DNA of 64,000 nucleotides, taken from NCBI RefSeq assembly GCF_008831545.1, contig NZ_CP044525.1, positions 62,001-126,000 on the forward strand. The letters run 5' to 3'. The position numbers and the translations under genes are program-made. The notes under the pieces are model-generated. The model was not told the DNA's origin, ran no database searches, and worked only from the letters and a program-made list of their open reading frames with translations. The stretch is from Halorussus halophilus (GTDB taxonomy: Archaea > Halobacteriota > Halobacteria > Halobacteriales > Haladaptataceae). The first letter of the stretch is position 1, and the number at the start of each line of letters is the position of its first letter. Below, piece after piece: positions 1 to 64,000 of the stretch.

Positions 1-27
1 TAACTCCGTGGAGAACTACATCTGCGT

Positions 28-267
28 ATGTCTCGTTACCAAGCGTCCTTCGAGATAGACTCAAAGACCGATTCGTACGCCGCTCGACGCATTCTGGAAC
101 GAACATACGATACGATTCGAGAAGAATCACGGAGCGTCAGAGAGGGGTCGGACGACGCCGACGAGCTCCTGGAAGCGTTCCGGACGCTTCGAGACGCAGC
201 GAAACAGCCGACGGCGGGGAAACTGACCATCACCTACGAACAATACGATGACGAATTCGAGAACTGA
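28..267 (+). CDS. Small acidic hypothetical protein
   Basis: A 79-residue acidic protein with an ATG start. It is rich in Asp, Glu and Arg; residues about 15-55 look helical with charged heptads, and the C-terminus (KLTITYEQYDDEFEN) looks like a short beta strand. It resembles small conserved haloarchaeal proteins of unknown role, but I do not recognise a named family. The gene starts near the window edge and is followed by a convergent gene on the other strand. No function is proposed. Confidence 0.6.
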   Translation: MSRYQASFEIDSKTDSYAARRILERTYDTIREESRSVREGSDDADELLEAFRTLRDAAKQPTAGKLTITYEQYDDEFEN

Positions 268-305
268 GCTCGCAGAACATCCCTCACCGGGAGAGATACG
301 CAACC

Positions 306-782
306 TCAGTCTGCAGTCCGCCAGCGTCCCCCAAGTTCTTCACGTTCGAAATCGTTATGTTTTCCATCGCGGAAGACGGTCACACGACCGTTCTCTTCGC
401 TCAGCGTTACGCTGGCAAGGACCTCTTCTCGCAGGGACACCTCTAACGCGCTGAGATGTTTGGTTCCCATCCAATCGGCATAAGCGAGGGGTGGCTCTTC
501 GACCACTTCAGCAGCATTTGGAGTCCGAACGCGAACCATCTGCTCTTGGATCGTCCGATCCGCAGCAATAACGACTGCCCCATCGCAGCTGAATGCCACG
601 TTGCGGGCTGCGTCGATGAACTCATCGGATGAGATGGCGACTGACCGACACTGGTCGACGGGCCACCTATTGTCCCCCAGCGGATCGGTGTATCTACCGA
701 AATCGATGTCAGCGACGATAATAAAATAGAGACTCGGTCCGGTCACATATGGTTCGTCCCACCGGTTGAATGAGAGACTCAA
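306..782 (-). CDS. DisA_N/DacZ-like diadenylate cyclase domain protein, start unclear
   Basis: The translation resembles the DisA_N (diadenylate cyclase) fold, which makes c-di-AMP from two ATP. A DGA motif is visible in CDGAVVIAADRTI. The place of the second catalytic motif, RHR, reads GTKHLSALEVS, so the two arginines appear as Lys and Leu. The best ordinary start is TTG at 782, but the same frame stays open and protein-like to 887 (IEYTGERIIIESNSG, then PETIDILRYVAES) before a TAA at 888-890, with no ATG, GTG or TTG in that extension. Either translation begins at a non-standard codon or the gene has lost its 5' end. Cyclase activity is doubtful; binding of a nucleotide is possible. Confidence 0.6.
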   Translation of the reverse strand: MSLSFNRWDEPYVTGPSLYFIIVADIDFGRYTDPLGDNRWPVDQCRSVAISSDEFIDAARNVAFSCDGAVVIAADRTIQEQMVRVRTPNAAEVVEEPPLAYADWMGTKHLSALEVSLREEVLASVTLSEENGRVTVFRDGKHNDFEREELGGRWRTAD

Positions 783-1089
783 ACTCTCTGCGACATATCT
801 GAGAATGTCGATAGTTTCTGGAATCGTGGCATACTCCGCTTGACCGCTGTTGGATTCTATGATAATTCTCTCACCGGTATACTCGATTTACGTTGAGAAT
901 CCGTTTGAATGCTCTGCCCGTAATTGAAATCACCAGAACACTATCCGCATCCGGGTTTGGTAGAATGTCTCATTCACCGAAGAAGAACAGGCGATTGTCC
1001 TTATCACGTCGATATTAGGTGAACTGTTGTCATTCTTCCCCCTCGCCGAAGAGTAAGTACTGGGCAGCACCAAGTGACGTTCAAACAGT

Positions 1090-1497
1090 ATGCACGAGAC
1101 TGGATTCTTGGTCCCTATTCGATATCCACTTCAAGAGGGGAGCGTCCGAACCCTGAAACGAGCGATTGAACTCGCTGATGAATATGAAAACGCTCACCTG
1201 TATATCCTCTATGTGAATCTCCTCCACAAAGGTGTACACGTTGAGCGAGATGACCTTGTTCGCGCAGTCAAGCAGGAGTTCGACTCACTCCCGAACGCGA
1301 GCTATCACGTCCGAAATGCGTTCTTGCTCGAAGAGGCCATCCTTTACGAGGCCATTCAGCAAGATGTAGACTACGTCGTCATCGGAAAGGACACCAGAGC
1401 ACGGTGGCGTCAGATACTCTCCGACCGCCTCGACATTGACACAGATCTCGAGGTGTTCTTGCAGCGCCATCTGAACACGAAACTGGTAGTCGTGTAG
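1090..1497 (+). CDS. Universal stress protein (UspA fold)
   Basis: A 135-residue single-domain protein with the UspA layout: an N-terminal strand (FLVPIRYPL), a long helix (SVRTLKRAIELADEY), strand two (AHLYILYVN), a helix ending in a predicted strand (VDYVVIGKD), and a C-terminal strand (NTKLVVV). The usual G-2x-G-9x-G-S/T ATP-binding loop is not visible; that place reads GKDTRARWRQILSDR. It may therefore not bind ATP. Starts at ATG 1090 as a monocistron. Family members act in stress tolerance, but the specific role is unknown. Confidence 0.7.
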   Translation: MHETGFLVPIRYPLQEGSVRTLKRAIELADEYENAHLYILYVNLLHKGVHVERDDLVRAVKQEFDSLPNASYHVRNAFLLEEAILYEAIQQDVDYVVIGKDTRARWRQILSDRLDIDTDLEVFLQRHLNTKLVVV

Positions 1498-1651
1498 CCA
1501 CAAACACCTCTCTGTGGGTTCACGGTCGAAAGCGTCCCCTCGCCGAAGACAGGAATTCACTTCTCCCGAGTAGTCTGGTACATACACGGACCAGACGCAA
1601 ATGTGAGTAACAAAGCCGGTGTTGAGTACACCGCCGCTACCGACACCTCCA

Positions 1652-1670
1652 CTATCTATCTATCTATCTA
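1652..1670. repeat. CTAT microsatellite
   Basis: Nearly five head-to-tail CTAT units in the intergenic stretch ahead of the gene at 1713. Simple repeats of this kind are uncommon in GC-rich haloarchaeal DNA and may vary in copy number. No function is implied. Confidence 0.7.
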
Positions 1671-1712
1671 CGTCGTACAAACACTCATTCGCCTTGCACC
1701 CCTTCTAGGACC

Positions 1713-2141
1713 ATGGCCGAGTTTCCAGACGAACGACAGCTCGTTCTTCGGGCGCGTTCCCAGTTGGACCAGTGGACGAAAAGTTCCCGGATGGAGGCGT
1801 ACGCTGAATTGTTCGAAGGTGACGATTCCCTACTGTCCCCTGAAGAGGTGCAATTGCTCGATGCGCTCGACTCCGAACTGGAGCGAGAGGGCGGCGATGG
1901 TGTCTGGGGAACCGATCAGTACGGGATTCACACGGCGGGGACCTCGAGTTCGGATACCTCACTCGGCGTCGTCTGTGTGTACCACCCACAGATCACCAAA
2001 GACTCCGTTCTTCGTGGAGCAGACGACCTCGACGACGAGACCGAAGAGCGACTCAACGCAGCACTCTGGCAATACAGCGAGCGCGTCGCGACACTCATCG
2101 AAGAGCAACTCCACGAGTTCACCCGTCAAACGCAGAGTTAG
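1713..2141 (+). CDS. Haloarchaeal hypothetical protein
   Basis: A 142-residue acidic protein starting at ATG 1713. Two helical regions (about residues 5-60 and 105-140) flank a middle segment with GTDQYGIHTAGTSSSDTS and a strand-like GVVCVYHPQIT. No enzyme motif, membrane segment or signal peptide is seen. The codon use and acidic composition are typical of a real haloarchaeal gene. The family is not recognised. It is followed by about 320 bases without a supportable gene. Confidence 0.6.
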   Translation: MAEFPDERQLVLRARSQLDQWTKSSRMEAYAELFEGDDSLLSPEEVQLLDALDSELEREGGDGVWGTDQYGIHTAGTSSSDTSLGVVCVYHPQITKDSVLRGADDLDDETEERLNAALWQYSERVATLIEEQLHEFTRQTQS

Positions 2142-2459
2142 GCCCCGGCTCAGATTCGGCCCCGCATTGATAGGTAGTTGGTTTACAGGCGGCCTCGTCT
2201 TTCCACGAGTTGATTGCGGGGAATCGACTGCTCGAATGGCACTCGTGGCTTACTCGTTCTCAGATTGCTCGAGCACTCTGATTGTGCTCCCTATTTCATC
2301 GACTGGCATCATCAGCCGCGTTTCGTAGAGATCGTGCATCTCCATTGGCGAAGGCCATTGAGTACGCTCGACGACCTGCTACCCCTCCGAGATGTACCCG
2401 TGGTGTTCTCACCGACGAGCGTCCACACAGTTATGCGAATCGCGCGCGTATTGGAAAGG
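2142..2459. other. Intergenic stretch with no gene seen
   Basis: Frames are open here, but the predicted peptides have a non-haloarchaeal composition and no recognisable similarity. It may hold the promoter of the DUF5789 gene at 2460. Nothing else is supported. Confidence 0.4.
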
Positions 2460-2792
2460 ATGCCAGACGACAAGCGGAGTCGAGACGATAACACAGACGA
2501 CGAACAGCGACAACAGCCGGAGCGAGAGGTAGAAGAGGTGCGTGACCGCGCCCGTGAAGACCGGGCGATGAGCGGTGACCTTGGCGGAAGGCTTGGTGAC
2601 CTCGATGATGTACTCGACGCCCACAGCTACCCAACCTCGACAAACGAGCTGGTCGAGGCCTATGGCGACTACGAAATCGAGACACAGGGCGGAACGGAGT
2701 CCCTCGAAGAAGTGCTTGCTCCAACCAACGATCAAACGTACGACTCCGCCGATGATGTTCGAAGTCGAATACTGGGACTGATACATCGATAA
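2460..2792 (+). CDS. DUF5789 family protein
   Basis: A 110-residue protein. The first half is very charged and probably disordered. The C-terminal half (LGDLDDVLDAHSYPTSTNEL, then VEAYGDYEIETQGG and a helix ending in RSRILGLIHR) matches the DUF5789 pattern of small haloarchaeal proteins. I chose the ATG at 2460 rather than the in-frame start at 2214, because upstream residues look like translated non-coding DNA. Function is unknown for the family. Convergent with mgtE. Confidence 0.7.
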   Translation: MPDDKRSRDDNTDDEQRQQPEREVEEVRDRAREDRAMSGDLGGRLGDLDDVLDAHSYPTSTNELVEAYGDYEIETQGGTESLEEVLAPTNDQTYDSADDVRSRILGLIHR

Positions 2793-2850
2793 CGAATCGA
2801 CTCGCGATGTGCTAGACCACCGGCACGGACTAGTATCTCTAACAGTCCAT

Positions 2851-4101
2851 TCAGAGGAGTACGACCTGCGCCAGTCCGAGGAATATGAAGAATCCGAGGA
2901 CGTCAGTCGCGGTCGTAATGAAGATAGTCGCCGACGTTGCCGGATCGTACCCGAGTCGATCCAGTACGAGCGGAACGAGCGCGCCGAAGAATCCGGCGAT
3001 GACGAGATTCAAGACCATCGCGATGCCGATGACCACCCCTAACAAGGGACTCTGGTTGAACAGGGTGGCGATGGCGGTCACGATACTACCGGTGATGACG
3101 CCGTTTGCACCCCCAGCAAGCACCTCGTTACCGATGGCGCGTCTCCCTGTTCGAAGCGAGATCTGCTCTAGCGCGATTCCACGGACCGTCACGGCCATCG
3201 ACTGCGTGCCGGCATTCCCACCCATCCCGGCGACGACCGGCATGTAGATCGCCAGCAGCGTCAACGCCGCGATTGTGTCTTCGAATAACCCGACAGTCGC
3301 CGCAGCGAGAAAGGCGGTCCCGAGGTTGATGATGAGCCACTTGTACCGTCGGCGAACCTTCTCGAGGGCGCCATCGAGAACGCTCTCCTGCTCGTCGACA
3401 CCAGTGAACTCATAGAGCGTCTGACCGGCCGCTTCCTCGATAGCCTGCAAGAGGTCGTCCGCGTAGATGACTCCGAGAATGCTGTCGTCTTCGTCGAGGA
3501 CGACGATTTTATTCTGCGGGTTGGCCCTGAACACTTCTATGACCTCCGAGTCGGGTTGTTCGTATCGAACCGTGGGAGCGGGGCGAAGATACTCGGTGAT
3601 GACCGTCGGTCCGTGGCCAGCTAGGGCCAGGGTATGACCGGGTAACTCCCCCAACACCTCGTCGCCATCGGTGACCAAGACGGTCGGGAAGCGCCCTGTT
3701 CGGGCCTCGTGGCGGCGGACGAGCCGTGCCACCTCTTCGAATCCCTGGTCCTTGTCGACGGTGACGTAGCCGAGATCCATCATACCGGCGGCGCTGTCCG
3801 GACTGAACTTCAGGAGGAACTCGATCCGCTCTCGTCGGTCGGTATCGAGCTGACCGAGCACTGCCTCTTGAGTGTCCCCGTCGAGCAATCCGATCGCGTC
3901 GGCCGCATCGTCGGGATCGAGACGGCGGACGAATCGCCGTACTTCTTGGCGATCCATGTCGTCGAGTACGTCTCGCTGGATCGACTCTGGGAGCTGGAAG
4001 AATAGGACTCGTTGTCGTGTCCACGGTAGTGCCTGGAACTCCGCACCTGGTGTCTCCGAGGCAGCGATCTGCTGTTGGACATCGATCGTGAGTTCTTGCA
4101 T
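2851..4101 (-). CDS. mgtE: MgtE-type magnesium transporter
   Basis: A 416-residue protein with the full MgtE order: a superhelical N domain (about 5-100), a CBS pair (about 105-230), a linking helix, and five membrane helices (about 255-416). The membrane part holds the family signature MPVVAGMGGNAGTQ and the late TTATDVLGFFIFLGLA helix. MgtE channels let Mg2+ in and close when cytosolic Mg2+ binds the N and CBS domains. The start at 4101 (MQELTIDVQQQ) was preferred over the longer frame start at 4176, which adds 25 residues of unlikely sequence. It stands in a minus-strand group with a zinc ribbon and a CBS protein. Confidence 0.92.
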   Translation of the reverse strand: MQELTIDVQQQIAASETPGAEFQALPWTRQRVLFFQLPESIQRDVLDDMDRQEVRRFVRRLDPDDAADAIGLLDGDTQEAVLGQLDTDRRERIEFLLKFSPDSAAGMMDLGYVTVDKDQGFEEVARLVRRHEARTGRFPTVLVTDGDEVLGELPGHTLALAGHGPTVITEYLRPAPTVRYEQPDSEVIEVFRANPQNKIVVLDEDDSILGVIYADDLLQAIEEAAGQTLYEFTGVDEQESVLDGALEKVRRRYKWLIINLGTAFLAAATVGLFEDTIAALTLLAIYMPVVAGMGGNAGTQSMAVTVRGIALEQISLRTGRRAIGNEVLAGGANGVITGSIVTAIATLFNQSPLLGVVIGIAMVLNLVIAGFFGALVPLVLDRLGYDPATSATIFITTATDVLGFFIFLGLAQVVLL

Positions 4102-4206
4102 ACGGTTACCTCGTCTCGCGTCGCACGAATCCCAGAGATCGACGTGACGGAGCGGAATCCGGGGGGTTTGAACCAATAGTAAGGGAAACGCTGCACATAG
4201 CCCTCC

Positions 4207-4440
4207 CTACCCCCGAGATCGTTCGTGTTCCGGGGCAAGGTTGAGAAACACGTCGTTCTCTGTCCCACACTCCGGACAAGTATGCACGAAGTGAAGGCCG
4301 TCCTCATCACGCTTTTGTATGCGCCACTCTGACCGGGCACGGGCGACATTTCCACACTCCTTGCAGCGTTTTGGATGATCTTGGAGGTACGTCTGCATGA
4401 AGTCGATGAACGACTGCGTTCCATGGCGGTGCGTCGGCAT
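4207..4440 (-). CDS. Small zinc-ribbon protein
   Basis: A 77-residue protein with two CxxC pairs: CKECGNVARARSEW near residue 26 and HTCPECGTEND near residue 54. The spacing of about 28 residues between pairs fits a zinc ribbon. The C-terminus is short and charged. Many haloarchaeal small zinc-finger proteins of unknown partner have this layout. It lies between two CBS-containing genes on the same strand, about 105 bases ahead of mgtE. Nucleic-acid or protein binding is likely but not shown. Confidence 0.75.
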   Translation of the reverse strand: MPTHRHGTQSFIDFMQTYLQDHPKRCKECGNVARARSEWRIQKRDEDGLHFVHTCPECGTENDVFLNLAPEHERSRG

Positions 4441-4490
4441 ACTCTACTCATACGATGTGTATGCGTATCAGCGTGTTCACCCCTTTGGCA

Positions 4491-5702
4491 CTATTTTCCC
4501 CCGAGCCACCAGCCGTAGAGCTGTTCCTGCTCGTCACTGTCGGGATGCTTCTTCGACTGGCCGTAGGTCTTCCCCTTGAGGAGTTGGCGTTCGACCGCGT
4601 TCGCGGCAAGACGAAGCGCGTGGGAGGCACCGTACCCCTCCCCATCGGCCGTGAAGTAGCCACGGTCGGTGACTAGTCGAATCCGCGCCAGCACGAGTGG
4701 TACGCCCCGACTCTGTTCTTTATGCTCCTGTAGTTCGATACTGGCCTTGATGACGCTCATCTCACCGTACTTCGAGGTCATGTTCTCTATCAGCGCGGAG
4801 ACCTCGTCGTAGTCGATCCCTTCTAGCAAGTCGAGTCCGAACACTTGCACGGCGTTCCGGTCGTCGCGTTCCCAAGTAAGCGCCTCAATGACGTCCGTCT
4901 TCGTGATGATACCGACCGGCTCACTGAAGTCGTCGGCTGTGACGACGAGCGAGGAGATCCCCTGCTCGAACATCGTTTCGACGACCTTGTCGAGCGGGGC
5001 GCTCCGTTCGACCGTCGCGACTGTGTCGGACATCAGATTTCGCACCGGCAGATCGAGCAGGCGGTCGGCGTCGCCTTCGCGGGCACCGAATCCACCGTGG
5101 CTGCTCCCAGAGCGTCCGCGGCCACCGAAACTCCCCGGCGAACCACCCTGGCTCTTGCTCCCGCCCCGCGTGGTAAACTCGATAACGTCGTACAGGCTCA
5201 ACATTCCCGCGAGGTCGTCCCCGTCGACGACGGGGAGATGAGCGATGCCGGCTTCTCGAAGCATATTGAGTGATTTCCCGATCGTGGTCTCAGGGGTCGC
5301 ACTGATCAACTCCGCCGTGTAGGCGTCGTCGACGGTCGCCGCGTCGAGAAACGGGCGGACGGCCTCGAGAACGGCATCGCCGGTCACCACTCCGACGGGA
5401 CGGTCGTCATCCAGTACGGGAAGCGTTTTGGCATCGCTGCCGATCATGAGCCGCGCGACCTCGCGGACGTCCTCGGTACGTTCGACAGTCGGGACGTGCT
5501 GTACCTGTGAGCCGACCTTCGCAGACGGCTGGTTGGACGAGGACGCTAGCTGTCGGCGACTAACGACGCCGCGATATTCGTCGCCGTCCGTTACGACGAC
5601 GGCATCGAGTTCTTGATTCTCGAATGCGCCGGCGACCTTCGAGAGCGGCGTCCCAATATCGAACTCGGTGAACTTTGTGGAGAGGATCTCGGAGATATCC
5701 AT
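4491..5702 (-). CDS. Four-CBS-domain protein
   Basis: A 403-residue cytosolic protein with two CBS pairs. The first pair spans about residues 1-180; the second follows a flexible Gly/Ser/Arg-rich linker at about 180-215. A C-terminal domain of about 100 residues (MTSKYGEMSVIKASIELQEH and onward) looks like a ribosome-hibernation/HPF-like alpha-beta fold, as seen in related haloarchaeal proteins. CBS pairs bind adenosine nucleotides and act as energy sensors. The gene sits upstream of the zinc ribbon and mgtE on the same strand, but gaps of 50-105 bases leave co-transcription open. Starts at ATG 5702. Confidence 0.8.
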   Translation of the reverse strand: MDISEILSTKFTEFDIGTPLSKVAGAFENQELDAVVVTDGDEYRGVVSRRQLASSSNQPSAKVGSQVQHVPTVERTEDVREVARLMIGSDAKTLPVLDDDRPVGVVTGDAVLEAVRPFLDAATVDDAYTAELISATPETTIGKSLNMLREAGIAHLPVVDGDDLAGMLSLYDVIEFTTRGGSKSQGGSPGSFGGRGRSGSSHGGFGAREGDADRLLDLPVRNLMSDTVATVERSAPLDKVVETMFEQGISSLVVTADDFSEPVGIITKTDVIEALTWERDDRNAVQVFGLDLLEGIDYDEVSALIENMTSKYGEMSVIKASIELQEHKEQSRGVPLVLARIRLVTDRGYFTADGEGYGASHALRLAANAVERQLLKGKTYGQSKKHPDSDEQEQLYGWWLGGK

Positions 5703-6010
5703 GAGTAACTCTCTAGTGGAGGGGGCCAGGACGGTTATGCCTGTCTCACCCCTGATTCGAGTGGTTGAGACGTACGAAGGGCTGCGTTAGGGCGACGAAG
5801 GATGCCAGCAGTCTAACGAGAATGGCATGTGATTGATGGAGAGTATTCGTTTGTGAAGCCAGTATATTCTTTCTCCTGCTGCTCGCTTTGATTTCACACA
5901 GGCAGTGTGATAGCGGTTTGGAAGATGGACATCTGCAATTGACCTCCTCCCGCGCCTAAAGTCACGAGAATCCCACCATGGGATTTCAGGCCGAGCGCGG
6001 CCCTAAGGTT

Positions 6011-7246
6011 TCAAGACGCATACGTTCCAAGCGTCTCTTGCTGGGTGTCAGCATCGGCTTGGCTATCTTGTGGGACGGTCAAACGTCCCCCTTCCTCAGC
6101 CGAGTCATCGCCATTCGTGTGTTCTCTTGAATGGCTCTCTCCGCCGAGGTAGCGGTCTGCAATATTGAGCGCGGCATTAACGTCTGCTTGGTACTCCGAA
6201 ACCCAACACGCCGAGTTGGAACACTTGAACGTCGCCTGCTTCGGACGGTAGCCCTGTTCTCCACAACAGTGGCACGTCTTCGAGGTGTACGCGGGATTCA
6301 CCGTCTCCACACGAATCCCCTTCTCAGCCGCCTTGTAACAAACCTGAGCGTGCATCTTGGCGAACCCCCATCCGTGAAGCCGTCGGTTCATGAACGCGCC
6401 GTAGTCCATGTTCTCACGGATGTGCGTCAAGTCTTCCAGAACCAACACGGGGTTCTCAAATTGGTTGGCGTAGGCGACGACCTCCGACGTGACCGAATGG
6501 AGGATGTGGTCGATGTGTCGCCACAACTTGTCGCCGTAGGATTCAGCGATACGTTCGCTTCCGCGTTGCTGAAGGCGTCGAGTCGCCGTGAAATACGTCT
6601 CACGGAGTTGTCGGACTCGCTTGCCTTCGTCGTTCCAGAGGTTGGGTGCAGTCGGGGAGCCGCGCTCGTCACGGTGACACACCGTTATCAAAGAGGCTTC
6701 CCCGATGTCTACCCCAATCGGCGTCTCCGCCGAACTGGTTTCTCGCTCCTCTACGTTTCGCGTGGCGACGATGTGGAAGTACCACTCACCGTCCCGGTCG
6801 AACAACCGACATTCGCCCATCTTCGCGTCTCCCGCGTGCAACGCTTCCAGCCACTCCCGTTGTTCGGGATTCGGTTGGGCTGGCAACCAGAGGTTGTAGT
6901 CGTCGTGATGCGGGATTTTGACGTACCACTCGATGGCGTTCTGTGGCTTGTGGTCGAGCTTCGGCCCTTCGTTCGTGAAGCGGACAGGGTGGTCGTCGTG
7001 AAGCTCTTTGGCGTCGTAGCTTCCACCACACAGTTGCGGGACGTACTTTTTGAGCGCGTTCTTCGCGTACCCGCTCAAGTCGTAGTTGACCACCACGTCG
7101 TTGGCCGCCGACTGTGAGGTACAGTTGGCGTTGAACGCGGCTTCAAGAGCGGCTTGGTACGCTTGCTTCGTCTCACAGAGTTTCCGATGCTTGTGGGCGT
7201 TCGGTTCCACAAGCTTCAGTTCCAGCGTCTCGGTGAGTTCTGTCAC
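6011..7246 (-). CDS. tnpB: RNA-guided endonuclease TnpB
   Basis: A 411-residue TnpB with an intact RuvC set: Asp about 180 in IGVDIGEASL, Glu about 271 in VLVLEDLTHIREN, and Asp about 355 in QADVNAALNIA. A zinc finger (CHCCG and CSNSAC) lies between the last two. The N-terminus is the wedge/helical part. TnpB is guided by an RNA from the element's right end to cut at the donor site, which helps keep the element. The C-terminus has a long acidic tail. Translation is probably coupled to tnpA through the ATGA overlap. Confidence 0.92.
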   Translation of the reverse strand: MTELTETLELKLVEPNAHKHRKLCETKQAYQAALEAAFNANCTSQSAANDVVVNYDLSGYAKNALKKYVPQLCGGSYDAKELHDDHPVRFTNEGPKLDHKPQNAIEWYVKIPHHDDYNLWLPAQPNPEQREWLEALHAGDAKMGECRLFDRDGEWYFHIVATRNVEERETSSAETPIGVDIGEASLITVCHRDERGSPTAPNLWNDEGKRVRQLRETYFTATRRLQQRGSERIAESYGDKLWRHIDHILHSVTSEVVAYANQFENPVLVLEDLTHIRENMDYGAFMNRRLHGWGFAKMHAQVCYKAAEKGIRVETVNPAYTSKTCHCCGEQGYRPKQATFKCSNSACWVSEYQADVNAALNIADRYLGGESHSREHTNGDDSAEEGGRLTVPQDSQADADTQQETLGTYAS

Positions 7247-7632
7247 TGTTCATCCGCCTCGTGACGCTGGATGTACTTCTCGACAGTTTCACTCGAAACG
7301 TGTCCTGCTGTCCCTGCGTAGTAGCCCCGCGCCCACTTGATTTTCTCGCCGTCGTGGTCGGCGTAGCGGTGATTGTATTTCCGCGAACTGATGCCTTTGA
7401 ACCAGTTGGCGAGAAGTGACGGAGCGTGTTTGGGTGGACTACTGACGAACAGGTGGATGTGGTTGGGTTGGACGGTGAGGTCGATAATCTCCAAGTCCTT
7501 CTCGTCGGCTATCTCGTGGATAATGTCCCGCACACGGGTTGCAACGTCACCGACGAGTACCGACTGGCGGTACTTCGGTATCCACACTATGTGGTAATTA
7601 AGGTCGTACGTTGCGTGCCGTGTGGTCTTCAT
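7243..7632 (-). CDS. tnpA: IS200-type Y1 transposase TnpA
   Basis: A 129-residue HUH-type transposase. The HUH motif is seen in QPNHIHLFVSSPP, and the single catalytic tyrosine lies in WARGYYAGTAGH. Length is typical for the family. It excises and inserts the element as single-stranded DNA by recognising terminal hairpins. It begins at ATG 7632 and ends inside the tnpB start. Confidence 0.93.
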   Translation of the reverse strand: MKTTRHATYDLNYHIVWIPKYRQSVLVGDVATRVRDIIHEIADEKDLEIIDLTVQPNHIHLFVSSPPKHAPSLLANWFKGISSRKYNHRYADHDGEKIKWARGYYAGTAGHVSSETVEKYIQRHEADEQ

Positions 7633-7769
7633 CCGTACTACACACTATTCCCCTGAGGTATGTTAAAATTATCGTACACGGTGGGAAATCCAGCCGTACC
7701 ATCATCGGTGGAAATGTACGCTATTGTCCGCTTGACCCGCGCCTGAAGACGCGGGTATGCGCTCGCACT

Positions 7770-7970
7770 ATGTATCACGCAGCGTTTGACCGAGAACTAT
7801 TCACGCTTGACGAAAACTATCGAGTGCGAGTCAATCCGTCATTCGAAACGCAGAGTGACTTGTTACAGCGAACGATTATCGACAGAGCAGGCGAGCGAGT
7901 CTCAGTTCTCGGGGAGAGCCTGAACCCGAAATATCTCGCTAAACATAATTCGGGGCTTGCGTGGGTGTGA
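7770..7970 (+). pseudogene. HNH endonuclease, C-terminal remnant
   Basis: About 66 codons read MYHAAFDRELFTLDENYRVR and continue to a normal stop at 7968-7970. This matches what I know of the C-terminal part of haloarchaeal HNH endonucleases, where H-HAAFD is the last part of the zinc/HNH site. The N-terminal domain is missing: immediately upstream is the IS200/IS605 end, and I see no matching N-terminal half beyond the other end of the element. The gene was probably cut by the insertion and then lost its front half. Confidence 0.6.
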
Positions 7971-8037
7971 GTGGCGGGCGTCGAGAACGTCACCATTCTG
8001 GGCATCGTCCAAACAGTCTCAACTCTATCAGAACCGG

Positions 8038-8046
8038 GTTTTATAG
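8038..8046 (+). promoter_or_regulatory. TATA-like promoter element
   Basis: GGTTTTATA about 25-30 bases before the ATG at 8070 fits a haloarchaeal TATA box for a leaderless transcript. This spacing also supports 8070 as the start of the next gene. Confidence 0.4.
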
Positions 8047-8069
8047 GTCGCAGAGTCTCCAGTGTTCGT

Positions 8070-8423
8070 ATGACATATGGACTCCAGCCTTCAGAAGAAT
8101 CTGATGGTACGATCATAGTAAAAGTCCTCAAGGACAAAGAAGAAAGCGAGAAGATTAGATGTTCATCCTATGTGGAAGCGATTGAGACGGTAACAGAAAA
8201 GAAGGACTCAGCCACCGTTACGAAAATCGTTGATCGGGATGGTCAAGTCGTGTTTACTTCCAGTGAGATGGATATACGCGACTGGGAAGTCGAATGGAAG
8301 AAAGAAAAACGACGACAATCAGTGAACGTAGAAGCCCATGACTGTCCATACGATGATAGGGCCTGTTTCTCCGATGACCTATGTGTACAATGTAAAATGG
8401 ACAAAGTACAAGATCAGTATTAG
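8070..8423 (+). CDS. Hypothetical protein with C-terminal cysteine cluster
   Basis: A 117-residue protein, lower in GC than its neighbours. The C-terminus has four cysteines in CPYDDRACFSDDLCVQC, which could bind a metal. The middle is Lys/Glu-rich. The start at 8070 is chosen over the frame start at 7971 because a TATA-like box lies 25-30 bases upstream. I do not recognise the family. The base composition and position beside an IS suggest acquired DNA. Confidence 0.45.
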   Translation: MTYGLQPSEESDGTIIVKVLKDKEESEKIRCSSYVEAIETVTEKKDSATVTKIVDRDGQVVFTSSEMDIRDWEVEWKKEKRRQSVNVEAHDCPYDDRACFSDDLCVQCKMDKVQDQY

Positions 8424-8604
8424 ACACCTCGAATAGCGCAACCACGAAAAAGCGAGAACCTACTACCAGTCCTTCTGAAAACAATATGAAGGAGAGGATG
8501 ACGGCAAGCTAAAACTGCGCAGTGGTCTGCTCGAAACCCCCGGAAGGAAACCTCTTGGAACCACAGTAGTTAGATTCACAACCACATTTCTCGTTGCAAC
8601 CGAG

Positions 8605-9177
8605 TTACGGGAGTTCAGCAGTCGCATCGATGAGTTCCTCTTCAGTTCGCCAGCGATGCAGTCGGCCTTCTTGGTCAAAGAGGTCGAACACGCCATCCTG
8701 CATCCATCCAAATGGATGGTTTTCATCCTCGTACTCTCGCTTGAGGACGTGACTCTTAGTGAAGTACTCGACTGTACCAACAAGTAGGCCTTGTTCCACG
8801 AGGAAGTCACTAGGTTCCTTCTCAGCGACACCTACCAGAGACGTCACGATATCCGCAATCAGACAGAATTTCTGGATGCTGTTGTCCCACTCCCCGCGAA
8901 TATCAACCATTCTGAAAGCATAGGCGTTCGTCCGGCGGTTCAGTCTATCAACGACGAGATTCAGTCGGCGAATAGGTTCGCGATCGTAGTTCCTGAGTAC
9001 GAAGTACGACCGGTCGTTCTCGTAGACCGGTGTGAGTTCGCTTAGTGCATGGAGGATTTCCTCGTTGTCCGCTAGCGAAATCTCCTCCTCGTCGAGTTGG
9101 GTTTTCGCACTCTTCAGGACTTCATCAGGAACAGGCGACTCCTCTTCAGTTATATCAAACCGGTCTCGTTGAGACAC
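8605..9177 (-). CDS. Hypothetical protein, divergent from HTH regulator
   Basis: A 190-residue soluble protein starting at ATG 9177. It has an acidic N-terminus (FDITEEESPVPDEV), a central part with YFVLRNYDREPIRRLNLVVD, and a C-terminal part with FGWMQDGVFDLFDQEGR. No membrane span or known catalytic motif is seen. It is transcribed away from the regulator at 9295, and the 120 bases between them carry a perfect inverted repeat. The two probably share an operator. The family is not recognised. Confidence 0.55.
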   Translation of the reverse strand: MSQRDRFDITEEESPVPDEVLKSAKTQLDEEEISLADNEEILHALSELTPVYENDRSYFVLRNYDREPIRRLNLVVDRLNRRTNAYAFRMVDIRGEWDNSIQKFCLIADIVTSLVGVAEKEPSDFLVEQGLLVGTVEYFTKSHVLKREYEDENHPFGWMQDGVFDLFDQEGRLHRWRTEEELIDATAELP

Positions 9178-9190
9178 GATATGGCTTGTG

Positions 9191-9254
9191 GAGTAAATTA
9201 CGAGGTAAGGTACTGAACTATTGCACGCTCGATTTACTCCGAGGTAATTTACTC
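9191..9254. promoter_or_regulatory. Candidate operator between divergent genes
   Basis: GAGTAAATTAC (9191-9201) and GTAATTTACTC (9244-9254) are perfect 11-base inverted arms. A further ATTTACTC (9232-9239) repeats the right arm's core in direct orientation 15 bases before it. The site lies between divergent starts at 9177 and 9295, so binding by the HTH protein encoded at 9295 is the simplest explanation. Confidence 0.55.
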
Positions 9255-9294
9255 AAGGGTGAACTACTTGCCTCACCACTACGTAGTGAAGAGT

Positions 9295-9708
9295 ATGAGC
9301 ACAGACCTCGGAACTACCGACGGGACCGAATCCCGCGAACTCGTTCACTTCGTCACCCAACAGACACGGTTCGCGCTCATCAACAATATCCTCCAGCATC
9401 CCAAGCAACTCCCCTCGATGTACGAACTCGAGGAACTCAATCCGAGCGTCAGCGAAGCCACCGTCTACAAGCACATTCAGAAGTTAATCGACGCCGGTAT
9501 CGTCGAAGAGGTCTCCCTCGATGACGATGAGCGCCGTCAGGGGTACCCCTGGAAGTTCTACGGACTCACCGAGGACGGACGAGACTTCCTCGAAGCGCAT
9601 AATCTCCTTGCAGCAGAGGAGACGCTCCAACAGATCTACGAGACGATTTCCGACAAGTCCGAGAAGATGGTCAAATACGAGAACGCCCCACGCCCCACCC
9701 TCTCGTAG
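9295..9708 (+). CDS. Winged-helix transcriptional regulator
   Basis: A 137-residue DNA-binding protein. The winged helix spans about residues 20-105: helices FALINNILQHP and SMYELEELNP, the recognition helix SEATVYKHIQKLIDAGIVEE, then the wing DDDERRQGYPWKFYGLTEDG. A C-terminal helix may dimerise. It resembles PadR/MarR-like haloarchaeal regulators. I chose ATG 9295 rather than 9259 because the earlier start adds residues that overlap the candidate operator. It probably regulates itself and the divergent gene at 8605-9177. Confidence 0.7.
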   Translation: MSTDLGTTDGTESRELVHFVTQQTRFALINNILQHPKQLPSMYELEELNPSVSEATVYKHIQKLIDAGIVEEVSLDDDERRQGYPWKFYGLTEDGRDFLEAHNLLAAEETLQQIYETISDKSEKMVKYENAPRPTLS

Positions 9709-9860
9709 TTCTTTTATCTTTTTGCGAGGAGAGAATCCTGCCGTTTACGGCGAGGAGGATGTCACCGAATATCAAGGATTCGCCAAATTCTCAAGCAGAG
9801 CTAACTCGGGAGTGGCGAAACTCCACACCCCATAACACTTGTCTCCACAGCATATTTTCT

Positions 9861-9883
9861 GCGCCTGCAAGGGGTGCAGGCGC
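9861..9883 (+). repeat. G-loop hairpin, copy 1
   Basis: A perfect 9-base stem, GCGCCTGCA/TGCAGGCGC, closes the loop AGGGG. TTTTCT precedes it. It lies 35 bases before the GTG at 9919. It belongs to a set of seven with unrelated stems but the same loop type. Confidence 0.7.
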
Positions 9884-9918
9884 ACTCGGACAGATAGCGT
9901 CTGAGAGAGTGACTACCA

Positions 9919-10125
9919 GTGACGACAGACATCCAGAGACAGATTGAAGCCGCTGACGAAGACTTACTGAACTGGCTTAGGACGTACGCCGATGCGGGCG
10001 TCCCCGAACTCGTGCTAATTGCTCTCCTCGAAGCACACGTTTCTCAAGCCGAGAGGAACGGATACATCCCGCGAACGCAAGCCCAGAGACAGAGCGATTG
10101 CAACCAAGATGGTCGGTATAGATGA
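9919..10125 (+). CDS. Small hypothetical protein, hairpin-associated
   Basis: A 68-residue protein read from GTG 9919 (VTTDIQRQIEAADEDLLNWL). It is mainly helical with no Cys, His or membrane pattern of note. The first 25 codons and the hairpin upstream recur as a damaged copy near 40550-40705, which supports this frame as coding. It ends ATGA-overlapped with the zinc-ribbon gene at 10122. Function is not known. Confidence 0.5.
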   Translation: MTTDIQRQIEAADEDLLNWLRTYADAGVPELVLIALLEAHVSQAERNGYIPRTQAQRQSDCNQDGRYR

Positions 10126-10274
10126 TTTCGGTTCTTCGTCGAATCATGAAGACAGGCGCTCGCCGCCAGACAACTGTTTGTGAGTGCCGTCGATGTGGCA
10201 CAACGCTCGACACTACCAACTCGGTGTGTCCATACTGCGGACTAACGGACGTCGTTGAGTACAACCTCAGTTGA
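10122..10274 (+). CDS. Very small zinc-ribbon protein
   Basis: A 50-residue ORF starting at ATG 10122, inside the stop of the previous gene (ATGA overlap). A second in-frame ATG is at 10146. Two cysteine knuckles are seen: CECRRCGTT and CPYCGLTD, 16 residues apart, the pattern of a zinc ribbon. Such micro-proteins are common in haloarchaea. The overlap suggests coupled translation with the 68-residue protein. Confidence 0.55.
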   Translation: MISVLRRIMKTGARRQTTVCECRRCGTTLDTTNSVCPYCGLTDVVEYNLS

Positions 10275-10316
10275 CGTGCTTCGAGTCAGAATTTCATCAG
10301 AGAGTTTGTTTTGTGC

Positions 10317-10339
10317 GCGCCAGCGAGCAGTGCTGGCGC
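10317..10339 (+). repeat. G-loop hairpin, copy 2
   Basis: An 8-base stem, GCGCCAGC/GCTGGCGC, with loop GAGCAGT. GTTTTGTGC precedes it. It lies between the zinc-ribbon gene and the TumE-like gene. The loop differs from the GAGGGGT form at two positions. Confidence 0.65.
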
Positions 10340-10503
10340 ACTGTTGCGTTTCGGAAATACTCGTAGAAACGAGGTCGGTGCCTCGTTTCAAACGAATTCA
10401 GAAAGACCCGGAGCTAGAAATGATAGAGACTACCGAAAACGTACTATCGCAGGAACGTCCCAGAAATACTTTTGGTGTTGGGCGACTTCCCAACAGGTGA
10501 CGG

Positions 10504-10818
10504 ATGGGCCACGAACTCACACACCAGTATACCCATGTTGAAGCTGGACTCGTGGAGAACGTCGTGATACGACGAACGACAGACCGAGATCCGTACCCGT
10601 CCGGTTGGAAGTATACGCTTCATCTGGGAACACTCGAAGACCTGACGCTCATCCGGTACGACAACGCTCACGAAGCAACCAAAGGCCACGAACTCCATAC
10701 TGCCGCAGGCGACACGGACGTCTAGTTTCCCGGCATGGAGGCACTCGTCACCGAGTTCTGGGCGAGCGCTGACGAATACTGGGATGCGCTTGGCGGCACG
10801 CCACCACGACCGTACTGA
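10504..10818 (+). pseudogene. TumE-like toxin gene with in-frame stop
   Basis: Codons 1-73 read like the TumE/DUF6516 toxin fold (GHELTHQYTHVEAGLVE, then WKYTLHLGTL and LIRYDNAHEATKGHELH). A TAG at 10723-10725 stops the frame. Immediately after it the same frame continues as FPGMEALVTEFWASADEYWD to a TGA at 10816-10818, which looks like the normal C-terminus. A single change from GAG or CAG to TAG would explain this. The product is either a truncated 73-residue protein or needs stop readthrough. Its likely antitoxin starts 20 bases later. Confidence 0.55.
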
Positions 10819-10838
10819 ACATAACACAGTAACCAATC

Positions 10839-11258
10839 ATGACTACACTACACATCACTGTCGGCGACCGAACAGACCTCCAAGAGGATACCCTTCAGTT
10901 CATTCAGGACGCCGAAACTGGTATTCAAGCTGGACAGGAAGACCGGGCGGTGCTTCAGTTTGGGACCTACGACGACCTCGTGGAGAGTCTCACTCCACTC
11001 CGTCTCGAATTAATCAAGACTATCGCGGAAGAACAGCCTACGAGTATGCGTGCGGCCGCTCGACTTGTCGAGCGAGACATCTCTGACGTTCACTCGGATT
11101 TGAAGCGATTGGAGGTACTTGGGATACTTGACCTCGAAGAAGGTGGTGCTGACGGTGCTGTCCAGCCTGTCGTTCCATTCGATAAGATCGAGATGCATAT
11201 CGACTACCCACTCATCGACGACCTCGATACGGATAGCGCCCCTGCGAGCGCGGACTGA
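10839..11258 (+). CDS. TumA-like HTH antitoxin
   Basis: A 139-residue protein with a winged HTH at about residues 45-110: LRLELIKTIAEEQPTSMRA, AARLVERDISDVHSDLKRLE, then LGILDLEEGG and the wing. The N-terminus (LHITVGDRTDL) may contact the toxin. The order toxin then HTH antitoxin fits TumE/TumA-type modules, where the antitoxin also represses the operon. The antitoxin seems intact while the toxin has a stop, a common state of a decaying module. Confidence 0.65.
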   Translation: MTTLHITVGDRTDLQEDTLQFIQDAETGIQAGQEDRAVLQFGTYDDLVESLTPLRLELIKTIAEEQPTSMRAAARLVERDISDVHSDLKRLEVLGILDLEEGGADGAVQPVVPFDKIEMHIDYPLIDDLDTDSAPASAD

Positions 11259-11291
11259 CGTTTCCTGTTCAGTGCGGGGCGTGTTTTTTTG

Positions 11292-11316
11292 CGCGCCAGC
11301 GAGGGGTGCTGGCGCG
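11292..11316 (+). repeat. G-loop hairpin, copy 3
   Basis: A 9-base stem, CGCGCCAGC/GCTGGCGCG, with loop GAGGGGT. A run of seven T (11284-11290) comes directly before it. It lies 33 bases after the TumA stop and 60 bases before the gene at 11377. Confidence 0.7.
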
Positions 11317-11376
11317 AGTCGGAGTACTGAGACAGCGTTGTGACTGTGAGAGTACTGCGTCGGCAAGGTTACCAAA

Positions 11377-11859
11377 ATGCATCTCGTAATCTATGCGCTC
11401 GTAGACGCATCGACCGAAGACGAAGCCCTTGCAGCAGGAAAATCCGCGTTTGCTACCCTTGTTGGCTCTCGGTACGCACCCTTCGACTATTACGTGACAT
11501 TCGACGAGGAAGGGACGACGGTCGCGGGGAAAGCCCGCTGGGGTGACCTCCCAACTGCCGCGCGTCTCGACTCACCAGCAGGCGAAGAACTCCTAGAAGT
11601 GGCGTGGACCGCAACCGAGCGAGAGTTCGAACGCAACCTCAAGAAGATAAGAGACGGCCTTTCTGAATTTGATGACGAAGAGATAATGCGGGATACTGAT
11701 CTCGTCAGGCACGCGTGTTATGCGCTTGGAGCGTACCGTGGCCCGGCTGTTCACCTGTACACTGAAACTGGAGATGGAATCCGGGATGCGGTCCACTTAG
11801 AAGAGGTTATAGATCGTCTCGAAACACCATGGATTGTCCCTGCGGACGTGCATTACTGA
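11377..11859 (+). CDS. Hypothetical haloarchaeal protein
   Basis: A 160-residue acidic protein starting at ATG 11377. It begins HLVIYALVDASTEDEALAAG, a ferredoxin-like strand-helix start, and later has FDYYVTFDEEGTTVAG and a C-terminal LETPWIVPADVHY. The fold is probably alpha/beta. It has homologues in my memory among haloarchaeal plasmid proteins, but none of known function. It stands alone after a G-loop hairpin. Confidence 0.55.
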   Translation: MHLVIYALVDASTEDEALAAGKSAFATLVGSRYAPFDYYVTFDEEGTTVAGKARWGDLPTAARLDSPAGEELLEVAWTATEREFERNLKKIRDGLSEFDDEEIMRDTDLVRHACYALGAYRGPAVHLYTETGDGIRDAVHLEEVIDRLETPWIVPADVHY

Positions 11860-11969
11860 TTTTCTCACGGAGGATATGAGTAGGCCAGTTTCCCGAAGCG
11901 AAAAGGGGAACGGCGTAAGCGTTCACGAACGCCCCAGTTTCGGGAGATTGGGTCACCCACACTGCCGGA

Positions 11970-12010
11970 TTAACCAACAGTGGTCGTCCATTACTACGTT
12001 TGTTGGTTAA
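11970..12010. repeat. CTAACCAACA inverted repeat, copy 1
   Basis: TTAACCAACA (11970-11979) and TGTTGGTTAA (12001-12010) are perfect 10-base arms 21 bases apart. It lies between the convergent genes ending at 11859 and 12087. Three more copies occur in the window. Confidence 0.7.
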
Positions 12011-12086
12011 CAGCGAATACGTCCTTACGCAGACATCGAGTTTCCAACTGTAATAGGGATAGAAAATGAGCTACTTCTGAGAGAGC

Positions 12087-12323
12087 CTATGATTCGCCGT
12101 CAGTGAGCCGTATTTTGCCGTTCACTTCGTAAATATACCCGCGATTCTGGAGTTCGTCCAGTGCCGCACTGATAGTTGAGGACTCGAACCCCTCCTCGTC
12201 AAGGTACGCTTCTGCGGTCTCCTGAGCCACCCCGTTCGCTGTCGACGCTACCTTTGGTTTCAGGGCTGCAAGCACTTCTTCCGCGTACGTAGGCAACGGT
12301 CGCGATGATGGCGGCCCACCCAT
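12087..12323 (-). CDS. Small winged-helix-like protein
   Basis: A 78-residue protein with helix TYAEEVLAALKPKVA, a second helix ETAEAYLDEEGFE, a likely recognition helix SSTISAALDELQNRGYIYEV, and a wing NGKIRLTDG. This is a plain winged-helix layout. The start at 12323 is the first ATG in the frame. No partner gene lies on this strand. Its DNA target and role are unknown; it could also be the C-terminal part of a lost larger protein. Confidence 0.45.
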   Translation of the reverse strand: MGGPPSSRPLPTYAEEVLAALKPKVASTANGVAQETAEAYLDEEGFESSTISAALDELQNRGYIYEVNGKIRLTDGES

Positions 12324-12731
12324 TAGGTGGTGCTACGAACGGAACCCACAAGAACACCAGCATTTCTATCATAAAAGATAGAATTCGGCCAGCATCACTC
12401 CTGCACAACCACGGTCTAAGTGAAGCGACCCACCCCACATTTCCAACGTTCTCAGAGGCAACTCCTTGCATCGAATTGAGATGGAACAATGATCGGGACA
12501 CACCATCGCTCCCTGAGTGCTTGGCACTCAGTGACTGCGGATACAGAAAGTGGAATCTGACGAAGCCTATCATAATTCCAGATTCAACCTGTAAAGACTG
12601 ACTCACAACCCCAGAGGCACGTTGCCACTACTGCACAGACTGACGAACTCCGATGAAGCAGAAATAATTCAGTGTGCGATAGATATATGTCCGATAGAGT
12701 CCATAGGTTAGGACGTAAACGGAGGGATTCG
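12324..12731. other. Intergenic stretch with no clear gene
   Basis: The only long frame here is on the minus strand at 12199-12606 and includes a hydrophobic run, but composition is not gene-like. A small hairpin TTCTATC/GATAGAA sits near 12364-12383. The promoter for the DUF7342 gene should lie at the right end (GATAGATATATG near 12680). Confidence 0.35.
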
Positions 12732-13298
12732 ATGGACTTGACTGACACTCCCGACGATGTTCGAGATCCGAACGAGGAACCACCAGACTTCACCGACTGG
12801 GACGCACCCGAAGCAGTTCTGAAGGGTGGGCCAATACGAGAACGACTCCTCAGTGTTATCCTGCAACTCCGCACTCCAACCAAGGTCGCCGACATCGCGG
12901 ACCAAGCAGACTGCGATACCGAGACCGCTCGAGACTACCTCAAATGGTTCACCTCAATGGGGATGACGCGCGAGATTCCGGGGCGGCCTGTAAGATACGA
13001 GCGCAATGAGTCGTATCTGCAGTGGCGCAGAATCGAGCAGATTCGAGAGCAGTATTCAGAGACCGAAATCGTCGAAGAACTCACAGCGACGATGGAGGAA
13101 CTCGAAGCGTATCGAGCGCGATTCGATGCCGACAATCCGGACGAGGTATCGCTCGTGGATGAGACCGGAGAGTCGTCGGTCGAGGAGCTGTGGGACGCCG
13201 TGAGTGAGTGGAAAACGCTTGAAGAGCGCGCCGAACTGTTAGATACCGCCCGCCAAAACGGTCATCCATCGAGTGGTGGTGCCAGAGTCGATGCCTGA
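12732..13298 (+). CDS. DUF7342 HTH protein, putative antitoxin
   Basis: A 188-residue protein. Residues about 35-95 form an HTH (IRERLLSVILQL, TKVADIADQADCDTETAR, DYLKWFTSMGM), followed by a basic strand RPVRYERNESYLQWRRIEQI. A long charged helix follows (VEELTATMEELEAYRARF). This is the DUF7342 pattern. The start at 12732 was chosen over 12672 because the earlier part is basic and unlike the family. The gene overlaps the next one by 8 bases, as HTH/toxin pairs often do. Confidence 0.7.
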   Translation: MDLTDTPDDVRDPNEEPPDFTDWDAPEAVLKGGPIRERLLSVILQLRTPTKVADIADQADCDTETARDYLKWFTSMGMTREIPGRPVRYERNESYLQWRRIEQIREQYSETEIVEELTATMEELEAYRARFDADNPDEVSLVDETGESSVEELWDAVSEWKTLEERAELLDTARQNGHPSSGGARVDA

Positions 13299-13740
13299 GG
13301 ATCGGTCGGGTGACGATGAGGATGTCGCGGAGGATGTTGGTGGCATAGATACCGAGATTCTCGAACAAATTGGACAGCCCCTCGAACGAAGCCATCAATT
13401 CTCAGAAGTCGTGTTTCAGCCAGACTACGCGCCAAGTTCCGTCGTCGCCGAGTACGACATGGGGTACTTTCCGGCGGCTATCGACCGTGCATATCTCGAG
13501 ATTCGATGGTATGAGACGGACGATTTCAACGTTCACTACTCCGAGCAGTACAACGATGGTGACCACTGGGAGTGTCGGTGGGACCGCCATCCGAACAGCC
13601 ACAACGCACGCTCGCATTTCCACCCACCGCCAGAGGCAACGACGCCCGGTGACGATGCAGAATACGCGAGAGACTGGCGGGATGTACTCTCAAGCATTCT
13701 TGAAGACTTAGACGACCGAATCGAAGCGTTCTGGGCGTAG
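13291..13740 (+). CDS. Putative toxin partner of the DUF7342 protein
   Basis: A 149-residue acidic protein that begins inside the end of the HTH gene. The core has strand-rich sequence (YLEIRWYETDDFNVHYSEQY) followed by WECRWDRHPNSHNARSHFHP, which is reminiscent of TumE/DUF6516 toxins where a His/Asn-rich hairpin follows two strands. The C-terminal helix is DWRDVLSSILEDLDDRIEAF. The link to TumE is by pattern, not by search. The overlapping HTH gene suggests a toxin-antitoxin pair. Confidence 0.5.
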   Translation: MPEDRSGDDEDVAEDVGGIDTEILEQIGQPLERSHQFSEVVFQPDYAPSSVVAEYDMGYFPAAIDRAYLEIRWYETDDFNVHYSEQYNDGDHWECRWDRHPNSHNARSHFHPPPEATTPGDDAEYARDWRDVLSSILEDLDDRIEAFWA

Positions 13741-13773
13741 TTAGGTCCCAATCGAAGTAGTGAGTACGAACCG

Positions 13774-13953
13774 TCTCTCTCCAGCAGATTCTGCGTAGTC
13801 GTTTCGATACAGCAGTTGTGTTTTGTGCCCCGAAGGGGTGCGGGGCACTCGATTTCTCAGTGCCTCACGACAACAATGACAACACCTCTTGACCGACTCC
13901 AAACGACGAATCGTGTTCGAAAACGCGCTCAATACGAAGCCTTCGAGTTCGAA
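13774..13953 (+). repeat. Direct repeat A, upstream and 5' part of SWIM gene
   Basis: About 180 bases recur with roughly 80-85 percent identity by eye at 16131-16311. The unit holds the region before the SWIM gene, a G-loop hairpin, and its first 26 codons. The two copies flank the SWIM, 72-residue and DUF234 ATPase genes. Confidence 0.75.
13825..13848 (+). repeat. G-loop hairpin, copy 4
   Basis: An 8-base stem, GTGCCCCG/CGGGGCAC, with loop AAGGGGTG. GTGTTTT precedes it. It lies 28 bases before the SWIM gene start. Confidence 0.7.
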
Positions 13954-14322
13954 CTCCGAAACGGCAGTGTCCGTGTTCGGAACGGGAGTCACGCTGACCC
14001 GGAGAATCACGAATACACTATTCGAATCGAAGATGACCTCCCCACGGCATGCACCTGCCCGGCGGACATGAAGTACAGTGGCGCGTGCAAACACCGTGTC
14101 GCCGTCGCAATTCGTCAACCGATCCTCGATGCAGTCCGACACCAGCAAGTACTTGCGGACGGCGGCGTGCGCTCTCGAACTTCGAGCCAGTCCCACGATA
14201 GCGAGAAGAATTCAGAGGAACCGGCAGACGCAGAAGACGACGCCTGTGACTGCGCGGACCTTTCTGGTGGCTTCCCGTGCTGGGAGTGCTATCGAAGTGG
14301 CCGACGAGATTTCCCAGAATAG
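13876..14322 (+). CDS. SWIM zinc-finger protein
   Basis: A 148-residue protein. The SWIM motif CxCx(n)CxH is at about residues 61-76 (ACTCPADMKYSGACKHRVAV). Before it are strands FEFELRNGSVRVRNG and HEYTIRIEDDLP typical of SWIM proteins. The tail is disordered and ends with a cysteine cluster (CDCADLSGGFPCWECYRSG), perhaps a second metal site. SWIM domains bind DNA or proteins. ATG 13876 is supported by the same start in the truncated copy at 16234. Confidence 0.8.
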   Translation: MTTPLDRLQTTNRVRKRAQYEAFEFELRNGSVRVRNGSHADPENHEYTIRIEDDLPTACTCPADMKYSGACKHRVAVAIRQPILDAVRHQQVLADGGVRSRTSSQSHDSEKNSEEPADAEDDACDCADLSGGFPCWECYRSGRRDFPE

Positions 14323-14346
14323 TTGAGTTGCTTCTGGTTATTTTCC

Positions 14347-14373
14347 GTCGCCTCCAACAGGAGTGGAGGCGAC
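14347..14373 (+). repeat. G-loop hairpin, copy 5
   Basis: A 10-base stem, GTCGCCTCCA/TGGAGGCGAC, with loop ACAGGAG. TTATTTTCC precedes it. The stem ends five bases before the GTG at 14379, so in mRNA it would cover the translation start region. Confidence 0.65.
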
Positions 14374-14378
14374 AAGAA

Positions 14379-14597
14379 GTGAGCAACTCTACGAGTCTTG
14401 AGGAATCGAACAGGCTAACGCCGGAACAACGACTTGAGCCACCGAACATTCAACTCATTGCTCCTGGAATTGCGACGATCAAGGACATGGACACCCTTCG
14501 TGCCTGTGTTGCCTACGAGAACACTCACCAGCAGCGACTCCAGATTCTCCGGCGACTCGAACGACGAGCGAGAGAGATTCGCGCAGAAGACGAGTGA
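14379..14597 (+). CDS. Small helical hypothetical protein
   Basis: A 72-residue protein from GTG 14379. It has a proline-rich middle (EPPNIQLIAPGIATIKDMDT) and a strongly helical C-terminus (LRACVAYENTHQQRLQILRR, LERRAREI). Small proteins of this kind follow SWIM genes on other haloarchaeal plasmids as far as I recall. The start codon lies right after a G-loop hairpin. Function unknown. Confidence 0.5.
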   Translation: MSNSTSLEESNRLTPEQRLEPPNIQLIAPGIATIKDMDTLRACVAYENTHQQRLQILRRLERRAREIRAEDE

Positions 14598-14644
14598 TCA
14601 ACGTCCGGTGAAACAGCGTTCAGATTCCCGAAACCAGATAATAA

Positions 14645-14693
14645 TACTCTGAAGTATGGTACTCTAAAGTACGATTATCCGAAGTACTATAAT
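14645..14693 (+). promoter_or_regulatory. Candidate promoter/operator with triple repeat
   Basis: Three related units occur in a row: TACTCTGAAGTATG, TACTCTAAAGTACG and ATCCGAAGTACT, the first two 15 bases apart. An AT-rich ACTATAATC overlaps the last and could be the TATA box of the ATPase gene at 14716. A repressor site overlapping the promoter is plausible. Confidence 0.4.
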
Positions 14694-14715
14694 CAGTGGG
14701 AGCGTATAGAGTCAC

Positions 14716-16107
14716 ATGCCGGATTTCATCAATCGAACGGAGGAACTTTCTCGCCTTCACGACCTCTATGACTCAGACGAACCAGAGCTAGCAGTGATTT
14801 TTGGTCGACGTCGACTCGGGAAGACCGAACTCGTCAAACACTCGCTTCGCGAGGCGGATGACGCAGTCATATATCAAGCGAAACAGAAGACGGCCGACCT
14901 CCAACTCCGACAGTTCATCGAAGTCGCGGCGGAAACGTATCCCGGAATCACACGCATTCGTGAAGACTGGGAAGCGATTCTTGGCTATCTTGCCGACCAG
15001 GACGCTGTCATCGTCCTTGACGAGTTTCCGTACCTCGTCGAGCAAGATCAAAGCCTTCCCTCCGTCCTCCAAGCAATGTTCGACCACGAACTCGACGACT
15101 CAGCCGCAACAATCGTACTCGTCGGGTCGTCAATTAGCATGATGGAGGAGGCAGCACTCCTCGGGAATAGCCCCCTCTACGGACGGTCGTCACTGAAGCT
15201 CGATATTAGGCAACTCTCGTTCGACGCCGCGATGGAATTCTTCCCCAAGGGTTACACGGCCGCCCAACAAGTTCTCACATGGGGTGTTTTCGGTGGCGTC
15301 CCCTACTATCTCGAAGAGGTCTCCTCCGATGCGAGCCTTGGCGAAAATATTCAGCAAACGATTCTTTCACGTCACGGCTCACTTCGGAACGAACCCGATT
15401 ACGTACTCCGAATGGAGCTCACAGAGCCGACTCGGTACTTCTCGATTCTGGAAGCAATCGCTGGAGGGAATACAGGTCGAAACGAAATTGCGGGGACCAC
15501 CGGTATCGACTACAACCAACTCTCAAAGTATCTCCAGCGGCTATCACGACTCCGATTAGTCGACCAGCACGTCCCAGTCACCGAGCGGAAAGAGCGAACG
15601 AAGCGAAGTCGCTACCGCATCCGTGATCCCTTCTTCCGCTTCTGGTTCCACTTCGTCTACGGGACTGGCGACCGATACGACGAGTTCGGCGACGAAGCAT
15701 ACGAGGTACTCGTCGAACCCGAGTTACCGGACTTCGTGAGTCACTCGTTCGAAGAACTGTGCTGTTCAGCGTTGCGAACGCTCTATCCAGAATACACGAT
15801 TACAGATACAGGCCAATGGTGGTACGGTGAACACGAAGTCGATGTTGTCGGTCTCACAACTGGAGACACCCTCCTTGCAGGGGAATGCAAATTCCAGCGT
15901 TCGCCACTCGGTTACGATGCGTTATCGAAACTCGAAGCTCACGTCGAGGAGTTACGGTGGACGCCGGACGGAGGAAGGGAGCGAACTGAGGAATATGCGC
16001 TGTTCTCACGGAGTGGCTTCAAAGCATCAGTCGAAGAAGCCGCCGAAGAGCGGGAGAATCTCCGTCTGTTTACTGTCGAAGATATCGTCGAAGCACTCAA
16101 TCGGTAG
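14716..16107 (+). CDS. Archaeal AAA ATPase, DUF234 family
   Basis: A 463-residue ATPase. Walker A is FGRRRLGKTELV near residue 31 and Walker B AVIVLDEFPYLV near residue 97. A winged helix lies at about 255-310 (GRNEIAGTTGIDYNQLSKYL). The C-terminal DUF234 part (RDPFFRFWFHFVY, then VDVVGLTTGDTLLAGECKF) has a restriction-nuclease-like D-xn-ExK arrangement: Glu-Val-Asp-Val then GECK. Members are frequent in archaeal mobile DNA and are suspected defence or conflict ATPases; function remains unproven. The gene lies between two copies of a 180-base repeat. Confidence 0.85.
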   Translation: MPDFINRTEELSRLHDLYDSDEPELAVIFGRRRLGKTELVKHSLREADDAVIYQAKQKTADLQLRQFIEVAAETYPGITRIREDWEAILGYLADQDAVIVLDEFPYLVEQDQSLPSVLQAMFDHELDDSAATIVLVGSSISMMEEAALLGNSPLYGRSSLKLDIRQLSFDAAMEFFPKGYTAAQQVLTWGVFGGVPYYLEEVSSDASLGENIQQTILSRHGSLRNEPDYVLRMELTEPTRYFSILEAIAGGNTGRNEIAGTTGIDYNQLSKYLQRLSRLRLVDQHVPVTERKERTKRSRYRIRDPFFRFWFHFVYGTGDRYDEFGDEAYEVLVEPELPDFVSHSFEELCCSALRTLYPEYTITDTGQWWYGEHEVDVVGLTTGDTLLAGECKFQRSPLGYDALSKLEAHVEELRWTPDGGRERTEEYALFSRSGFKASVEEAAEERENLRLFTVEDIVEALNR

Positions 16108-16130
16108 CCCCAGAAGGTGAGTGCTGGCTG

Positions 16131-16311
16131 TCTTTCTCCAGTAGATTCTGCGTAGTCGTCTCGATACAGCAGCTGTGTTTTGTGCCCCCGAAGGAGTGCG
16201 AGGCACTCGATTTCTCGGTGCTCCACGACCAAGATGACAACACCACTTGCAAGGCTCAACACGACGAATCGTGTCCGGAAACGCCCCCAGTACGAAGCCG
16301 TCAAATTCGAA
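16131..16311 (+). repeat. Direct repeat B of the 180-base unit
   Basis: The second copy of the unit at 13774-13953. It holds a worn G-loop hairpin and a truncated start of the SWIM gene. Confidence 0.75.
16182..16206 (+). repeat. G-loop hairpin, copy 6 (worn)
   Basis: GTGCC/GGCAC arms remain, with a mismatch and a bulge where copy 4 has a perfect stem. The loop is GAAGGAGTG. GTGTTTT precedes it. Confidence 0.55.
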
Positions 16312-16416
16312 AAGTCACCATTCGAAATTCTACCGCAATTACTAGCCCAGACAGAAGGTAGTGTGGCTTCACACTACTTTTTTGACGAAGGAGTTCTATC
16401 TTCTGACTATGAGTAG
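16234..16416 (+). pseudogene. Truncated SWIM gene copy
   Basis: The first 26 codons (MTTPLARLNTTNRVRKRPQY and a few more) match the SWIM protein at 13876. Beyond 16311 the frame continues as unrelated sequence to 16416, overlapping the AbrB start by 8 bases. No SWIM motif is left. Confidence 0.65.
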
Positions 16417-16660
16417 TGACCGTATCGACGCCGAGAGCAAGGTGTCGGGCAACCAAGCGAACATTCCTGCTCGAATCCGTCGAGAACTCGGCATCGACGA
16501 CGGCGACCAGCTCCGTTGGCACATCGAAGACGACGGTAGTATTCGAGTGCACGTCATTCAACAACGGACAGGAACCTTCAGTGACTTCGACGGCTATGAC
16601 GGAGACACACAAACAGACGTCACTACCGAGCACGACGCGTGGGGCGTCGATACCAAATAA
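16409..16660 (+). CDS. AbrB/VapB-type antitoxin
   Basis: An 83-residue protein with a swapped-hairpin AbrB N-terminal domain: IDAESKVSGNQANIPARIRR, ELGIDDGDQLRWHIEDDG, SIRVHVIQ. The C-terminal tail is acidic and would wrap the toxin. It ends directly before the VapC start (TAA then ATG). Since VapC is cut by an IS, the antitoxin is left without its partner here. Confidence 0.8.
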   Translation: MSSDRIDAESKVSGNQANIPARIRRELGIDDGDQLRWHIEDDGSIRVHVIQQRTGTFSDFDGYDGDTQTDVTTEHDAWGVDTK

Positions 16661-16863
<203 letters not shown>

Positions 16864-16927
16864 GACGATGGCATAGACGGGGTTCCAACGCAATCTATAA
16901 GCTAGCCAGCCATGATAGTATGCATAG

Positions 16928-18672
<1,745 letters not shown>

Positions 18673-18680
18673 GGATGTCA

Positions 18681-19451
18681 ATGCGACACAAAGGAACGTC
18701 GCTCGCGGACTCGCTTCCTGCGTTCCAGGCGAATCCAGCACTGATCTACGACGGCATCTCACCACAGTCCGGACGGCGGGTCAACCGGGAGTGGGCTCTC
18801 CCACTGAAACCGTTCGGCGCCATCGCGCCGATGTTCGACCAACTCGGCGAAGTCGGACAGGACCTCTACGGCGCAGGTGCGTACCCCGAGATGGCGCGAA
18901 TCCAATACCATCCACTCGGGGACGAGGCCGTCCTCTACGTTGACGGACCCACCATTGTAGAACGTGAAAATGCACACACGTGGCGTGTCGAACCCCTCGG
19001 CCACCAGACGACCTATGACGCACACCTCGAGGGAGAGACCGACACCCTCATCGACTTCGCCATACTGCCAGCGGACGAGAGTGACGCGGTGGCACTCACC
19101 TACGACACGGATACCGACTGCTATCGGTGTGAGCTCGCTGCTGACAACGAGTACGAGATAACACGAAGGGTCCCCAAGCGTGCGATAATCGTCGAGGACT
19201 TTCAGGTGACTCCGGAGTCTATCAGCGTTGGCGAAACCGCAACTGTCTCGATGACGGTCAAGAACACGTCCGCGCTGGCAGGCACCCACGAAGTTTCGCT
19301 CACCGTCGGCAGGGCGTCGTTCACTCAGTCAGTCACGCTCAATTCCCATAGCTCACAGGACGTGCGCTTCGAGGTCTCGCCTGAGACGCCGGGAACATAC
19401 AATGTCACTATCGCCCACGAAAATCGGGCACTGCACGTCGAGGACTCCTGA
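18681..19451 (+). CDS. Protein with C-terminal CARDB-like domain
   Basis: A 256-residue protein from ATG 18681, the first codon after the IS end. The N-terminal 160 residues are unknown. Residues about 170-256 are Ig-like: FQVTPESISVGETATVSMTV, KNTSALAGTHEVSLTVG, and SSQDVRFEVSPETPGTYNVT, the CARDB pattern of surface or secreted proteins. No signal peptide or membrane anchor is seen, so the true 5' end may have been removed by the IS or its adjacent deletion. Confidence 0.6.
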   Translation: MRHKGTSLADSLPAFQANPALIYDGISPQSGRRVNREWALPLKPFGAIAPMFDQLGEVGQDLYGAGAYPEMARIQYHPLGDEAVLYVDGPTIVERENAHTWRVEPLGHQTTYDAHLEGETDTLIDFAILPADESDAVALTYDTDTDCYRCELAADNEYEITRRVPKRAIIVEDFQVTPESISVGETATVSMTVKNTSALAGTHEVSLTVGRASFTQSVTLNSHSSQDVRFEVSPETPGTYNVTIAHENRALHVEDS

Positions 19452-20225
19452 GCTCGATTTCCAAGCAGCGTTTCTGACAGTGCCTGCTCGTGCTCCATCT
19501 GTGGCCGTACAGTAGCGTACCTTGTGCTGCCAGCCCCTTACCCGAACCAGCAAGTAGGATCGTCCCATTCCCTCCCGGAAATCCGGATGGATACGGTTGC
19601 GCTTGCACGAACTTCGTTCGGTGTTATACGTAACGCACGCCCGCGCTCCGCCACACATTCCGGGTATTTGACCGCACTCTCTGAGCGCCAGTGGGTTAGT
19701 CAGTCGGTTCCTGCCTGCGCAGAACACGCCTCGCTGTCTCAGGGGCGATGCCGTTCGGCTGAATCTGCGTATCGGAGGTGTTTTGTACCGATGAAAGAAT
19801 TCGCTACGTAGACGGCACGGTTGGCAGCGTCCTTTCAACCCGCGTGGTTTCCACGTGTGGTTCCCGCTGTCTACCTACCCCGTCTATTCAATAACCACGA
19901 GCGACAGCTATTACGATATCCAGAAGACGCTACGCTACTCTACCAGCGTTTCCCCCAGTGCTTACAACAACAGGTCAAAGCAGCCGATTCTCCGCAATTT
20001 AAGCAGTCACCCATCTATCGAGTGTAGTCACCGTTGGAGCAATAGGTACGAATCAAGCTTTTTCCGGCAGCTGCCCAGATAATAAGAAGTGTAGTACTGG
20101 GAGTCAGGGACAGCCGGAACATACCTGGTGTTGACGACGGCGTCAGAATGTCAGTACCTGCGCCCCGACCCAAGTAACGCTGAATGGTGAGGATAGCTGT
20201 GGTTCCACCGGAGCGTGCTGACGGT

Positions 20226-20278
20226 GTAAACTACCCCGTCCTACTCGCTCGCCTTTCGGCTCGCTTGTTGAGGGCGGG
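20226..20278 (-). repeat. IS1341-type right-end relic
   Basis: Read on the minus strand, CCCGCCCTCAA ... GAGTAGGACGGGG followed by TAGTTTAC matches the right end after the TnpB gene at 35904 (CCCCACCCTCAAGG ... GAGTAGGGTGGGG, TAGTTTAC). No tnpB remains next to it. Confidence 0.55.
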
Positions 20279-20396
20279 CCCTCCGCGCTACCGCAAGGTG
20301 AACCGCAGGCTCGGAAGTTGCTCTTCCCAGATTTGGAGTCCTCAAGAGCATCTTCCAGCTGATCAAATGGAAGAGACATTACTTCGACCTAGCATC

Positions 20397-20403
20397 TTTT
20401 ATA
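20397..20403 (+). promoter_or_regulatory. TATA-like box of the MNT/HEPN operon
   Basis: TTTTATA lies 23-29 bases before the GTG at 20426, the spacing of a leaderless haloarchaeal transcript. Confidence 0.45.
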
Positions 20404-20425
20404 CCTCGTTGCACAAAATCAGATA

Positions 20426-21115
20426 GTGTCCGAAAATACGAAACAAGGTATAAAGGTCTGCATCAGCACCACTCCTGACGACGATACAGATATCTTCCGA
20501 ATCAGTGCCGCGGACGACATCCTTCGACTGCTGGTTGACGCGAACGACACGGAATTCACGATTCCAGAACTAGTCGATGCAGTGGGAGTGACCCGTTCGA
20601 CAGTCTGGCGAGCTGTACAACTACTCGACCACCTCGACGTGGTGCGTATCCGCGACACCCCGCAGAGGAAGTACGTCTCGATTGACCCGGAACGTCTCCA
20701 GAAAGACGATCCAATACTCGCAATCGAACAGCCAGAGTTTCACGACCCCGTCAGAGCGTTTGTCGAAGAGGTTCGGTCTGCACTCGGTGAAGCAGACGAC
20801 GTCGAAACCGTCGTCGGTATCGTCCTGTTCGGAAGTGTCGCTCGCGGCGAAGCAGACCGGCAGAGCGACATCGACTTCTTCGTCGTCGTAGATGGCGATA
20901 GAACAACTGCCAGACGGTGCGTGACAGACGTGGTCAGCGAACTCCGTGAGCGTCGTTTCGACGGCGACCGATTCGACTTTGAGCCGTACGTCGAATCAGC
21001 AGAGAGCGCACGCCGGGCAGGAGCAAAGCTACGAGAAATCTTCGAGGAAGGAATTACCGTGTATGGAACTGAGCAACTGCAGTCGATTCGCAAGGAGGTT
21101 TTCGCCGATGAGTAG
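20426..21115 (+). CDS. HTH-fused MNT nucleotidyltransferase, antitoxin-like
   Basis: A 229-residue protein from GTG 20426. Residues about 30-85 are a winged HTH (IPELVDAVGVTRSTVWRAVQ, LLDHLDVVRI). Residues about 125-175 carry the MNT nucleotidyltransferase core: GIVLFGSVARGEADRQSDID with GSxxR and DxD. MntA-type proteins add AMP to the tyrosine of a HEPN toxin. The HTH would let it repress its own promoter. The next gene, a HEPN protein, overlaps its end by 8 bases. Confidence 0.85.
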   Translation: MSENTKQGIKVCISTTPDDDTDIFRISAADDILRLLVDANDTEFTIPELVDAVGVTRSTVWRAVQLLDHLDVVRIRDTPQRKYVSIDPERLQKDDPILAIEQPEFHDPVRAFVEEVRSALGEADDVETVVGIVLFGSVARGEADRQSDIDFFVVVDGDRTTARRCVTDVVSELRERRFDGDRFDFEPYVESAESARRAGAKLREIFEEGITVYGTEQLQSIRKEVFADE

Positions 21116-21596
21116 TTCGAAAATCGAGACGCTACTGGACGACGTACAAGCCGCCTTCGACCGGCGACCCGAAAACATCGAAACCGGACTGACCGTCGAA
21201 GATACCGCCCTCCTGCAACTGCGGAAGGCGTGCCGTCTACTGGCAGGTGCCGACGCACTCCGTGACGACGGCTACTACACGCTCGTCATCGAAGCGTCGT
21301 TTGTCGCAATCGAGCGGACGGTCGAGTTCCGACTCTTAGAGCGCGGGACTGCACAGTCCGACGCGCTTCCCGGAACCCATCCAGGCGTCTATCGTGAGGC
21401 CGCGTCGGCAGGTATCTTCTCCGAATCGGTTGCTAACGACCTCGCAGACTTGTGGCGCGAACACCGAGCGAAGACGTACTATCAGGACGGTCTCGCGGCA
21501 AGGAGCCGGGCAGAGAGAATGTACGAACTTGCGTCGGAGATACACTGGTTTGTCGTCGGTCGCTCGTCACAGGGACACGAGTGTATCTGTGAGTGA
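21108..21596 (+). CDS. HEPN-domain protein, toxin-like
   Basis: A 162-residue helical protein: [40 protein letters not shown], and [20 protein letters not shown]. This is the HEPN four-helix layout. The RNase motif R-x4-6-H is not clear; the corresponding place reads [10 protein letters not shown], with Tyr where His is usual. The tyrosine pair could be the AMP target of the MNT partner. RNase activity is therefore uncertain. Starts at ATG 21108. Confidence 0.75.
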
Positions 21597-21603
21597 GGGG
21601 ATC

Positions 21604-21819
21604 GTCGGACTCTGACCAGTGATGGTCGTCCCACTTGAAGCATACAGGACGTGCCATCGACCGTGTTACCGTTGTCTGCCGTTGACGAGACGCAGAGCGT
21701 CTCGTTCGCCAATCAGAACTTTCCGAGTTCTGATGACGTCTCAAGAACGTCTCTGACGCTGTGAGGTCTGCGTGCCCCTCGAATCCACCCGGACACGTCA
21801 GGGTGTCTTCGTGGCGAGC
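21604..21819 (-). pseudogene. TnpB C-terminal remnant
   Basis: The minus-strand frame reads [20 protein letters not shown] and SETFLRR, then after a divergent stretch [15 protein letters not shown]. This matches the C-terminus of the TnpB at 17356 ([20 protein letters not shown], ... [15 protein letters not shown]). One zinc-finger Cys is now Gly. Only about 70 codons remain. It marks the left border of the catabolic island. Confidence 0.8.
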
Positions 21820-21835
21820 AACGAGATAGAACACG

Positions 21836-22609
21836 CTATTGATCAGGCATAAAGTTGTGATCAATTTCTCCGCTGAACTCTTTGGCGACGAACTCATTGC
21901 GAAGCGTGCCGACCCCTTCGACTTCGACCTCGATAGTGTCTCCGTCGCTTATTGGGCCGACACCCGACGTGGTGCCCGTTGCAATTACGTCCCCTTGCTC
22001 GAGGGTAATTAGATTCGTAATCTCCGCTATCAATTCGGGAATAGAGAAAATGAGGTTATCTACAGTTGACTTCTGTTGGACCTCGCCGTTCTTCCGCAGT
22101 TCGATTGCGGCATCGTCGGGAACCCGATCGGATGACGCGACGACCGGGCCGATCGGGGCGGCGTTGTCGAACGACTTCCCGCGCACCCAGTTCTGTTCCT
22201 GACGCTGGTCGTCTCGATTCGAGAGGTCGTTGACGCAGGTGTACCCCGCGATGACGTCTTCGGCGTGGTCGGCCGAGACGTTCCGACACTGCTCGCCAAT
22301 GACGACGCCCAGTTCGGCCTCATGGTCGATGCGCTCTTTGTCCTCCGGGAGCGCAATCGTATCACCGTGGGCAGCCAGCGTATTCGGCGCTTTGAGGAAC
22401 AACAGCGGTCGCTCCGGGATCTCCGAATCGGTCTCCTCGGCGTGGTCTCTGTAGTTCAACCCGATACAGACGATCTTACTTGGATTGGTCGGCGGTAGTA
22501 TCCGTACCTCCTCGAGGTCGTACCGTCGATTCTCGAATACCACGTCCCCGTCCTCCCATTCTCCGAGACGTACCGAGCCTGCTGGGTCTCGGAATCGAAC
22601 TCGTTGCAT
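21836..22609 (-). CDS. FAH-family hydrolase/isomerase 1
   Basis: A 257-residue member of the fumarylacetoacetate hydrolase family. It shows [28 protein letters not shown], the metal-binding [22 protein letters not shown], and [10 protein letters not shown]. The family cleaves C-C bonds of acylpyruvates or isomerises 2-oxo-hept-ene-dioates in the cytosol with Mg2+ or Mn2+. ATG 22609 matches the start of its paralogue at 33046 (MKRVRFLDPAG versus [11 protein letters not shown]). The C-terminus is 15 residues longer than the paralogue's. Confidence 0.9.
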
Positions 22610-22814
22610 GCTAACCATACGCACGGGTAATTCAGGTAAAAAGATTTGCCTACAGTTGCTGTTGAATGGGCGTTCACATTGCCTCGTCGGAAATTCAGCA
22701 TTTTCGAGCCGAGTTCGGGGTGGAACCGGCAATCGCACAACCTTGTGCGTGGTCGTGCGAACCTGAACACCACCCATCTGATGTTGATAAGGGCACCGCG
22801 CGAAAACGACCGGT

Positions 22815-24113
22815 TCAGTCGGTGTCGGCGACGGTCGGAGCCCTCTCGGAGTAGATCCTTTCGTTCAATAGCAACGCGATCGGAACGGCCGAAAGGAGGA
22901 CGACTCCGGCGAGCATGGCGAACGCAACGCGCAGGCTAAGGATTTCACCGATGTACCCAATGATCGGTGGTGAAATTGACGCCGCCACGAGCGCCCCGGT
23001 CCAGAGGTAGCCGAAGGTCCTCCCTTCGCGCTCGGGCGGGGTGATATCGCTCACCAACGCGTCTCGTGCCGGATTCTGGCTGAACAGACTCGCACCGAGA
23101 ACGACGAGGACGACGACCAGACCGACGGGCGAGAGTGCCAGCGTCGAGAGCGCCGTCAGCGCAACCGTCGCCACCAGGAGGTAGCCAATGACGATCTTCC
23201 GATGGTCGAACCGATCGGCAAGCACGCCGGTTCCCAGCTGCGCCAGCCCGGCGACTATCAGGAGTGACGAGTAGTAGAAACTAGCGGTTGATTCGGGCTC
23301 AAGCGTCGTACCGAACGCCGAAACCGTGAATCCGTATATCGACGTGACGAACTCGGGGAGGAAGACGGTGACGCCGTTGGCTGCCATTATCTGGACGGTG
23401 AAGTAGACGAAGATAACGATCATCGGATACCTGTATGCGCGGCCGTCATCGTCGCTCTGGGGTTTGGCAGAGGTTTCGGGATCGACGTCCACCGGTTCGG
23501 TCTCGAAGGCTCGGAGAACAACGAAGAGTGCAGCCGTGAACGCGACGGCGAGCGCACCGAACAAACCGAGGACAACGGTCCACGGCACGAAGACGAGCAG
23601 GACGCCGACCGCCGCCGGAGCCAATCCGTCGCCGAATTTAGACGCGCTCCCCCACATTCCGAGGACTCGCCCCTTGTTGGCCGCGTCCACGTTCACTGTG
23701 ATGAGGGGATACCCTGTCGGATGAACCGTACTCGAACCGAGGCCGGCAACAAGCATCGCCGCCAGCATCGTCACCAAGCGACTGTCCACGCCGTATCCAA
23801 GGACGGAAAAACTGAGACCGAGTGGAGTGATCGCCGGAATCGTGGCGAGAATCAGTACGCCGACTCCCATCACGCCTATGCCCACAGAGAGCAGATACCG
23901 CCGGTCGTACCTGTCGGAGAGGATTCCCATCGGTGCTTGCCCAAGCGCGGAACCGAACGTGTGGGCGCCGAGTATCAGGCCGAGTTTCCAGAGGGGGTAG
24001 CCGAACGCCGCCGCCCATATCGGAATCAGTGGGGGGAAGACTCGCTTCAAGAGATGGTCGACCCCGTGCACGCCGCTAACGACGAACGCGAACAGCCACT
24101 CACGGCGTTGCAT
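22815..24113 (-). CDS. MFS transporter
   Basis: A 432-residue membrane protein with about 12 predicted helices. The MFS loop 2-3 motif is visible as GILSDRYDRRYLLSVG, repeated in the second half as GVLADRFDHRKIVIGY. A central cytoplasmic loop (about 195-225) is acidic. The substrate cannot be told; being between FAH and aldo/keto reductase genes, it may move the organic acid used by this island. Starts at ATG 24113. Confidence 0.88.
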   Translation of the reverse strand: MQRREWLFAFVVSGVHGVDHLLKRVFPPLIPIWAAAFGYPLWKLGLILGAHTFGSALGQAPMGILSDRYDRRYLLSVGIGVMGVGVLILATIPAITPLGLSFSVLGYGVDSRLVTMLAAMLVAGLGSSTVHPTGYPLITVNVDAANKGRVLGMWGSASKFGDGLAPAAVGVLLVFVPWTVVLGLFGALAVAFTAALFVVLRAFETEPVDVDPETSAKPQSDDDGRAYRYPMIVIFVYFTVQIMAANGVTVFLPEFVTSIYGFTVSAFGTTLEPESTASFYYSSLLIVAGLAQLGTGVLADRFDHRKIVIGYLLVATVALTALSTLALSPVGLVVVLVVLGASLFSQNPARDALVSDITPPEREGRTFGYLWTGALVAASISPPIIGYIGEILSLRVAFAMLAGVVLLSAVPIALLLNERIYSERAPTVADTD

Positions 24114-24211
24114 CGTACAGTTGGTGTCGGTTTCGCCGGACCGAGGCCGAGATGATACGACCGGGTCGGACCCGTCCGGAGACGGGGCGGCACGACCGGG
24201 CCGGACGACAG

Positions 24212-25042
24212 TTACCAGTCCGGCGCATAGGGATTGTCGTACTGGCGTTTCTCGCGGTCGATCGAGTCGATTCTCGAGATGTCTTCGTCGTCGAGGCCGA
24301 GGTCAAGGTCGAGGTCGAGCGACTGCCAGTTGTCGCGGATGTGCTCTTCGCTCGTTGCCTTGGGGATGGCCGCGACGCCCTTCTCGCGCAGCCACGCGAG
24401 GCTGACCTGTGCTTCGCTCACGCCGTGTTTCTTTCCGATTTCGCGGAGTTCCGGAACCTCGAACACGCGGCCGTTACCGAGCGGGGCGTAGGCGACCAGT
24501 GCCATCCCGTGGCGGTCGCAGTACTCCCGGATTTCCTCCTGTTGGAGCAACGGGTGCATCTCGACCTGTACGGCCGAAATCGGCAGGTCGGAGACGTCAC
24601 GAGCTTCGTCGATTAGTTCGGGCGTCATGTTGCACACCCCAAGGTGGTCGAACGCGCCCTCCTCGTCGAGGCGGGCGCAGGCCTGAAATGTGTCCTCGGG
24701 GTCGTAGTCGCCACCCGGCCAGTGAACGCCGTAGAACAGGTCGACCGAGTCGACGTCGAGGCGGTCCAGGCAGGCCCGGCCGTTTTCGACGATGCTCTCG
24801 GTCGAGTAGTCGTCGGTGAACTTTGGGTGCAGGACTTTCGTGGCGAGAAAGACGTCCTCGCGCGGCACGCCGCCGGTCGCTATTCCCTCCCCGACCGCCT
24901 CCTCGTTACCGTACGCTTCCGCGGTGTCGAAGTGTCGGTACCCCACCTCCAAGGCAGTCCGTACGCTCTCGGCGCACTGGTCGGGATCGTCGTTTCGGTA
25001 CGTGCCGAGCCCGAGCGTCGGTATTTGCGGGCGTGTCGCCAT
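24212..25042 (-). CDS. Aldo/keto reductase
   Basis: A 276-residue NADP(H)-dependent oxidoreductase with a complete catalytic set: Asp in YRHFDTAEAYGNE, Tyr in the same helix, Lys in LATKVLHP, and His in LFYGVHWPGG. GVCNMTPELIDEA and the C-terminal AIPKATSEEHIRDN form the cofactor site. Full family length. It reduces an aldehyde or ketone, or runs in the oxidative direction, within the catabolic island. Confidence 0.9.
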   Translation of the reverse strand: MATRPQIPTLGLGTYRNDDPDQCAESVRTALEVGYRHFDTAEAYGNEEAVGEGIATGGVPREDVFLATKVLHPKFTDDYSTESIVENGRACLDRLDVDSVDLFYGVHWPGGDYDPEDTFQACARLDEEGAFDHLGVCNMTPELIDEARDVSDLPISAVQVEMHPLLQQEEIREYCDRHGMALVAYAPLGNGRVFEVPELREIGKKHGVSEAQVSLAWLREKGVAAIPKATSEEHIRDNWQSLDLDLDLGLDDEDISRIDSIDREKRQYDNPYAPDW

Positions 25043-25200
25043 GACCGTGGTAATAGATAACGATTAACAAAAGCGTTTCCCAGTCAGTGAAGTGACCGAC
25101 CGTGCCCGCGACGATTCGGGGCAATAGCCGTCTGACGGCTCGCCGTCCACAGCACTGCTCGCGATGGATTTATGCCTCTGCGGGCCGCCTATAATGTGGA

Positions 25201-25857
25201 ATGTCAACAAGCAACGCACTGTTCGCCGCGAACATCCTGACAGTCGTTGAAGGGGCGACAACGACAACCGAGGAGTTCGAGGACGCGGTGGGGGAGTACG
25301 GGGCCGAGTTCGAAGGATGCGACGCCGATGACCTAGTCTCCGCGGTTCGGCGCCGGATCGACGACGAGAGGGTGGTCGAGCAGTTCGCCGCACTCGGCTC
25401 GGCGGACTCCCGGACCGTCGCCGAACTGTGCGCACTTGCCGATCACATGGAGCCGGCGGCCGATGACGAATGGCTGCAGTTGCTCCCCCCGTTGCGGCTA
25501 TTCCGGGACGACGACGTCAGGGTCGAGGGTGCTCCCGAACCGTTCGTTCCGGTGCCAGCAACTCACCTTCCGCAGCTGACGCAGGTGTACTCGCCGTCGG
25601 TGGTCTACGCCTGGCTCGACGATTCGCGGAGCTGCGAGCTGGCCCGACGCGACCTCGAGAAGGTCTTCGAGGAGCCCCGGGGAGTGATGCCGTTCGCCGT
25701 GTACGGGCCGGCGTACAAGGAGTTCCTCGATGAGGAGTACAACCTTACCGCGGGCCCGGCGCTGTTGTTCATGCGCGAGGGGACGGTCGAGGCGCGACTG
25801 TACGGGGCCCACGGCACCACCACGATCGAGGCGGAACTGGAGCGCCACTGCGCATGA
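25201..25857 (+). CDS. Thioredoxin-fold-like haloarchaeal protein
   Basis: A 218-residue protein. The second half looks like a thioredoxin fold: SVVYAWLDDSRSCELARRDL, a middle strand MPFAVYGPAYKEFLD, a cis-Pro-like LTAGPALLFMREG, and VEARLYGAHG. The CxxC motif is missing; DSRSCEL has one Cys. The N-terminal half is helical and acidic. It is divergent from the aldo/keto reductase and precedes the ABC transporter operon. It has relatives beside haloarchaeal dipeptide transporters as far as I recall. Role unknown. Confidence 0.55.
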   Translation: MSTSNALFAANILTVVEGATTTTEEFEDAVGEYGAEFEGCDADDLVSAVRRRIDDERVVEQFAALGSADSRTVAELCALADHMEPAADDEWLQLLPPLRLFRDDDVRVEGAPEPFVPVPATHLPQLTQVYSPSVVYAWLDDSRSCELARRDLEKVFEEPRGVMPFAVYGPAYKEFLDEEYNLTAGPALLFMREGTVEARLYGAHGTTTIEAELERHCA

Positions 25858-25945
25858 CCCCCACCGCGAAACACCGGCGACTCACAGGGGAGCCAGGTCA
25901 ACGCCCGCTTAATCAAAATCTTTATGGCTATTGGAGTGTGTGAAC

Positions 25946-26014
25946 ATGTACCACATCATGACCGTCGATGGAGAGGGTGAATACGGGGTGCCGGTGTCGT
26001 GGGGGATCCGATGA
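25946..26014 (+). CDS. Possible 22-codon leader peptide of the ABC operon
   Basis: ATG 25946 opens a frame for MYHIMTVDGEGEYGVPVSWG and two more residues, ending with TGA at 26012-26014, which overlaps the permease ATG as ATGA. CTTTATGG 20-30 bases upstream may be the TATA box. The tight overlap suggests coupled translation. It could also be the last codons of a lost gene. Confidence 0.35.
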   Translation: MYHIMTVDGEGEYGVPVSWGIR

Positions 26015-26913
26015 GCGTCGCGGAACGGTTCGAAGCGTATCGGGAGAGCGACTTCGTAATCATCACCCGACGGACGCTCCGGAACCTCCTCTCAGAGCGA
26101 ATCACCAAGTTCGCGTTCGCAATTCTAGTCGGGATTCTGATTCTGGGCATCATCGGACCGATGATCGCCCCGTACCCATACAACGAGCAGCAGACGACCG
26201 CCGACGGGGAACTGATGCGATACGAATCGCCGTCGTTCGAGCACCCGCTCGGCACCAACGACCGGGGAGAGGACGTACTCTCCCGGCTTCTGATCGGCGC
26301 GCGGACGACGCTGATCACGGGACTGCTCGCGGGTGGGCTGATGATGACCGTCGGACTGGCCGTGGGGATGACCGCCGGCTACGTCGGGGGGAAGACCGAG
26401 AGCTTCCTCATGCGTTTGGTCGACTTCATGTACGGCATCCCGTTCATCCCGTTCGCAATCGTTCTCATCACGTTCTTCGGCGCGGGCTTCTACACCACGA
26501 TTGCGATTCTCGGTCTCGTCCTCTGGCGGTTCATCGCCCGAGTGATACGCTCGCAGGTGCTCCAGATCAAACAGCGGCCGTACATTATGGCCGCGCAAGC
26601 CTCGGGCGCGAGCACGACGTGGATAATGCGCAAGCACATCCTGCCGAACATCGCGAACATGGCCGCCCTGTTCTTCGCGATGGGGGTCGGACTGGCGATA
26701 CTCGAACAGGCCGGCCTCTCGTTCATCGGCGTGACCGACCCATTCACGCCCACATGGGGCATCATGATTCGCAACGCCAACCAGGCCGGACGGGTCGCGG
26801 ACGCGTGGTGGTGGTCGTTCCCGCCGGGCATCATGATAGCACTGACCGTCCTATCGCTGTACCTCCTCGGACGGGGCTACGAAGGCGGCAACGACGACGA
26901 GGTGGTGGTCTAA
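26011..26913 (+). CDS. dppC: Dipeptide-type ABC transporter permease DppC
   Basis: A 300-residue inner-membrane permease with six helices. An N-terminal cytoplasmic part is followed by helix one (FAFAILVGILILGIIGPMIA), an external loop with HPLGTNDRGEDVLSRL typical of DppC, and the coupling-helix EAA motif MAAQASGASTTWIMRKHILP. It pairs with the permease at 29144. ATG 26011 is preferred to GTG 25999. The order permease C, two ATPases, permease B, binding protein is unusual but complete. Confidence 0.92.
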   Translation: MSVAERFEAYRESDFVIITRRTLRNLLSERITKFAFAILVGILILGIIGPMIAPYPYNEQQTTADGELMRYESPSFEHPLGTNDRGEDVLSRLLIGARTTLITGLLAGGLMMTVGLAVGMTAGYVGGKTESFLMRLVDFMYGIPFIPFAIVLITFFGAGFYTTIAILGLVLWRFIARVIRSQVLQIKQRPYIMAAQASGASTTWIMRKHILPNIANMAALFFAMGVGLAILEQAGLSFIGVTDPFTPTWGIMIRNANQAGRVADAWWWSFPPGIMIALTVLSLYLLGRGYEGGNDDEVVV

Positions 26914-26914
26914 C

Positions 26915-27958
26915 GTGTCCGACCCATTACTCGAGTTCGAGGACGTCTACATCCGCTACCGAACCGACGGGTTCAACGACGTCCACGCGGTCAACGCCGC
27001 CTCGTTTTCGATCGACGAACACGACTACTTCGGATTGGTCGGCGAGAGCGGGTGCGGCAAGAGCACAATCGCCGACGCAATCGTCGGGGGCCTCGACGAC
27101 AACGGCGAGGTCGTCTCGGGGACGATCCGGTACAAGGGCAAGGAGATTCAGGACTACTCCGAGGCAGAGTTCAACAAGAACATTCGCTGGAAGGAGATCT
27201 CAGTGATCCCCCAATCGTCGATGAACAGCCTCGACCCCGTGATGAAGCTGAGCGAGCAAGCCGTCGAGATGGCGAAGTACCACACCGACCTCTCGAACGC
27301 CGAGGCGCTCGACCGACTCCGGGAGCTGTTCGACGTCGTCGGGCTGTCAGAATCCCGAATCGACGACTACCCGCACCAGTTCTCGGGCGGGATGCAACAG
27401 CGGGCGATCATCGCGTTCGCGCTGTTCCTCCGGCCCAGCCTGATCATCGCGGACGAGCCGACGACGGCGCTCGACGTCATCATGCAGGACCAGATCATAG
27501 ACCACATCAACGGCCTGAAAGACGAGTGGGACGTCAGCATGCTGCTCATCACGCACGACATCTCACTAGTGTTCGAGAACTGTGACTCGATGGCGGTCAT
27601 GCACGGCGGCCAAATCGCCGAAGCGGGCACGGTCGAGGACGTGTTCGACCACCCGCGGCACCCGTACGCGATCCTCCTCCAGAACGCGTTCCCGGACGTG
27701 CGCTTTCCGGACCGCGAGCTGGCCGTGATAGACGGGCACCCGCCCCAACTTCACGACGAGGTGGACTTCTGCACGTTCGTCGATCGGTGTCCGTGGGCCG
27801 AGCCCGCCTGCCGCGAAGGTGCGCCTCCGGCGAACCCCGTGACCGGCGACGAGGACCACCTCGCGTGGTGCATCCGGGCCGACGAGATGTCGGAGCTGGC
27901 GGCCGAGTACCTCGACCGCTCGACCGAGTCGACGAGTATCTTGGAGGGAGAAGGATGA
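26915..27958 (+). CDS. dppD: Dipeptide-type ABC transporter ATPase DppD
   Basis: A 347-residue ATPase from GTG 26915. Walker A is GESGCGKST, the signature FSGGMQQR, Walker B LIIADEPTTALD, and the H-loop LLITHDISL. The C-terminal oligopeptide-transporter extension has the usual cysteines (CTFVDRCPWAEPACREG). It powers uptake with its partner at 27955, which it overlaps by ATGA. Confidence 0.93.
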   Translation: MSDPLLEFEDVYIRYRTDGFNDVHAVNAASFSIDEHDYFGLVGESGCGKSTIADAIVGGLDDNGEVVSGTIRYKGKEIQDYSEAEFNKNIRWKEISVIPQSSMNSLDPVMKLSEQAVEMAKYHTDLSNAEALDRLRELFDVVGLSESRIDDYPHQFSGGMQQRAIIAFALFLRPSLIIADEPTTALDVIMQDQIIDHINGLKDEWDVSMLLITHDISLVFENCDSMAVMHGGQIAEAGTVEDVFDHPRHPYAILLQNAFPDVRFPDRELAVIDGHPPQLHDEVDFCTFVDRCPWAEPACREGAPPANPVTGDEDHLAWCIRADEMSELAAEYLDRSTESTSILEGEG

Positions 27959-29034
27959 GCGCCGACGAACCGGTCTTCGAGCTACGGTCGCTGGAGAAGC
28001 ACTTCGACACGACCTCGGGGCTGACTGAGACGATCAAAAACCGGCTTGCCGGCAGGGAGCCACGACTGGTGCGGGCGGTCGACGACGTCGACCTGACGCT
28101 GGAGGAGAACCAAGTCCAGGGCGTGATCGGCGAGAGCGGTTGCGGGAAGACGACACTGTTGCGGACCCTTATCGGGCTCTACACTCCAACGGGCGGCGAG
28201 ATGCGATTCCACGGCCGACCGACGTCGGAGTTCACCAAGGAGGAGTGGAAGGAGTTCCGCCAGCAGGTCCAAATCGTCTTCCAGGACCCCTTCAACTCCC
28301 TCGATCCGAAGTTCAGTGTGCGCCGGACTCTGGCTGAGCCGCTACAGATTCACGGTATCGACTACGACCGCACCGACATCGAGGAGATGCTGGAGACCGT
28401 CGGCCTGACGCCGGCGAGCCAGTACATCCAACAGTTCCCGAACCAGCTCTCCGGTGGGGAGAAACAGCGTGTCGCCATCGCGCGGGCGTTGATCACCGAG
28501 CCCGACGTGATCCTGGCCGACGAACCGGCGTCGATGCTCGACGTGTCGACGCAGGCCGAGATTCTGAACCTTCTGAACGAACTCACCGACGAGTTCGGCG
28601 TTTCGATGGTGTACATCTCCCACGACCTGTCGACGGTGTCGTACATCTGCGACTGGATCAACGTAATGTACCTCGGACGGATCGTGGAGAAGGCGCCGAC
28701 CCGGGAGTTGCTCTCGAACCCCAAGCATCCCTACACGCAGTCGCTGATTCGCTCCATCCCGATACCGGACCCACATTACGAGCGCGAGCAGGCGACCATC
28801 GGGGGCGAGCCCGGGGACCCGATAGACATGCCCCAAGGGTGTCGGTTCAAGAACCGATGTCCCAAGCAGATGGGGATTTGCGACGAGACGCCCCTCGACG
28901 TCGCGCCCGACGGTGACGAGGACCGCACGGTCGCCTGCCATCTCTACTACGACCACGAGACGGAGGCCGAGTCCGAGATGAGAGAACGACCGAGCGACGA
29001 CTTTCGTCCGAGCAGTCCGGAGGACACGGTATGA
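27955..29034 (+). CDS. dppF: Dipeptide-type ABC transporter ATPase DppF
   Basis: A 359-residue ATPase starting at ATG 27955 inside the stop of dppD. Walker A GESGCGKTT, signature LSGGEKQRVAIARAL, Walker B VILADEPASMLD, H-loop ISHDLSTVSYI. The C-terminal cysteine-bearing extension is GCRFKNRCPKQMGICDE. An insert after strand one (GLTETIKNRLAGREPRL) is seen in some DppF relatives. A further 30 residues at the C-terminus are acidic. Confidence 0.92.
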   Translation: MSADEPVFELRSLEKHFDTTSGLTETIKNRLAGREPRLVRAVDDVDLTLEENQVQGVIGESGCGKTTLLRTLIGLYTPTGGEMRFHGRPTSEFTKEEWKEFRQQVQIVFQDPFNSLDPKFSVRRTLAEPLQIHGIDYDRTDIEEMLETVGLTPASQYIQQFPNQLSGGEKQRVAIARALITEPDVILADEPASMLDVSTQAEILNLLNELTDEFGVSMVYISHDLSTVSYICDWINVMYLGRIVEKAPTRELLSNPKHPYTQSLIRSIPIPDPHYEREQATIGGEPGDPIDMPQGCRFKNRCPKQMGICDETPLDVAPDGDEDRTVACHLYYDHETEAESEMRERPSDDFRPSSPEDTV

Positions 29035-29147
29035 ACAGAGACGCGTTACACGTTCACGACGACAGTGAGACGCACTGTGCGACGACAGACGGGTTGCCGC
29101 CCGCCGGTGGGGCGGCGGCGTCGAGGACCAGAGGTGAGTGCTCATGA
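29031..29147 (+). CDS. Possible 38-residue bridging ORF in the ABC operon
   Basis: ATG 29031 overlaps the dppF stop (ATGA), and this ORF's own TGA (29145-29147) overlaps the dppB ATG (ATGA). It would encode MNRDALHVHDDSETHCATTD and 18 more residues, partly Gly/Ala-rich. The double overlap suggests a way to keep ribosomes moving across the 110-base gap. A product has not been shown. Confidence 0.4.
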   Translation: MNRDALHVHDDSETHCATTDGLPPAGGAAASRTRGECS

Positions 29148-30145
29148 GCCGCCTGCGGTATTTCGCTCGGCGCACTCTGGTGACGGCGGTACTCATCTTC
29201 CTCGTCGCAACGGCATTGTTCCTGTTCTTCCGGTTCATGCCGGGCGACTACACCTCGCTACTGGTACAGCAGGGGATGGACCCCCAGCAGGTCGAGGCAT
29301 TGAAGCGTAAATGGGGCCTTGCCGCGCCGTTGCACGTCCAGTACTTCCGCTACATCCTCAACATCCTGACGGCGGACGTCGGTCAATCGTTCCGCTACGG
29401 GGAACCCGTCTGGGACCTGGTCTGGCCGCGGATCCTCAACTCGTTCGTACTGGTCGCGCCCGCCATCACGGCGACGTACATCATTGGGGGTATCTTCGGC
29501 GCGATTATAGGCTGGCGCCGTGGCGGATACCTCGAGAAAACCGGGATCATCGGTGTCTCAGTGTTCCACTCCATTCCGGACTTCTTCCTGGGCATCATCC
29601 TGATCGCGACGTTCTCCTCGTCACTGGGCATCTTCCCGACGTCAGGGATGCTCTCTGCGCCGACGATGATCATGATCGGGGACCAGCCGTACTGGCATCG
29701 GTTCTTGCTGCCGGAGTTCTGGATGCACTACGCGCTCCCCTTCGCGACGGTGACGCTGTACTTCATGCAGTACCCTGCGCTGATCATGCGCAACAGCGTC
29801 GTCGAAGTGAGCGACCAAGAGTTCCTCCACTACCACCGTCTGAAGGGGCTTCCGCAGTCGAAGCTACTGCGGAAGATCATCCGCCACGCGTCCCTCCCCG
29901 TCGTCACGCTCTACCCCATCTCGCTGGCGGCCTCCATCAGCGGACTCGTCCTGATCGAGATCGTGTTCAACTGGCCCGGAATCGGCTCGCTGCTGGTCAG
30001 TTCGGTCTTGGCGCGGGACTTCCCGGTTATCCAGTTCGTGTTCTTGGTCGCCGCTGTCTGGGTGATCCTCGGGAATTTCCTCGTGGACTTGCTCTACGGG
30101 GTGCTTGATCCGCGCGTCTCCGTCGGCGGCGACGAAGCCGAGTAG
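29144..30145 (+). CDS. dppB: Dipeptide-type ABC transporter permease DppB
   Basis: A 333-residue permease. It has the DppB start (RLRYFARRTLVTAVLIFLVA, FRFMPGDYTSLL), a large external loop with LHVQYFRYILNILTADVGQS, and the coupling EAA region LHYHRLKGLPQSKLLRKIIR. ATG 29144 is preferred to GTG 29138. The C-terminus (LVDLLYGVLDPRVSVGG) is the family's usual end. Confidence 0.93.
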   Translation: MSRLRYFARRTLVTAVLIFLVATALFLFFRFMPGDYTSLLVQQGMDPQQVEALKRKWGLAAPLHVQYFRYILNILTADVGQSFRYGEPVWDLVWPRILNSFVLVAPAITATYIIGGIFGAIIGWRRGGYLEKTGIIGVSVFHSIPDFFLGIILIATFSSSLGIFPTSGMLSAPTMIMIGDQPYWHRFLLPEFWMHYALPFATVTLYFMQYPALIMRNSVVEVSDQEFLHYHRLKGLPQSKLLRKIIRHASLPVVTLYPISLAASISGLVLIEIVFNWPGIGSLLVSSVLARDFPVIQFVFLVAAVWVILGNFLVDLLYGVLDPRVSVGGDEAE

Positions 30146-30439
30146 ACTCTGTGGGTCATCGGGTTCGGCGTCGATAGGGGGTCCCCGATTCGGCGTTTGG
30201 GATGGCACCGCGCGACGCTACAGTTCGACTGCGTCGGCATTGGGCGGGATAGTTCGAACGCTCGACCGTCTCCGGTAGGTGCGAACGGCGGAACTCCTGA
30301 CTATTTCGAAGCGGCCCCATAAACGTGGTATTATTTACATTAACTAAGGCTGTAGTTTCTCGAGAAGGAAGAAATTAAGCGCCGAGACGGTTTCAATGTC
30401 ACCGGTATTATTTTATCACCGGGTGTAGAGGTGTGTTCC

Positions 30440-32215
30440 ATGCCAACGAATGGCAAAGAGAACGGCATTGACAGGAGAAGGGTGCTGCAAGCAATAGGTG
30501 CAGCAACAGCCGCCGGGCTGGCCGGACGCGGCGGCGCGACACGACAGGAGACGACGACAGAGGGCGGTGGTGGTGGCCTAGGCGAGCGCGTGCCGACGCT
30601 GACCTTCCAGTACTGGTCTGACCAAGGTCCGCCGACGGTCCTGTTCGAGGAGACCATCTCGAACATCCAGTCGGTCGCCTCGGAACTCGGTATCCAGATC
30701 GAGACGCAGCCGATGACGACAGCCCAAGGGATCACCGCAGTCAGCGACGACGTGCGTGATTTCCACGTCGCGGTCAACAGCCACGGACCCGACCCCGGCA
30801 GGCTCGACCCCAACAACCTCCTGCAATCGTACAGCATCGACCGAGCAGGGTCAAACGGAGAGTACAACCCCTCGAACTACGCGAACACGCAGTTCTCGAA
30901 TCTGGCAGACCAGCAAGAATCCATCGGCGTCCCACAGGAACGCCGACAGGTCGTGGGCGAAGCGATGAGCATCTACTCGGAAGACCTGCCGTTCATCCCG
31001 ACGATAGAGCGGCCGACGACCGCCGCGATCAACACCGACATGGTTCAGTCCATCGAGGCCGGTGGCGCGGGACTATCCGCAGTCAACTGGTCCGCGCTGG
31101 TCGAAAGCGGCGCGCAGACCCAGTCGGGAACAGACACGATTCTGGGGAACCTTCCCGGTGAATTCCTCACGAGCAGCTTCTATCCGACCGTCGGCGACAC
31201 TGACTCGCTGGGACTGTACACCCAACTGACCCACTCGCCGTTGATGTTGTACAACTCCAACTACGAACGGGTGCCCGTGCTAGCCGAAGGGCTCGGACAG
31301 GTTTCCGACGACGGGACGGCAGTCACGTTCAACCTACGGGACGCGACCTTCCACAACGGTGACCCGGTGACGCCCCAAGACGTCAAGTGGACCTACGAGT
31401 TCTTGGCCGCCCAGTACCACGAGGGCAACTATCAGTGGACCGCGCTGCCCGAAGAGCTGACCGTCGAGGTCGTCGACGACAGCACGGTCAGGTTCGTCAC
31501 ACCGGAGCCGTCCCCGACACTGGTGACGGCCCAGTTGCCGACGTTCGGGGTGCTACCGCGCGATCCCTACGTCGAGGCCGGTATCGAGGAGAACCCGACC
31601 GACTTCGAGGACCCGATGATCGGCGCCGGCCCCTACCGGATAACGCAGTACAACAACCAGGAGAACATCGCACTCGAGCCCCACGACGGGAATCCTCAGT
31701 TCGAGGTCCAATCGCCGATGATCCTGCAGATCTACGACAGCGTCTCAGCGGTTCGGCGGGCGTTCGAGAACGGCGAACTCAGCATCGCGGTGACGCTGAC
31801 GCCCGACGCCGGCCGCCAGATCTCTAACAGAATGGGCGACACCACCCAGATTGTCAACGGTGCGGCGTTCCTCCCGTTCGGGATGATGCCCCAGATGTCG
31901 TACGCGCCCGGGATGTTCCGGGAGTTCCGTCAGGCACTATCGTACGCAGTCGACCGCCAGGGCCTCAACGATACCTACGCGTTCGGCGAGTCCGAGGAGG
32001 TCACCTACTGCACGTTCAACTCCCAGCAACACCCGTGGTACGACGAGCAGTATCTCACTCAGGTTGGCGGTGAAACGCGCAACGTAGAGGCCGCTCGTCA
32101 AGCCCTCTCCGAGGCCGGTTGGGGATGGGACGACCAGGGCAGGCTCCACTACCCGCCGGACGCCAACCTGGAGGCCTGGCCGGAAGGCGAGACGCCCAAC
32201 CCCGAGAACTTCTGA
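30440..32215 (+). CDS. ABC transporter substrate-binding protein, apparently circularly permuted
   Basis: A 591-residue exported SBP_bac_5-type protein. A Tat-like signal is seen (DRRRVLQAIGAATAAGLAG), but the usual lipobox Cys is Arg (LAGRGG). Residues about 53-205 resemble what is normally the C-terminal lobe (IQSVASELGIQIETQPM, VVGEAMSIYSEDLPFIPTIE). Residues about 255-591 then start with the normal N-terminal part (VLAEGLGQVSDDGTAVTFNL, FHNGDPVTPQDVKWTYEF) and end at RQALSEAGWGWDDQGRLHYP, where an ordinary protein would go on into the C-lobe. A TATA-like TTTTATC is near 30410. Substrate unknown. Confidence 0.85.
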   Translation: MPTNGKENGIDRRRVLQAIGAATAAGLAGRGGATRQETTTEGGGGGLGERVPTLTFQYWSDQGPPTVLFEETISNIQSVASELGIQIETQPMTTAQGITAVSDDVRDFHVAVNSHGPDPGRLDPNNLLQSYSIDRAGSNGEYNPSNYANTQFSNLADQQESIGVPQERRQVVGEAMSIYSEDLPFIPTIERPTTAAINTDMVQSIEAGGAGLSAVNWSALVESGAQTQSGTDTILGNLPGEFLTSSFYPTVGDTDSLGLYTQLTHSPLMLYNSNYERVPVLAEGLGQVSDDGTAVTFNLRDATFHNGDPVTPQDVKWTYEFLAAQYHEGNYQWTALPEELTVEVVDDSTVRFVTPEPSPTLVTAQLPTFGVLPRDPYVEAGIEENPTDFEDPMIGAGPYRITQYNNQENIALEPHDGNPQFEVQSPMILQIYDSVSAVRRAFENGELSIAVTLTPDAGRQISNRMGDTTQIVNGAAFLPFGMMPQMSYAPGMFREFRQALSYAVDRQGLNDTYAFGESEEVTYCTFNSQQHPWYDEQYLTQVGGETRNVEAARQALSEAGWGWDDQGRLHYPPDANLEAWPEGETPNPENF

Positions 32216-32314
32216 GGAACAGCACTTTTCTTTCTCCCTTTTCATCGCTACGGCGACGACTTGGCGCAGCGAAGTTCGGTCGAAGACGGCGACGTGGCGC
32301 CACCCCGACGTGGG

Positions 32315-33046
32315 TCAGTCGAACCGGACCTCGTTCCGGAGGGTGCCGACCCCGTCGACCTCAATCTCCACGCTGTCGCCCTCCTCCAGTCGGCCGATTC
32401 CCTCAGGGGTCCCCGTGGCGATAACGTCGTCGGGTTCGAGCGTCATCAGCTTCGTTATCTCCTCGATGAGTTCCGCTACCGGGAAGATCATCTTGTCGGT
32501 CGTAGCCTCCTGTTTGACCTCGCCGTTCACCCGTGACTGGACCGTCGGGTTTTCGGGCAGTTCGTCCGGCGTCGCCACCACCGGGCCGATCGGCGCGGCG
32601 TTGTCGAAGGCCTTCCCGCGAATCCAGTTCTGCTCTTTGCGCTGGTCCTCGCGGTTCGAGAGGTCGTTGACGCAGGTGTACCCCCGTATCACGCTCTCGG
32701 CGTCCGACGCGGAGACGTTCCGGCACTGCTCGCCGATGACCACGCCCAGTTCGGCCTCGTAGTCGATGCGCTCCTTTTCTGCCGGCAGGGAGATTGTGTC
32801 GCCGTGTGCCGCGAGCGTGTTCGGTCCCTTCAGGAACAGTAGCGGCCGGTCGGGGACCTCCGAATCGGTCTCTGCGGCGTGCTCGGCGTAGTTCCGCCCG
32901 ATGCAGACGATCTTTGACGGGTCGACCGGCGGGAGCATCCGGACATCGTCTCGGTCGTACGTCCGGCCACCGAAGGTGACGCCGTTGTCGGTCCACTCGC
33001 CGCGCCGTTCGCTTCCAGCCGGATCGAGAAATCTCACCCGCTTCAT
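32315..33046 (-). CDS. FAH-family hydrolase/isomerase 2
   Basis: A 243-residue paralogue of the FAH protein at 21836, alike along its whole length ([72 protein letters not shown]). The metal ligands are kept. It is convergent with the binding-protein gene. The two copies may act on successive or related acylpyruvates, or be a duplication within the island. Confidence 0.9.
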   Translation of the reverse strand: MKRVRFLDPAGSERRGEWTDNGVTFGGRTYDRDDVRMLPPVDPSKIVCIGRNYAEHAAETDSEVPDRPLLFLKGPNTLAAHGDTISLPAEKERIDYEAELGVVIGEQCRNVSASDAESVIRGYTCVNDLSNREDQRKEQNWIRGKAFDNAAPIGPVVATPDELPENPTVQSRVNGEVKQEATTDKMIFPVAELIEEITKLMTLEPDDVIATGTPEGIGRLEEGDSVEIEVDGVGTLRNEVRFD

Positions 33047-33323
33047 ACCTATTCACGACGTCGACCGGTTCCGCAAAGTATCTTATCTATAATTATGATT
33101 CAATAGTGCATTATACGAAGGGTTAATCTCTGATATTTCGTCCTGTCTCTCGCCACTTCTTTGGATGTCCATAATCCATCTGTTAGGAATCGACCCGTAA
33201 TGACGAACGAGTGTCAGGAATTCGTTTGACGTAACTACTGTCGTCCGCTCGCTTTCGACCAACGACCAGATGGTTCTAGACCCAGGTGCATAACCGATTC
33301 CGCGCGAGCCGACCTCCCCAGTG

Positions 33324-34772
33324 TCACTCCGGGTACGACTCGTCCCACGGGCGCTTGCGCTCAAAGGCGGCGCTCGCCGCGAGCACGTCGTCGTCCGCGA
33401 ACCGTCCACCGACGACCTGCATTCCTACTGGGAGGCCGTCGTCGGTGAATCCGGCCGGAATCGACGCCGCGGGATGACCGCTCATGTTGAACGGTTGGGT
33501 GAGAACCCAGCCTCGGAGCGGTTCGACCTCGGTTCCGTCTATCTCGGTCGGATGCTCGCCGTGGGGGAACGGTGGGACCGCGAGCGTCGCCGTCGCGAGG
33601 AGGTCGTACTCGGCGAATAGCTCGCGTAGTGCATCGTATATCTGCGTACGGACGACGTCTGCGAGCTTGTACTCCCGGGTGGTTACCGGGTCGGATTCGA
33701 GGATGGTCTCGACGGTGACCGGCCGGAGGCGGTCGCGGTCCGCGCCGCGGGGGTCCAGGTTGCGTTCGGTTTCGAGTGCGTCGAACAGTGCCTCCCAGCG
33801 CACCTTTGCGAACGTGTAGAACGCGTCGAGAACGTCAGCCTGTTCGAGGTCGAGAGCGGGATCGGCGCGTTCGACGACTGCACCGGCGCGTTCGAAGGCA
33901 TCGACGGCGTCGTCGAGGACGGCCCGAACTTGAGGGTCGAGCGGATAGATACCGAAGTCCGGGGTGTACGCGACCCGCAATCCGTCTATCGAGCGCTCGG
34001 TAGCGGCGACGAAGTCGGTCCCGTCGTCGGGGAGGGTGAAGGGATCGACCGGGTGTGGGCCCGACATCACATCGAGCATCAGTGCGGCATCCTCGACCGA
34101 ACGGGCCATGGGACCGAGGTGTGTGAACGGTGTGTGGTGGCCGAACGCGTCGGGGCGGCTTTCAATGGGGACGCGACCGAACGACGGCTTCAGACCGTAC
34201 ACGCCGCAGAACGAGGACGGCGTTCGAATGGAGCCCCCGGTGTCCGACCCCTGCGCCAGCGGGACGAGCCGGTCGCCGAGGGCCGCGCCGGCACCCCCGG
34301 ACGACCCACCGGCATTCCTGTCCGGGTCGAACGGGGTTCCAGTCGGCCCGAAGACCCTGTTGTCGGTCGTACACCCCAGACCGAACTCTGGCGTGTTCGT
34401 CTTGCCAATCACGATTGCATCCGCGTCGAGGAGGCGTTCGACGAACGGTGCGTTCGCGTCGGCGACGTGATCCTCCAGCAGTTTCGACCCGTGAGTCGTG
34501 ACCACCCCAGCAACGTCGTCGAGGTCCTTGATCGCGACCGGGACGCCGGCCAGCGGCCCGAGAGATTCGCCGTTCTCGACTGCCTCGTCCACCTCTCTGG
34601 CTGTTTCGCGCGCCAGTTCGTCGGTCACCGTCACAAAGGCGTTGGTTCGGTCGTTCCGTTCATCGATTCGCTTCAACAGTGCTTCGACTATCGCGGTGGC
34701 CGTGAGGTCGCCCTCACGGACTCGTCGCGCCACCCCCGCCGCCGTCAAGCCGTGTATCTCGGGATCAGCCAT
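33324..34772 (-). CDS. Amidase, amidase-signature family
   Basis: A 482-residue Ser-Ser-Lys hydrolase. Lys is in VPVAIKDLDDVAG, and the Gly/Ser region with the two serines is AQGSDTGGSIRTPSSF. KTNTPEFGLGCTTDN and VYGLKPSFGRVP are further family marks. It splits amides to acid and ammonia in the cytosol. I chose ATG 34772 (MADPEIHGLTAAG); a TTG at 34817 in frame adds 15 residues. It lies next to the aldolase on the same strand, likely co-transcribed. Confidence 0.9.
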   Translation of the reverse strand: MADPEIHGLTAAGVARRVREGDLTATAIVEALLKRIDERNDRTNAFVTVTDELARETAREVDEAVENGESLGPLAGVPVAIKDLDDVAGVVTTHGSKLLEDHVADANAPFVERLLDADAIVIGKTNTPEFGLGCTTDNRVFGPTGTPFDPDRNAGGSSGGAGAALGDRLVPLAQGSDTGGSIRTPSSFCGVYGLKPSFGRVPIESRPDAFGHHTPFTHLGPMARSVEDAALMLDVMSGPHPVDPFTLPDDGTDFVAATERSIDGLRVAYTPDFGIYPLDPQVRAVLDDAVDAFERAGAVVERADPALDLEQADVLDAFYTFAKVRWEALFDALETERNLDPRGADRDRLRPVTVETILESDPVTTREYKLADVVRTQIYDALRELFAEYDLLATATLAVPPFPHGEHPTEIDGTEVEPLRGWVLTQPFNMSGHPAASIPAGFTDDGLPVGMQVVGGRFADDDVLAASAAFERKRPWDESYPE

Positions 34773-34864
34773 GTCCCCGTACTCGTCGGCGACCTGCAAA
34801 AGCTTATCCTCGACCAAGCGACGTGCCGTGTCCGGCCGCCCGAGCGCTCGGTCCGTCCCGCCGA

Positions 34865-35653
34865 CTACTCGTTCGGTTCACCGGCCGTCGACCGGAGATG
34901 GTCTATCCGTTCACCGAGTACCGCACGGGCCGCCGAAATTTCGTCGCCGACGCGCAACAGCCGATACCCCTCCTTGAGCGCGGATTCGCCGGCCGCACGG
35001 TCGTTGGCTACACATCCGACCGGGACGTCGGCCGCGAGGCACGCGTCCCGAATCGTCGCGACGGCCTCCCGGACCTCCGGATGCTCCTTTTTGACGGGGT
35101 AACCCAGCGCGACCGAGAGGTCGGCGGGCCCGATGAAGGCGAACCCGAGTTCGGGCACTGACAGGAGTTCGTCGATGTCTTCAAGTGCGGCCTTCGTCTC
35201 GATCATCGTTCCGACGACGATGTCCTCGTCTGCTGGACGCGCTCGCGCGCCCCACGCGTTCGCACGGCCCGTTGTCGCACCGCGGCCACCGGGGTCCCCA
35301 TCGTACGTGAATCGAGTTTCCGAGACGACATTCCGGAGCTGGGTGGCCGTTTCGACGTGTGGCACGAGGATGGTCCGGACGCCCGCGGCGAGTACCTTCT
35401 TGACGATCGTCGGGTCGGGGTCGGGAAGGCGGACCAAGGGTTCGATGTCGGCCGCGTCGGCCGCACGGGTCAACTCGTCGACGACGGTGCTGTCTAGGGG
35501 ACTGCCGCCAAGTTGTTCGAAGTCGAGCCACGCGAAGTCGAACCCGAGCGCGCCGTACACCTCGATGACGGCGGGCGACATTGTCATCGCCTTCGCGCCG
35601 ATCACGGGTCTCCCCTCATTCCAGTTGCGGCGAATCGTGTTATTGGATGCCAT
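34865..35653 (-). CDS. HpcH/HpaI-type aldolase
   Basis: A 262-residue class II aldolase of the HpcH/HpaI fold, which splits 2-oxo-4-hydroxy acids to pyruvate and an aldehyde with a divalent metal. Visible parts are ALGFDFAWLDFEQLGGSP, LVRLPDPDPTIVKKVLAAGV, RTILVPHVETATQL, the metal Glu in GTMIETKAALEDID, and Asp in FIGPADLSVALGYP. The position after FE, usually His in relatives (EH), is Gln here. ATG 35653 is preferred to the longer frame start at 35743. Confidence 0.88.
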   Translation of the reverse strand: MASNNTIRRNWNEGRPVIGAKAMTMSPAVIEVYGALGFDFAWLDFEQLGGSPLDSTVVDELTRAADAADIEPLVRLPDPDPTIVKKVLAAGVRTILVPHVETATQLRNVVSETRFTYDGDPGGRGATTGRANAWGARARPADEDIVVGTMIETKAALEDIDELLSVPELGFAFIGPADLSVALGYPVKKEHPEVREAVATIRDACLAADVPVGCVANDRAAGESALKEGYRLLRVGDEISAARAVLGERIDHLRSTAGEPNE

Positions 35654-35903
35654 GGGAGGACTGAAACCGCCCATGGAGTTGAACATTTCGTGGGGAGTAC
35701 TGGTGGTCGAGCCAGTGCGTGAGAGTTCAGCGTGGGACGACAACCCGCCGATTCAGCATTTTCGAGGTGGAGCCTTCGGCCTCAAGGAGCGAACGTAGTG
35801 AGCGAGTAGGCCGGAGAGGAAACCGACATGGTACAACACAACCGCCACACTGCGACCACTCGACTCCCGCATGTTTAAGAACCGTCGAGTACACATCTGA
35901 AAC

Positions 35904-37163
35904 ATGGAGGTCCGGCGAACCGTGTCCGTCAAACTCGTCGTCCCCGACGAACGCTGCGACGACCTCCACGCATCCGCCCGGCAGTTCCTTCACTGCGCCA
36001 ACCGTGCCACCGAGTTCTGTTGGTCCAACAACTCCTACACCGAGTGCGTCACGGCCAACACAACCGCACGAGACGCGCTCTACGACGACCTCCGCGACGA
36101 AACCGATCTCACCGCGAATCTCGTTCAAGAAGCTATCCGACGCGCCGTCCAAGCAGTCAAAGGATGCGTCGAACGATGGAAGAACGGCAAGCGAGTGAGC
36201 CAACCGAAGTTTACGTCGTGGAGTATGCTCTACGACAAGCGCAGTGCCACGTTCTATCGGAACAAAGTCTCGCTCTCGACTGTCAACGGACGTGTCGAGT
36301 GTGACTTTGAACTCCCCTCGGACAGCCCCACACCATACGAACGGTACGTGCTGTCAGAGGAGTTCGAGTTCCGTGCAAGTACGCTCCAGTACGACGCCGT
36401 GGACGACGAGTTCTACTTCCATATCACCACCCGGAAGTACGACGTAGAAGGAGACGACGGTGGGGACGTAGAGGTTCCGGCAGATACTGAGCACCAAACA
36501 GTCCTCGGTATCGACCTCGGCGTTAACAGTCTCGCCGTCTCCTCCACCGGGCGCTTCTGGCACGGAGACGATTACGACCACTGGTGCCGCGAGTTCGAGA
36601 AGCGACGTGGCGAGATGCAACAGCGCGGGACGCAAGCCGCTCACAACGCCCTGCTTCGCCTCGGCAAACGCGAAGAAGCATGGCGGAAACAGTACATCCA
36701 CACGGTCGCTAACGAAGTCGTCACGGAAGCCCTCGAACACGACTGCAATGTAATCGTGTTCGAGGATTTGACCGATATTCGAGAGCGACTTCCACAGGCG
36801 AAGTGGCACCACGTATGGGCGTTCCGACGTTTGTTCAAGTACGTCTCCTACAAGGCTCCGGAGCGGGGTATCTCCGTAGAACAAGTCGAGCCGAACCATA
36901 CATCCCAACGCTGTTCTCGGACGGACTGTGGGTTCACGCACGACGATAACCGCCATGGAGAACATTTTGAGTGCCAGAAGTGCGGCTACGAGGTCAACGC
37001 GGACTACAACGCAGCGAAGAACATCGGGACGCGGTACGCTCGAAAGCGGAGACACAGACTCCGTTCCTCGCCCACGTCGGGGAGCGGAGACGCACCAGTA
37101 GACGTGCGTGTGAATGGTGGGGCGTTGAACGGCGAGAGTTACCGGCCTATTGCCGGGGACTGA
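35904..37163 (+). CDS. tnpB: RNA-guided endonuclease TnpB
   Basis: A 419-residue TnpB with all three RuvC acids: Asp about 204 (LGIDLGVNSLAVS), Glu about 287 (VIVFEDLTDIRERL), and Asp about 367 (VNADYNAAKNIG). The zinc finger is CSRTDC/CQKC. It is a complete protein, so it may be active. The tail from about 378 on is Arg-rich and then low in structure. Confidence 0.92.
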   Translation: MEVRRTVSVKLVVPDERCDDLHASARQFLHCANRATEFCWSNNSYTECVTANTTARDALYDDLRDETDLTANLVQEAIRRAVQAVKGCVERWKNGKRVSQPKFTSWSMLYDKRSATFYRNKVSLSTVNGRVECDFELPSDSPTPYERYVLSEEFEFRASTLQYDAVDDEFYFHITTRKYDVEGDDGGDVEVPADTEHQTVLGIDLGVNSLAVSSTGRFWHGDDYDHWCREFEKRRGEMQQRGTQAAHNALLRLGKREEAWRKQYIHTVANEVVTEALEHDCNVIVFEDLTDIRERLPQAKWHHVWAFRRLFKYVSYKAPERGISVEQVEPNHTSQRCSRTDCGFTHDDNRHGEHFECQKCGYEVNADYNAAKNIGTRYARKRRHRLRSSPTSGSGDAPVDVRVNGGALNGESYRPIAGD

Positions 37164-37185
37164 CTGCCGGGAGTCCACATTAAAG

Positions 37186-37235
37186 CCCCACCCTCAAGGA
37201 CCGAGGCGCGTCAGCGCCGAGGGAGTAGGGTGGGG
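37186..37235 (+). ncRNA. Right-end hairpins, likely omega-RNA 3' part
   Basis: CCCCACCCT (37186-37194) pairs with AGGGTGGGG (37227-37235). Inside it GGCGC/GCGCC (37205-37218) forms a second stem with loop GTCA. The position right after tnpB at the element end fits its guide RNA scaffold. Confidence 0.5.
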
Positions 37236-37364
37236 TAGTTTACCCAGTTCCGTTACGAAGCTAAACCCATTACGGTCCAGGCTTCGGGGACTCGTTCTAA
37301 CGCAGATGAGCACAAACGAGCGTCCGGTGGATAAGCTTAAGAACGGGTTATTTGTACAAATCCT

Positions 37365-39074
37365 ATGGCAGTCGTTGAAGGAAGCTGTAGGTACGTTCTA
37401 GACCCAGACGACCCCGAAACATGGGGTGGTCGTGAAGGTGATGAATGCCACGTCGATGATGAAATACTGAATGAAGACGGTGTATGGACGTGCCCACACA
37501 GTGCCGAAAGGGATGGTGAGTTCTGTGTATTTCATCAACCAACGACTGAGAAAGACGATGAAGACGTCGTCGAGGCCCTCCGAGAAATCATCGAGACAGC
37601 CACCAAGAGCGATGAGAACGACCAGCAGAATGAACTCTTAGGCTTTCTTGGTGCACGATTCGGAACGGTTGATCTGAGCGAGAACCCACTTGACCTCACA
37701 ACCACGAAAAGTGGACTGGATTTCTCCTACGCTTCGATTGAGGGCGAATGGGATTGGTCTGATTCGATACTCAATATCCCGTACATTCGATTTATTGGCG
37801 CTTCATTCTCGGGGAATGTGAAATTCCGGGACGTAGTCTTCGGGGGTGAGATTAACTTTCGCGGAGTGGAATTCAGGCGCAATGCGAGTTTCTTGTGTGC
37901 GGAGTTCAATGGTTCGACGACGTTCGATCAAGCAGAGTTTCGAGGCTACGCAAACTTCATCGATACAGTATACGAGACGAATGCCAGTTTCGTAGAAACC
38001 ACGTTCAGGGAGCTAACGCGGTTTCGAGACGTGGAATTCAAGGACGAGTGTAGCTTCAATCAAGCAGTATTCGGGGACACCGCAAATTTCAGTGATGGCG
38101 AATACGTTGGAGTAGCGAAGTTCTACGGTGTCGAGTTCAATGGGTCGGCTTACTTCCGGGGCACGAACTTCACCGGGGAGACCTACTTCCGGAATGCGAA
38201 GTTCAGTGAACGGTCTGATTTTGTCGAGGTGAATCTCCAGGGCGTAACGTTCATCGATGCAGACGTCTCCGACGTCCGCTTCACTGACGCTGATTGCCGT
38301 GAGGCGAACTTCGAATCAGCGATCATGAGCCGCACAACCTTATTCGGAGCTGACTTCCGGGGCGCGAAACTCTCGGGAGCGATTCTCGGCGATGTCCGAG
38401 TTGACCAGGACACCCGGTTTCTTGGACATCACGATACCGAGACCGAATCGTCTCCACACAGTCGGTCACTGATTCGTTCCCGACCGTGCTGTGTGTATGA
38501 CCCCGACTACGAGCAGGATACTAACTTCGAGGATGTTGACAAGGCAAAAAGCGTGTATCGAGCACTCGAAGAGCTTGGACGACGAGCGGCTCGCCCTCGA
38601 TTACAAGCACAGTGTTTCGTCCGACGCCAAGACCTCCAGAAGAACGCCTACTGGAATGTGGCTACTGATCCCGAGACATCTCTCAGAGAGCGATTGATCG
38701 CTGGATCCCGGTGGAGTCGAGCGCGAACTGCAGAATTAGTAATCCTGTACGGCGAGAGCCCGTGGCGAATCATCGCCTATAGTCTCGGTGTGATTCTTAC
38801 GTTTGGATTGCTCTATCCCCTGGGTGGATGGGTGAGAACTACCGCAACTACTGGCTCCCAGTCACCGGTGACGTATGCGCGGATTGTTGAAGACCCGATG
38901 TTACTCTGGAAGAGTATCTATCACAGTGCGATGTTGTTCGCGACGGGGAATCGCTACGGCGGAGTCATGGCTGTCAATTTCACTGGTGAAGTACTCACAG
39001 CCACAGAAGCCCTCCTCGGACCAACACTATTAGCACTATTAGTGTTCGTGCTCGGTCGAAGAGCCGCTCGATAA
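37365..39074 (+). CDS. Pentapeptide-repeat protein with channel-like C-terminus
   Basis: A 569-residue protein. The N-terminus has a Cys/His cluster (CPHSAERDGEFCVFH, about 40-60) that could bind zinc. Residues about 120-345 are pentapeptide repeats, many of the form xFxxx (VKFRDVVFGGEINFRGVEFR), which stack into a right-handed four-sided helix. A helical linker follows (KAKSVYRALEELGRRAARPR). Two membrane helices (IIAYSLGVILTFGLLYPLGG and LGPTLLALLVFVLGR) flank a pore-loop-like stretch MLFATGNRYGG, like a weak version of a two-helix ion channel. Function is unknown; a membrane sensor or effector is possible. Confidence 0.75.
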   Translation: MAVVEGSCRYVLDPDDPETWGGREGDECHVDDEILNEDGVWTCPHSAERDGEFCVFHQPTTEKDDEDVVEALREIIETATKSDENDQQNELLGFLGARFGTVDLSENPLDLTTTKSGLDFSYASIEGEWDWSDSILNIPYIRFIGASFSGNVKFRDVVFGGEINFRGVEFRRNASFLCAEFNGSTTFDQAEFRGYANFIDTVYETNASFVETTFRELTRFRDVEFKDECSFNQAVFGDTANFSDGEYVGVAKFYGVEFNGSAYFRGTNFTGETYFRNAKFSERSDFVEVNLQGVTFIDADVSDVRFTDADCREANFESAIMSRTTLFGADFRGAKLSGAILGDVRVDQDTRFLGHHDTETESSPHSRSLIRSRPCCVYDPDYEQDTNFEDVDKAKSVYRALEELGRRAARPRLQAQCFVRRQDLQKNAYWNVATDPETSLRERLIAGSRWSRARTAELVILYGESPWRIIAYSLGVILTFGLLYPLGGWVRTTATTGSQSPVTYARIVEDPMLLWKSIYHSAMLFATGNRYGGVMAVNFTGEVLTATEALLGPTLLALLVFVLGRRAAR

Positions 39075-39359
39075 CCCTCCATCGAATGCATGCCGGTCGG
39101 GGTTCCATAGCTCGGGTCGAACTACTTGGGTCGAGCGGACAAGTACACCGTCCCAGAAGACACCAAGTGCCGCGGCTCGATTGTAGGCTCGGGTGTGGTT
39201 CTGGAAATCGTCGACCGAGTCGTTCGATGCGGAGAGGACACAGAATTCTAAGGTCCGCTGGATAGCGGCGAACGACATCTCGATGACGCTCGTGTGGTAG
39301 CCATCGTGATCGCTGAGGGTGCGACATGCGTCGAGAAGACGGCACGCCTTTCGATACTG
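39039..39359 (-). pseudogene. HEPN-domain gene remnant
   Basis: The minus-strand frame from a TGA at 39360-39362 reads QYRKACRLLDACRTLSDHDG, YHTSVIEMSFAAIQRTLEF and HTRAYNRAAALGVF, matching the HEPN protein at 21108 ([20 protein letters not shown] ... [15 protein letters not shown]). The front is cut and the rear is out of register. Its end overlaps the pentapeptide gene by 36 bases. Confidence 0.6.
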
Positions 39360-39427
39360 TCAAATCGGGGGTTGATTAGCCTCTGGATCGAGGTTTTCGT
39401 CCTCGAATCTAAATTTCCGGCGAGAGC

Positions 39428-40468
39428 CTACGGTGTGATGACGGCGCGACCCTCAATTTCGCCGTGTTCGAGCCGTTCAGCGACCGTGTTGATGTCAGCG
39501 AGGTCGTAGCGCGTGGTCCGCAACTCGACTTCGCCCTGTTCGACTAACGCAACGAGTTCTTGGAGTTCAGTGTATTTCCCGACGAGGGTGCCGCGATACG
39601 AGAATTCCCCGTCGACGAGTGCTTGGGCGGGTTCGTGGACGTGCCCGCCGTACCCGACGACGTGGTGGTCGCCGCCAGCAGCGACGATGTCTGGTGCGTA
39701 CCCCGTCGTCTCGTCGGCGCCAACGAAATCGAGGACCTGTGCGACACCTGTTTCATCGGTCAGGTTCCCAATCGCGTCTGGCACGTCCTCGTCCGTGGGA
39801 TTGATGGTGTGGTGTGCGCCGAGGTCGGTCGCCAGGTCGAGCGCATCGTCTTTCAGGTCGATTGCGGTGATGGTCGCTGCACTCATCGCATCGAGACATT
39901 GGAGGCCGATATGGCCGAGACCACCGACCCCGATGACGACTGCGTGGTCACCAGGGTTCAGCTCGCGCACAGCCTTCTTCACTGCATGGTAGGCTGTGAT
40001 TCCGGCGTCGGCGTGTGGTGCAATATCAGTCGGGTCGACGCCGTCGGGAAGCGGGATAACAGCTCGTTCGTTCGTGAGCAAGTACTCAGCAAAGCCACCG
40101 TCCGTGGTGAGACCGTTGAACGCACTGTTCTCACAGTACATGTCTTCTCCGAGGCGACAGGGCCGACACGTCCCACACGTCTGGACGGGATGACAGATAA
40201 CGGGGTCGCCCTCCGAGACAAGTGTAACGTCGTTGCCGACCTCCGAGACGATACCTGCGTTTTCGTGGCCGAGCGTCATTGGCAGTTCTTGGGGGACGTA
40301 TTCGGTCCACATTCCCTCGATGATGTGATTATCCGTCTGACACCATCCTGCGCCTTCGACTTCGACGACCACGTCGTCCGGTTGGTTTGCAGTGGGGCGG
40401 TCGATCTCCTCAATCGCAAGCGCGCTGCTCATGTCGTCAGTGTATTCGTGGAGTCTCGCTGCTTGCAT
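39428..40468 (-). CDS. adh: Zinc-dependent alcohol dehydrogenase
   Basis: A 346-residue medium-chain dehydrogenase. Catalytic zinc ligands are in GWCQTDNHIIEG and GHENAG, and the structural zinc site is CGTCRPCRLGEDMYC. The NAD-binding loop is VIGVGGLGHIGLQ, followed by an acidic AIDLKDD that favours NAD over NADP. ATG 40468 (MQAARLHEY) is preferred to longer starts up to 40645. It oxidises alcohols or reduces aldehydes. Confidence 0.92.
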   Translation of the reverse strand: MQAARLHEYTDDMSSALAIEEIDRPTANQPDDVVVEVEGAGWCQTDNHIIEGMWTEYVPQELPMTLGHENAGIVSEVGNDVTLVSEGDPVICHPVQTCGTCRPCRLGEDMYCENSAFNGLTTDGGFAEYLLTNERAVIPLPDGVDPTDIAPHADAGITAYHAVKKAVRELNPGDHAVVIGVGGLGHIGLQCLDAMSAATITAIDLKDDALDLATDLGAHHTINPTDEDVPDAIGNLTDETGVAQVLDFVGADETTGYAPDIVAAGGDHHVVGYGGHVHEPAQALVDGEFSYRGTLVGKYTELQELVALVEQGEVELRTTRYDLADINTVAERLEHGEIEGRAVITP

Positions 40469-40552
40469 GATCGTCTCTTCTATCGTGACCGCAGACAGTA
40501 AGTGGCGTGGCCGTGCTTCACAAACACCGTACATTTTGTTGGGAGTTTGTCT

Positions 40553-40574
40553 GCGCTTGCAGGGGTGCAGGCGT
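40553..40574 (+). repeat. G-loop hairpin, copy 7
   Basis: A 9-base stem GCGCTTGCA/TGCAGGCGT with two G-T pairs and loop GGGG. The T/G pairs keep the stem although the sequence differs from copy 1. GTTTGTCT precedes it. It belongs to a damaged copy of the gene at 9919. Confidence 0.65.
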
Positions 40575-40616
40575 ACTCGGTCAACATCGAACTTACGTCT
40601 GGGCGAGTGACCACCA

Positions 40617-40705
40617 GTGACGACAGATATCCAGAGAAAATCCAAGCCGCTGACGATGACTTTCTCGAATTGACTTGCATACTCAAGCGTGTTGTCGTGG
40701 TGTGA
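40617..40705 (+). pseudogene. Frameshifted copy of the gene at 9919
   Basis: GTG ACG ACA GAT ATC CAG AGA matches the start at 9919 (VTTDIQR). A one-base loss after AGA shifts the frame; the other frame then reads IQAADDDFLEL, matching IEAADEDLLNW. Nothing of the rest remains. Confidence 0.65.
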
Positions 40706-41041
40706 AATTACAGAGTATCTGGTATTATAGCGTGCGTCCGAGGACTGTTAGTGGGCATATTCGTCGAACGGGAAATTCAGCTACATACAGCCGAGCAAGT
40801 GCACCAATAGTCGCTTGCATCAACCGATGACCGTGTGCTGAAACACCCACTATATTCAGCAAACCGTTCGTGTCAGGCGTTGAGGATTCCAAGGTTTGAC
40901 CGATTCAAACCGGTTCGACACCTGAAGAGGTTATCCCGCTTGACCACCGAGAACCTGTATGCAGTGGTGCGACAAGCCAACGAAAGCACCCGAGAGTACG
41001 GGTATGAGAACCCAGAATCGGAGCCCGAAGGGGGAAGTGGC
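40706..41041. other. Intergenic stretch ahead of the RNase H gene
   Basis: The RNase H frame is open upstream to 40835, but that part is not family-like. No promoter is clear. Nothing else is seen. Confidence 0.35.
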
Positions 41042-41695
41042 GTGACCGACGACCCCCTCCCAGCCGAACACCTCTCGCCGCTCGCCACACTCGTCGACGA
41101 GGTACTCGCGGAACTCGGCTACGAGGTGGCGGCCGCCATCGACGCCATCGACGACGCTGTCCCCGGCTACGGCGGTCTCTTCGACCCCGCAACCAGCCCA
41201 GACGAACTGCGTCGCGCGCTCGAAAATCTGCAGGCGTCAGGACTCACCCGACCATCCATCCCCAAACCGGCGAGCGACGCATTCGTCCTCTACGTCGATG
41301 GCAGTTCACGTGGCAATCCTGGCCCTGCAGGTGCTGGCGCGGTCATCATGGACGGTGCGGAGAAAGAACTTGCTCGTCTCGGCCGACCCGTCGGGTCTCG
41401 GACGGGAAACAACACCGCCGAGTACGTTGCCCTCCAACTCGGACTCTCCGAACTGTTGGCTCGCTACGAGCCACGTAAGCTGGAGGTACGCATCGATTCG
41501 ATGACGGTCATCCGAGACGTCTGGGGTGGCGATGACCCGACGGAACCGGGCGTCGAGACGTACAGCGAGGCCGTCACGGCCGCACTGTCGAGCATCCCGG
41601 AACACCACTACACGCATCTGGCCGACAGCGACCCGAATCCCGCCGACGCACTGGCGACAGTGGGAGCCGATATCGCGGCCTTTGGCCCGGGATAG
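41042..41695 (+). CDS. Ribonuclease H family protein
   Basis: A 217-residue protein from GTG 41042. The N-terminal 75 residues are a haloarchaeal extension (LATLVDEVLAELGYEVAAAI). The RNase H fold follows: first Asp in LYVDGSSRGNPGPAGAG, Glu in NTAEYVALQLGL, Asp in VRIDSMTVIRDVWGG, and the last Asp in DPNPADALATVG. It cuts RNA in RNA-DNA hybrids. The start is an estimate; in-frame codons up to 40835 exist. Confidence 0.88.
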   Translation: MTDDPLPAEHLSPLATLVDEVLAELGYEVAAAIDAIDDAVPGYGGLFDPATSPDELRRALENLQASGLTRPSIPKPASDAFVLYVDGSSRGNPGPAGAGAVIMDGAEKELARLGRPVGSRTGNNTAEYVALQLGLSELLARYEPRKLEVRIDSMTVIRDVWGGDDPTEPGVETYSEAVTAALSSIPEHHYTHLADSDPNPADALATVGADIAAFGPG

Positions 41696-41776
41696 CAGCG
41701 GTACGCCGCTTCAATTTCGAAATTGCGATTGGCAGACGCCGAGTGGGAGTCTTGACCTGACGCAAACGGAGCAGAA

Positions 41777-42108
41777 ATGAGGGGCTTGTTACAGCTATTC
41801 GAGGAGAACGTCCACGACTTCAGTCGTGAGTCGATTCCGATTTACGACGCGCAGGGCTACTTCGTCGAGAACGAACTCGACCACTACAGCATCAACGGCT
41901 TCATGCTCGAGTCAGGCCGGTTGCACACCGAAGCCAACGAACTCGTCATCTACGTCCAGCACGAGCATCCGATGGCTCCAGAGAGGGTGCAGAACTGGCT
42001 GCCAGCCCCCGAAGGGGCATGCGTTTTGCGCCGCGATTCTACGGTCTCCGCTGGTCGGTGGTCGACGGGTCCTATGACATGCCCGAGGTCGTCTCCGCGA
42101 AAGGGTAA
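41777..42108 (+). pseudogene. DUF1214 C-terminal fragment, frameshifted
   Basis: Residues FSRESIPIYDAQGYFVENEL, DHYSINGFMLE and VQNWLPAPEG are the DUF1214 C-terminal part. At about 42020 the frame must shift to go on as MRFAPRFYGLRWSVVDGSYD, MPEVVSAKG with a stop at 42106-42108. The N-terminal half is missing. Two intact relatives follow at 42512 and 43653. Confidence 0.7.
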
Positions 42109-42511
42109 CGGCTTCAAACCCTGTCTCCACACAGACAGGTTGGAACGTCTTGACCGAGAACTTCGTAGCCAGCGGTTGCTCGCCGATCTATGAACCGTGT
42201 CTCTACGCTGTGGGACTCGAATTCGCTGTTATCGGCCGCTGGGCAGACAGTATCGCACCACTCCCGACGATAATGGCATGTCTCCCCTCCGGTCGGACGG
42301 TGTAGACGGAGCCTTCGCGCCTCCAAGTAGTAACATTCGTTACGACGGTGATTACGTCCAAATAACTATCCGCCTCCCTCTCATCTGGGTTCGTCACCGA
42401 AATGGGGTGGCCGTGGTGAACGAACACCGTGACAGCGGCGTCGTCTGGAAGTCACAGTCGGGTGGGGAAGGTCTGTTCGGGAACCACGCAAGCGACCCGG
42501 AGATATGAGCC
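42109..42511. other. Intergenic stretch with a doubtful minus-strand ORF
   Basis: A 74-residue minus-strand frame (42203-42427; HPISVTNPDEREADSYLDVI) has a soluble, acidic look but no recognised family. I leave it uncalled. The promoter of the next gene should lie near 42480. Confidence 0.3.
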
Positions 42512-43633
42512 ATGTGCAATGACGCACACGAGACGACGACTGAATCGAACTCCGAACCGCTACGGGCAACCCGCCGAAGCGCACTTCGTGGAGCAGGTCT
42601 CGCCGGTTTACTCGTGATGGGCGGTGGCGCCAGTGCCCGCCAAGACGCTCCGGGCGCGAACGCCCAGCAGACGGCGACAGATGACGAGACCGTGCCGGTG
42701 ACGTGGAAGAACTACTCACGCGCCAACTGTCAGACGTCGTTCCAAGCAGCCGTCGACGAGGGCGGGTTCGGACAGCTCTATCATTACAGGGAGATCACTC
42801 CTGTCAGTAATCAGTTGGACGTCGAGCCTAATCGTGACACGATTTACTCACTCGGGGTGTTCGATCTGACCGAGCCAGTCACTATTACGCTCCCAGACAC
42901 CGGTGACCGCTACCAGTCGATGAACGTCCAGAACGAGGACCAATATGTGAAGCTGTACGCCGACGAACCCGGCACGTACACGATCACACAAGATATGGTA
43001 GGGGCTCGGTATGCCGGCGTCCTGATTCGCACATTCGTCGACCCTACCGACCCGGACGATATAACGCAAGTCCGGCAACTCCAGGACGAGACCGTCGTGG
43101 AACAAGCATCGGCTGGCTCGTTCGAGATTCCCAACTGGGACCAGCAATCATTCAAACAACTCGACGACGCGCTCACGACAGTTTTTATCACGCTCGAGAA
43201 TTTCTCGGGTGCATATGGTGACGTCGGCCAGGTCGACCCGGTGAAATTTTTCGTCGCCAGTCCGTCAGGCTGGACTGGCGTCCCGCAGCCGTCGGAAGCG
43301 CTCTTCCTCCAACGGATTCCCTCCCAGAATGATGGCACAACGCCATACACACTCACCGTTAAGAATGTCCCCGTCGACGCGTTCTGGTCAGTCACTGTCT
43401 ACAACCGTGACCTCTACCTCGAAGAGAACGAGTACGACGCGTATTCGATCAACAATGTGACCGCAGAGCGGAATGACGATGACAGTGTCACGATTCACTT
43501 TGGCGGCGACCCCGACCAGCCGAACTTCATCTACACGCCAGAAGGATGGCATTATATCGTCCGGCTCTACCAACCCCGCGAGCCGATTCTCGACGGGAGT
43601 TATCAGTTCCCCGAATCTCAACCGGTGAAGTGA
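42512..43633 (+). CDS. DUF1254/DUF1214 exported protein 1
   Basis: A 373-residue protein. A Tat signal is seen (ATRRSALRGAGLAGLLVMGG). Then a DUF1254-like part (about 50-200: EPNRDTIYSLGVFDLTEPVT, DTGDRYQSMNVQNEDQY) and a C-terminal DUF1214 part (VKNVPVDAFWSVTVYNRD, LYLEENEYDAYSINNVTAE, YIVRLYQPREPILDGSY). The family's biochemical role is not settled. The start is at ATG 42512. The next gene, 19 bases on, is a close paralogue. Confidence 0.85.
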   Translation: MCNDAHETTTESNSEPLRATRRSALRGAGLAGLLVMGGGASARQDAPGANAQQTATDDETVPVTWKNYSRANCQTSFQAAVDEGGFGQLYHYREITPVSNQLDVEPNRDTIYSLGVFDLTEPVTITLPDTGDRYQSMNVQNEDQYVKLYADEPGTYTITQDMVGARYAGVLIRTFVDPTDPDDITQVRQLQDETVVEQASAGSFEIPNWDQQSFKQLDDALTTVFITLENFSGAYGDVGQVDPVKFFVASPSGWTGVPQPSEALFLQRIPSQNDGTTPYTLTVKNVPVDAFWSVTVYNRDLYLEENEYDAYSINNVTAERNDDDSVTIHFGGDPDQPNFIYTPEGWHYIVRLYQPREPILDGSYQFPESQPVK

Positions 43634-43652
43634 CAACGTAATACCAATCGTC

Positions 43653-44777
43653 ATGAGCAACGAGAAACTCGATACGACGGCTAACTCGAACTCCGAACCA
43701 CTGCGGGCGACTCGCCGCACCGCGCTTCGCGGAACGGGTCTCGCCGGATTACTCGCAATGGGCGTCGGCAGCACTAGCGCCCGCCAAGACGCTCCGGGCG
43801 CGAACGCCAAGCAGACGTCAGCAAATGACGAGTCGGTTCCAGTAACGTGGGAGAACTATCCGCGCGCCAACTGTCATGCTAAATGGCAGGCAACCGTCGA
43901 CGATGGCGGGTTTGGACAGTTCTATCATCTCCGAAGTCTCACCCCTATCGACGAGCAGTTTACCATCGGGGTGAATCGTGACACGCTCTACTCGTTTGGG
44001 GTGTTCGATCTGACCGAGCCAGTCACCATCACGCTCCCAGACACCGGTGACCGCTACCTGTCGATGAACGTCCAGAACGAGGACCAGTACGGAAAGCTGT
44101 GCGTCTACGATCCGGGTGAATACACGATAACACGAGACCTAACGGGCACTCGGTATGCTGGCGTCGCAATCCGCATATTTGTCGATCCCGACGACACGGA
44201 CGACGTGAACCAAGTCCGGCAACTCCAGGACGAGATTATCGTAGAGCAAGCATCGGCTGGCTCGTTCGAGATTCCTAACTGGGACCGGCAATCACACGAA
44301 CAACTCACCAACGCGCTTAATACAGTCGTAGCCACGGTAGACAACTTCTCGGGTGGGTATGGTGACATCGACGAGGTCGATCCCGTGAAATTCTTCCTCC
44401 TCTCTACGTCAGGGTGGACCGGCGTTCCGCAACCGTCAGAAGCGTTATTCTTCTTTCGGGCTCCCGCCCAGAATGACGGCGACACGCCACACACACTCAC
44501 CGTCGAGGACGTCCCCGTCGACGGATTCTGGTCGGTCAGCGTCTACAACCGTGACCTGTTCTTCGAGAAGAACCAATACGACGCGTATTCGGTCAACAAC
44601 GTGACCGCTGAACCGAACGATGATGGCAGCGTCACCATCCACTTCGGTGGTGACCCCGACCAGCCGAATTTCCTCTATACCCCGAAGGGGTGGAACTACG
44701 TGGTTCGACTCTACCAACCGCGCGAGCCACTCATCGATGGGAGTTATCAATTCCCCGAGGCCCAGCCAGTCGAGTGA
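43653..44777 (+). CDS. DUF1254/DUF1214 exported protein 2
   Basis: A 374-residue tandem paralogue of the protein at 42512, alike throughout including the Tat signal (ATRRTALRGTGLAGLLAMG). The main differences are in 85-110 and 225-260. The short 19-base gap suggests co-transcription. The pair and the remnant at 41777 show repeated duplication of this family here. Confidence 0.85.
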   Translation: MSNEKLDTTANSNSEPLRATRRTALRGTGLAGLLAMGVGSTSARQDAPGANAKQTSANDESVPVTWENYPRANCHAKWQATVDDGGFGQFYHLRSLTPIDEQFTIGVNRDTLYSFGVFDLTEPVTITLPDTGDRYLSMNVQNEDQYGKLCVYDPGEYTITRDLTGTRYAGVAIRIFVDPDDTDDVNQVRQLQDEIIVEQASAGSFEIPNWDRQSHEQLTNALNTVVATVDNFSGGYGDIDEVDPVKFFLLSTSGWTGVPQPSEALFFFRAPAQNDGDTPHTLTVEDVPVDGFWSVSVYNRDLFFEKNQYDAYSVNNVTAEPNDDGSVTIHFGGDPDQPNFLYTPKGWNYVVRLYQPREPLIDGSYQFPEAQPVE

Positions 44778-45288
44778 GGCAAACGTGTAGATTTTGGTCT
44801 TGACGCTTCAGGCGACTGAATCGCCGCGATATCGAATATCTACTTGTCTGCTCTCTTTTACATCGCGATTAGCAAGAATAGACTTATAGGAGAGGTTGTG
44901 GCTGCGCGCGCAGCGGAGCGAGCACCGAGCGGTGGGTGGGGAGGCGGGCGTCGGGTGGACGGTAGCAAAAAGAAGCGATTCCGCCAGCCCTGCTATCTGA
45001 ATCTCCCCGACTTACGCTCTCGTGCGATCACTTCCGTCGGAGTCGCTCGTCCATGTCTCGCTTTGTAGGCGTCATGCAACTCCCGAGAGTATCGCACAAT
45101 CACGCTCTTCGAGGTTGGGCACACCCGACTCGCCACTTCTGCCACCCCCGCCTGCGTCACGGTCTTCCCGGCGGTCAACCTTCCGCCGCGTACACGGCCG
45201 TCCCGGCCATGGCCACACGTGACCGCCAGCTTCAATCGAGTGCTGTGGCACCAGCAGGTTTTTCCAAACAGCAGTACAATCGATGTGT
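44778..45288. other. 510-base stretch without a firm gene
   Basis: A minus-strand frame at 44993-45235 reads GRLTAGKTVTQAGVAEVASR, then VIVRYSRELHDAYKA. This is vaguely like the second cyclin repeat of TFB. It has no full-length context, so at most it is a remnant. A GC-rich patch at 44900-44950 follows the end of the DUF1254 pair. Confidence 0.35.
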
Positions 45289-45441
45289 ATGAGCCTCACA
45301 ACGGACGACTTCAAGGAGTTCATGGTCTCGGACCCCGAGGACGATGAGGCCGTTCCCCTCGGTGATGCACTTGCAGAGCTGTCTGTCGACGTCGAAGTCG
45401 ATTCCGTCGAAGCCGTTCGCGATATCCGTGAACGATTATGA
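45289..45441 (+). CDS. Small VapB-like antitoxin
   Basis: A 50-residue acidic ORF (MSLTTDDFKEFMVSDPEDDE ... VRDIRERL) that ends ATGA-overlapped with the PIN toxin. Its size, acidity and position make it the antitoxin. It lacks a clear AbrB or ribbon-helix-helix fold, so autoregulation may be weak. Confidence 0.6.
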   Translation: MSLTTDDFKEFMVSDPEDDEAVPLGDALAELSVDVEVDSVEAVRDIRERL

Positions 45442-45827
45442 GGGTCCTGCTGGATACGAACGTTCTGGTTGCTGCGGTTACACGCGATACGCAACGTTCC
45501 GACGATGCACTCGAATTACTCAATGAAGCCGATGATGCGTACGTCTCCGTGCTGAATCTGATGGAACTCCGGAGTGTACTCACCAAAAAGAAGCAGTTTG
45601 AGCGCGACCGAATCGATCAAATTGAGCAGCGGATCACCTCACGTACCACAGTCACATTTCCGGACGCGTCAGACATGATGGCAGCTAACCAACTTCAGTC
45701 TGAAACACTGCTCTATCCGATGGATGCACTCGTCCTTACAGCCGCGAATGCTATTGATGCGACGCTTGTTTCGTTCGACAACGAGCTAGTCGAACATGGC
45801 GCAGAACAGCCCACCAACGTACTCTGA
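45438..45827 (+). CDS. vapC: PIN-domain toxin VapC
   Basis: A 129-residue PIN nuclease. Acidic residues: Asp in VLLDTNVLVAAVTRD, Glu in VLNLMELRSVLTKK, Asp in YPMDALVLTAANA, and Asp in VSFDNELVEHG. All four look present, so it should be an active RNase. It starts inside the end of the antitoxin gene. Confidence 0.88.
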   Translation: MRVLLDTNVLVAAVTRDTQRSDDALELLNEADDAYVSVLNLMELRSVLTKKKQFERDRIDQIEQRITSRTTVTFPDASDMMAANQLQSETLLYPMDALVLTAANAIDATLVSFDNELVEHGAEQPTNVL

Positions 45828-45859
45828 TCTCGTCTTCGAGACGCTATCTCTCGGCATCA

Positions 45860-46102
45860 GTGTGGCCTGCAGTCCTCGGGCATTCGCTGTTCAACACGGT
45901 GCTGGTGTACATCTATTCGAACTTCACGAGCACCATCAGTGAAACCGCAACCACGACATTCTGGGTTTACACAGTGATGAGTTGGCTCGTCTGGATTGGA
46001 CTAATCGCGGTCACTGCGCAGACTGTACGTCGTCGTGGCGCAGATGCCCCCGTGACCGTCCAGCAGCCAGCCACAACACGGATGACGTCCAACGAAGAAT
46101 AA
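45860..46102 (+). pseudogene. CPBP intramembrane protease, C-terminal remnant
   Basis: Reads WPAVLGHSLFNTVLVYIYSN then a membrane helix (FWVYTVMSWLVWIGLIAVTA). HSLFN is the His/Asn motif of the CPBP (Abi) family. The glutamate motifs that come before are missing, and GTG 45860 is not a likely start. It is a broken gene. Confidence 0.55.
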
Positions 46103-46170
46103 TCGACCAACTAGTAGATACCCAGTCCTACCTAACGGCTGATTCAGCGGGAAAGCTATCACAACAATAG

Positions 46171-46350
46171 GATTTCAACAGAGCCACCGAGGACTACAAT
46201 CTCAGTGAGATCACGAGCATTCAGTTCAACAGGGGACTTCGAAAGAGCAAGCTGAAACTACAGGGGTCGGCAATCGACGATGCATATCTAACGACGAAAC
46301 GTCACGGGCAGGCGTTCGCCAGTGCGGCCCGGGAACTGATGGCGAAATAA
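46171..46350 (+). pseudogene. PH-like/short C-terminal domain remnant
   Basis: The frame after a TAG (46168-46170) reads DFNRATEDYNLSEITSIQFN, KLKLQGSAIDDAYLTTKRHG, QAFASAARELMAK and stops at 46350. The pattern is like the end of haloarchaeal bacterial-PH proteins. There is no start codon near the front, so it is a fragment. Confidence 0.45.
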
Positions 46351-46389
46351 GACCGATTCTACCGATTTGAAGGGTGCCAGTAGTTGGGG

Positions 46390-47307
46390 CTACTGGTCGT
46401 CTAGGAGGGAGTCAGGGTTCCGGTTGTTTCGAGCCGACAACACCACACTCTCTGCATCTGCGCGAATCGACTGGTTTGTCGAGCCATAGACGAACCGTCG
46501 AAGCGGACCTATCGTAGGTGCACCGAGCACGGTAAGATCGTAGTATGTCGACTGCTCTACGATAGCGTCAGTAGTCTCTTCGGCTTCGAGAATCCACGTA
46601 GTCGTCGTTTCTGGACGCGCAATGCGTTGATAGGCCGCCTCCACAAATTCACTGGCTCTTCTTCGTTCTTCGTTCGATGGGTCCTCGTCCACGACATGCA
46701 GAATATCGATCCATGCATCGAACTGCGAGGCGATTGTCTGTGCGATATCTGCGGCCAAGCCAGAATGTGGTCCTCCCGCAATCGGAAGGAGGATCGATGG
46801 AACCTCATCGTAGCCTGGCTCTCCATTGACCACGATTACGTCACAGTCTACTGCGACACTGATTCGTTCCGGGAGATTCCGCCGAAGAACGCCGTTTGAT
46901 GTCGTACTGGGCAGGACAACAGTATCGCTATCGTACCGGTCCACCGATTCTAGTACGGCTTCGACAAGTCGCCGCCCGTACCGGAAGCTTCCGCTTACGT
47001 CCTGGGTTGTTGTCGCAGCTTCGTCCAGTGCCCATTGAAGTAGTTCGTGATCGTTTTCGTCTGGAATCCGCTCTTGCAATCCCCTCGGTGTTTGTTGGGG
47101 GACTCGAACTGGATTGACAATTTGTAGCGAGGCGTCTTTCACACGAGCGAGAGTGGCAGCGACCTTTATTTGGTCCGCTATTGCGGGGACAGATGGGTTG
47201 AGTAGTGGGACGAGTATCTGCTCACCCTCGAAGTTACCCGCGATGTACGGCCGGTCGTGGGTTGATCCCCTACCTGAAAACCAGCCGATATCGAACTGCG
47301 TGAAGCT
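46390..47307 (-). CDS. Tandem universal stress protein
   Basis: A 305-residue protein with two UspA domains (about 25-160 and 165-290). The first reads QILVPLLNPSVPAIADQIKV and VVLPSTTSNGVLRRNLPERI; the second SILLPIAGGPHSGLAADIAQ and LTVLGAPTIGPLRRFVYGST, which keeps the G-x9-G-S/T ATP loop (GAPTIGPLRRFVYGST). I chose ATG 47307 (MSFTQFDIG); the frame begins at 47331. Probably stress-linked. Confidence 0.8.
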   Translation of the reverse strand, partial: SFTQFDIGWFSGRGSTHDRPYIAGNFEGEQILVPLLNPSVPAIADQIKVAATLARVKDASLQIVNPVRVPQQTPRGLQERIPDENDHELLQWALDEAATTTQDVSGSFRYGRRLVEAVLESVDRYDSDTVVLPSTTSNGVLRRNLPERISVAVDCDVIVVNGEPGYDEVPSILLPIAGGPHSGLAADIAQTIASQFDAWIDILHVVDEDPSNEERRRASEFVEAAYQRIARPETTTTWILEAEETTDAIVEQSTYYDLTVLGAPTIGPLRRFVYGSTNQSIRADAESVVLSARNNRNPDSLLDDQ

Positions 47308-47681
47308 CATAGCGACGCATTGCGAGTACACCCCGATAAATCTAGAGGGTAGTTCAGAGCAGTGGCGCCCGCAACTCTTGCAGGGTTCTTGTTCTGAATA
47401 CTCTTCGAACCACGATCACTCAAGCAGACGGGTCGTACCTCTTCACGACAACAATGCAGCGTCTCGATACCTCAAGAGTGGATTGGTGATGGATACAATT
47501 TCGTGCGTGTCTAGACTGCTGACGGGTCAATGGTTCAGACGATGGCCAATTTGTCCGGGATGACCACCCGCTACTACTAACCAACAAATTCTCTGCTATC
47601 GCTAGGTGTTGGTTAGCTCTAGATATCACGTCGTGACGAGACCCACACCGCGTAGTGCAGAACGACACACATCAGTTACGA
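47308..47681. other. Intergenic stretch with an inverted repeat
   Basis: It holds the second CTAACCAACA repeat (47577-47616). No coding frame is convincing. Confidence 0.45.
47577..47616. repeat. CTAACCAACA inverted repeat, copy 2
   Basis: CTAACCAACA (47577-47586) and TGTTGGTTAG (47607-47616), perfect arms 20 bases apart. It lies between the ends/starts of genes at 47307 and 47682. Confidence 0.7.
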
Positions 47682-48224
47682 CTACTCGTCAGTTGTGGAC
47701 TCAAGTACGATATCCACGGCCGTCTTGTTCGAAGGCCCAACCGACTCATGGTGTGCAAAACGCGCAATCTGTGCTTGTGCGTCTGCGACAGTGACAGTAC
47801 CAAGCGCCATCTCATCCAAGAGGTCGGTATACAATTCCAGTTCAGCAGTTACATCGTCCATGATCTGTTCGCGTGCATCTCGATACGACTGTTCTTCATC
47901 GATGAACACGGCGAGTTTCGTACTGTACTCGCGCAAATTTGCTTTCGATTGCTCACTGACTGCGGGATGGTCAAGCAACGCAGTCGCCGATAATTCCATC
48001 ACGTCCGATTCGTTCGTTGTGGCTTGTATCTCGCTCCGAGCGAACTGCTTTACCATCTCAAATTTCGACAGTAGTTCAGTCCGCTCGTCCACACTCGAGT
48101 CAAGCCAGTCCTCTATTATCGAGATAGCAGTCCCGACAGCCTCAATCCGGCTTGCGAGCAGCTGATCGAACTCGACAGTACTCTCAGAGCCAACAACCTG
48201 CACTCTCTCCACAAACGTCGCCAT
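47682..48224 (-). CDS. Helical hypothetical protein
   Basis: A 180-residue, almost fully helical acidic protein (VEFDQLLASRIEAVGTAISI, IIEDWLDSSVDERTELLSKF, EEQSYRDAREQIMDDVTAEL). Coiled-coil contacts are likely. No membrane span, metal site or enzyme motif is seen. ATG 48224 is preferred to 48230. It stands between two copies of the CTAACCAACA repeat. Confidence 0.55.
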   Translation of the reverse strand: MATFVERVQVVGSESTVEFDQLLASRIEAVGTAISIIEDWLDSSVDERTELLSKFEMVKQFARSEIQATTNESDVMELSATALLDHPAVSEQSKANLREYSTKLAVFIDEEQSYRDAREQIMDDVTAELELYTDLLDEMALGTVTVADAQAQIARFAHHESVGPSNKTAVDIVLESTTDE

Positions 48225-48769
48225 CAGCACCCTCCGAAACGCTTGCCCAATAGTCGTACACCCCTCGAACCAGTATCGACAGAATAGCTATGACTGGTCG
48301 GGCAGTGTGTGGGTGACGGCTGATGTCGTCTCATATGTCCTCTTGGCGCTATCCTCACTTTGTTCTCTCGGGCACCCTGTAAGGGGCCATACAAATGACA
48401 CCGTGGTCGAAAACGCGTTCATGACGGTGGATGCATTGGTCAAGGAGGGACGTGAGTATTACTGGCCAGTAACACCGGAGAGTATACCAGTAGTACCTGC
48501 GAGGATGTCTCATATGGAGGTCCTCGTTTTCACGATATCGAGAAACCTTCGGAAAGAATGCACTATCCACGAAATCGGCTTGCAATCAGACTACCTGACT
48601 GGAATCTAGCTAACCAACAGAGTGGAAGAATAATTCTAATCTGTTGGTTAGCTGCTCAACGATGAGAGTTCAGTACTCCAGCAAGAATCAATCACGGATC
48701 GGATTCTATTATCTGAATGTACTGAGGACCACATTTTTGTAGCTACCATTACCGCATCTTAGACAACAA
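48225..48769. other. 545-base stretch with an inverted repeat, no gene
   Basis: A 100-residue plus frame (48307-48609) has poor composition and no similarity. The strongest signal is the third CTAACCAACA repeat at 48608-48653. The promoter of the lipoprotein gene should lie at 48700-48760. Confidence 0.4.
48608..48653. repeat. CTAACCAACA inverted repeat, copy 3
   Basis: AGCTAACCAACAGA (48608-48621) and TCTGTTGGTTAGCT (48640-48653): perfect 14-base arms, the longest of the four copies. The distance between the 10-base cores is 22. Confidence 0.75.
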
Positions 48770-49912
48770 GTGAAACACCTTCGGATTCTCACGGTAATCG
48801 TTCTCGTCGTCCTCGCAGGTTGCGGTGGGACACTCTCTGAAACACCTACCTCAACAACCCAGGAGCAGACGACACAGAAATCAACCTCAATACAAACCAC
48901 TACGACACCCGAGACAGCCACCGAAACTCCAACTGAAACAACAACGGACACCGTATCCCAAACGACATCGACGAGCACTCAAGCCACGACAAGTCAGCAA
49001 GCCACCGAACAATCAGCCGACAATCCATGGAACAGGTACCGAGTGACAGTCGGCATCGACCAGAACGCAAACCTGTCGCGGGATATTCGACCACTGGTCA
49101 ATGAGACGCTTCGGTACTGGAACGAGAACGCAACCCGGTACGGTGACTACGACGTACAATTCGTCTCTACTCCAAGTAGTGATGCTGACCTCGTCGTCAA
49201 CTTCACTGCGAACGTGACGAAGTGTGGCATCGAGCGAGACAATCGGACACTTGGGTGTGCCCCAATCTTGGAACCCAATTCGAAAGTCGATCAGGAAACC
49301 GTCGAAATTGAAGCGGGATATACGAACAAGACGACACTGAAGATTTTGAAACACGAGTTCGGTCACGTGATGGGACTCGAGCACGGCGCGGAGCCAATGC
49401 CACTCATGGCCGCTGTCGACAACGAAACGGAGAGGTGGCCTGATCGAAACCTCGCGGACCGTGCGTGGCCGCGGCAATCGAGTAATCTCTCCGTTTACTA
49501 CTCACTTGAGAATGTCTCTGAACCAGACCGAGAGGAGTATCGCGAGCAGATACAGCACGCGCTCGATTACTACGCGAACGGCGCAGACGGTTACGTGCCA
49601 GCAAACGTCTCGTTCACTCGGACGACGAACCAGTCTGGGGCAGATGTAGTGGTCGAATTTCCAGAGAGTACTGAGTGCGGTGGCGAGCGTGTTGAGGAGG
49701 GGTCGTGTGCGTCTCAATGGGTTATAAACACGGACCAAGACGAGGCCGCAGAATACCTCGGGACCACGGAAATCGCAATCATGGGAATGGATGCAGATGC
49801 TGTTGGTTGGCACGTCGGCGTCTGGTTAGCTGACTCGTTCGGTCTTGAGGAACGACCACCGCCATTCGTCGATGCAGACTACGACGAACGCCGAGACGAG
49901 TGGTGGAACTGA
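48770..49912 (+). CDS. Lipoprotein zinc metalloprotease
   Basis: A 380-residue protein from GTG 48770. A signal with lipobox (LVVLAGCGG) anchors it outside the cell. A Thr-rich linker (about 25-85) would hold it off the membrane. The catalytic domain has HEFGHVMGLEHG, the HExxHxxGxxH metzincin/matrixin zinc site with Glu as catalyst. A Met-turn candidate is MPLMAAV 8-14 residues later. The C-terminal part is a second domain repeating the start of the first (YREQIQHALDYYANGADGYV versus LVNETLRYWNENATRYGDYD) without the zinc site. It probably digests surface or secreted protein. Confidence 0.8.
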   Translation: MKHLRILTVIVLVVLAGCGGTLSETPTSTTQEQTTQKSTSIQTTTTPETATETPTETTTDTVSQTTSTSTQATTSQQATEQSADNPWNRYRVTVGIDQNANLSRDIRPLVNETLRYWNENATRYGDYDVQFVSTPSSDADLVVNFTANVTKCGIERDNRTLGCAPILEPNSKVDQETVEIEAGYTNKTTLKILKHEFGHVMGLEHGAEPMPLMAAVDNETERWPDRNLADRAWPRQSSNLSVYYSLENVSEPDREEYREQIQHALDYYANGADGYVPANVSFTRTTNQSGADVVVEFPESTECGGERVEEGSCASQWVINTDQDEAAEYLGTTEIAIMGMDADAVGWHVGVWLADSFGLEERPPPFVDADYDERRDEWWN

Positions 49913-49998
49913 CGGTAGCAGCGTTCGATTACTGGGGTAGTTGACACCCGTGCTTGCTTCAGCGGTTCTATCCAGTAGACGGGGGTGATTGGAACGTA

Positions 49999-50892
49999 CT
50001 ACGCCGTCCTCTCGGAGTACGAGTCGTGATCGAGCTCGTCATACAGTACGTCGAGGAACGATTGGGGCTGTTCCAGTTTTGGGTCGTCACCAGAGTCGTC
50101 AATCACGTGGAGTGGCCACCCATAGCGGTCGCTCGCCTCTCTGGCGACCCCGAGTCGTATGGCGCGGTCCTCCCTCCCCCAGATCAGTATCGTCGGAACT
50201 GTAATTCGCGCTAACTTCTCCGGTGATATCGTTGGCACCGCGACTTCTTTCATGAGTGTCCGCATAGCGGCCTTCACACTTGGCGTACGTGCTCGTTCGA
50301 GATTGTACGCCAAGAACGGCTTCCAGTCGTCGCCCAACTGCTCGATCAGTTCGTTCCGGTCGGCCAGACACTGATCGAGAAAACTGTGGTACGCACGGTC
50401 CGTCGGTCGTACGAGGAATCGGAATAGCCCGAACGCGAATCGTGCGGATGGCCAGAAGCGGTCTAGACCTAACGAATCTACGAGCACTAACTGTTGGATC
50501 CGATCCCCCTGGTTACTTGCGAAGCGGGCCGCGATAGCGCCACCGAGCAGATGTCCGACCAGTGTCGGTGGCACCGAGCACGTTTCCTCTATCAATTCGT
50601 CGAGCCACCGGGTCACTGAGTCTGCGTTCAAATCATTGGTAGTGACAGTTGATGCGCCGTGACCGGGGAGGTCGGGGACGATAACGCGATGGGTCGTCAC
50701 GAGATCCGGGATGACTCGTATCCACCAGAACGCGGACTCTCCCGGACCGTGAAGCAGGACGATTGGCGGGCCGTCACCACCCTCAAGAATCGCGGTCGAA
50801 ACCCCGGCCAGTTGCAACCGTCGTTCCGTGACGGGAAGCGAATCGAGTAACTGTGCTCGAGCGTCGTCCGATTGGTGTTCCTGTACAGTCAT
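49999..50892 (-). CDS. Alpha/beta hydrolase with changed catalytic residues
   Basis: A 297-residue alpha/beta-hydrolase fold: oxyanion HGPGESAFWW, VIVPDLPGHGAST, nucleophile elbow, lid FRFLVRPTDRAYHSFLDQCL, and the acid strand ILIWGREDRAIRLGVA. The elbow reads GHLLGG where GHSLGG is usual, so the Ser nucleophile is Leu. The place of the catalytic His reads SGDDPKLEQP (usually SGHDP...). Two of three catalytic residues are gone while the fold is kept. It is likely not a hydrolase. It follows the methyltransferase gene by 20 bases. Confidence 0.8.
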   Translation of the reverse strand: MTVQEHQSDDARAQLLDSLPVTERRLQLAGVSTAILEGGDGPPIVLLHGPGESAFWWIRVIPDLVTTHRVIVPDLPGHGASTVTTNDLNADSVTRWLDELIEETCSVPPTLVGHLLGGAIAARFASNQGDRIQQLVLVDSLGLDRFWPSARFAFGLFRFLVRPTDRAYHSFLDQCLADRNELIEQLGDDWKPFLAYNLERARTPSVKAAMRTLMKEVAVPTISPEKLARITVPTILIWGREDRAIRLGVAREASDRYGWPLHVIDDSGDDPKLEQPQSFLDVLYDELDHDSYSERTA

Positions 50893-50912
50893 TGGTTTCA
50901 GTGTGAAATTGC

Positions 50913-51737
50913 TTATTTCGTCCCGACACCGATGTTGACCGTGTTGTTCAACACGGCGGGAGCGCTCCCTCCAGACCGTTCGGTTAGTTTGTCATCCAGT
51001 TCCTCCCGAGCCTCGGCTTGCTGCTGGTCTGTTAAATCGGCGACCAACTCCGCCCCGATTGGATTGCTGGCGGTCACCCAGTCCCACAACTGTGCACCGG
51101 ATCGAAACTCCAACCGATGGTTTGTGGTCTCCACCTGAATATCCATCAGGCCGGCAGCAGCCAGTTCGTCACGCAATCTCTCGGGGTCCGACACCTGGAA
51201 GGGTAACAGCGGAGGGTCGACTGGGAGCCCTGCGAAGTCAGGGACGACAACCGTCACGGCATCGATGAAGAATCGAAGGAATTCGAGTTCCGAAGGTTGC
51301 CCCATTGTGACCAGTAACACGTGCCCACCGGGCTTGGTAACGCGCGTTAGTTCGCTCAGTCCCCGTGGCAGATCGGGGAACAACATGACTCCGAACTGTG
51401 AGCCAGCGATGTCGAAGGTGTCGTCCTCGAGTTCGAGGCTGTGACCGTCCATAACACGCGCTTCTAAGTTAGACAGTCCTTCCTCACGTGCCCGTACTTC
51501 GAGTTGCTCGACCATGGTTGGAGAAATGTCCGTTGCCAGCACTCGCGCGCCCCTTCGTGCTGCGGGAATACTCAGTGCACCACTGCCAGCCGCAACATCC
51601 AGTACTTGCATCTCCGGGCGAAGTTCGACCCGCCTAAGAGCCCGCTCTGCGACCGCCATATTCGATGACGTAACGTAGTCATCGTACGCAGATGCGATAG
51701 CAGTCCATGCATCCTGAATCTCTGCTTGATCGGCCAT
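50913..51737 (-). CDS. SAM-dependent methyltransferase
   Basis: A 274-residue class I methyltransferase like UbiE: motif I VLDVAAGSGALSIPAARRGA, acidic ATDISPTMVEQLEVRA, motif II ARVMDGHSLELEDDTFD, and LSELTRVTKPGGHVLLVTMG. The C-terminal part is unusual in substrate binding. ATG 51737 (MADQAEIQDAW) is preferred to the frame start at 52046. It is upstream of the degenerate hydrolase and downstream of a FilR1 regulator, all on the minus strand. Confidence 0.88.
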   Translation of the reverse strand: MADQAEIQDAWTAIASAYDDYVTSSNMAVAERALRRVELRPEMQVLDVAAGSGALSIPAARRGARVLATDISPTMVEQLEVRAREEGLSNLEARVMDGHSLELEDDTFDIAGSQFGVMLFPDLPRGLSELTRVTKPGGHVLLVTMGQPSELEFLRFFIDAVTVVVPDFAGLPVDPPLLPFQVSDPERLRDELAAAGLMDIQVETTNHRLEFRSGAQLWDWVTASNPIGAELVADLTDQQQAEAREELDDKLTERSGGSAPAVLNNTVNIGVGTK

Positions 51738-51930
51738 GATGCCTCTGATTCGGGTACGCCAGCCAGATACATCTAAATATCCTGTGAAATATTTCACCCT
51801 GTGAAGAACTACTTGGATTCGCGACACAGACAGGGTGCAGTCTGAACCCTGTATCGCGAAGACCAACCGAGTAAGCTGATGACCACCGGACAGCACGATG
51901 GCCGTCGAACGTTCCGTCTCCACACCCACG

Positions 51931-52755
51931 CTACGAAAGTAAGTCCGACGAGACGTGCGTTTCGAATGCTTGTGGGTCGACGAGTTTCGCCTCCTCGCGG
52001 ACACGTTCGAAGGTAGAGATAGCCCAGTCTCGGGCTTCCGGTGCATCCGTGTCGATGACAGCAGTCAGTGCCCCTGTCTCCGTGTCGTGACAGCAGATTC
52101 CGGCGCGATCATCGACGATACCGAGTCCGCACCGTGATCGGTCGGGAAGGTCGTCGTGAACGAAGATAGTGCAGTGGTCACACGATGCGGCCTCCATAAC
52201 TCGGTCAGGATTCCAACGGAGGGTCTTCTCGAGTGCTGTCGGCGAGTACACGTACTCTAGCTCCATACCGTCGAGGACTCCTTGGCAAACTGTCTCGTTG
52301 CTGATCGACTTGAACACGATACTGTCGAACCCCCGCAGTCGAGTGGTTCCCTCGATAAGGTGGGTTAGTCGCTCAATCGGTTCGTACGGGTAGCCCGGTC
52401 CAGGATATGAGACCACTGCATCGGCGAAGAGGTCGACGGAAAATCCGTCCATCTCCCGTGGAAGCCAGTGCCAGACGTCGCGGAGTTTGCGTTCGGTCTT
52501 CATCGCTTCGTGGAAGTCGAGAAATCGGTCTGCAACGAATTCGCCAAGGGGTGTCAGTTCGTACGTTGGTCCATTGCGGACAATCCATCGGCGGTCTTCG
52601 AAGTCGGTGAGGATTCGACTCATGGTCGGTGAGGAGGCTTCTGTTGCGGTGCGGAGTTCTCGTCTGTCGAGTGGGCCTTCGGTGAGTTCTTCTAGGACAC
52701 CGATTCGGTGGTTGGATCTGGCGAGAAAGTCGATTTCTTCGAGTACAGCATCCAT
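51931..52755 (-). CDS. FilR1-type winged-helix regulator
   Basis: A 274-residue regulator. The N-terminal winged helix (IDFLARSNHRIGVLEELTEG, LRTATEASSPTMSRILTDFE, DRRWIVRNGPTYELTPLGEF) is followed by a FilR1-like ligand domain (about 110-265: FDSIVFKSISNETVCQGVLD, CTIFVHDDLPDRSRCGLGIV). A CGxGIVDD stretch is a family mark. ATG 52755 is preferred to 52770. TAGTATAAGG just upstream at about 52775 may be its promoter. It may control the methyltransferase operon. Confidence 0.8.
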   Translation of the reverse strand: MDAVLEEIDFLARSNHRIGVLEELTEGPLDRRELRTATEASSPTMSRILTDFEDRRWIVRNGPTYELTPLGEFVADRFLDFHEAMKTERKLRDVWHWLPREMDGFSVDLFADAVVSYPGPGYPYEPIERLTHLIEGTTRLRGFDSIVFKSISNETVCQGVLDGMELEYVYSPTALEKTLRWNPDRVMEAASCDHCTIFVHDDLPDRSRCGLGIVDDRAGICCHDTETGALTAVIDTDAPEARDWAISTFERVREEAKLVDPQAFETHVSSDLLS

Positions 52756-52899
52756 GTCATGAGTATGCATGGCATAGTATAAGGTATATCGGTAGACGTG
52801 ACCCGTTCAAGACGAAGACACACATTCTATACCGTCGGGTATTCGCTATTTGGTGGGTCGAACGGATTCTGATTACCGATACGAAACACTGACCAGCAG

Positions 52900-53319
52900 T
52901 CAAGCGAATGGAGACGGGACTTCTTCGGGGTCGAAATCATCGATGTAGTCGTTGACGATTCGTGTTGAGACCCCTGCTGCGACGACTTCTGGAATTCGGT
53001 GTTCGTGGTCCTGATACAGATAGCGAGCCACACCCGCAATTACTCCGATTAGGAGTCCAACGCCACCGAGGAGTTTGACGTCAAGCGAATACCAGAATCC
53101 GAAAACGACCGCCGTAATTGGTGGTAGGATCGCGACTGTGAGCGACCCTAACAGTCTGCGTTGTCGAGCCTCTGTCTCGTGGGCTGCAACGATCGGGTCA
53201 CCGTCACCTGCTGGAACAGCCCGATAGACGTCACCATTGTACCGAAGGACATCGAAGTAGTCTGGCGTTCCGGACACCGATTCACCACCTGCGATCGATT
53301 CTGTATCTGCGGTAGTCAT
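52900..53319 (-). CDS. Small membrane protein
   Basis: A 139-residue protein with two membrane helices (LLGSLTVAILPPITAVVFGF and LGGVGLLIGVIAGVARYL). The N-terminus is cytoplasmic with PDYFDVLRYNGDVYRAVPAG, and the C-terminus is charged (NDYIDDFDPEEVPSP). No family recognised. It lies between the FilR1 gene and the replication origin. Confidence 0.6.
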   Translation of the reverse strand: MTTADTESIAGGESVSGTPDYFDVLRYNGDVYRAVPAGDGDPIVAAHETEARQRRLLGSLTVAILPPITAVVFGFWYSLDVKLLGGVGLLIGVIAGVARYLYQDHEHRIPEVVAAGVSTRIVNDYIDDFDPEEVPSPFA

Positions 53320-53609
53320 ACGCTGGTATTAGTATTCGTTCAAAAAACTATTCGGGTCGTTGTCTCGACGAGGCTAGCACGTATTCCGATGTGAAGAAGG
53401 ACTGGTACCGCAGGGATCGACCAGGATCATCACCGAAAATCATGCTGACACTGAAGTCCTTCATGACGGTTTTATGGGATTTGCAAGCTCACAACGACGA
53501 TTACCCTAGCGGAGTCGTCTTACTAGTCTCGATCGCAGACTTCCTCCCCAGAATTTCACCAGAAAAGGACGACGATGAAAACGCAGTGAATCTCGGTGCC
53601 GGTTCTCGA
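53320..53609. other. Spacer between the membrane-protein gene and the origin
   Basis: No gene is supported. It should carry the minus-strand promoter for 52900-53319 and leads into the first ORB at 53610. Confidence 0.35.
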
Positions 53610-54728
53610 CACCCCCAATCAAGACTGTAAATGCCCAACGATTCCTCCTTGAGACTATCCTCGAATGCAACTCCCTCATATAGATATTATGCTGTCAATT
53701 AGTAGAAATTTCAATAGAGGTTCGTGAGAGTGGTCCAAGGAGTTCGGGTTGGAAGGTCCTGAGGGGAGTTCGTTGGATTCGGGTGGTGGATAACTGCGTT
53801 GTATTCCCCCACCCCTTGTCCAGAGTGTATTCGGGAGGGAGGGTGGGGGTGGCCATCCACGAGAAGTCCAGCAACTATTAGGTCGTAAGTGGCGGAGATT
53901 CGGACTTGAAGGCGTTTACTGGGTGTTCTCGAGTGATAGAGTATGAGAGTTTGGGTGGTCGTTTTCTGGTCGACCAGACGAATACCGTATTCGTCTTCTA
54001 TCGTATGCTGAATACGCTTGGAGAACTGTTTGGAAGGGGATATAATAAAACCACTAGATTACAGTAATCGTATTGACTTGTTTGGGACGGCTGTCAACCC
54101 CAGAATCTCTCGACTCCGGAATCTTTGCAGTAGACGTCCTGAAGCGCAGCGATTATGTGATTTCGCCGATTTGACTGATACGACCGACTCCACCACTATT
54201 CTGTTACAGTCTGGACGAGGGGTGTGGGGACGATTCTTGACGTCGATTCACCTCGACTCAAAAAATTCTGTTCGAACGCTCCTCCTGGATGTGAGTTTTC
54301 GAGGTTTGAAGAATCGCCGTACTGGTGGTCACTCGAGTGTGGATTCGTTTTGTGTTCGCGGTTGTCATCGGTAGCACCCGGTCGATTTCTGCGAATTACA
54401 CTCTTGACCGGGGGTGTATGATGAAGTCGTATCGCCGCTCGGTGTTCGACGATACTTTGACGACCGACTCTTTCTCATTACACTCTTGATTAGGGGTGTA
54501 TGGAGAACTCCGAGTTGTATTTGGGGAGCGGGTCGATTATTCACTCTGGACGAGGGGTGTATGCCGCACGTCAGACACACCGCGTTATACAGTTTGGACG
54601 AGGGGTGACCAGAACACCCAGTCCCAGATTATCACTCGGGACCAGCTATACCTCTCCTCTGAGTGATACTCAACTCAACCCGCGCCTCAGTAGAACCACT
54701 CCCCGATTTACACTCTTGTCGAGGTATG
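53610..54728. other. ori: Replication origin with inverted ORB repeats
   Basis: At least eight origin recognition boxes are seen. Consensus: TTACACTCTTGA, then a few bases, then GGGGTG. Reverse-facing: 53610-53632 and 53810-53830. Forward-facing: 54203-54224, 54395-54416, 54477-54498, 54537-54559, 54585-54607 and a worn one at 54706-54728; another worn copy is near 54628-54650. AT-rich unwinding candidates are 53663-53715 and 54035-54090. A G-rich tract is at 53832-53848. The orc1/cdc6 gene starts 40 bases after the last box. This is the typical haloarchaeal layout. Confidence 0.9.
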
Positions 54729-54768
54729 CGAACAATTAAGGGATGGGGTCACGCGCTATGGGACAACG

Positions 54769-56046
54769 ATGACCGAGGAATCGTCCGAACTCTCAGACTA
54801 CAACGACCGCTTCGACGACCCGTCTGAGGACCCACTATTCAACTTCGACGACGACGACCAAGACCGAGCAAACATCTTCGTCAGAAAAGAACTCCTCAAA
54901 GTCGGCCACGTCCCCGAAAGCGCCCGCATCGTCGGCCGCGACGACGAAATCGAAGCCGTCGCCGCCGAACTTCAACCAATCGTCCGTGGCGACCCACCAA
55001 ACAACGTCATGATCTACGGCAAGACGGGAACCGGCAAATCCCTCGTCGCCCGCCACGTCACCGAACGCGCACGCCGCGCCGCCGAATCCAACGACGTCGC
55101 CGCAGCCACCGTCTACGTCGACTGCGCCCAACACAACACCCAAACACGAGTCGCCCGAACCGTCACCCGAGCCCTCAACGAGCCCGACCTAACCGGACTA
55201 AACATCCCACGATCCGGCATCGGCAGTGGCGAATACTACGACTACCTCTGGGAAATCCTTGATGCAGCCTACGACTCAGTCATCATCATCCTCGACGAAG
55301 TCGACCGCTTAGATGACGACGACATCCTCATGCAACTCTCGCGAGCACGCGAGGCGGGGAAGGCGGACTGCCACCTCGGCATTATCGCAGTCAGTAACAA
55401 GATCGAATACCGCGACCGCCTCAACGAACGCGTCAAATCCAGTCTCCGGGAAGAAGAATTCGTCTTCCAACCCTACGACGCCAACCAACTCCGAGACATC
55501 ATGGACCACCGACGCGACGCCTTCCACGACGACGTCCTCTCGACAGACGTCATCCCACTCACAGCAGCCGTCGCGGCACAAGAACATGGTGACGCCCGCA
55601 AAGCAATCGAAATCCTCCGGCACGCCGGCGAATTAGCTGAGCGCGAGAGCGTCGAGACAGTCACCGAAGAACACGTCCGAGACGCACAAGAATGGGCTGA
55701 AATCGACCGCTTCGAAGAACTATTGCGCGGCTCGACGACCCAAGTGAAATTCGTGTTGTGTTCTCTCGCTTTGTTGACCAAGGAGAATTCTGGTGCGGAA
55801 GCATTCTCGACGAGCCGCATCTACGAACGCTATCAAACCATCGCAGAGCAACTCGATGCGAACACCTTGAGCGAGCATCGGATCTACGAGTTGTTGAAAG
55901 AACAGGCGTTCCTCGGTGTTGTCGAATCGACTCGTACTGGTGGCGGGCGCGGGCAAGGCAGTTACTTGGAGCATCGGTTGGTTCAGGACACAGAGATTGT
56001 GTTGAAGTCCGTGCTTCGGGACAGTCGTCTCGAGGAACTCGCCTAA
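54769..56046 (+). CDS. orc1: Orc1/Cdc6 initiator
   Basis: A 425-residue AAA+ initiator. Walker A is MIYGKTGTGKSLVARHV, Walker B IIILDEVDRLDDD, sensor 1 IAVSNKIEYRDRL, and sensor 2 about GDARKAIEILRHAGELA. The C-terminal winged helix (about 315-425) includes FSTSRIYERYQTIAEQLD and the wing VESTRTGGGRGQGSYLEH. It binds ORBs and loads the MCM helicase. Its gene is directly beside the ORB cluster, so it is most likely the cognate initiator. Confidence 0.95.
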   Translation: MTEESSELSDYNDRFDDPSEDPLFNFDDDDQDRANIFVRKELLKVGHVPESARIVGRDDEIEAVAAELQPIVRGDPPNNVMIYGKTGTGKSLVARHVTERARRAAESNDVAAATVYVDCAQHNTQTRVARTVTRALNEPDLTGLNIPRSGIGSGEYYDYLWEILDAAYDSVIIILDEVDRLDDDDILMQLSRAREAGKADCHLGIIAVSNKIEYRDRLNERVKSSLREEEFVFQPYDANQLRDIMDHRRDAFHDDVLSTDVIPLTAAVAAQEHGDARKAIEILRHAGELAERESVETVTEEHVRDAQEWAEIDRFEELLRGSTTQVKFVLCSLALLTKENSGAEAFSTSRIYERYQTIAEQLDANTLSEHRIYELLKEQAFLGVVESTRTGGGRGQGSYLEHRLVQDTEIVLKSVLRDSRLEELA

Positions 56047-56095
56047 CAACACCGGTCTGATTGTTCTTGCTGTTGGTTCGGATGGTTCGACCAAC

Positions 56096-56117
56096 CACCC
56101 CTCGTCCAGACTGTAAC
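56096..56117 (-). promoter_or_regulatory. Outlying ORB behind orc1
   Basis: CACCCCTCGTCCAGACTGTAAC, read on the minus strand, is a full ORB facing the origin. It lies 50 bases after the orc1 stop. With the origin boxes it brackets the initiator gene. Confidence 0.75.
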
Positions 56118-56230
56118 CAACCAGTGGAGACACTTGCTCAATCCCCAATATCATAGACTTCCGGCAATTCCTCGCCATCCTTATTGGGACCTACTGTCTC
56201 CGAACTATCTCGCCAACAAAGATACGATAC

Positions 56231-56283
56231 ACTAACCAACACACCCTATACCACACCCCGGATGTTGGTTAGTAACTCGAACT
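56231..56283. repeat. CTAACCAACA inverted repeat, copy 4
   Basis: ACTAACCAACA (56231-56241) and TGTTGGTTAGT (56273-56283), perfect 11-base arms. The cores are 31 bases apart, about one helical turn more than in the other three copies. It lies between the two orc1/cdc6 genes. Confidence 0.7.
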
Positions 56284-56463
56284 TCCACAACAGCCCGGAA
56301 TCACGTCTGTAAGCACTAGATGCACACCGATGAAACCAATCGTCCTCAGACTGAAAGAACATCAGTTTGTCCCTTAACGGCATTCCTTGGTGTGAGAATG
56401 GTTCTGGAAGTTCCGGAAACGAGGCCTTCGTGTTTAAGTCCCAGTAACCTGATACTGGATAGT

Positions 56464-57492
56464 ATGATCACCGATGCTCGCGTCCTCCGCGCAGGTTTCG
56501 TCCCCCGAGAAGTCGAGCATCGAGACGCAGAAGTCACCCACCTCACCGAAATCCTCGCCCCACTCACAGACGGCAACCCCGCCGACACCACACTCCTCCT
56601 CGGCCCATCTGGCGTCGGCAAAACCTGCTTAGCGAAATACACTGCCGAACAACTCCGGCAGGAGGTGCTCGACGTTGAATACCAATACGTGAATTGCTGG
56701 CAGAACTTCTCTGAGTTCCGCACCCTCTACCGAATCCTCGAAGGCCTCGGCAAAACAGTCGACATTCATCGTCAATCGACGCCTCGCGACGAACTGTTCG
56801 AACGCCTTCGCCGATACGATGGCCCGCCGTGTGTCGTGATCCTCGACGAAGCCGACCAACTCGACGACAAGAGCCTCCTCTACCACCTACACGAACTACC
56901 GCAGTTCTCGATGCTCCTCATCGCCAACCGCGAAAAGGAGTTGTTCTCGAACGCTGACGAACGGCTCACCAGTCGGCTGACTGGCTGCGAGCGCGTTCGC
57001 TTCGACCGCTATACTCCAGACGAACTCGTCTCCATCATGGACGCCCGAGTCAAATCTGGTCTCGAAGAAGACGTCATCGACCACGACCAACTAGCGATGA
57101 TTGCCGACGCTGCGGCGGGTGATGCACGAGTTGCATTGAGTATTCTTCGGACGGCGGCGCGACATGCACACCAGAATTACGAGGCCGAGATTACGGACGA
57201 TATTCTGGAGTCGGCGATGCCAGAAGCGCGCGCGAAGCGCCACGAGAAGGACGTTGAGACGTTGACGCCGCATCAGCAGACGCTCTATGAAATTATCGAG
57301 GAATACGAGGAAATCTCACCGAGCGAGTTGTACGGGGAGTACCGCGAGGAGATGGAGAATCCGAAGACTGACCGAACGGTCCGGAATTATCTCTCGAAGA
57401 TGGACCAGTACGACGTAATCGAGGCTGCGGGGACGAGCCGGGATCGAACGTACCGCTCCGTTTCGGAAACATTTGGAAACATCGGAGAGTAA
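56464..57492 (+). CDS. Second Orc1/Cdc6-family protein
   Basis: A 342-residue AAA+ protein of the same family, shorter than the first. Walker A is LLLGPSGVGKTCLAKYT and Walker B CVVILDEADQLDD. The C-terminal winged helix is kept (LTPHQQTLYEIIEEYEEISP, KTDRTVRNYLSKMDQYDVIE). ATG 56464 (MITDARVLRAGFVP) is preferred to 56320. No ORB cluster lies directly beside it, so it may act at the same origin, elsewhere, or as a regulator. Confidence 0.92.
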   Translation: MITDARVLRAGFVPREVEHRDAEVTHLTEILAPLTDGNPADTTLLLGPSGVGKTCLAKYTAEQLRQEVLDVEYQYVNCWQNFSEFRTLYRILEGLGKTVDIHRQSTPRDELFERLRRYDGPPCVVILDEADQLDDKSLLYHLHELPQFSMLLIANREKELFSNADERLTSRLTGCERVRFDRYTPDELVSIMDARVKSGLEEDVIDHDQLAMIADAAAGDARVALSILRTAARHAHQNYEAEITDDILESAMPEARAKRHEKDVETLTPHQQTLYEIIEEYEEISPSELYGEYREEMENPKTDRTVRNYLSKMDQYDVIEAAGTSRDRTYRSVSETFGNIGE

Positions 57493-57597
57493 CTGTTTCA
57501 GCCCGTTAACTGTCGGTTCGTAGAGTACAAGTACGTTTCCGGAAGTTCTGGAAGCCGCGCGCCGACGCTTAACCCGATAGTCGGACAAGCCGTATAT

Positions 57598-58290
57598 ATG
57601 GGAGAGAGTAGACAGACTTCAGGCGAACCGGAGCTACCGGAACTACAATCGGGAGTACATCTGTTGGAAATGGAGAGCGACGACCGGGTGACTGGTCCGC
57701 TCCACTCGCTCGTCTTAGACCATCTCTTGCTAAATGATGGGAACGCGTGCTGGGTGGACGCGGGCGGGCATGCAGTCACACAGTCGCTTGCTTCGCTCGC
57801 ACCGAGTATGCGAACACTCGACCGAATCCAGGTAGCTCGCGGGTTCACGCCGAATCAGCACTACACACTGCTTCGACGACTCCCCCGCCAGGTCGACGAG
57901 GATACGTCACTAGTAGTGTGTCCGGACATCGATCAGTTGTATCGAGACGCCGAGACGTACGCCGACGAAGGCGAAGAGTTACTACTGCGGGGAGTGGCGA
58001 CAGTCGCGGGCCTCGCAGACCGCTACGACATTCCCGTCTTAGTGACGCGCTCGACAAGGGATTCGTTCTCGGAACCGCTCGTGGCGGCCGCCGAGGAAAC
58101 GATTACAGTCGAGCAAACGAAGTTCGGCCCACGATTCAGTGGCTCGGAGTTCGAGACGCTCGTCTATCCGATGGGCAACGGTGTCGTGCAGACGACGATT
58201 GCCTTCTGGAAACGCGTACTGGAAGCAAGACAGCCAGCGTACGACACGGCCGAGACGCCACAGGAGGTGTCGGTGAATGGGGCGTACTAA
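57598..58290 (+). CDS. RecA-like protein without Walker A, PolB2 partner
   Basis: A 230-residue protein with a RecA/RadA-type core: GVHLLEMESDDRVTGPLHSL, DGNACWVDAGGHAVTQSLAS, DRIQVARGFTPNQHYTLLRR, and a Walker-B-like SLVVCPDIDQLY. A GxxxxGK[ST] loop is not present, so ATP binding is doubtful. It overlaps the next gene by 14 bases, and that gene is followed by PolB2. The set recalls bacterial ImuA-type RecA-like partners of mutagenic polymerases; this is an inference. Confidence 0.65.
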   Translation: MGESRQTSGEPELPELQSGVHLLEMESDDRVTGPLHSLVLDHLLLNDGNACWVDAGGHAVTQSLASLAPSMRTLDRIQVARGFTPNQHYTLLRRLPRQVDEDTSLVVCPDIDQLYRDAETYADEGEELLLRGVATVAGLADRYDIPVLVTRSTRDSFSEPLVAAAEETITVEQTKFGPRFSGSEFETLVYPMGNGVVQTTIAFWKRVLEARQPAYDTAETPQEVSVNGAY

Positions 58291-58561
58291 TCCGACGTTC
58301 CGCGACGTGCTTCGCACCGTCCACAACGACTGGGAGGACTACCGGCGGGCGCTTCGACGACCCGACCAGCAGCGGTTCGACCGCCTGTTCGAGGATGCAC
58401 GACAGTACGCCGATGCCGGAGGGTATCTGAACTACCAGAATCCGATGACCGTCGTCCTATTCTCGATTGCACTCGCCCAAGAGAAACGCATCGAAGACCT
58501 CGAAGCCGAACTCGAAGGCGAGCGAGCAGAAGAGAGCGACGACCGAACCGGATCTGCATAG
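58277..58561 (+). CDS. Small PolB2-operon protein
   Basis: A 94-residue helical protein (PTFRDVLRTVHNDWEDYRRA, FDRLFEDARQYADAGGYLNY, then LAQEKRIEDLEAELEGERAE). The C-terminus looks like a coiled coil. Its start overlaps the RecA-like gene, and it ends 7 bases before the polymerase gene. It probably works with one of them. No family known to me. Confidence 0.65.
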   Translation: MGRTNPTFRDVLRTVHNDWEDYRRALRRPDQQRFDRLFEDARQYADAGGYLNYQNPMTVVLFSIALAQEKRIEDLEAELEGERAEESDDRTGSA

Positions 58562-58568
58562 TCGGTCG

Positions 58569-60671
58569 ATGCCCTACAAAATCGATTTCTTCGACGGTGA
58601 AGTCGTAGCGTGGTCGCTCTCCGAGTCTGGGGCAGTCCCCGAGCGCGTGCTGGACTACACGCCAACGTTCTACGTTGGTGTCGGCGAAGGATCCACTGAA
58701 TCGCTTGCGGACGCACAGAGTGTGCTTGAGCAGTTCCCGACGGTCGCTCGAACGCAGTTCGAAGCGTGGCGGCCAGGCTTCCGACACGACACCGAGGAGG
58801 TGCTTCGTGTCGACGTGACCGATATCGATGAAGTGTCTCGGATGGCCCGCTGGACGCACGAGTGGGGTGACCCCGGCGAGTACCGCTGTTATAACGTAGA
58901 TTTCTCGCGGGAGTTCCGGTATTGTCTCGAAACCGATTGTTCGCCACTGCCCGATCAGGAGCTATCGACGCTCTCTATCGAAGGCCACGCCCACGAGTTC
59001 AGCGAATCGGAAATCGCGCCGTTGACTGTCGGCGGTGAATCAGTCGGTCGGTCGCCCGACGTGGCACTGCCGACTATCGACGAGCGAATCGAGCGCGAAG
59101 ATCCGGACGTGCTGGTGGTCGATTCGGCACAGATTCTTGCGGAGTTGCACTCACTCGCCGACCGCTACGGGTACGACCTGCAACTCGGACGACGGCCCGG
59201 CTTCCAACAGCTCGCTGGATCCTCGACGTACACGAGCTACGGCCGGGTTGGGCATTCTGCCGCCCGGTACAACGTGCCGGGGCGCGCGATTATCGACCGC
59301 TCGAACACCTTCCTCTACCAGAAATCGAATCTTGCGGGCTGTCTCTATCTCATCGAACGGTCAGGGAAATCACTGCAGGAACTCGCGTGGGCGTCCATCG
59401 GGAACGTCCTCACGGCAATCCAAATTCGCGAGGCCCTCTCGCGGAACGTCTTGGTACCGTGGCAGGCGTGGCGCCCGGAGAAGTTCAAGACGATGCGGCA
59501 ACTGCATGAGGGCGACCGTGGCGGATTCACCTTCGCGCCGGACGTGGGTGTTCACGAGGCGGTTCACGAACTCGACTTCTCGTCGCTGTATCCGAACATC
59601 ATCTGCACGCGGAACGTCTCGCCGGAGAAGATACGATGTGAGTGCCACAGTGAGCGTGAGGACGTCCCTGGAATCGGGTACAGTCTCTGTGACGAGCGTG
59701 GGTATTTGCCGGACGTGTTGCAGCCGCTCATCGATGACCGCGACGAGATTAAAGCAGAGATTCGAGCGAGCGAGGATGACGAGCGATTACGGGAGTTGGA
59801 GGGACGGTCGGATGCAATCAAGTGGATTTTGGTGTCGTGTTTCGGGTATCAGGGCTTCTCGAACGCGAAGTTCGGCCGCATCGAATGCCACGAGGCAATC
59901 AACGCCTTCGCTCGTGAAATACTGTTGGACGCGAAGCAGGCGCTCGAGCGCGGTGGGTGGCGTGTCGTTCACGGAATCGTCGATAGTATCTGGGTGACGC
60001 CACGCGAGGGCGAGGACCAGCGGTCTTTGAACGAGTTGGCCTCGGAGATTACTGACGACGTGAGAATCCGGTTGGAGTACGAAGCCGAGTACGACTGGGT
60101 GGCATTCGTGCCGATGCGGAATTCCGAGGCCGGAGCCCTAACGAAGTACTTCGGATCGATTGCAGGTGAGGAGGACGAGTTCAAGTATCGCGGCGTGGAG
60201 TGTCGCCAGCGAAGTACCTCGTCTTACGTGGCCGAGGTCCAGCAAGAGTTGATTCGCGTGTTCGACGAGCACCGCTCACCCGAGGCGGTCTGTGAGCGGC
60301 TTCAGCGCGCGCTCGAACGACTTCGAAGCGGTAGGGTTGCTCCGGAAGCGTTGGCGGTTACGACGCGCACTTCGAAGCGCGTGGAGGAGTACCAGCAATC
60401 GACGCGGACGGTCGCAGCGTTGGAACGCGCTTCAGATGGCGGCCGAGACTTACATCCAGGGCAGTCAGTCGAGTTCGTGGTCGTCGACGACTCGAAGCAG
60501 TCCCGTGAGCGCGTGGCGTTGGTGGACGAAGCAGAGACGTACGACGCGGAATTCTACGCTGGGGAGTTGATTCGGGCTGCCGAGAGCGTCCTGTCACCTC
60601 TTGGATGGCGCGAGGAGCACATTCGAGAGTATTTGGCGGATCGAACGGATGGAAGTTTGCGGAGCTTTTAG
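58569..60671 (+). CDS. B-family DNA polymerase, PolB2 type
   Basis: A 700-residue polymerase. Motif A is ELDFSSLYPNIICTRNV, motif B KWILVSCFGYQGFSNAKFG, and motif C VHGIVDSIWVTP; the usual YGDTDS has become GIVDS, keeping only the second Asp. Exonuclease motif I (DxE) appears as LSIEG, with Ser for Asp, so proofreading is probably lost. PolB2 proteins are thought to be degenerate and perhaps mutagenic. Start ATG 58569 (MPYKIDFFDGEV). Third gene of a tight operon. Confidence 0.88.
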   Translation: MPYKIDFFDGEVVAWSLSESGAVPERVLDYTPTFYVGVGEGSTESLADAQSVLEQFPTVARTQFEAWRPGFRHDTEEVLRVDVTDIDEVSRMARWTHEWGDPGEYRCYNVDFSREFRYCLETDCSPLPDQELSTLSIEGHAHEFSESEIAPLTVGGESVGRSPDVALPTIDERIEREDPDVLVVDSAQILAELHSLADRYGYDLQLGRRPGFQQLAGSSTYTSYGRVGHSAARYNVPGRAIIDRSNTFLYQKSNLAGCLYLIERSGKSLQELAWASIGNVLTAIQIREALSRNVLVPWQAWRPEKFKTMRQLHEGDRGGFTFAPDVGVHEAVHELDFSSLYPNIICTRNVSPEKIRCECHSEREDVPGIGYSLCDERGYLPDVLQPLIDDRDEIKAEIRASEDDERLRELEGRSDAIKWILVSCFGYQGFSNAKFGRIECHEAINAFAREILLDAKQALERGGWRVVHGIVDSIWVTPREGEDQRSLNELASEITDDVRIRLEYEAEYDWVAFVPMRNSEAGALTKYFGSIAGEEDEFKYRGVECRQRSTSSYVAEVQQELIRVFDEHRSPEAVCERLQRALERLRSGRVAPEALAVTTRTSKRVEEYQQSTRTVAALERASDGGRDLHPGQSVEFVVVDDSKQSRERVALVDEAETYDAEFYAGELIRAAESVLSPLGWREEHIREYLADRTDGSLRSF

Positions 60672-60688
60672 GTATAGTATTACTACGA

Positions 60689-60723
60689 AGTATTACTGGG
60701 CAGTGTTGTCAGGCAGTAATACT
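60689..60723. terminator. Inverted repeat after polB2
   Basis: AGTATTACTG (60689-60698) and CAGTAATACT (60714-60723), perfect 10-base arms, 18 bases after the polymerase stop. AGTATTACT also occurs once more at 60677-60685. It could be a terminator or protein site. Confidence 0.4.
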
Positions 60724-60824
60724 GCGGATGCCTCGTGCAGGCTACTTGACAACGAACGAACCTTAGACTTTTAACTAAAAATGGCCTTGTTGAAATCCTC
60801 AATCAGCGACAGGTTTCAGCGGGA

Positions 60825-60853
60825 GTGCTGAATACAGCGCGCATATTCAGCAC
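60825..60853. repeat. TGCTGAATA palindrome, possible IS relic
   Basis: GTGCTGAATA (60825-60834) and TATTCAGCAC (60844-60853). Similar TGCTGAA/TTCAGCA arms occur at 63160-63186 beside the IS5 transposase and, less exact, near 62165-62220. Confidence 0.45.
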
Positions 60854-60896
60854 CATCCCACAAAATGGAGAGTTGCAGGTTGTCTATAGTACAACG

Positions 60897-61880
60897 TCAC
60901 CTAGTTGTGTCGGATTCCTCCTCGGGTCCACCACCGTTTTCCGGTAACTGGATGCCCGGTCTCGGCGTTTCGAACGGGCGACCGCCTTTCAAACTGAACA
61001 GCATCTCCCGGCTCGACAGAACCCGAATCTCCGGATACCGGCGTCTCACGGCTTGCGCGTAGCTCGCGAGCGCGACCAATACGACGCCACCAGTCGTGTT
61101 GCCAAGCAGGACCGGAAGCCAGAACTCATAAATCAGGGTGAGTACCCCCGGACTCGGCGTCTTGAGAAACACGACGAAGAGTGCTTCAGCGCCCGAACTC
61201 ACGACGTGGTACAGGCCGAGGACGGGAATCGTGTAGAAGACGAGATAGGTGATTACGACACGCGAGATCGTGTCTCGCGCAGCCGTATGGAGCCACACCA
61301 CGCCAGCAACAAGCCACCCCGCGAACAGGGCCTTGAAGAACAGGTCCCACCAGCCCAGTTCGAGGCCGTGCTGGAGGAATTCGGCTCCGACCTCCATCTC
61401 TGCCGGCGCAAGTACGTGCGTGTTTGCGAGGATGAACGCGCCGAACGCGGCACCGATGACATTCGCCAGCAGGACAACGCTCCACATGCGTAACAGCAAG
61501 GGGAGACTGGCCAACCGGGTCAGCACCAGCTTGACCGGTGGGAGAGTGGTCTCGGTGTACAGTTCGTACCGTCCGAGAATGATGTACATGAACCCGATCG
61601 GATACAGCACTGCGGCGAGGAATCTATTGTTTGGGAACGTCGCGGTCCCGACCGTGTAGCCGATGAACGTCAAGACGATCGCGAAGCCGGCGGTGAAACC
61701 GCTGAAAAACAGTTCCGAGAGCGTGCTGGCGATTTCCTCGTCGGCGGACGCGAGCAGCCGTTGATGGATTTCATTCCATGAGAAGCGATCGCCGAGTGCC
61801 CAGCCCGCTGCCGGGACGCCGGAAGCAGCCCGGTCCTGGGATCGGACGACTGGTGGCGAGTCCTCGGATTCGTCGCTCAT
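60897..61880 (-). CDS. Formate/nitrite transporter family protein
   Basis: A 327-residue membrane protein of the FNT family with six helices (FSGFTAGFAIVLTFIGYTVG, FLAAVLYPIGFMYIILGRYE, LLLRMWSVVLLANVIGAAFG, FFKALFAGWLVAGVVWLHTA, ISRVVITYLVFYTIPVLGLY, LLGNTTGGVVLVALASYAQA). LYTETTLPP and LLGNTTGG fit the loops that hold the pore. It carries small monovalent anions. The N-terminal 35 and C-terminal 45 residues are cytoplasmic and charged. Confidence 0.85.
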   Translation of the reverse strand: MSDESEDSPPVVRSQDRAASGVPAAGWALGDRFSWNEIHQRLLASADEEIASTLSELFFSGFTAGFAIVLTFIGYTVGTATFPNNRFLAAVLYPIGFMYIILGRYELYTETTLPPVKLVLTRLASLPLLLRMWSVVLLANVIGAAFGAFILANTHVLAPAEMEVGAEFLQHGLELGWWDLFFKALFAGWLVAGVVWLHTAARDTISRVVITYLVFYTIPVLGLYHVVSSGAEALFVVFLKTPSPGVLTLIYEFWLPVLLGNTTGGVVLVALASYAQAVRRRYPEIRVLSSREMLFSLKGGRPFETPRPGIQLPENGGGPEEESDTTR

Positions 61881-62343
61881 GAATACCCTCCAGACAGCAG
61901 CTGCTGTGGTTCGACTGTATTCGGAGTCGGGTCCGCTCGTCGGACCTGAATAATCCGCGATCCCAGACTAAGATGAAATGGTGGTACCATAATGTCTCTC
62001 CCCGAATATGGGTGACAATATGTAGCATTATAAATTTATCAGCGGCAAGCGGGAGACGGCTACCGGCGTTCGGACGTATGGCGTTCCGTTATCCCGTGCA
62101 TGTGAGTCAGGGCCAACTAACTGGTGACTATTCCTCTGAAGCTGACATTCCGTTGACTACATCCTCTATACTCAGCACGCGACTCTTGACAGTGTTCGGT
62201 GAGGTCTCTGCGATCATGCTGAATAGAGGGCGCGAATCGGTCACTGGCACAGCATCCAGTATGTGCGAGTCGGATTGCTCAGAACAGAGCGTGTAGTTCG
62301 TGTGAGTGCTGACGTTTACAAATACGGGAACTCACATCGAAGT
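61881..62343. other. 463-base stretch with IS-like debris
   Basis: No gene is supported. TACTCAGCACGCGACTC ... ATGCTGAATAGAGG at 62165-62227 resembles haloarchaeal IS5-type end regions. The promoter of the next gene should lie near 62310-62340. Confidence 0.4.
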
Positions 62344-63102
62344 ATGGTTGCCACGTATCCAATACTGTCACTACTGGTCATCTTCGCGCTCTCATTGTTG
62401 ATTGTGCGTATTGGTTCAATTGCGCTGGAGATGACGGGCCTCTCACCAGATGTGGCCTCCTTTCAAGCCACGTCAGCATTCTCTGGAGCGGGATATACGA
62501 CCGAAGAAGCTGAACAGGCTGTCACCACGGCTGGCCGCCGAAAGACCGTGAAGGCGCTCATTCGGCTCGGCAGCATTGGAATCATCGGTGCGATTTCGTC
62601 GCTTGTGCTTTCGTTCACGCGTACTAGTGGCGATAACCTGTTGAGCTTACTGTACATTCTCGGTGGTGTCGGTGTAATCGTCCTGTTCGCACGAAGCCGA
62701 TGGTTCAACCGCCTCGTCACACCACTTATTGAGTGGGCGCTTAGTAAGACAACAGAGTTGGAGGTCACGGATTATGTCCAATTGCTCGGGTTGCAACACG
62801 AGTATCGTGTGGCGGAGGTGGATGTCGAGGCGGGGGATTGGCTGGCTGAGAAGACGATTACTGAACTGGATTTACCGAGCGAGGGGGTGTCGATACTCGG
62901 CATCCGCCGGGAGGACTCATACATCGGTGCGCCGCAACCAGATGTGGAGACGAAACCCGGAGACACACTCGTCCTCTATGGGAAACGAGACCGTCTCAAA
63001 GAACTGTCAGGCCGCCTCAGTGGAGAGACAGAGGCCCGAGAAGATGCTGTCGAAGACCACGAAGGAACCCTCGAAGAGCAAGAACAACTCATTGAAAAAT
63101 AA
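62344..63102 (+). CDS. TrkA-C domain membrane protein
   Basis: A 252-residue protein. The N-terminus has about three membrane helices (LSLLVIFALSLLIVRIGSIA, ALIRLGSIGIIGAISSLVLS, LLSLLYILGGVGVIVLFARS). Residues about 150-225 form a TrkA-C/RCK-C domain (YRVAEVDVEAGDWLAEKTIT, VSILGIRREDSYIGAPQPDV, TLVLYGKRDRLKELSGRL), which binds a small ligand such as a nucleotide. The tail is acidic. ATG 62344 is preferred to 62263. It likely senses or carries ions. Confidence 0.78.
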   Translation: MVATYPILSLLVIFALSLLIVRIGSIALEMTGLSPDVASFQATSAFSGAGYTTEEAEQAVTTAGRRKTVKALIRLGSIGIIGAISSLVLSFTRTSGDNLLSLLYILGGVGVIVLFARSRWFNRLVTPLIEWALSKTTELEVTDYVQLLGLQHEYRVAEVDVEAGDWLAEKTITELDLPSEGVSILGIRREDSYIGAPQPDVETKPGDTLVLYGKRDRLKELSGRLSGETEAREDAVEDHEGTLEEQEQLIEK

Positions 63103-63159
63103 GCACTCCCTTTCTAGCGGATGGTTCAGTAGAGTGTGGTGAAATGAACGGACTCGCCA

Positions 63160-64000
63160 TGCTGAACTCACCCTCTGTATTCAGCAGTCCCTTCCTCTCG
63201 GAATCACGGACAGTCGCTCTCCTCATTTGAAATAGCGAGGTTTCGCTCCAGATTGTGAACAATGCACTTGATGACGAGTTCGCGGAACTGCTTCCACCAG
63301 TCTCGTGAGCGGACGAATGCGCCATATTTCCGTTTGAGGCGAGAATTTACGGTCTCGTTCTGACTGCGCTGACCGTAGAGATTAGTATCCAGCCGAGCGT
63401 TCCATGCCTTGTGGAGCGACGAAAACTCGCGGTGCTTGATGAGCGGTCGAACACCAGTCTCACGGGCCAACGCGCGAATCTTCTGGTCGTCGTATCCCTT
63501 GTCGCCAAGGAGAATATCGACTTCCTCGATATTTCGCATGATGAGTGACGGCGCGATCTTCGAGTCGTGTTTTCTGGTCGTCGTCACGTGTACGTCGAGA
63601 ATCGCGTTCGACCTCGTATCCACGAGAAGGGTAACTTTCAACTGCTGAATCGTCAGCTTCGTTCGTTTCGTGTAGTGCTTTGAGGCGTGACTCCGGTCAA
63701 AACCGGAGGCGTCGATTCCGACGACACCGTTGGTCGGGAGGAGTGTGACCGAGAGGTTGAGCAGAACGCGCCAAACCGCCATATCAAGCCGGTTGAACGC
63801 TTTACATAGCGTTGATGGTGTCGGGAGTCCCTCAAGATTGAGGGCGCTCCGAATCCGAGGCATCTCGATGAGTTCGTCAAGAAGCGTCCGGTACGTCGTA
63901 TTCTTCCGCACCTTGAGACATAGCAAGACGATGTGTTGATGGAGCGTGTACCGCCGTTTCGAGAACTTCGACGAGTAGCGAGCGACAGCTCGACGAGCCA
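63160..64000 (-). mobile_element. IS5-type insertion sequence, partial
   Basis: The transposase gene runs out of the window. The 3' side has TGCTGAA/TTCAGCA (63160-63186) just before its stop. The true end was not found. Confidence 0.6.
63204..64000 (-). CDS. IS5-family DDE transposase, 5' end outside window
   Basis: At least 265 residues. The frame is open to the window end: RYSSKFSKRRYTLHQHIVLL leads into CLKVRKNTTYRTLLDELIEM. The DDE core shows VVGIDASGFDRSHASKHYTK (first Asp), EVDILLGDKGYDDQKIRAL (second Asp), and SQNETVNSRLKRKYG (Glu). It ends at 63204. All acids seem present, so it may be active. Confidence 0.88.
   Translation of the reverse strand, partial: ARRAVARYSSKFSKRRYTLHQHIVLLCLKVRKNTTYRTLLDELIEMPRIRSALNLEGLPTPSTLCKAFNRLDMAVWRVLLNLSVTLLPTNGVVGIDASGFDRSHASKHYTKRTKLTIQQLKVTLLVDTRSNAILDVHVTTTRKHDSKIAPSLIMRNIEEVDILLGDKGYDDQKIRALARETGVRPLIKHREFSSLHKAWNARLDTNLYGQRSQNETVNSRLKRKYGAFVRSRDWWKQFRELVIKCIVHNLERNLAISNEESDCP

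Follow-up and report, generated by a model that had tools for sequence, protein, structure and literature searches.

Does the gene at positions 30440-32215 of the analyzed window, i.e. the whole 64,000-nucleotide stretch of Halorussus halophilus DNA, encode an ABC importer receptor whose two halves have exchanged places? The host is a salt-loving archaeon, and the original prediction, made from the letters alone, held that this nutrient-binding protein is circularly permuted, with its halves encoded in swapped order. Our analyses lead to the same view. The window protein is a circularly permuted family-5 binding protein (SBP; cluster C, OppA/DppA/NikA-like) with a fold predicted with high confidence, and we are highly confident in the overall reading of it as a working and presumably secreted receptor, for which ligand binding, docking, substrate, anchor position, and an origin by duplication are discussed below in conditional terms. 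The permutation is confirmed and reaches further than originally predicted. It defines a new topological variant of a known family that is widespread, under selection, and has arisen more than once, while its function, substrate, and benefit are matters of expectation.

Sequence evidence for the permuted order

The open frame contains no internal stop, and the TATA-box-like stretch preceding its ATG (Table 1) fits a leaderless haloarchaeal transcript. The encoded chain begins with a Tat-like start, DRRRVLQAIGAATAAGLAG, in which a run of arginines is followed by a hydrophobic stretch (Pfam TAT_signal, 13.4 bits versus a cut-off of 22.7), and continues with a Gly/Thr-rich spacer. Block 1 comes after the spacer (VPTLTFQYWSDQG...SEDLPFIPTIERP), next a linker, then TDTILGNLP..., and the chain finally ends in EAGWGWDDQGRLHYPPDANLEAWPEGETPNPENF.

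Table 1. Features of the permuted SBP gene, its operon, and its neighbors in window coordinates
Feature	Coordinates	Strand	Evidence
Conserved first gene of the neighborhood, "thioredoxin family protein" in annotated relatives	25201..25857	+	
OppC/DppC-type permease	25999..26913	+	Pfam
OppD/DppD-type ATPase	26915..27958	+	Pfam
OppF/DppF-type ATPase	27955..29034	+	
OppB/DppB-type permease	29138..30145	+	Pfam
AT-rich TATA-box-like stretch (tattattttat), ~29 bases 5' of the ATG	30406..30416	+	Read from sequence; function putative
Permuted family-5 SBP gene, 591 aa, ATG at 30440	30440..32215	+	Frame, Pfam, phmmer, profile, fold
Tat-like signal (RRRVLQAIGAATAAGLAGRG)	30473..30532	+	Sequence; Pfam TAT_signal under its cut-off
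Block 1, canonical C-terminal part, residues 46-198	30575..31033	+	Profile and fold
Linker from canonical C-terminus to canonical N-terminus, residues 199-232	31034..31135	+	
Block 2, canonical N-terminal part, residues 233-570	31136..32149	+	Pfam, phmmer, fold
C-terminal tail (...YPPDANLEAWPEGETPNPENF)	32150..32212	+	
FAA hydrolase family enzyme, recurrent neighbor	32315..33046	-	
Amidase family enzyme, recurrent neighbor	33324..34817	-	
HpcH/HpaI aldolase family enzyme, recurrent neighbor	34865..35743	-	

Membership in the superfamily is evident from Pfam SBP_bac_5 (PF00496), which scores 167.6 bits against a cut-off of 32.4. The match is confined to residues 278-569, corresponding to positions 3-286 of the 368 in the profile, and the C-terminal part of the profile is missing afterwards. 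Residues 1-277 receive no Pfam annotation apart from the weak Tat signal, and both Pfam and NCBIfam recognize block 2 only, leaving the first ~230 residues blank. This annotation pattern speaks for a canonical, truncated SBP preceded by an unrelated N-terminal domain, which the original prediction had itself named as the result that would count against it. A block 1 profile built from 33 members and searched against the PDB argues strongly to the contrary, as all 46 of its matches are family-5 type binding proteins. It aligns with the C-terminal part of every full-length chain among them (DppE 379-496, the best match, E 1.5e-10; DppA 362-487; NikA-like 347-469), and the first ~190 residues of the window protein match that lobe alone. 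A column-reversed control of the profile yielded nothing significant among the canonical SBPs of the organism's own genome. Together with the fold comparison of block 1 described below, these results refute an unrelated N-terminal domain, a reading to which we attach a vanishingly small probability.

The order of the permuted blocks can also be read from searches with the intact protein. A phmmer comparison with solved structures places residues 275-564 on 5isu 56-339 and, as a weak second piece, residues 76-187 on 5isu 360-464, so that the pieces come in exchanged order. Similarly, a full-length profile lays the two blocks in exchanged positions both on its best chain, 5isu, and on the canonical SBPs of the organism's own genome, which carry the blocks in the opposite order to the window protein. 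Rescoring with a rotated profile was abandoned in favor of this order of pieces, since HMMER sums local pieces regardless of their order and its scores do not separate the two arrangements. The permuted order was seen in no PDB chain in the phmmer, profile, or structure comparisons against solved structures.

Predicted fold and location of the cut

As the original prediction had suggested, the protein was modeled and compared with DppA/OppA. The AF2 model of the mature protein has a pLDDT of 92.6 and a pTM of 0.89, and VIA-align superimposes model residues 180-532 on approximately the first 360 residues of OppA/DppA/NikA-type chains with Z scores of about 20-22 (e.g. 177-526 on residues 1-360 of OppA, 1ola; 180-535 on 5isu 37-367). 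Block 1 folded alone reaches a pLDDT of 77, which is of moderate confidence only; residues 1-185 of this model align with 1ola 349-517 and residues 1-148 with 5isu 355-492 (Z 10-11). In the models, the two blocks jointly cover the whole OppA chain, in swapped order. The structure matches listed for the window protein are cluster C proteins, and it is the reversed block order that leads us to file it as a permuted variant rather than as a canonical member of that cluster.

OppA consists of domain I, which is assembled from three pieces, domain II, and domain III, the latter spanning about residues 271-486. When the alignments are read against this layout, domain III contains the cut and domain I the ends that have been joined. 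Block 1 comprises the distal half of domain III and the last part of domain I, whereas block 2 comprises the start of domain I, domain II, and the first half of domain III, up to the break point EAGWGWDDQGRL. The original prediction had taken EAGWGWDDQGRL as the ending of the protein, at the position where the C-terminal lobe would begin. It quoted the right residues, but a tail of ~20 residues follows them and the break is located within the C-terminal lobe rather than at its boundary. Its description of the general arrangement, with a C-terminal lobe segment first and the N-terminal part after it, agrees with the profile and fold results for block 1 and with the Pfam and fold results for block 2.

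A conserved transporter operon

The SBP gene lies beside two permease genes and two genes for oligo_HPY-type ATPases, as do those of canonical OppA/DppA. The operon is intact, in line with the earlier view of it as otherwise complete, and the order thioredoxin-like protein, permease, ATPase, ATPase, permease, permuted SBP is identical in nine relatives. The product of the first gene has no Pfam match; this gene lies ahead of those for the transporter in all relatives inspected.

Chain ends

The absence of a lipobox Cys had been recognized previously and is evident from the alignment as well. Residue 30 of the window protein is Arg (CGC, 30527-30529) at a position occupied by the lipobox Cys in 30 of 33 aligned rows; L016 has Tyr, and the lipobox of L002 is misplaced by the alignment. 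With this Cys absent, the window copy might be released instead of anchored.

Many relatives extend the C-terminal tail with FPC-x, and the Cys of this motif co-occurs with a second Cys at the position of Thr150 (30887-30889). The Cys in NYANC and the Cys in the C-terminal FPC are both present in 25 of the 33 rows and both missing from the other eight, with no row carrying one alone, although the tree suggests approximately one gain and one loss of the pair, and the correlation therefore rests on few independent events. The window copy belongs to the eight rows lacking both (window positions 30887-30889 and 32210-32212). The aligned residues may reflect a disulfide that staples the new C-terminal tail to block 1 and was lost in the window copy.

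Distribution and selection

Looking for this order among further haloarchaea, likewise proposed at the outset, was productive far beyond expectation. Full-length collinear relatives with 65-89% identity occur in nine haloarchaeal species (Halorussus, Halorubrum, Halegenticoccus, Halalkalicoccus). The window protein as a single query detects a collinear relative in 52 of 391 haloarchaeal genomes (E 1e-30), and the 33-member profile detects full-length permuted relatives in 154 of the 391, i.e. ~40%, representing 52 of 86 genera, at a threshold of E 1e-51, slightly stricter than the strongest canonical match observed (7.5e-50). Among the profile matches listed, each extends from position 34 or earlier to position 524 or later of 550. 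In bacteria, where the search covered plasmids, permuted SBPs are encoded on those of the alphaproteobacterial genera Nitratireductor, Roseomonas, Ketogulonicigenium, Microvirga, Maritalea, and Neorhizobium. The plasmid-encoded proteins that were aligned share the start, end, and break points of the haloarchaeal ones, and their genes adjoin permease and ATPase genes wherever annotation exists. The H. halophilus genome encodes another permuted SBP (L002, G000:C3, 1009-2997), which belongs to a different subfamily and keeps its lipobox; by eye, a CaiB/BaiF-like CoA-transferase gene lies 3' of it.

Compared with the nearest relative (L010), block 1 of the window gene has a dN/dS of 0.07 and block 2 one of 0.11, and both blocks, as judged from these ratios of about 0.1, are under purifying selection. 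A decaying pseudogene or an assembly or annotation artefact might be suspected from the lost lipobox Cys of the window copy, yet the frame is free of stops, dN/dS is low, and the operon is intact. An artefact as the source of the swapped order is refuted by the presence of the same order in many separately sequenced genomes, and we regard this whole explanation as having next to no chance of being correct. The earlier expectation that the gene is probably used is supported by the order conserved in many species, the low dN/dS, and the conserved operon. Since the swap occurs in about 40% of the sampled haloarchaeal genomes and in some bacteria, and has also appeared, recently and separately, in one other archaeal genus, it is a real and recurrent protein rearrangement, for which databases carry no flag.

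A second, recent permutation

The latter case emerged from profile matches in a different class of the same phylum. Three genomes of one genus there (G490, G529, and G482) encode permuted SBPs (L116-L118) whose alignment with the query is collinear across 1-534 or beyond, while their congeners G466, G616, G478, and G589 (L119-L122) and several other genera have the canonical order. Permuted and canonical proteins of this genus are 83-87% identical in both blocks. The G490-type cut (AGYSE / DNK / LKLELWW) lies in the same loop as that of the haloarchaeal permuted SBPs. The leader 5' of the ATG in the recently permuted genes resembles that of the canonical genes, whereas the neighbors further away differ; remnants of a tandem duplication adjoining the recently permuted genes were sought and none were found.

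This genus also bears on whether the blocks could derive from different parents, with the C-terminal part of one SBP having been fused ahead of a second, truncated SBP. Because the haloarchaeal event lies far back and no immediate canonical parent came to light, the descent of each block is untraceable in that lineage, which leaves some room for such a chimera. Both haloarchaeal blocks are similarly identical to each orthologue, although this reveals only that they have evolved together from the event onward. Where the permutation is recent and independent, however, each block shares 84-87% identity with one and the same gene, and we consider a chimeric origin improbable, permutation of one gene being the preferred explanation.

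In a tree of rotated permuted proteins and canonical proteins, 39 haloarchaeal and alphaproteobacterial permuted rows group together (SH-aLRT 95-96). Once the canonical congeners are added, at least three changes of order are required, on the branches starred in the tree, and a single origin of all permuted SBPs was rejected accordingly; resolution among the deeper groups is poor, and a history of fewer gains combined with reversals is formally compatible. A single permuted clade is only borderline rejected by the AU test (p 0.041). A recent, separate permutation in a genus with canonical congeners implies that the same loop was cut more than once, and two or more independent changes of order in this loop are well supported. 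Another permuted SBP from the class of the recent case, L084 (G549:C2:103906-105408), ends in a tail of ...PGFG, a hydrophobic stretch, and RRRR, reminiscent of an archaeal C-terminal anchor. It clusters close to the recent case and may represent a separate event.

Relationship to known systems

The family-5/cluster C SBPs (SBP_bac_5; OppA, DppA, AppA, NikA, and CtaP, 5isu) resemble the window protein in the sequence and fold of both blocks and in their opp/dpp operon partners, but the window protein has its blocks exchanged, both of its termini in domain III, and a linker connecting the ends in domain I. The permuted SBPs of the G490 group share its scaffold, cut loop, and block order; they differ in stemming from a separate recent event, in a linker of only ~6 residues, and in having no C-terminal Cys tail. 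Natural circular permutations of ABC importer receptors are hardly documented, the one found in the literature being TpMglB-2 (Tp0684) of Treponema pallidum, a cluster B glucose-binding SBP that still binds glucose and changes shape, and for which a link between permutation and membrane anchoring was raised (PMC4990184). TpMglB-2 and its relatives ("cluster Bc", PMC4990184) are similarly natural circular permutations of an ABC importer binding protein. However, TpMglB-2 is a cluster B (type I) sugar binder in which only the first three N-lobe strands have moved, whereas the window protein is of cluster C and is cut in the C-terminal lobe. No report of a permuted cluster C, OppA/DppA, or SBP_bac_5 protein was found in the open-licence literature, an absence that is weak evidence.

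The present permutation concerns the OppA/DppA scaffold class, occurs in ~40% of the sampled haloarchaeal genomes and on some alphaproteobacterial plasmids, and is not captured by the family models. A broader proposal, which we hold to be about as probable as its opposite, is that cluster C permutation recurs at one domain III loop in archaea and bacteria, this loop being a tolerated cut site and the shift of the anchor from domain I to domain III being useful; permuted SBPs would then form a large, unrecognized topological class of ABC importer receptors, comparable with the canonical form within at least one genus. The recent event supplies closely related permuted and unpermuted proteins from a single genus, through which it becomes possible to measure directly how permutation affects folding, anchoring, docking, and transport.

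The permuted chain begins with a strand within the C-terminal lobe (domain III), reaches the canonical C-terminus in domain I, crosses the ~34-residue linker to the canonical N-terminus, and ends in the cut domain III loop. Several expectations follow for its function. Since fold, hinge, and lobes would be kept, ligand binding by lobe closure is to be expected, as is docking onto its own two permeases and two ATPases in the manner of DppA/OppA. What would change is the location of the chain ends, such that the signal or lipid anchor of the family is placed on domain III and not on domain I. The arrangement probably originated when one SBP gene was duplicated in tandem and the copies fused, the leading N-terminal part and the trailing C-terminal part presumably being lost afterwards.

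Genes for an FAA hydrolase, an amidase, an HpcH/HpaI aldolase, and an aldo-keto reductase recur nearby in the relatives, and the neighbors in bacteria and Halalkalicoccus jeotgali include M20/M28 peptidases, hydantoinase/oxoprolinase, and creatininase. The adjoining FAA hydrolase, amidase, and aldolase genes suggest, as a guess from gene neighborhood, that the substrate could be a small organic acid or amide rather than peptides. Two FAA hydrolase family genes flank the operon, one per side (21836-22777 and 32315-33046), and two TnpB-like frames (IS200/IS605 accessory), recognized by eye, likewise lie one on each side of the region (17356-18630 and 35904-37163). At 37365-39074, the window encodes a product with many pentapeptide-like repeats and C-terminal hydrophobic segments.
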